Shown: piece after piece, positions 1 to 16,493 of the stretch
How positions within the stretch are numbered: position 1 is the first letter of the stretch
Layout: each line of letters opens with the position of its first letter
From: Hyphomicrobiales bacterium
GTDB lineage: Bacteria > Pseudomonadota > Alphaproteobacteria > Rhizobiales > Xanthobacteraceae
NCBI GenBank assembly: GCA_003133345.1
Contig: PKXB01000228.1
Coordinates: 4,980 to 21,472 of the forward strand
Direction of reading: 5' to 3'
DNA: 16,493 bases
Made by a program: the position numbers and the translations under genes
Notes under the pieces: generated by a model
The model's database searches: none
Seen by the model: only the letters and a program-made list of their open reading frames with translations
What the model was told of the DNA's origin: nothing

Positions 1-824
1 AGATCGTCGTCCACCACGTAGCAGCCGGAAAGCTCGAGCGACTTGATCAGGTTGAGCGGCGGCTGCTCGCAGAACATGCCGGTCAGCACGATGCGGCAGT
101 TGTCGCGCATCGGCCGCTCCTCGGCCCGCGCCGCGGCAAGATAATCGCGCAGCATATCGGTATGCTCCTCGACCGGGAGCACGAGACCGGCGCGCACGAT
201 CAGATAGACTTCCGCCGCGGGCGCCTGCCACGGCCGCTCCGCCCGGAAAGTGTAGAGATCGCGCACCAATCGGCGGTTCTCGTTGTAGACCGCGATCGAG
301 TGCCGAAGCTCATCATCGGTTATCGGCTTGCCGCGCAACTCGCCGAGATCGTGCCTGAGCTCCGCCATCTCGTTGACGTAGAAATTTCCCCCGATGTCGT
401 CCCGGTAGTTCTGCGGAACATCAAAATAGTGGGAATAGACATGGGGAAACATCATCTTCCACATGCCGGACAGATTGCGGATCACGTCGCAGATCGACGG
501 GAACAGCATACCGTCGACGAAATCGATACGGCCAGACACGCCAAGCTCGATGGTCGAGCGCGGAATACGGCAGATATAGCTTTGGTAGTAGGCGTCGCCG
601 TGGATGACCTCGAGCTGATCGCCGCCGCCAACGATACCGAGCGGCAACATATCGGCGGCGTGAATGATTTCGCGCGGCACGTAGATCGGCATGTAGCCGA
701 TCACCTTGCGGCCGGGCTTCTCGGCTTTCCATTCGCGCGCGGAGGTGAAGGATAGATCCTCGAACAGCGCGCTCGCGCGGGCGATGATGCCGGCTGTAGC
801 CGAAGGATTCAACGATGTTGCCAT
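1..824 (-). CDS. bcrC: Benzoyl-CoA reductase subunit C (BcrC), 3'-truncated by the window edge
   Basis: The frame is open from ATG 824 to base 1, giving 274 codons without a stop, so the C-terminal part lies outside. The protein resembles the gamma subunit of ATP-dependent benzoyl-CoA reductase, in the 2-hydroxyacyl-CoA dehydratase BcrB/BcrC/HgdC superfamily. That cytoplasmic enzyme reduces benzoyl-CoA to cyclohexa-1,5-diene-1-carbonyl-CoA with reduced ferredoxin and ATP. Visible family features are the GYMPIYVPREIIHAADMLPL stretch (about 43-62), Cys85 (YICRIPRST), Cys112 (FPSICDVIRN) and Cys252 (GMFCEQPP). I take these three Cys as [4Fe-4S] ligands from family knowledge. The start is supported by GAGGT seven bases upstream, inside the end of dch. 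The two genes overlap by 16 bases, implying coupled translation. BcrB, BcrA and BcrD should follow to the left. Recognition as BcrC rather than the paralogous BcrB rests on N-terminal similarity and on gene order. Confidence 0.88.
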   Translation of the reverse strand, partial: MATSLNPSATAGIIARASALFEDLSFTSAREWKAEKPGRKVIGYMPIYVPREIIHAADMLPLGIVGGGDQLEVIHGDAYYQSYICRIPRSTIELGVSGRIDFVDGMLFPSICDVIRNLSGMWKMMFPHVYSHYFDVPQNYRDDIGGNFYVNEMAELRHDLGELRGKPITDDELRHSIAVYNENRRLVRDLYTFRAERPWQAPAAEVYLIVRAGLVLPVEEHTDMLRDYLAAARAEERPMRDNCRIVLTGMFCEQPPLNLIKSLELSGCYVVDDD

Positions 825-1576
825 TGCGGCGACCTCTTCGCGATAAAGGCTTCGAGACCGGCCACCGCGTCGTGGGTGGCCATGAGTTCGTCGAGATAAA
901 GCCGCTCAACGGCGCGGATCTTGTCCTTGACGCGCGCGACGTAGTCGAGCCGCGCCGCCTTGACGGCGTGGCGCAATGAACTCGCACTCTTTGGCTTCAG
1001 ATGTTCTTCGAAATAAGCGAGCGCGGCGCGCTCCGGATCGGCGACCGCTTCATGGGCGATGCCCATGGACGCCGCTTGCGCGCCGGTAATGCTGCGGCCG
1101 GATACCAGGAGATCGAACGAACGCACCGGGCCGATCAATTCCGGCAACAGACAGGAGGCGGCCGGCGCGAACACGCCGAGCTTCATTTCCGGCTGGCCGA
1201 GACTGGCATCCGGAGCGACGAACATGAGATGACCGGCCAGCGCGAGTTCCAGCCCGCCGCCGAGGCATTGGCCGCGCACCGCCACCAGCAGCGGTGCCGG
1301 CGATTCGATCATGCGCAGCACCAGGCGGTGCAGCCCCGCCAGCATGGCGGCGCATTGACCCGGCAGATGCTCCTCGACGCTGGCGCCGAAGCTGAAATGC
1401 GGCCCCTCGGCATCGAGCAGCACCGCGCCGAGCTGGGTGTTGCCGAGGTGCTCGGCCAGCGCTTGGTCGAGCGCCGCGATCATGGCGGCATCGACCAGAT
1501 TAGCCTTCGGCCGGTCGAGCCGCAGCCGCAGCAACCGACCTTCCGCCTCGAACCAGATTTTGAGCGGCTGGTTCAC
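809..1576 (-). CDS. dch: Cyclohexa-1,5-diene-1-carbonyl-CoA hydratase
   Basis: This 255-residue protein belongs to the crotonase superfamily and has about the usual size for Dch. It adds water to the dienoyl-CoA made by benzoyl-CoA reductase, giving 6-hydroxycyclohex-1-ene-1-carbonyl-CoA in the cytoplasm. The two backbone oxyanion-hole stretches are visible: FSFGASVEEHLPGQ at about 61-74 and GQCLGGGLELAL at 102-113. Dch is chosen over other enoyl-CoA hydratases because it sits between oah and bcrC. Translation appears to start at GTG 1576: the oah stop lies two bases upstream, and GAGG sits about eight bases before the GTG. Its 3' end overlaps bcrC by 16 bases. The gene is part of the had-oah-dch-bcrC operon. 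Confidence 0.9.
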   Translation of the reverse strand: MNQPLKIWFEAEGRLLRLRLDRPKANLVDAAMIAALDQALAEHLGNTQLGAVLLDAEGPHFSFGASVEEHLPGQCAAMLAGLHRLVLRMIESPAPLLVAVRGQCLGGGLELALAGHLMFVAPDASLGQPEMKLGVFAPAASCLLPELIGPVRSFDLLVSGRSITGAQAASMGIAHEAVADPERAALAYFEEHLKPKSASSLRHAVKAARLDYVARVKDKIRAVERLYLDELMATHDAVAGLEAFIAKRSPQWQHR

Positions 1577-1578
1577 AG

Positions 1579-2724
1579 CTAGGACCTCACCCGCGGCATG
1601 ATGCTTTCAGTGAGCTCGTCGCTCCAGGGCGTATTCGCCGCCAGCGCCCGGCGCAGCGCCACGAAATCGACTTCCCGCCCGGTCTCCCGCGTGCCTTCGT
1701 TGAAGGCGCGGAAACCCGCGCGCCCTTCCGTCATCATGTTGAGGGCCAGCCAGTCGCGCGCGTTTTCCTTGTTGGCGTTCCACGCGTTGAGCTTCGGCTT
1801 GCGCAACTCCTCGACGGTCTTGGTCGTGCATTCGGGGAAGGTATAGAGCAGCTTGGTGCACAGCGCCTCGACCTTCTCGTCGAGCAGGCTGAGGTCGATG
1901 GTGCCGCGTTTCAACAGCGCCTGACCTTCGGCGGCGGCCGCGCCGGTCTTGGGCTCACCGTGGATGATGCGGCCATATTCATCGAGGTAACGATCGGTGA
2001 TGACCGTCGGATTGGCGACGAATTTGCCGTCAACTTTCAGCGCCGGCACGACCTCGCAAATGACGCCGAGACGATAGGCCTTGTGTGCCGAGAACGGTTC
2101 GCACAGCAGGCCCGAGACCATCGCCTGTTCGCAACCGATCATGACGGGGAGAAAGTCGGTCGCCCCGCCGATCGGCGCCGAGCCGTGCTTGGGGCCGGCC
2201 TGACCGAAGCGAGCGAGATCCTGTGCAATCGAGAAGTCGCAAGCCATGCCGATTTCCTGGCCGCCGCCGATGCGCATGCCGTTGACGCGGCAAATCACCG
2301 GCTTGTCGCAGCCAATAATCGCCGAAACCATGTCGTTGAACAGCCGCATATAGCCGCGGTATTCCTGCGGATTGCCGGCGTAGTACTCGGCGTATTCCTT
2401 GGTGTTGCCTCCGGTGCAAAACGCCTTGTCGCCGGCGCCGGTGAAGACCACCGCAACGACGTCGCGCGCCGCGCTGGCGGCGCGAAATGCCAGAATGGTC
2501 GCCTTCACCATATCGGTCGTGTAGGAGTTGAATTGGCTGGGGTTGTCGAGCGTGATCCAGGCGTTGAACAGCCCGGCCACCGGCTTGCCGTCGGTTCCCT
2601 TCACCGGACGCTTCTCGTAGTGCACGCCTTTGGAGATCGTCTCGCGCGCTTGCTCGGAAACGAGATTGTGATCCTTGGCTTCGGAATTTTGCGCGGCGGC
2701 GACGCGGGCAACTTCAGCGGTCAT
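1579..2724 (-). CDS. oah: 6-oxocyclohex-1-ene-1-carbonyl-CoA hydrolase (ring-opening)
   Basis: This 381-residue crotonase-superfamily enzyme is longer than a typical enoyl-CoA hydratase (about 260) and matches the size of Oah proteins. It hydrates 6-oxocyclohex-1-ene-1-carbonyl-CoA and hydrolytically opens the ring to 3-hydroxypimelyl-CoA. Visible landmarks are an N-terminal extension of about 50 residues, the oxyanion-hole region [19 protein letters not shown] (about 102-120), the second oxyanion segment [15 protein letters not shown] (149-163) and an extended C-terminal region. Its ATG overlaps the had stop codon in an ATGA (2724-2721), and AGGAG lies seven bases upstream. It ends in TAG two bases before the dch GTG. 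Coupled translation of had, oah and dch fits their three consecutive steps. Confidence 0.93.
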
Positions 2725-3809
2725 AGAGCTGCTCCTAACGGTGCGGGAACGAGAACGGCACGACGCTTGATCGCGCCGGCATGGACTGCCTCGAACACCT
2801 GATTGATTTCACTGAGAGGATGTTTTTCGACGAACGGCGTGACCTTGACGCGGCCGTTCATCACCAGCTCCAAGGCCGCCGGATATAGTTCGGGCGGACA
2901 GCCCCAGTTTCCGATCGCCCGCGCGTGATAGGCCATCAAGTTCGAGAGCCGCACCTCGACCTTATCCATGGTGAATCCGACGACGGCGAGCGTCGCGCCA
3001 TGATTGAGCAGACTGAAGGCCGTCTCCTGGCCGGCGCGGCTGCCGGAACATTCGAAAATGATCCACTCGGTCTGGCGCAGACCATGTTCCTTGGCGAAGG
3101 CCTGAATGGCTGTCTTGAGATCGCGTGTCGTCATCCCTTTGGAATTGAGCGTGAGCGCGGCGCCCTGCCCGGTAATGGCGGCAAGTTTATCCTGGTTGAT
3201 GTCAATCGCGACGACGACACCGCCCAAAGCGGCCGCGATCTGAACAGCATACCCGCCAACGCCGCCAACCCCGTTGACGATGACCAGATCGCCTTTGGTG
3301 ACGCCGGCCTGCACGACCGCCTGGTAGGGCGTGGTCACTGCATCGGCAATCACCGAAAGATCGGCCAGGTCGATTCCGACGCCAGCCAGGCGGTGCTCAT
3401 CGACCACACACAGCCCGCGCGACGGCACGACGATGTGCGTGGCAAAGCCGCCTTGAATATCGTTGCCCGGCATCTTCTGGTTCGGGCAGATCGTCGCGTT
3501 GCCGCGCTGGCAGGCATCGCAGCGACCGCACGGGATCACCGCAGGAATAATAACCGCGCGGTCGGTGAACCAGAGAGCATCTGTGCCGGTGTCGATGACA
3601 TGGCCGCTGATCTCATGCCCGAGCGCCAGCGGCAGTTCGTGCTTGGTGCGCACGCCATCGTAATAATAGCCAAGATCCGTGTGGCAGACCCCACAACCGG
3701 CGATTTCGACCAGGACTTCATCGGGGCCTAGGGTACCGATCTCGAATTCCATCGGAACAAAAGGCTTGCCTGCGCCCGTCATCATCCAACGAATCGGCTT
3801 GGCGCTCAT
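2721..3809 (-). CDS. had: 6-hydroxycyclohex-1-ene-1-carbonyl-CoA dehydrogenase
   Basis: This is a zinc-type medium-chain alcohol dehydrogenase that oxidises 6-hydroxycyclohex-1-ene-1-carbonyl-CoA to the 6-oxo compound with NAD+. From the chosen start the protein has 362 residues, close to known Had enzymes. Catalytic zinc ligands are likely within GCGVCHTD (Cys42) and LALGHE (His65, Glu66). Structural zinc cysteines are 94, 97, 100 and 108. The Rossmann motif GVGGVGG (180-186) is followed by Asp203, consistent with NAD specificity. The open frame reaches back to 3872, but ATG 3809 is preferred. A GGAGGG Shine-Dalgarno stands eight to nine bases before it, and the 21 extra residues upstream ([12 protein letters not shown]...) look non-homologous. 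It is the first gene of the minus-strand operon, reading from the divergent promoter region. Confidence 0.92.
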
Positions 3810-3899
3810 TGGTCTGCCCTCCGGATTGGCCGGCGTACCCGTCGCCGGACCCGCATGCGGCCTTAATTTCATTCTTCAATCGCCAACCGGTAGACTGCC

Positions 3900-3913
3900 T
3901 TGATCAAGGTCAA
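3900..3913. promoter_or_regulatory. FNR/FixK/AadR-type operator (TTGAT-N4-GTCAA)
   Basis: The sequence TTGATCAAGGTCAA matches the FNR/FixK consensus TTGAT-N4-ATCAA at nine of ten conserved positions. FNR-family proteins such as AadR, FixK and Anr activate anaerobic aromatic degradation genes in proteobacteria. The site overlaps a perfect 12-base palindrome CCTTGATCAAGG (3898-3909) and a tandem TCAAGG repeat (3904-3915). Another regulator using TCAAGG half-sites is therefore a competing reading. Its near-symmetric position between had and korA suggests joint anaerobic control. Confidence 0.6.
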
Positions 3914-3937
3914 GGAAAGCCAAAAAAACGCATTCTA

Positions 3938-3949
3938 GTACTTAAATAC
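3938..3949. promoter_or_regulatory. Short AT-rich palindrome overlapping the predicted korA promoter
   Basis: GTACTTAAATAC is an inverted repeat with one mismatched pair (GTA-cTTAAa-TAC). It overlaps the predicted -10/start region of korA and could be a repressor operator. With only 12 bases in an AT-rich stretch it could also be chance. Confidence 0.25.
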
Positions 3950-3995
3950 ATATTGGAGCCGAGTGCCTGCGAAATGGGCTCTAATCAGGGGATTT

Positions 3996-5720
3996 ATGGC
4001 CATGGCAGCCTCGCCGAGTATCTCGATTGCGATCATTGGCAGCGGTGGCGCCGGCGCCCTGACCACCGTGGATTCCCTGCTCGAAACGGCCAGCGCCGCC
4101 GGCTGGCATGGCCTGTTTACCCGCACCATGGGCCCCCAGATCCGCGGTGGTGAAGCGGCCGGGCTACTTCGCCTAGCGGTTCACCCGGTCGAATGTCTGC
4201 CCGACCGGTTCGACCTCATGATCGGCATCGACTGGCTGAACGCTCACCGTTTCGGCGCTGAAATCAAGGCCGGACCGCAGACTTTGGTGGTCAGCGATCC
4301 GCGCGGCGGGGATCTACCGCCGATGGTGACCCAATCCGGGGCCCGCGTCGTTGAAGTTCCAATGAAGGAGATGGCCAAGGCCATCCCCGACGGCCGTCCC
4401 AACATGATCGCGCTCGGCATCGCAGCTCGGCTACTGGGCTTTACCGTCGAGCAGGCGTTCGCGCCGATCGAGAAACGTCTTGTCGACAAGGGGTCGGCCG
4501 CCATCGCAGCCAGCCTCGCCGGCATCAAGGTCGGGTTCGGCGCGGCAGCCGGCATCGACTTTGGCATGCAACTCGCCGCGCCGACGCCGAGCGCCGCCCG
4601 CCGGTGGTTGCTGTCGGGCAACGAGGCGACCGCGCTCGGCGCCATCCGCGGCGGCATTCGCTTTGCCGCCGCATACCCGATCACGCCGGCGACAGAAATC
4701 CTCGAATGGCTCGCGCCAAACCTCAGCAAAGTCGGCGGGACGCTGCTGCAAGCCGAAGACGAACTCGCGGCCATCAATATGATCATCGGCTCATCCTATG
4801 GCGGTACGCCGGCGCTGACGGCAACCTCCGGCCCCGGACTTTCGCTGATGATCGAAGCGCTTGGTCTTGCCACCTCCGCGGAAATTCCAGTCGTGGTCGT
4901 CGACGTGATGCGCGGCGGGCCATCGACGGGCATTCCCACCAAGTCCGAGCAGGGCGACCTGAATATCGCCATCTACGGCATGCACGGCGACGCGCCGCAT
5001 CTCGTGCTAGCGCCGCAATCGGTCGGTGACTGCGTGTTCACGACGCAATGGGCGACCTATCTCGCGGAAACGCTGCAAGCCCCGGCCATCATTCTATCCG
5101 ACCAGTTCATGGGCCAGTCACGTGCCGCCATCGAACGGCCCGCCGACGTCGCGTTCATCGGTGCACGCAGCATCGCCAGCGAGATTTCTGGCACCTACAT
5201 GCGCCACGCCATGACGGCCAACGGCGTGTCGCCGATGGCCATTCCGGGAACGCGCGGCGGTCAATATACGGCCGACGGTCTCACCCATTCCGAGCGCGCG
5301 ACCCCGACCAGCGGAGCCGCCGACCATCTGGCCCAGCTCGACAAGCGGCGTGACAAGCTCGATCACTTCAACTTCGGCGACCATTGGGCGAGCATCGAAG
5401 GTAGCGGCGATCTCGCGGTCATAACCTGGGGTTCGCTCACCGGCGCCGCGCGCGAAGCGGTCGAACGTGCGGCCGCCGATGGAATCAAAGTCCGCATGAT
5501 CGCGCCGCGCTTGCTGACGCCGATCCAGCCGGAACGGCTCGCAGCCGCCCTTGCCGGTGTCAAACGCATCCTGGTCGTCGAGCAGACCCACGGCGGCCAG
5601 TTCAACAAATTCCTGCGCGCCCACTACGACCTGCCGGCGCCGGTTCGCGTGTTCAACCGGCCGGGACCGCTGCCGATCACCGCCGGCGAAATCCATTATG
5701 CGATCGCGGAATGGAGATGA
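3996..5720 (+). CDS. korA: 2-oxoglutarate:ferredoxin oxidoreductase, gamma-alpha fused subunit KorA
   Basis: This 574-residue protein fuses the gamma domain of 2-oxoacid:acceptor oxidoreductases (about 8-190, with GSGGAG at 15-20 and RTMGPQIRGGEAAG at 43-56) to the alpha domain (about 205-560). The alpha domain carries the YPITP substrate/CoA motif at 227-231, LQAEDELAAI at 251-260 and SGPGLSLM at 278-285. With KorB it oxidises 2-oxoglutarate and CoA to succinyl-CoA and CO2 while reducing ferredoxin. In Thauera this is the electron donor system for benzoyl-CoA reductase, and the neighbouring bcrC fits that role. The frame opens at GTG 3963. ATG 3996 or ATG 4002 is preferred because AGGGGA lies at 3987-3992. 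The 2-oxoglutarate assignment comes from the fused architecture and context; another 2-oxoacid is possible. Confidence 0.85.
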   Translation: MAMAASPSISIAIIGSGGAGALTTVDSLLETASAAGWHGLFTRTMGPQIRGGEAAGLLRLAVHPVECLPDRFDLMIGIDWLNAHRFGAEIKAGPQTLVVSDPRGGDLPPMVTQSGARVVEVPMKEMAKAIPDGRPNMIALGIAARLLGFTVEQAFAPIEKRLVDKGSAAIAASLAGIKVGFGAAAGIDFGMQLAAPTPSAARRWLLSGNEATALGAIRGGIRFAAAYPITPATEILEWLAPNLSKVGGTLLQAEDELAAINMIIGSSYGGTPALTATSGPGLSLMIEALGLATSAEIPVVVVDVMRGGPSTGIPTKSEQGDLNIAIYGMHGDAPHLVLAPQSVGDCVFTTQWATYLAETLQAPAIILSDQFMGQSRAAIERPADVAFIGARSIASEISGTYMRHAMTANGVSPMAIPGTRGGQYTADGLTHSERATPTSGAADHLAQLDKRRDKLDHFNFGDHWASIEGSGDLAVITWGSLTGAAREAVERAAADGIKVRMIAPRLLTPIQPERLAAALAGVKRILVVEQTHGGQFNKFLRAHYDLPAPVRVFNRPGPLPITAGEIHYAIAEWR

Positions 5721-5722
5721 CC

Positions 5723-6547
5723 ATGTCGAGCGTCGCCTATAAACAAGCGGACTACAAATCCGACGTGAAGCCGATCTGGTGCCCCGGTTGCGGCGACTAT
5801 CATGTGCTGATGTCATTCGGCCGCGCCTTCGCTCAATTGGGCTTGCCGCCCGAGAAGATCGCCGTGATATCCGGCATCGGCTGCTCATCGCGGATTCCCG
5901 CCTACACCAATTGCTACGGCTTTCACGGCGTGCACGGCCGCTCGCTCGCGCTCGCCGCCGGCCTGAAAGTGACACGGCCCGACCTCACGGTCGTTGTCGC
6001 CAGCGGCGACGGCGACGGCTACTCGATCGGCGGCAACCACTTCCTGCACGCCTGCCGCCGCAACATCGACATGACCTATGTGGTGATGGACAACCACATC
6101 TACGGCATGACCAAGGGGCAGCCCTCGCCCACCACCGAGCCGGAATTCGACACCGCGCTGTCGCCGGGCGGCACCGGCGTGGCGCCATTCCACCCGCTGG
6201 TGGTCGCGCTCGCTTCGGGAGCGAACTTCATCGCCCGCTGCTTCTCCGGCGAACCCAACCAAACCGCCGACGTGCTGGCGCAAGCGATCAAACATCCGGG
6301 ATTCTCCTTCGTCGAAATCCTCAGCCCCTGCGTGACTTTTCGCCCCGATGAAAAAGCGTGGAAGGATATGGTGCACCCGGCCCCGGTCACCGAGACTTCG
6401 GATCAGGGCAAGGCGGCGCGCCGGCTGATGACCGACGACGGCTTCAACATCGGCATTCTGTACCGCGGCAATCGCCCGCCGTTTCAACCCGCCATCGGCG
6501 CAAGCAACGTCGATCTGTCGGAGCTGGAGAAGGACTTCGAGCTATGA
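5723..6547 (+). CDS. korB: 2-oxoglutarate:ferredoxin oxidoreductase, beta subunit KorB
   Basis: This is the thiamine diphosphate-binding beta subunit, 274 residues from the chosen start. Likely ligands of the internal [4Fe-4S] cluster are Cys20 and Cys23 (WCPGCGDY), Cys54 (GIGCSSR) and Cys203 (SPCVTF). The ThDP/Mg motif is GDGD at 95-98 with Asn105 (GGNH). A second signature, NHIYGMTKGQ, lies near 124-133; its Lys differs from the Gly in the paralogue at 13517-14353. Three in-frame ATGs are available (5711, 5717, 5723). The last has GGAG six bases upstream, while the first two overlap the korA stop at 5718-5720. Either way it is coupled to korA. It ends in an ATGA overlap with the next gene. 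Confidence 0.88.
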   Translation: MSSVAYKQADYKSDVKPIWCPGCGDYHVLMSFGRAFAQLGLPPEKIAVISGIGCSSRIPAYTNCYGFHGVHGRSLALAAGLKVTRPDLTVVVASGDGDGYSIGGNHFLHACRRNIDMTYVVMDNHIYGMTKGQPSPTTEPEFDTALSPGGTGVAPFHPLVVALASGANFIARCFSGEPNQTADVLAQAIKHPGFSFVEILSPCVTFRPDEKAWKDMVHPAPVTETSDQGKAARRLMTDDGFNIGILYRGNRPPFQPAIGASNVDLSELEKDFEL

Positions 6548-7074
6548 GCAAGTCAGCGGGCACTCCGAAGGTCGCCAACCTCAACGATCTGCTGGCGGTC
6601 GCCTATCAGATCGAGATCGACGCGGTCGACCGCTATAATCTGCTGGCCGATCAGATGGAAACCCACAACAATCCAGAACTGGTCAAGGTGTTCCGCGATC
6701 TGGCCCGCGCCGAAGGCATCCATGGCGAGGAAATCCGCCGCCTCGCCGGCGATTTCGACGTCGCCGCGCACGCCCGCCAGATTGCGAAATTCGAGCGCAG
6801 CGAAAGCCCGGAAGAGGCCGAGCTCGGCTCCGCGCACTACCTGATGACGCCGTGGCATGCCTTGCAGCTGTCGCTCGCCGGCGAAAAGCGCGCGCTGGCC
6901 TATTTCACCTCGATCGTGGAGACGGCAAAGGATCCGAAGGTCAAGACGCTGGCGGCGGAACTGGTCGAAGAGGAGGCCGAACACGTCAGCCTCGTGCATC
7001 GGCTGCTGCTCCGCTATCCGAAGCCGAGCGAGTCCTGGGCGGACGATCTGGATCCGCCGGTTTCGCAGGAATAG
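6544..7074 (+). CDS. Ferritin-like (rubrerythrin-type) diiron protein
   Basis: This 176-residue, mostly helical protein has the two-ExxH pattern of ferritin-like diiron carboxylates: Glu24, Glu57-xx-His60, Glu114 and Glu144-xx-His147. It lacks the C-terminal rubredoxin domain of classical rubrerythrin, since there are no cysteines at all. By family knowledge such proteins handle peroxide, oxygen or iron in the cytoplasm. The frame is open further upstream, but ATG 6544 overlaps the korB stop as ATGA and has AAGGA about nine bases before it, so it belongs to the korAB operon. I infer a role in protecting or supplying iron-sulfur proteins such as Kor or benzoyl-CoA reductase. The exact activity cannot be read from the sequence. 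Confidence 0.75.
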   Translation: MSKSAGTPKVANLNDLLAVAYQIEIDAVDRYNLLADQMETHNNPELVKVFRDLARAEGIHGEEIRRLAGDFDVAAHARQIAKFERSESPEEAELGSAHYLMTPWHALQLSLAGEKRALAYFTSIVETAKDPKVKTLAAELVEEEAEHVSLVHRLLLRYPKPSESWADDLDPPVSQE

Positions 7075-7126
7075 CGCCGGCCATTCGGCTCCGCGCCAGC
7101 CGCTGTCCCGATTGAAACGTGCGCGA
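7075..7126. other. Short convergent intergenic gap without a clear terminator
   Basis: The korAB operon and the pad operon converge here with 52 bases between stop codons. A five-base-pair stem (CGGCT 7086-7090 with AGCCG 7098-7102) is present but has no T-run on either strand. I see no strong intrinsic terminator, so read-through into the opposing operon or factor-dependent termination is possible. Confidence 0.35.
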
Positions 7127-8458
7127 TCAATTCGCCTTGTTGCGCCGGTCGACGACCCGCACCGCCTTGCCCTGCGAGCGCGGCACCTCGCCTTCCGGCT
7201 TGACCACGACCTTGCAGGTCACGCCGATCAACGACTTGATATGGTGGGTGACCTCTTCGGCCTTGCGGAAACGGTCGCCGGTGAACCCAGGTGCCAGCTC
7301 GACTTCGACGGTCATCGCATCGAGCGCGCCGTCGCGCGTCAGGATGATCTGGTAGTGCGGCGCAATCCCCGGAAAGCCGACCAGGACCGCTTCCACCTGC
7401 GAGGGATAGACGTTGACGCCGCGAATGATGAGCATGTCGTCGTTGCGGCCGGTGACCCGCAGGATACGCACATGCGTGCGGCCGCAGGCGCAGGGCTGGT
7501 TGCTCAGACGCGTAATGTCGCGCGTGCGGTAGCGAATCATCGGCTGCGCTTCTTTGGTCAACGTCGTGATGACCAGTTCGCCGGTCGACCCCGCCGGCAG
7601 CTGCTGCTGCGTTTCCGGATCGATGGTCTCGAACAGGAAATGATCTTCCCAGCCATGCAAGCCGGACTGGATGCCGTGACACTCGCAGGCCACGCCCGGC
7701 CCCATGATCTCGGACAAGCCGTAGACATCCACCGCCTTTAGCCCGAGCCGCGCCTCGAGATCGCGGCGCATGGCGTCGCTCCACGGTTCCGCCCCTAACA
7801 GGCCAACCCGCAAGGACGATTGCTTCAGGTCGACGCCCATTTTCTGCGCGATCTCGGCGATATTGAGCGCGTAGGACGGCGTGGCACACAGCACGTTGGC
7901 TTTGAAGTCGTTGATCAAGGTCACCTGACGTTCGGTGCCGCCGCCCGATATGGGTACGACAGTGCATCCGAGCCGCTCGGCCCCGTAGTGCGCCCCGAGG
8001 CCGCCCGTGAACAGGCCGTAGCCGTAAGCGTTGTGCACGATATCGCCAGGCAGCGCGCCGGCGCAGGCGAAACAGCGCGCCATCAAATCCGCCCAGGTAT
8101 CGAGGTCCTGCTTGGTATAGCCGACGACGGTCGGCTTCCCGGTTGTTCCCGACGAGGCGTGCAGGCGCAAGAGCTGCTCGCGCGGCACGGCAAACATGCC
8201 GAATGGATAATTGTCGCGCAGATCGCTTTTCACCGTAAAGGGAAAGCGCGCGAGATCGGCGAGCGACTTCAGATCGCCCGGCTTGACGCTGGCGGCATCG
8301 AACTTCCGCTTGTAATGCGGGACCTTGTTATAGGCGCGCTCGACCGTGGTCTTGAGACGGGCGAGTTGTAATGCGTTCAGTTCGCTGCGCGGCATGGTCT
8401 CGGCGTTGCGGTCGAACATATAGATGGGCGCATCGGCAACCGCGTTTTGCATACTCAT
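7127..8458 (-). CDS. paaK: Phenylacetate-CoA ligase (PaaK/PadJ-type)
   Basis: This 443-residue adenylate-forming enzyme activates phenylacetate to phenylacetyl-CoA with ATP and CoA in the cytoplasm. Motifs in order are the P-loop SSGTTGKPT at 102-110, AEPWS at 223-227, YGLSEIMGPG at 246-255, YRTRD (310-314, with the ribose-binding Asp) and RGVNVYPSQVE at 346-356. Lys431 in the C-terminal domain is the expected adenylation lysine. Two cysteine pairs (258/260 and 323/325) resemble metal-binding sites seen in some PaaK proteins. The length is typical. The start is supported by GGGAG eight bases before ATG 8458. It lies 79 bases downstream of the PadC-PadD fusion and is probably the last gene of the pad operon. 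Its context points to the anaerobic route rather than to the aerobic paa epoxide pathway. Specificity could extend to hydroxyphenylacetate. Confidence 0.92.
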   Translation of the reverse strand: MSMQNAVADAPIYMFDRNAETMPRSELNALQLARLKTTVERAYNKVPHYKRKFDAASVKPGDLKSLADLARFPFTVKSDLRDNYPFGMFAVPREQLLRLHASSGTTGKPTVVGYTKQDLDTWADLMARCFACAGALPGDIVHNAYGYGLFTGGLGAHYGAERLGCTVVPISGGGTERQVTLINDFKANVLCATPSYALNIAEIAQKMGVDLKQSSLRVGLLGAEPWSDAMRRDLEARLGLKAVDVYGLSEIMGPGVACECHGIQSGLHGWEDHFLFETIDPETQQQLPAGSTGELVITTLTKEAQPMIRYRTRDITRLSNQPCACGRTHVRILRVTGRNDDMLIIRGVNVYPSQVEAVLVGFPGIAPHYQIILTRDGALDAMTVEVELAPGFTGDRFRKAEEVTHHIKSLIGVTCKVVVKPEGEVPRSQGKAVRVVDRRNKAN

Positions 8459-8537
8459 GTTCTAAGCTCCCGGTCGAGATTGTTGCACTGTGGCGCGCGG
8501 CGGCGCTCGTTGCGTGTTGAATCGGTCCGGCGCGTAC
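8459..8537. other. 79-base gap between padC-padD and paaK
   Basis: This is the largest gap within the minus-strand pad operon. It holds the paaK Shine-Dalgarno (GGGAG) and no FNR-like box, clear -10/-35 pair or terminator that I can recognise. paaK is probably co-transcribed with the genes upstream of it. Confidence 0.3.
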
Positions 8538-10130
8538 TCATGGCAAGGTCCATCCCGGCTTGACCGCCGGTCCGGGCACGCCGGACCCGCGTATGGGCGT
8601 ATGGGGTAGCGCGAAACCCTGATTGTAGGCGGCCCGCGTGATGAGAATGAATTTTATCGCCCAGCCGGTGGCGAAAACCGAGAGCCCGGCGAGCGCGAAC
8701 AGAACCGCGCCGGCGACCGGCAGGATCAGGCCAAGTGCGACCAGCACTACCGGAAGCACGAGGCCGGCGGCGAAAAACCAGAGTCGACAGGCCGTAAAGA
8801 TTTCGAGCGTACGGGTCGGCGCACCTTCGCTTGCAAGCGCGTTGAGGTATCGCCACCAGGTCCAGATCCGAATTGTGGCCAGCACGACGAGCGCGATTGC
8901 CAGCGGTTTGGCCGCGCTGCCCAAGGCCGGCAGGAAAGCCGCCAGCAGCAGGAACAGCCCGCAGCCCTCGGCAAATCCAGTCGCCATGATGAAAGCGATC
9001 ACGCGCGGGTTGCGCCAGGCCGGTATGCCCTTGGACTGTTCCAGGATCATGCCCTGGCAGAACAGAAAGAGCAGCGCGACTATCGCCGCCGCCACCAGCA
9101 CCGTCGGGCGGCCGGACCAGAGCGCAAAGAGCGCGAGCGGAAACAGCAGGCCGGCGACCCACGCTTCGCGCGACATCCACGAGCGTTGCGGCTGGCGCAG
9201 CACGTGAAGGAAGCGCAACGGCCGGCCGATCTTGAACATCAGCAGCGTCAGGCCGCATAAAATGAGCGCGAGCGCAGCAAGGCCCGGCGCCAATATCGGG
9301 GTCCCACCAAGGCTGGCGATAGTGGCAAAGCCGAACAGTCCGGTGCCGGCTCCGCCACACAGGAAATTCGCCGAGGCTTTCCAATCCCAATGTTTCTGAT
9401 GCCACGGCTCGACCCCGCGGCTGCGAATGCGCCCGGCTTGCGCGTCCGCGAGCGCGGGCGCGATATCCGGCGCCGGAGCAGCCGCTGCCTTGTCATAGAG
9501 ATAATGGAAGCCCGGCTCGGTGGCGAGCTCGGCGTGCATGCGGAAACTCTTGTGCGCACGCAGCAGCTGGGAGACGTTGCTGTCGGGATCTTCAACATCG
9601 CCAAAATGCAATGCGTCCGCGATGCAGGAATTGACGCAAGCCGGCGTCGCGCGCGAATCGCTGCCTGGCGTCAAACCGTTCTCGATGCCGAAATCGATGC
9701 GATCGGAACAGAACGTGCATTTTTGTGCGACCCCGAGACGCGCGGGATCCTCGCGTTCAATCTCGTTCTGCATCCCCTCGTCCCCATAGGCGAAGTCCTC
9801 CTTGGTGATTTTGAAGCGGGCCTGATAGGGACAGGCGACATCGCAATAAGCGCAGCCGATGCAGATGTCGTAGTCGATGGTGACAATGCCGTCAGCGCGT
9901 TGGCGCGTCGCCGTCGTCGGGCAGACATGCATGCAGGGCGGGTCGGCGCAGTGCTGGCAGCCAACCGGCACAAAGGTGCGATTGACATTGGGGAACGAGC
10001 CGGCTTCGACGTCGAGCACCGAGCGCCATTGCACCGCCGGCGAAGTGGCATTGGCATGCCGGCAGGCCGCGGTGCAGGTCTGGCAGCCGACGCAACGCTC
10101 GAGATCAGCGATCATCGCCCAGCGGGTCAT
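8538..10130 (-). CDS. padC: Phenylacetyl-CoA:acceptor oxidoreductase, fused PadC (Fe-S) and PadD (membrane anchor) subunits
   Basis: One 530-residue frame contains two subunits that are separate polypeptides in Thauera and Aromatoleum as I know them. Residues 1-215 are a DmsB-like electron-transfer module with four [4Fe-4S] cysteine sets: 13/16/19/23, 58/61/66/70, 90/93/96/100 and 138/141/165/169. After an Ala/Pro-rich linker (about 214-245), residues 250-500 carry about eight hydrophobic helices of the NrfD/DmsC anchor type. It should pass electrons from PadB to the quinone pool. No signal or twin-arginine sequence is visible, so the Fe-S domain should face the cytoplasm, where phenylacetyl-CoA is. 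The ATG overlaps the padB stop as ATGA (10130-10127). The reading frame runs through the linker without interruption, so this is a real fusion unless the assembly is wrong. Confidence 0.85.
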   Translation of the reverse strand: MTRWAMIADLERCVGCQTCTAACRHANATSPAVQWRSVLDVEAGSFPNVNRTFVPVGCQHCADPPCMHVCPTTATRQRADGIVTIDYDICIGCAYCDVACPYQARFKITKEDFAYGDEGMQNEIEREDPARLGVAQKCTFCSDRIDFGIENGLTPGSDSRATPACVNSCIADALHFGDVEDPDSNVSQLLRAHKSFRMHAELATEPGFHYLYDKAAAAPAPDIAPALADAQAGRIRSRGVEPWHQKHWDWKASANFLCGGAGTGLFGFATIASLGGTPILAPGLAALALILCGLTLLMFKIGRPLRFLHVLRQPQRSWMSREAWVAGLLFPLALFALWSGRPTVLVAAAIVALLFLFCQGMILEQSKGIPAWRNPRVIAFIMATGFAEGCGLFLLLAAFLPALGSAAKPLAIALVVLATIRIWTWWRYLNALASEGAPTRTLEIFTACRLWFFAAGLVLPVVLVALGLILPVAGAVLFALAGLSVFATGWAIKFILITRAAYNQGFALPHTPIRGSGVPGPAVKPGWTLP

Positions 10131-12865
10131 GGTGCCCCCGCAAGGCGCGTCACCTTGACCTTGACCAAGTCGGCGCTCGATCCGGTCGCGTCGGTGAGAT
10201 CGAGCAGCATCGGCACCAGCGCGTTCATGCTCGGCGCGTGGAAATCCTTGGCATAGGGCGTCACCCAGTGATCGAACTGGCCGATCATTAGCAACGTGTC
10301 GGGGCGGATGCCCTCGCGCAACATCACCTTACCTTTGGTGCTGTTGAGTGGCGAGCGCACTTCGACCAGGTCGCCGTCGGCGATGCCGAGTTTCTCGGCC
10401 GCGCTTTCGTTCATCACCACGCTGCCGTGGCCCATGACGTTGTCGGCGACTTCCTTGATCAGCTGGACGCCGACATTGTTGCCCCAGGAATATTGCATGC
10501 TGCGCGAGGTCACGAGCCAGAACGGATAATCGGCGATGCTCACCTTGAAGTGTTTGGCGAGCGCGTCCTCCCAAAGTCCGTTCAAGTCGCGCCAATGCGG
10601 CAGCGGCTCATACTCGGCGAGCTGCTTGTCCCACCAGGTGATGCCGTGCTCGTGCAGGCGCCGCTCCAGCTCCTTGCCGACGCGCAGCAGCCGCTCCTGG
10701 TAGGGTTGCTCGAAGCGCAGGCCCTGTTCGACCAGCTTCGGGTAGAGGTACCACATCAGGCGCGAGAACGGCTTCACGCGAAAACCGTTGGCGCGGAACC
10801 AGTCGAGGCCTTGCGTCTCGGCGCCATCGGTGATCTCCGCGCTCGCCGCCCGGCAGCTGGCATCCCAGATCTCTTCGACGCTGTGCGCCTTCGTCACGTC
10901 GAGTGAGAAATCGTAATTGTCGCCTTTAAGCTTGACGTCGGCACCACCGCGATTGATCGCAGTATTGTACTCTTCAAGTAGACCGGTGCGGCGCGCGAGC
11001 TCGGTTGCGATCCATGTTAAATCTTTCGCCTCGCCCTGCGGGGGCACCGCCGGATCGCGCAAGGCGAAGCCCTGATGGTCCCAAAACTGCTCGATGTATT
11101 TGGTGCCGCCGATCCGCATCAGTTGCAGGCCCTCGAGGTCGGTGCAATCTGGCAGCAGCACGTCGGCGACATGATTGGTTTCATCGCGCGTGAAGGCGAA
11201 GCAAACGGTGAACGGGAACTTCGCCATGGTCTCGCCGACCGCCTTGGTGTCCCAGAATGAGATCGCCGGATTGATGCGGTAGACCAGCCATATGTCGGGT
11301 GGCGGCGCATGCGGCAGCTTGTCGAAATCCTCCTTCTGCATCATCCAGGCCAGGTGGGTCGGCCCGAGCGCCTGGCTCCAGGCCGAGTTGGCGACCAGCG
11401 GCACCAGCGTGCGATGGGCGCTGCGCGCGGTCGGGCGCGAAATCCACTCCTCCTTGCTGGTCGGGTTCATCGGATAATGCATGAAACCGTCGGGGCCTGG
11501 CGTGACGCTCGACCAGCGATTGTCGGCCGGGCGATTGAGCCGCACCGTGGTGCCGAGCGTGCCGCCCGGAACGTCGAGGGCGCCGAGCAGGCAGGGAATG
11601 AGCGTGCGCGCCCAGCAGCACTCGTAGCCGCCCCAGCCATTGTTAACGGTCTTGCCGAATGCGATGGCGACCGGCCGAAACGGCAGCGTCATACCTTCGA
11701 TCTCGATCGTCTCGCCGACGTGGGCATGGGCAAGAAACTCATTAGTGACGCGGCGGATGCTGGCAGCCGGCACGTCGCAGATTTTCGCGGCCCATTCCGG
11801 CGTATAGCTCTTCACGTGGGCGACCAGTTGCGCGAAGGCGGGACTGACCTTGGCCGCGCGATGCGTGATGATTTCTTGATCGGCGCCGACCTCGATGCCG
11901 TCGACCGTGAACGTGCCTTCGAGCGCCGGATCGATATCCGGCGTGTCGTACGGCAGCGCGCGCCCGCTCGTTAGATCGATCACCAGCGGCTTCTGCGTCG
12001 CTGGATCGCGCAGGAAAAATTCGTCGGGTCCGATGAGATAAGGCGACGAGGTGCGGACTTTCAGAAACGGAAGGTCGAGTTTTTCGCGCGCGTGTTCGTG
12101 CAGCAGCACGTGGATCATGGCGAACAGGAAGGCGGAGTCGGTCTTCGGCTTGATCGCGATCCACTCGGCCGAGCAGGCGCCGGTCACCGAGAGGTGCGGT
12201 TCGATTTGCACGCGCTTCATGCCGCGATTGCGCGCGTCGGCGTGGCGCTTGACCCCGCACACGCCGCCCGAGGCTTCGACATTGGCGCCGAACGAGAGGA
12301 CATAGTCGCAGAGCGGAGTATCGGGGCACACGGTGAACGCCCGGTGCCAGAGCTCACCGTAGAGGTGTTCCGAGTGGGTGCATTTGACGCCTTGACCGGA
12401 ACCGAAACTCAAATCGACGGGTCCCCACGCTGAGAGGAAGGCCGGCAGCGTGCCCATATAGGCGGGCGGCGTGCCGCCGCCGCCGAAGCTGGCGGCGAGC
12501 CGGGGAAAACCGCCGGCGTCGGTGAGGCCGGCCGCGCGCGCAGCCTTGAGCTTGTCGGCCACCAGATCGAGCGCTTCGTCCCACGATATGCGCACAAAGC
12601 CCGGATCCTCGTGCCGGCCCTTCTTCGGGTTGGTGCGCTTCATTGGATAGAGGACGCGGTTCGGGCTGTAGGCCTTTTGCACCAGCCCAAATGCCTTGAC
12701 GCAGGCCTTGCCGCCGCCGGGATGGATCGCGGCGGCTTTGAAATTCGGATTGATCTCGGTTGCAACCCCGTCCTGGATGCGCACGGTCAGCAGGTCCGGC
12801 CCCGCTACGCATTGGTAGCAATAGGTCGAAACGATGCGTTCCTGCGGCGGCTTGCTTCCCGGCAT
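10127..12865 (-). CDS. padB: Phenylacetyl-CoA:acceptor oxidoreductase, molybdenum catalytic subunit PadB
   Basis: This 912-residue protein belongs to the DMSO reductase (bis-MGD) family. It catalyses the four-electron alpha-oxidation of phenylacetyl-CoA to phenylglyoxylate and CoA. The N-terminal cluster region has Cys16, Cys19 and Cys55, but Pro stands where the third cysteine of the usual Cx2Cx3C motif belongs (CYQCVAGP). Cys162 in GQGVKCTHSEH is a candidate Mo ligand. IEPHLSVTGACSAEW followed by IKPKTD (about 221-243) matches MGD-binding sequence, and the C-terminal cofactor domain covers about 780-905. There is no twin-arginine signal, consistent with a cytoplasmic CoA-ester substrate. 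ATG 12865 has GAGG eight bases upstream. The stop overlaps the padC-padD start. Substrate assignment rests on the recognised PadB-like sequence and on the pathway context. Confidence 0.88.
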   Translation of the reverse strand: MPGSKPPQERIVSTYCYQCVAGPDLLTVRIQDGVATEINPNFKAAAIHPGGGKACVKAFGLVQKAYSPNRVLYPMKRTNPKKGRHEDPGFVRISWDEALDLVADKLKAARAAGLTDAGGFPRLAASFGGGGTPPAYMGTLPAFLSAWGPVDLSFGSGQGVKCTHSEHLYGELWHRAFTVCPDTPLCDYVLSFGANVEASGGVCGVKRHADARNRGMKRVQIEPHLSVTGACSAEWIAIKPKTDSAFLFAMIHVLLHEHAREKLDLPFLKVRTSSPYLIGPDEFFLRDPATQKPLVIDLTSGRALPYDTPDIDPALEGTFTVDGIEVGADQEIITHRAAKVSPAFAQLVAHVKSYTPEWAAKICDVPAASIRRVTNEFLAHAHVGETIEIEGMTLPFRPVAIAFGKTVNNGWGGYECCWARTLIPCLLGALDVPGGTLGTTVRLNRPADNRWSSVTPGPDGFMHYPMNPTSKEEWISRPTARSAHRTLVPLVANSAWSQALGPTHLAWMMQKEDFDKLPHAPPPDIWLVYRINPAISFWDTKAVGETMAKFPFTVCFAFTRDETNHVADVLLPDCTDLEGLQLMRIGGTKYIEQFWDHQGFALRDPAVPPQGEAKDLTWIATELARRTGLLEEYNTAINRGGADVKLKGDNYDFSLDVTKAHSVEEIWDASCRAASAEITDGAETQGLDWFRANGFRVKPFSRLMWYLYPKLVEQGLRFEQPYQERLLRVGKELERRLHEHGITWWDKQLAEYEPLPHWRDLNGLWEDALAKHFKVSIADYPFWLVTSRSMQYSWGNNVGVQLIKEVADNVMGHGSVVMNESAAEKLGIADGDLVEVRSPLNSTKGKVMLREGIRPDTLLMIGQFDHWVTPYAKDFHAPSMNALVPMLLDLTDATGSSADLVKVKVTRLAGAP

Positions 12866-12941
12866 AACGTAATCCTCAGTCCGAGCGGGGGGACTTGTCT
12901 AGTCGCCAGGGCCTGCTGGCGCCCGATTACATTGGGCCAGG
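12866..12941. other. 76-base gap before padB with a small stem-loop
   Basis: CGCCAG (12904-12909) and CTGGCG (12916-12921) form a perfect six-base-pair stem with a six-base loop. No U-run follows on the minus-strand transcript, so it does not look like an intrinsic terminator. It may affect mRNA stability or the balance between the upstream oxidoreductase genes and padB. The padB Shine-Dalgarno lies at the left end of the gap. Confidence 0.35.
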
Positions 12942-13517
12942 CTAGGTACCAACGTTCACTTCAGCGTTATTGCCGGCAGCCGCTTGCACGTGCACCGCGT
13001 AGCCCGCCTTGAGCGCATCCATGTTGAGATCGAGGAAGCCGCGCGGGGTCTCGGCGCGTACCGCCTGCTCGATCCGTTTGCGATCGCAGATATTGCTCAG
13101 CGCGACCAAGGCGCCGAGCGCAACGATGTTCGTCACCCGCTCGCTGCCCAGCTCCAAGGCGGTGCGGCTGAGCGGCAGGTGATAGCGGCGGTAATTGCCG
13201 GCCGGCAGCTCGGGGCACAGCCGCGTGTCGGCGATGACCAGTGCGCCCGGTTTGAGCAGCGGCCAAGACGGTTTGATGGCGAGCCGGTCGAGCAGCACCA
13301 ATTGATCGAGCGCGGTCGTGATTGGGAAGTCGACCTCGCCGTCCGAGATCACCAGGTCGGCATTGCAGTAGCCACCGCGCGAGGTCGGCTCATAGGTCTG
13401 CGACTGAGCAACGTGCTTGCCGCCGGCAGCAAGGGCATCGGCCAGTATCTTGGCACTGAGGATCAGACCCTGCCCGCCGGTACCGCCGATGCGAATTTCT
13501 ATCCGCGCGTCCTGCAT
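12942..13517 (-). CDS. 2-oxoacid:ferredoxin oxidoreductase, gamma subunit (probably phenylglyoxylate-specific)
   Basis: This 191-residue stand-alone gamma subunit has the family motif GGTGGQG at 11-17 and the segment QTYEPTSRGGYCNADLV at about 40-56. The length is typical of KorC and PadE-type gamma subunits. It completes a set with the alpha and beta subunits just upstream. From its place before padB I infer that the complex converts phenylglyoxylate and CoA to benzoyl-CoA and CO2. The beta stop and this start share a GTGATG: GTG 13520 is possible, but ATG 13517 has GGGAG seven bases upstream and is preferred. A general 2-oxoacid enzyme of the KorDABC type cannot be excluded. Confidence 0.8.
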   Translation of the reverse strand: MQDARIEIRIGGTGGQGLILSAKILADALAAGGKHVAQSQTYEPTSRGGYCNADLVISDGEVDFPITTALDQLVLLDRLAIKPSWPLLKPGALVIADTRLCPELPAGNYRRYHLPLSRTALELGSERVTNIVALGALVALSNICDRKRIEQAVRAETPRGFLDLNMDALKAGYAVHVQAAAGNNAEVNVGT

Positions 13518-14353
13518 CACGAGGCTCCCTTGCGGGCAGCCGCCGCGCGCCGATAGGTGGCGCCGTATTCGGGACGGTCATTCCTCGCCAAGATGCCGGT
13601 CGGCAGCGCATTCGAGCGGAACGGCGTGTCGACCGTGTCGAGATATGCGCTGGGGCGGATCTCGCTCTTCTGGCGCATGATCATCTCCGACGACGAGCCC
13701 ATGTCGTTCTTGCGTCCGAAGATCTCGGTGCAGTCGGACTGGACTTCGACGAAGGCGAACCCCGGATGCTCGAGCCCGGCCTTGATCAGTTCCTTGAGCT
13801 TGGGGACATGGTGGGTCACTTCGCGACCGACAAAGCCGGCACCGGCCGCGGTGGCGAGCGCGCAGGCGTCGAAATGGGGCTCTTGATTGCCGAGCGGAGT
13901 GGTCGTCGTCAGCCGTGTTTCCGACGTGGTCGGCGAAACCTGGCCTCCGGTCATGCCGTAGACCTCGTTGTTGAGCATCAGGCAGGTCAGCTTGAGATTG
14001 CGCCGGCAGGCGTGGATCAAATGATTGCCGCCGATCGCCAGGCAGTCGCCGTCGCCGGTGATGACGACGACATGCAGATCGGGACGCGCCAGTGCCAAGC
14101 CCGTTGCATAAGCCAGTGGCCGGCCGTGCGTGACATGGAAGGTGTTGGCGTCGATATAGGCCGATAGCCGCCCGGCGCAGCCGATGCCGGAGACGACTGC
14201 GAGTCTGTCCTTGTCGAGACCGAGATCATGGATCGCCCACAACAAAGCGCGCAACGCGATGCCATGCCCGCAACCAGGGCAGAGGAAGTGCGGCATCATC
14301 TCCTTGCGGAGATAGTCGCGGACGTCGAAATCGGCGGCGGTGTCGATGAGCAT
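13517..14353 (-). CDS. 2-oxoacid:ferredoxin oxidoreductase, ThDP-binding beta subunit (probably phenylglyoxylate-specific)
   Basis: This 278-residue KorB-like subunit has cluster cysteines 25 and 28 (CPGCGH), 59 (GIGCAGR) and 208 (SDCTE). The ThDP/Mg motif is GDGD at 100-103 with Asn110, followed by NNEVYGMTGGQ at about 128-138. It carries TGGQ where the plus-strand KorB has TKGQ. The protein is far shorter than the beta subunit PadI of Aromatoleum evansii (over 400 residues, from memory), so this is not a PadEFGHI-type enzyme. The alpha stop and this start overlap in GTGATG. The preferred ATG is 14353, and the GTG just before it is also possible. It is a paralogue of korB in this window, sharing the IGGNH..HACRRN stretch. 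Confidence 0.85.
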   Translation of the reverse strand: MLIDTAADFDVRDYLRKEMMPHFLCPGCGHGIALRALLWAIHDLGLDKDRLAVVSGIGCAGRLSAYIDANTFHVTHGRPLAYATGLALARPDLHVVVITGDGDCLAIGGNHLIHACRRNLKLTCLMLNNEVYGMTGGQVSPTTSETRLTTTTPLGNQEPHFDACALATAAGAGFVGREVTHHVPKLKELIKAGLEHPGFAFVEVQSDCTEIFGRKNDMGSSSEMIMRQKSEIRPSAYLDTVDTPFRSNALPTGILARNDRPEYGATYRRAAAARKGAS

Positions 14354-15516
14354 CACGCCCCCCTCGCCAGCGCCGTGGCGCGCGCGGCGATGTCGCTAGG
14401 CGTGATCGCCTCGCCGCTGAAAAGATGAAGGCCTTCGACCGCCACGCCGGCGAGCACGCGCTCGACCACAAGCCGGAGCTGACCGGTGTTCATTTCCGGC
14501 ACAAGCACGGCGCGCGCCTTGGCCGCGGCTTGGCGCAGCTGCTTTTCCGGGAACGGCCAGAACGTAATCGGGCGGAACAGCCCGACGCGCAGGCCCTGCG
14601 CGCGGCACTGCTCGACCGCGCGCGTGGCGGCGCGGGCGCTGATGCCGATGGCGACGATGACCACGTCGGCATCGTCGCAGTGCAGCGCTTCGGATGAGTC
14701 GATCAGGTCGCGATGGCGCTCCAACTTGGAAAAGAGCCGTGACAGATTGCGGGTGACCGCTTCCGGCTGCTGGGTCGGGAAGCCGCTCTCGCTATGCGTC
14801 AGGCCGGTGGTGTGCGTGCGATAGCCGTCGCCCGGCCTGGCCATGGCGGGGATGGCATCGCTGCCGCCGTCATAGGGCTGGTAGGCCGCGCGCGGCCCGC
14901 TCGCCCATTTGCGTGTCGCGCTGGCGTGCCCGGCGCCGTCGAGCGCGACGGTTTCCGAGAGTTGCGCGATCACCTGATCGTACAACAGCACCACCGGCGA
15001 GCGGCATTGCTCGGCCAAATCGAAAGCGCGGAGGGTCTCGCTGTAGATCTCGCTCACCGAGGCGGGCGTGAGCACGATGATCGGATAATCGCCATGGCTG
15101 CCCCAGCGCGCCTGCATGATGTCGGCCTGCGACGGCCGGGTCGGCATGCCGGTGGAGGGGCCGCCGCGCATGACATTGACGATGACGCAAGGGATCTCGG
15201 CGCCGGCGGCGTAGCCGATATTCTCCTGCTTGAGCGAAAATCCCGGGCCGCTGGTCGCGGTCATGGCTTTGACGCCGCCCATCGAGGCGCCGATCACGGC
15301 CGCCATCGAGGCGATTTCGTCTTCCATCTGCACGAACACGCCGTCGACTTCCGGCAGACGGCGCGCCAGCCGTTCGGCGATTTCCGACGACGGCGTGATC
15401 GGGTAGCCGGCGAAAAAGCGACAGCCGGCGGCGATCGCTCCCAACGCGCAGGCGTGGTTGCCGGAGATCAGCTTCACGGCGCTTTTGCCGGTGAGCGCAG
15501 TGTCGATGGCGTTCAT
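14353..15516 (-). CDS. 2-oxoacid:ferredoxin oxidoreductase, alpha subunit (probably phenylglyoxylate-specific)
   Basis: This 387-residue alpha subunit has no fused gamma domain. Motifs are GNHACALGAIAAGCRFFAGYPITP (about 19-42, YPITP at 38-42), MEDEIASMAAVIGAS (64-78), SGPGFSLKQENIGYA (89-103) and NVMRGGPSTGMPTRPSQ (114-130). These follow the alpha domain of korA closely and mark it as a KorA/VorA-type subunit. The start is an ATGA overlap with the upstream fusion gene (15516-15513). The separate alpha, beta and gamma genes follow the order of archaeal-type korDABC operons. It presumably binds CoA and the 2-oxoacid at the alpha/beta interface. The inferred substrate is phenylglyoxylate, because padB and paaK are in the same operon and a separate KorAB already exists. 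Confidence 0.85.
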   Translation of the reverse strand: MNAIDTALTGKSAVKLISGNHACALGAIAAGCRFFAGYPITPSSEIAERLARRLPEVDGVFVQMEDEIASMAAVIGASMGGVKAMTATSGPGFSLKQENIGYAAGAEIPCVIVNVMRGGPSTGMPTRPSQADIMQARWGSHGDYPIIVLTPASVSEIYSETLRAFDLAEQCRSPVVLLYDQVIAQLSETVALDGAGHASATRKWASGPRAAYQPYDGGSDAIPAMARPGDGYRTHTTGLTHSESGFPTQQPEAVTRNLSRLFSKLERHRDLIDSSEALHCDDADVVIVAIGISARAATRAVEQCRAQGLRVGLFRPITFWPFPEKQLRQAAAKARAVLVPEMNTGQLRLVVERVLAGVAVEGLHLFSGEAITPSDIAARATALARGA

Positions 15517-16478
15517 TGGGCAAGCCCCTGTTGCGCAACGGCACCCGCGCTATCGAGGTGCACCCGAATCGCGAAATCCGGACACAACCATTCGCACAGC
15601 CGGCACCCAGTGCACCTTTCCGGCTCGGCCAGTTCCGCGATGCGGTCCGCGTTCAGGCGCAGACAGTGCTCGGGGCACATTTTCACGCAGATATCGCAGC
15701 TCTTGCACCAAACCGGATTGATTTCTAGACGCACGCGGTAGGCCGCGTCGGCAGGCGTCGGCGTTCTCGTCACCGGGGCTTCCACCGCCGGCGTGGTGTT
15801 GCGCGCCTCCTCGATCCAGCCGCGACCGCGGCGGAATGCTTCCAGATTGACCGCGACGGTCTTCTTGGGCACGAATTCGGCGACCGTCCGCTCCCAATCC
15901 GTTGTCGAAAACTCCAACGCGGTCGACAGCGCGCCGAGCAGGACGACGTTGGCCGCGCGCTCGTTGCCGAGCTTCTCGGCCATGTCGGTGGCGTCGATGG
16001 CGTAGGCTTCGCCGACATGGGTGACGACCTCGGTCGGCGTCTCTTTCGAATAGCGCAGCGGCGCGCCCGGGCGGCGGTTGAGACAAGCGAATGGCGGCAC
16101 GATGCGTTTGGTGTCGCAGATGAAGATGCCGGTGCCGGCTTTCAGGAACGGCAGCCAGCGCAAGCCTTCGGCCCATTCCAGCGCGACCAGAATATCGACG
16201 TCGCCCTTCGGGATGGTCGGCGACCAGACACGCTTGCCGAAGCGCACATGGCTGAACACCGAGCCGCCGCGCTTGGCCATGCCGTGCACTTCGCTCTGCT
16301 TGACTTCGAAGCCCTGGCTCTGCGCCAGCAAAGCCAGCACCTTGGAGACCATGATGACGCCCTGCCCGCCGACGCCGACGATCAGGACGTTGAAGGCGTC
16401 ATCCGCGCGATCAGCCTTCAGCGCCGGGGAATCCGGCGACGCAGGGTCGGGACGCACGGTGGTGACTGGATCTCTCAT
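15513..16478 (-). CDS. Fusion of an IorB-like gamma domain and a 2[4Fe-4S] ferredoxin (delta) domain
   Basis: In this 321-residue protein, residues 28-220 match the IorB-type gamma domain of indolepyruvate/arylpyruvate oxidoreductases: GVGGQG at 35-40, SEVHGMAKRGGSVFSHVRFG at 62-81 and WSPTIPKGDVD at 85-95. Residues 250-305 are a dicluster ferredoxin with Cys258/261/264/268 and Cys289/292/295/299. A Thr/Pro-rich linker (about 228-246) joins them. The ferredoxin part probably serves as the delta subunit of the downstream alpha-beta-gamma enzyme. The IorB part implies a partner IorA, likely the gene just beyond the right edge. The operon thus carries two gamma-type domains. ATG 16478 overlaps a possible upstream stop as ATGA, but no strong Shine-Dalgarno is visible in the 15 bases available. 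Confidence 0.8.
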   Translation of the reverse strand: MRDPVTTVRPDPASPDSPALKADRADDAFNVLIVGVGGQGVIMVSKVLALLAQSQGFEVKQSEVHGMAKRGGSVFSHVRFGKRVWSPTIPKGDVDILVALEWAEGLRWLPFLKAGTGIFICDTKRIVPPFACLNRRPGAPLRYSKETPTEVVTHVGEAYAIDATDMAEKLGNERAANVVLLGALSTALEFSTTDWERTVAEFVPKKTVAVNLEAFRRGRGWIEEARNTTPAVEAPVTRTPTPADAAYRVRLEINPVWCKSCDICVKMCPEHCLRLNADRIAELAEPERCTGCRLCEWLCPDFAIRVHLDSAGAVAQQGLAQ

Positions 16479-16493
16479 TGCATCACCGGCGCG
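16475..16493 (-). CDS. Possible C-terminal end of an upstream coupled gene (IorA-like expected)
   Basis: Reading in from the right edge, one frame gives Ala-Pro-Val-Met-Gln-stop, with its TGA at 16477-16475 overlapping the next ATG. The ATGA overlap matches most other junctions in this operon, but only five codons are visible. The IorA identity is a guess from the IorB-like domain downstream. Confidence 0.3.

Follow-up and report, generated by a model that had tools for sequence, protein, structure and literature searches.

The enzymes closest to the locus described here are 2-oxoacid oxidoreductases. The OorDABC complex of Helicobacter pylori (PDB 8ys5/8ys6) is a 2-oxoglutarate enzyme whose solved structure includes the delta subunit. 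KorDABC and OorDABC sets share the gene order D-A-B-C; the annotated order in Ilyobacter is ferredoxin, korA, korB, korC, and that in Sulfurovum is ferredoxin, alpha, an unlisted gene and gamma, the unlisted gene giving no clean translation in the frame that was used. A gamma and a ferredoxin domain, in that order, also form a single chain in chain B of the Moorella oxalate oxidoreductase and in PFOR, where both parts belong to one enzyme. The NADH-dependent phenylglyoxylate dehydrogenase, PadEFGHI, belongs to the same superfamily. In Aromatoleum, IorAB is reported to convert phenylpyruvate directly to phenylacetyl-CoA, and the idea that IorAB feeds phenylalanine towards phenylacetyl-CoA is already published (PMC9765128). 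In other reports, IorA3B3 of Desulfococcus multivorans is proposed to act on phenylpyruvate, the phenylglyoxylate step being unclear there (PMC5109826), a table for strain EbN1 lists IorAB, PadBCD and PadEFGHI apart (PMC2907700), and aromatic oxidoreductases of gut acetogens are assayed in E. coli (PMC13290082). The iorAB genes of another report are an unrelated, isoquinoline-oxidoreductase-like pair (PMC6365646). A search of titles and abstract openings, with the subscription literature mostly outside it, found no description of an IorB-ferredoxin fusion or of an iorAB-korABC cassette.

Such a fusion is encoded in the window, that is, the whole stretch of 16,493 nucleotides that was analysed (G000:C4:4980-21472), which comes from a genome of 3.43 Mb (83% complete) and has 'nn' assembly gaps at both ends. 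The labels on its close matches are Pseudolabrys and Hyphomicrobiales. Read from right to left on the minus strand, the genes are iorA (almost all of it outside the window), iorB::korD, korA, korB, korC, padB, padCD and paaK:

16483..16493, minus strand: 3' end of iorA as printed; its body lies outside the window (L011:1063-2838, product P0014) and the frame beyond the gap is uncertain
15513..16478, minus strand: iorB::korD fusion, P0001, 321 aa, ATG at 16478 and stop at 15513 (NCBIfam and Pfam matches; found in all of the best 80 of 224 related loci)
15813..16394, minus strand: IorB-type gamma domain of the fusion, residues 29-222 (NCBIfam, Pfam, tree, Foldseek)
15729..15812, minus strand: linker of the fusion, residues 223-250, variable in sequence and similar in length
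15561..15728, minus strand: KorD/OorD-type 2[4Fe-4S] domain of the fusion, residues 251-306, with eight cysteines
14353..15516, minus strand: korA, alpha subunit, P0002, 387 aa (profile and solved-structure matches)
13517..14356, minus strand: korB, beta subunit, P0003, 279 aa (profile and solved-structure matches)
12942..13520, minus strand: korC, stand-alone KorC-type gamma subunit, P0004, 192 aa (profile match, tree)
10127..12865, minus strand: padB-like molybdoenzyme subunit, P0005, 912 aa (Molybdopterin Pfam)
8538..10130, minus strand: padC-padD in one frame, P0006, 530 aa (Pfam; names from context)
7127..8458, minus strand: paaK, phenylacetate-CoA ligase, P0007, 443 aa (TIGR02155, 624 bits, cut-off 646)

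The junctions between iorB::korD, korA, korB and korC are each an overlap of 4 bases, and no stand-alone korD occurs among these four genes. No NCBIfam PadB model matched P0005, which we take to be PadB from its context; padCD is a single frame in the window and two separate pieces in Rhodopseudomonas pseudopalustris. KorA exceeds the cut-off of PRK08659 (553 bits against 411), and KorB and KorC match Kor/Oor models below the cut-offs. Elsewhere in the window, the plus strand encodes a second KorA, in which gamma and alpha are fused (P0008), and a second KorB (P0009), and the minus strand of the left end encodes Had, Oah and Dch of the benzoyl-CoA route, all over their NCBIfam cut-offs (569/339, 674/464 and 406/293 bits, score/cut-off).

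Three parts make up the fusion protein: a gamma domain of IorB type, then a linker of variable sequence, then a KorD/OorD-type ferredoxin domain for two [4Fe-4S] clusters. Pfam recognises POR at residues 37-219 (130 bits) and Fer4 at residues 286-305 (32.6 bits, over cut-off), the dicluster models at residues 252-302 staying below their cut-offs. The NCBIfam matches also lie below cut-off: the indolepyruvate oxidoreductase beta model NF005322 at residues 26-220 (198 bits, cut-off 237), TIGR03334 (150 bits, cut-off 205.8) and the OorD model at residues 253-306 (46 bits, cut-off 93). The ferredoxin cysteines (258, 261, 264, 268, 289, 292, 295 and 299) are conserved in 81 sequences, gaps and one X aside, and mean pairwise identity is 20% in the linker against 70% in the gamma domain and 72% in the KorD domain; the spacing between W221 and W257 ranges from 29 to 47, with a median of 35, in the same number of sequences. 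The predicted fold has a mean pLDDT of 78 and a low-confidence linker, with residues 234-242 below 50. In Foldseek searches, the N-domain matched the gamma subunits 3g2e, 8ys5_B and 3on3 of 2-oxoacid oxidoreductases, more of the chain matched the gamma-delta chains of oxalate oxidoreductase and PFOR (rmsd about 14-16), and small ferredoxin subunits were matched weakly. Many records carry the public label 'indolepyruvate ferredoxin oxidoreductase beta subunit', which gives no hint of the C-terminal half.

In a tree of 45 gamma domains, the N-domains of the fusion group with six IorB (SH-aLRT 93), the KorC of the cassette with those of Ilyobacter and Sulfurovum (81), and PadE with PorC (97). This is a quick tree with some very long branches, 9 of its 42 inner branches being starred, and therefore its broad grouping alone was used; its 'PadE' are two genes named by their place beside an over-cut-off PadG plus a looser one, and some of the script-extracted KorC sequences run to an upstream start or are cut (lengths from 40 to 480). 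By this tree the N-domain is neither KorC nor PadE, either of which would have refuted the sequence-only reading, and the two gamma domains of different subfamilies that this reading had described are indeed there, the IorB type in the fusion and the KorC type standing alone.

The same reading had pointed beyond position 16493 for an iorA, and the gene lies directly upstream of the fusion. Its product (P0014, 591 aa as printed) contains both thiamine-type Pfam domains, scores 674 bits with the IOR-alpha equivalog TIGR03336 (cut-off 651) and is 43% identical to the annotated IorA of Peptoclostridium. Because of the scaffold gap directly beyond the window end, iorA is truncated on its 3' side; in relatives this end is whole, and in G020, G028, L044, L045 and L046 it carries a second cluster motif, so that IorA has a two-cluster tail of its own. 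Because P0014 ends early, a loss of this ferredoxin tail to IorB was considered, and it was rejected since the window copy is cut by the gap and relatives keep the whole tail.

A genome scan with seven fusion sequences gave 224 related stretches, of which the best 80, ahead of 144 weaker ones, were analysed. All of the best 80 of 224 loci have the fusion, a count that is partly built in, since similarity to the fusion set the ranking; the search patterns themselves lie in the N-domain. Within the same best 80 of 224, iorA, iorB::korD, korA, korB and korC are complete, in one order and on one strand, in 64 loci, and the genes missing from the remaining 16 lie solely beyond contig ends; there is no exception to the order or the strand, and iorA stands beside the fusion in 78, the other two stopping at contig ends. 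A chance fusion or an assembly join is excluded by the presence of the fusion in all of these 80 loci and by the conservation of the cluster cysteines. Five of 60 relatives carry the fusion at an identity of at least 61%, one copy being truncated where its contig stops, and among 398 genomes of the phylum it occurs in three, the genome of the window counted, the same three having KorA at E<=1e-80. The cassette records are titled Alpha-, Beta- and Gammaproteobacteria and include named strains of Rhodopseudomonas, Afifella and Shimia, which makes the cassette testable in culture. The fusion is a conserved family and part of a conserved five-gene unit; the search for its architecture and neighbours suggested by the sequence-only reading has thus left the structural finding standing, with the IorB-like gamma and ferredoxin fusion real and more firmly grounded than could be known from one sequence.

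The best solved relative of the C-domain is 8ys5_D of the H. pylori OorDABC (43 bits, 53 with a profile). Compared with six reference ferredoxin stretches, it is closest to Sulfurovum OorD (44%, 56 bits) and then to Ilyobacter KorD (46 bits), and its matches to two IorA tails score 44 bits (Peptoclostridium) and 28 bits. From the gene orders of Ilyobacter and Sulfurovum it follows that the fused ferredoxin occupies the korD slot of korDABC, and therefore that the fusion partner of iorB was probably a korD next to it. KorA, KorB and the fused ferredoxin each have a counterpart among the chains of the H. pylori complex, but the D of the shared D-A-B-C order is here the C-domain of a fusion rather than a separate small ferredoxin, and it is joined to the gamma of another enzyme, with iorA alongside; with IorAB, the locus shares IorA, over its equivalog cut-off, and the IorB-type N-domain. 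The simplest history would be that a korDABC set came to lie behind iorAB and that the stop of iorB was then lost. Five further genomes among the 398 of the phylum have an IorB match without the ferredoxin part, in loci that all read iorA-iorB and in four of five cases include paaK, and that, unlike the cassette, have no match to korA, korB or korC within 12 kb; one of them (L145) has a weak 41-bit match to the tail of another alpha chain. Among the same 398 genomes no unfused iorAB-korDABC ancestor or intermediate was found. For context beyond Pseudomonadota, three of four plasmid regions were examined, the fourth being Azoarcus.

Judged on sequences, the best-fitting mechanism would be a tether: the fusion of iorB with korD probably ties an arylpyruvate oxidoreductase, IorAB, to an Oor-type KorDABC. 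The N-domain would act as gamma subunit to the neighbouring IorA, the alpha/beta chain, in an arylpyruvate:ferredoxin oxidoreductase, the C-domain would be the delta subunit, a ferredoxin, that joins KorA, KorB and KorC in an Oor-type 2-oxoacid oxidoreductase, and the flexible linker, of about 35 residues, would hold both enzymes together. IorA would oxidise phenylpyruvate or another arylpyruvate to phenylacetyl-CoA using its own clusters, and KorABC would oxidise a second 2-oxoacid, its electrons passing to the fused ferredoxin. The identities of the domains, the korD slot, the cassette of five genes and the iorA upstream are observed; from them we infer the single physical complex, as well as the substrates of IorAB and KorABC. 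The fusion and its co-travelling genes suggest that both enzymes operate tethered, as a single unit, in aromatic-compound metabolism, and the composite machine imagined in the sequence-only reading is likewise favoured by five genes that travel together. Two 2-oxoacid oxidoreductases tethered through a ferredoxin would be an unusual organisation of low-potential electron flow, and the tether amounts to a direct claim on the wiring of aromatic amino acid metabolism. Conserved gene order, for its part, speaks of joint function and not of contact.

Since a chain of gamma and ferredoxin exists within one enzyme in the Moorella oxalate oxidoreductase and in PFOR, with the domain order of the fusion and among its Foldseek matches, the ferredoxin might instead serve IorA as part of a gamma-delta chain, KorABC being a mere neighbour. 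This is improbable, given that IorA already has a two-cluster tail, that the best match of the C-domain is OorD, that KorABC would be left without a delta subunit and that none of the five unfused IorB loci has korA, korB or korC matches. In the oxalate oxidoreductase and PFOR chains both parts belong to one enzyme; the fusion, by its profile and structure matches and the gamma tree, appears to combine an IorB-type gamma with an OorD-like delta, and KorC is present as a second gamma. A point against the tether is that the Peptoclostridium IorA tail almost equals Ilyobacter KorD as a match to the C-domain. The other readings differ in what KorABC does. One has the cassette of phototrophs run backwards, so that carboxylation of arylacetyl-CoA and succinyl-CoA would lead to aromatic amino acids and glutamate. 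Phenylalanine is made from phenylacetate in phototrophs, although a literature search found no paper on this, and in Rhodopseudomonas and Afifella loci paaK comes directly after korC. Many of the named cassette carriers, however, are not known to be phototrophs, and a liv-type transporter upstream and the benzoyl-CoA genes in the window point to breakdown there, so that a reverse direction is the least probable of the readings considered.

More weight falls on the two readings that give KorABC a definite substrate. In the first, KorABC and the fused ferredoxin would be the phenylglyoxylate:ferredoxin oxidoreductase of the operon, replacing the NADH-linked PadEFGHI and leading, together with IorAB and PadB/PadCD, from phenylpyruvate to benzoyl-CoA, an account that is tentative but has several observations behind it. 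In the window and in L047, korC is succeeded on its own strand by padB, padCD and paaK, all in one gene run, and Had, Oah and Dch are at hand in the window. In the genome of the window, at 83% completeness, the best PadG match reaches 174 bits, short of the NCBIfam cut-off; 16 of the 25 PadB genomes searched likewise have none over cut-off, and in 7 of the 25 no stand-alone alpha-sized frame matches PadG, as judged from frame lengths. Bradyrhizobium REEB386, which has PadB (81%) and a cassette that lies on another contig, gives no match to PadG; its L151 repeats the padB-padCD-paaK, KorA/KorB and Had block of the window, with no cassette genes in the 14.8 kb covered. The subunits of the window score far below the Pad cut-offs (KorA with PadG, 82/700 bits; KorC with PadE, 41/300; KorB with PadI, 32/700; score/cut-off), and no NAD-binding PadH-like subunit is among the genes assigned in the operon, in contrast to PadEFGHI.

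Against phenylglyoxylate stands the distribution of PadB, which was searched for in the genomes of 50 of the 80 loci, many of them incomplete MAGs. PadB at an identity of at least 55% is present in 25 of the 50 and absent at that level from the other 25, 5 having only relatives at 29-34% and 20 having none at E<=1e-60; inside the fetched flank, padB at more than 50% occurs in 7 of the 80 loci (best 80 of 224). On the cassette tree, with 51 labelled rows and L051 left out as too short, PadB needs at least 11 changes, and the tested substrate-facing positions are invariant. The cassette is therefore independent of PadB. PadG over cut-off is found in 9 of 51 genomes, all PadB carriers, and relatives of Oah in 25 of 51. 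R. pseudopalustris (L143) has a separate pad cluster away from the cassette, with padB, the two padCD pieces, PadG over its cut-off (791 bits) beside padB, paaK, and genes assigned as PadE, F, H and I from their position, size or similarity. Another candidate for the phenylglyoxylate enzyme is the PorC-PorA-PorB-GltD set on contig C31 of the window's own genome, and in L150 padB adjoins a PorC/GltD/PorA/PorB set.

In the second reading, which ranks behind it as a possible account, KorABC would be an ordinary 2-oxoglutarate oxidoreductase joined to IorAB for supply, as aromatic transamination uses 2-oxoglutarate, and for a shared electron outlet; the presence or absence of PadB makes no difference to this reading. 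Among solved bacterial complexes OorDABC is the one that KorABC most resembles, H. pylori OorB being the best solved relative of KorB (8ys5_C, 258 bits) and OorA the second best of KorA. KorA T41, R117, T122 and L239 are invariant in 71 cassette sequences and identical in Sulfurovum OorA, Ilyobacter KorA and the other alpha chain of the window, and KorB R63, M135 and G137 are invariant in 69 sequences; they were mapped to T257a, R344a, T349a, D468a, K49b and L123b of the Sulfolobus enzyme, KorB by alignment and KorA by motif. At two of these positions the T and L of KorA fit the 2-oxoglutarate-specific KorAB of H. thermophilus, as described in the Sulfolobus study, which reports that the enzyme comes to prefer pyruvate through K49R and 2-oxoglutarate through L123N (PMC5020499). 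The Lys-to-Arg difference at KorB R63 would then argue against 2-oxoglutarate, but H. pylori OorB also has Arg there and the K49R rule does not carry over. A further objection is the second KorA/KorB pair already present on the plus strand.

Of the claim that KorABC, complete but for a ferredoxin supplied by the fusion, is a phenylglyoxylate module, the subunits and the korD slot stand, while the substrate as a general role does not: PadB at 55% identity or more is missing from half of the 50 cassette genomes searched and changes often on the cassette tree, the pad cluster of Rhodopseudomonas is separate, and KorABC resembles OorDABC, so phenylglyoxylate is not, on these comparisons, the general substrate. 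In the window operon, with padB and padCD directly after the cassette, it is plausible, one of two near-equal options; it would be the leading though tentative candidate there, 2-oxoglutarate a possible one, and another 2-oxoacid an unlikely one. It is also unlikely that the bridge builds one supercomplex with two different thiamine sites, one for arylpyruvate and one for a second 2-oxoacid, and a shared cluster wire carrying electrons between the enzymes, with the second site recruited to phenylglyoxylate in PadB lineages; if true, one and the same machine would perform both decarboxylations on the way from phenylpyruvate to benzoyl-CoA in PadB-bearing lineages.

A possible lead on the substrate is given by KorB columns 75 and 132, chosen post hoc, which read V/V in 18 of the 25 rows that have PadB and T/I in 15 of the 24 that lack it. 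Independent pairs give no significant result; for column 75 they go the same way 3.0 times, the other way 0.5 times and show no difference 6.5 times (median p 0.5). As for the surroundings of the cassettes, several clustered flank ORFs have no Pfam match and may be spurious, and flank annotation gave no single partner apart from paaK. Of the 54 loci with room for 2.5 kb, 21 have paaK after korC, on the same strand and no more than 1.5 kb away. Near some cassettes there are liv-type transporters, a U32 peptidase, SCP2 genes and a nitrate reductase beta.

The window carries, beside the korABC cassette and its neighbours padB, padCD and paaK, a second enzyme of the 2-oxoacid oxidoreductase type, which stands back to back with Had, a gene of the benzoyl-CoA route.

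Window 3963-6547, plus strand: second 2-oxoacid oxidoreductase, with fused gamma and alpha chains and a beta chain
Window 6358-7074, plus strand: rubrerythrin-type protein (Pfam, 52 bits; the match starts at residue 77 of a long ORF)
Window 8538-10130: padC and padD in a single reading frame

The block of this gamma-alpha/beta oxidoreductase and Had is repeated in Bradyrhizobium REEB386 (L151), where it also lies next to paaK-padCD-padB. According to tblastn, padC-padD is likewise one piece in that locus and in L047, and it is split into two pieces in the pad cluster of R. pseudopalustris and in several betaproteobacterial loci. The plus-strand KorB gene is followed by the rubrerythrin-type gene.

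An additional candidate 2-oxoacid enzyme is encoded elsewhere in the same genome; most models match its alpha chain solely from residue 77 onward.

L142:2968-7277 (contig C31): PorC-PorA-PorB, together with a GltD-like NAD(P) protein carrying a ferredoxin tail

Within the cassette, two KorB positions, chosen after the fact, were compared between genomes with and without PadB.

Window 14132-14134 and 13961-13963: KorB residues 75 and 132, adjoining the conserved HGR and YGMTGGQ motifs

These residues are V/V in 18 of the 25 sequences from genomes with PadB and T/I in 15 of the 24 from genomes without it, an association that has no significance by independent pairs. In the two PadB sequences with T/I (L065, L069), a different oxidoreductase adjoins padB.

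The surroundings of the cassettes include transport and regulatory genes.

L011:3455-7988: liv-type ABC transporter set, upstream of iorA
L054:7566-8039: Rrf2-type regulator close to the cassette (cluster present in five loci)
L049:1612-2163: Lrp/AsnC regulator close to the cassette (cluster present in four loci)

Liv models are the best match for all five transporter genes, with scores under the cut-offs, and as many as 18 of the 80 loci (the best 80 of 224) contain related transporter clusters. Four loci from Emcibacter and other Alphaproteobacteria (L084, L090, L091, L098) are flanked by genes for U32 peptidase, SCP2, carbonic anhydrase and nitrate reductase beta, perhaps an anaerobic-respiration neighbourhood of the cassette.
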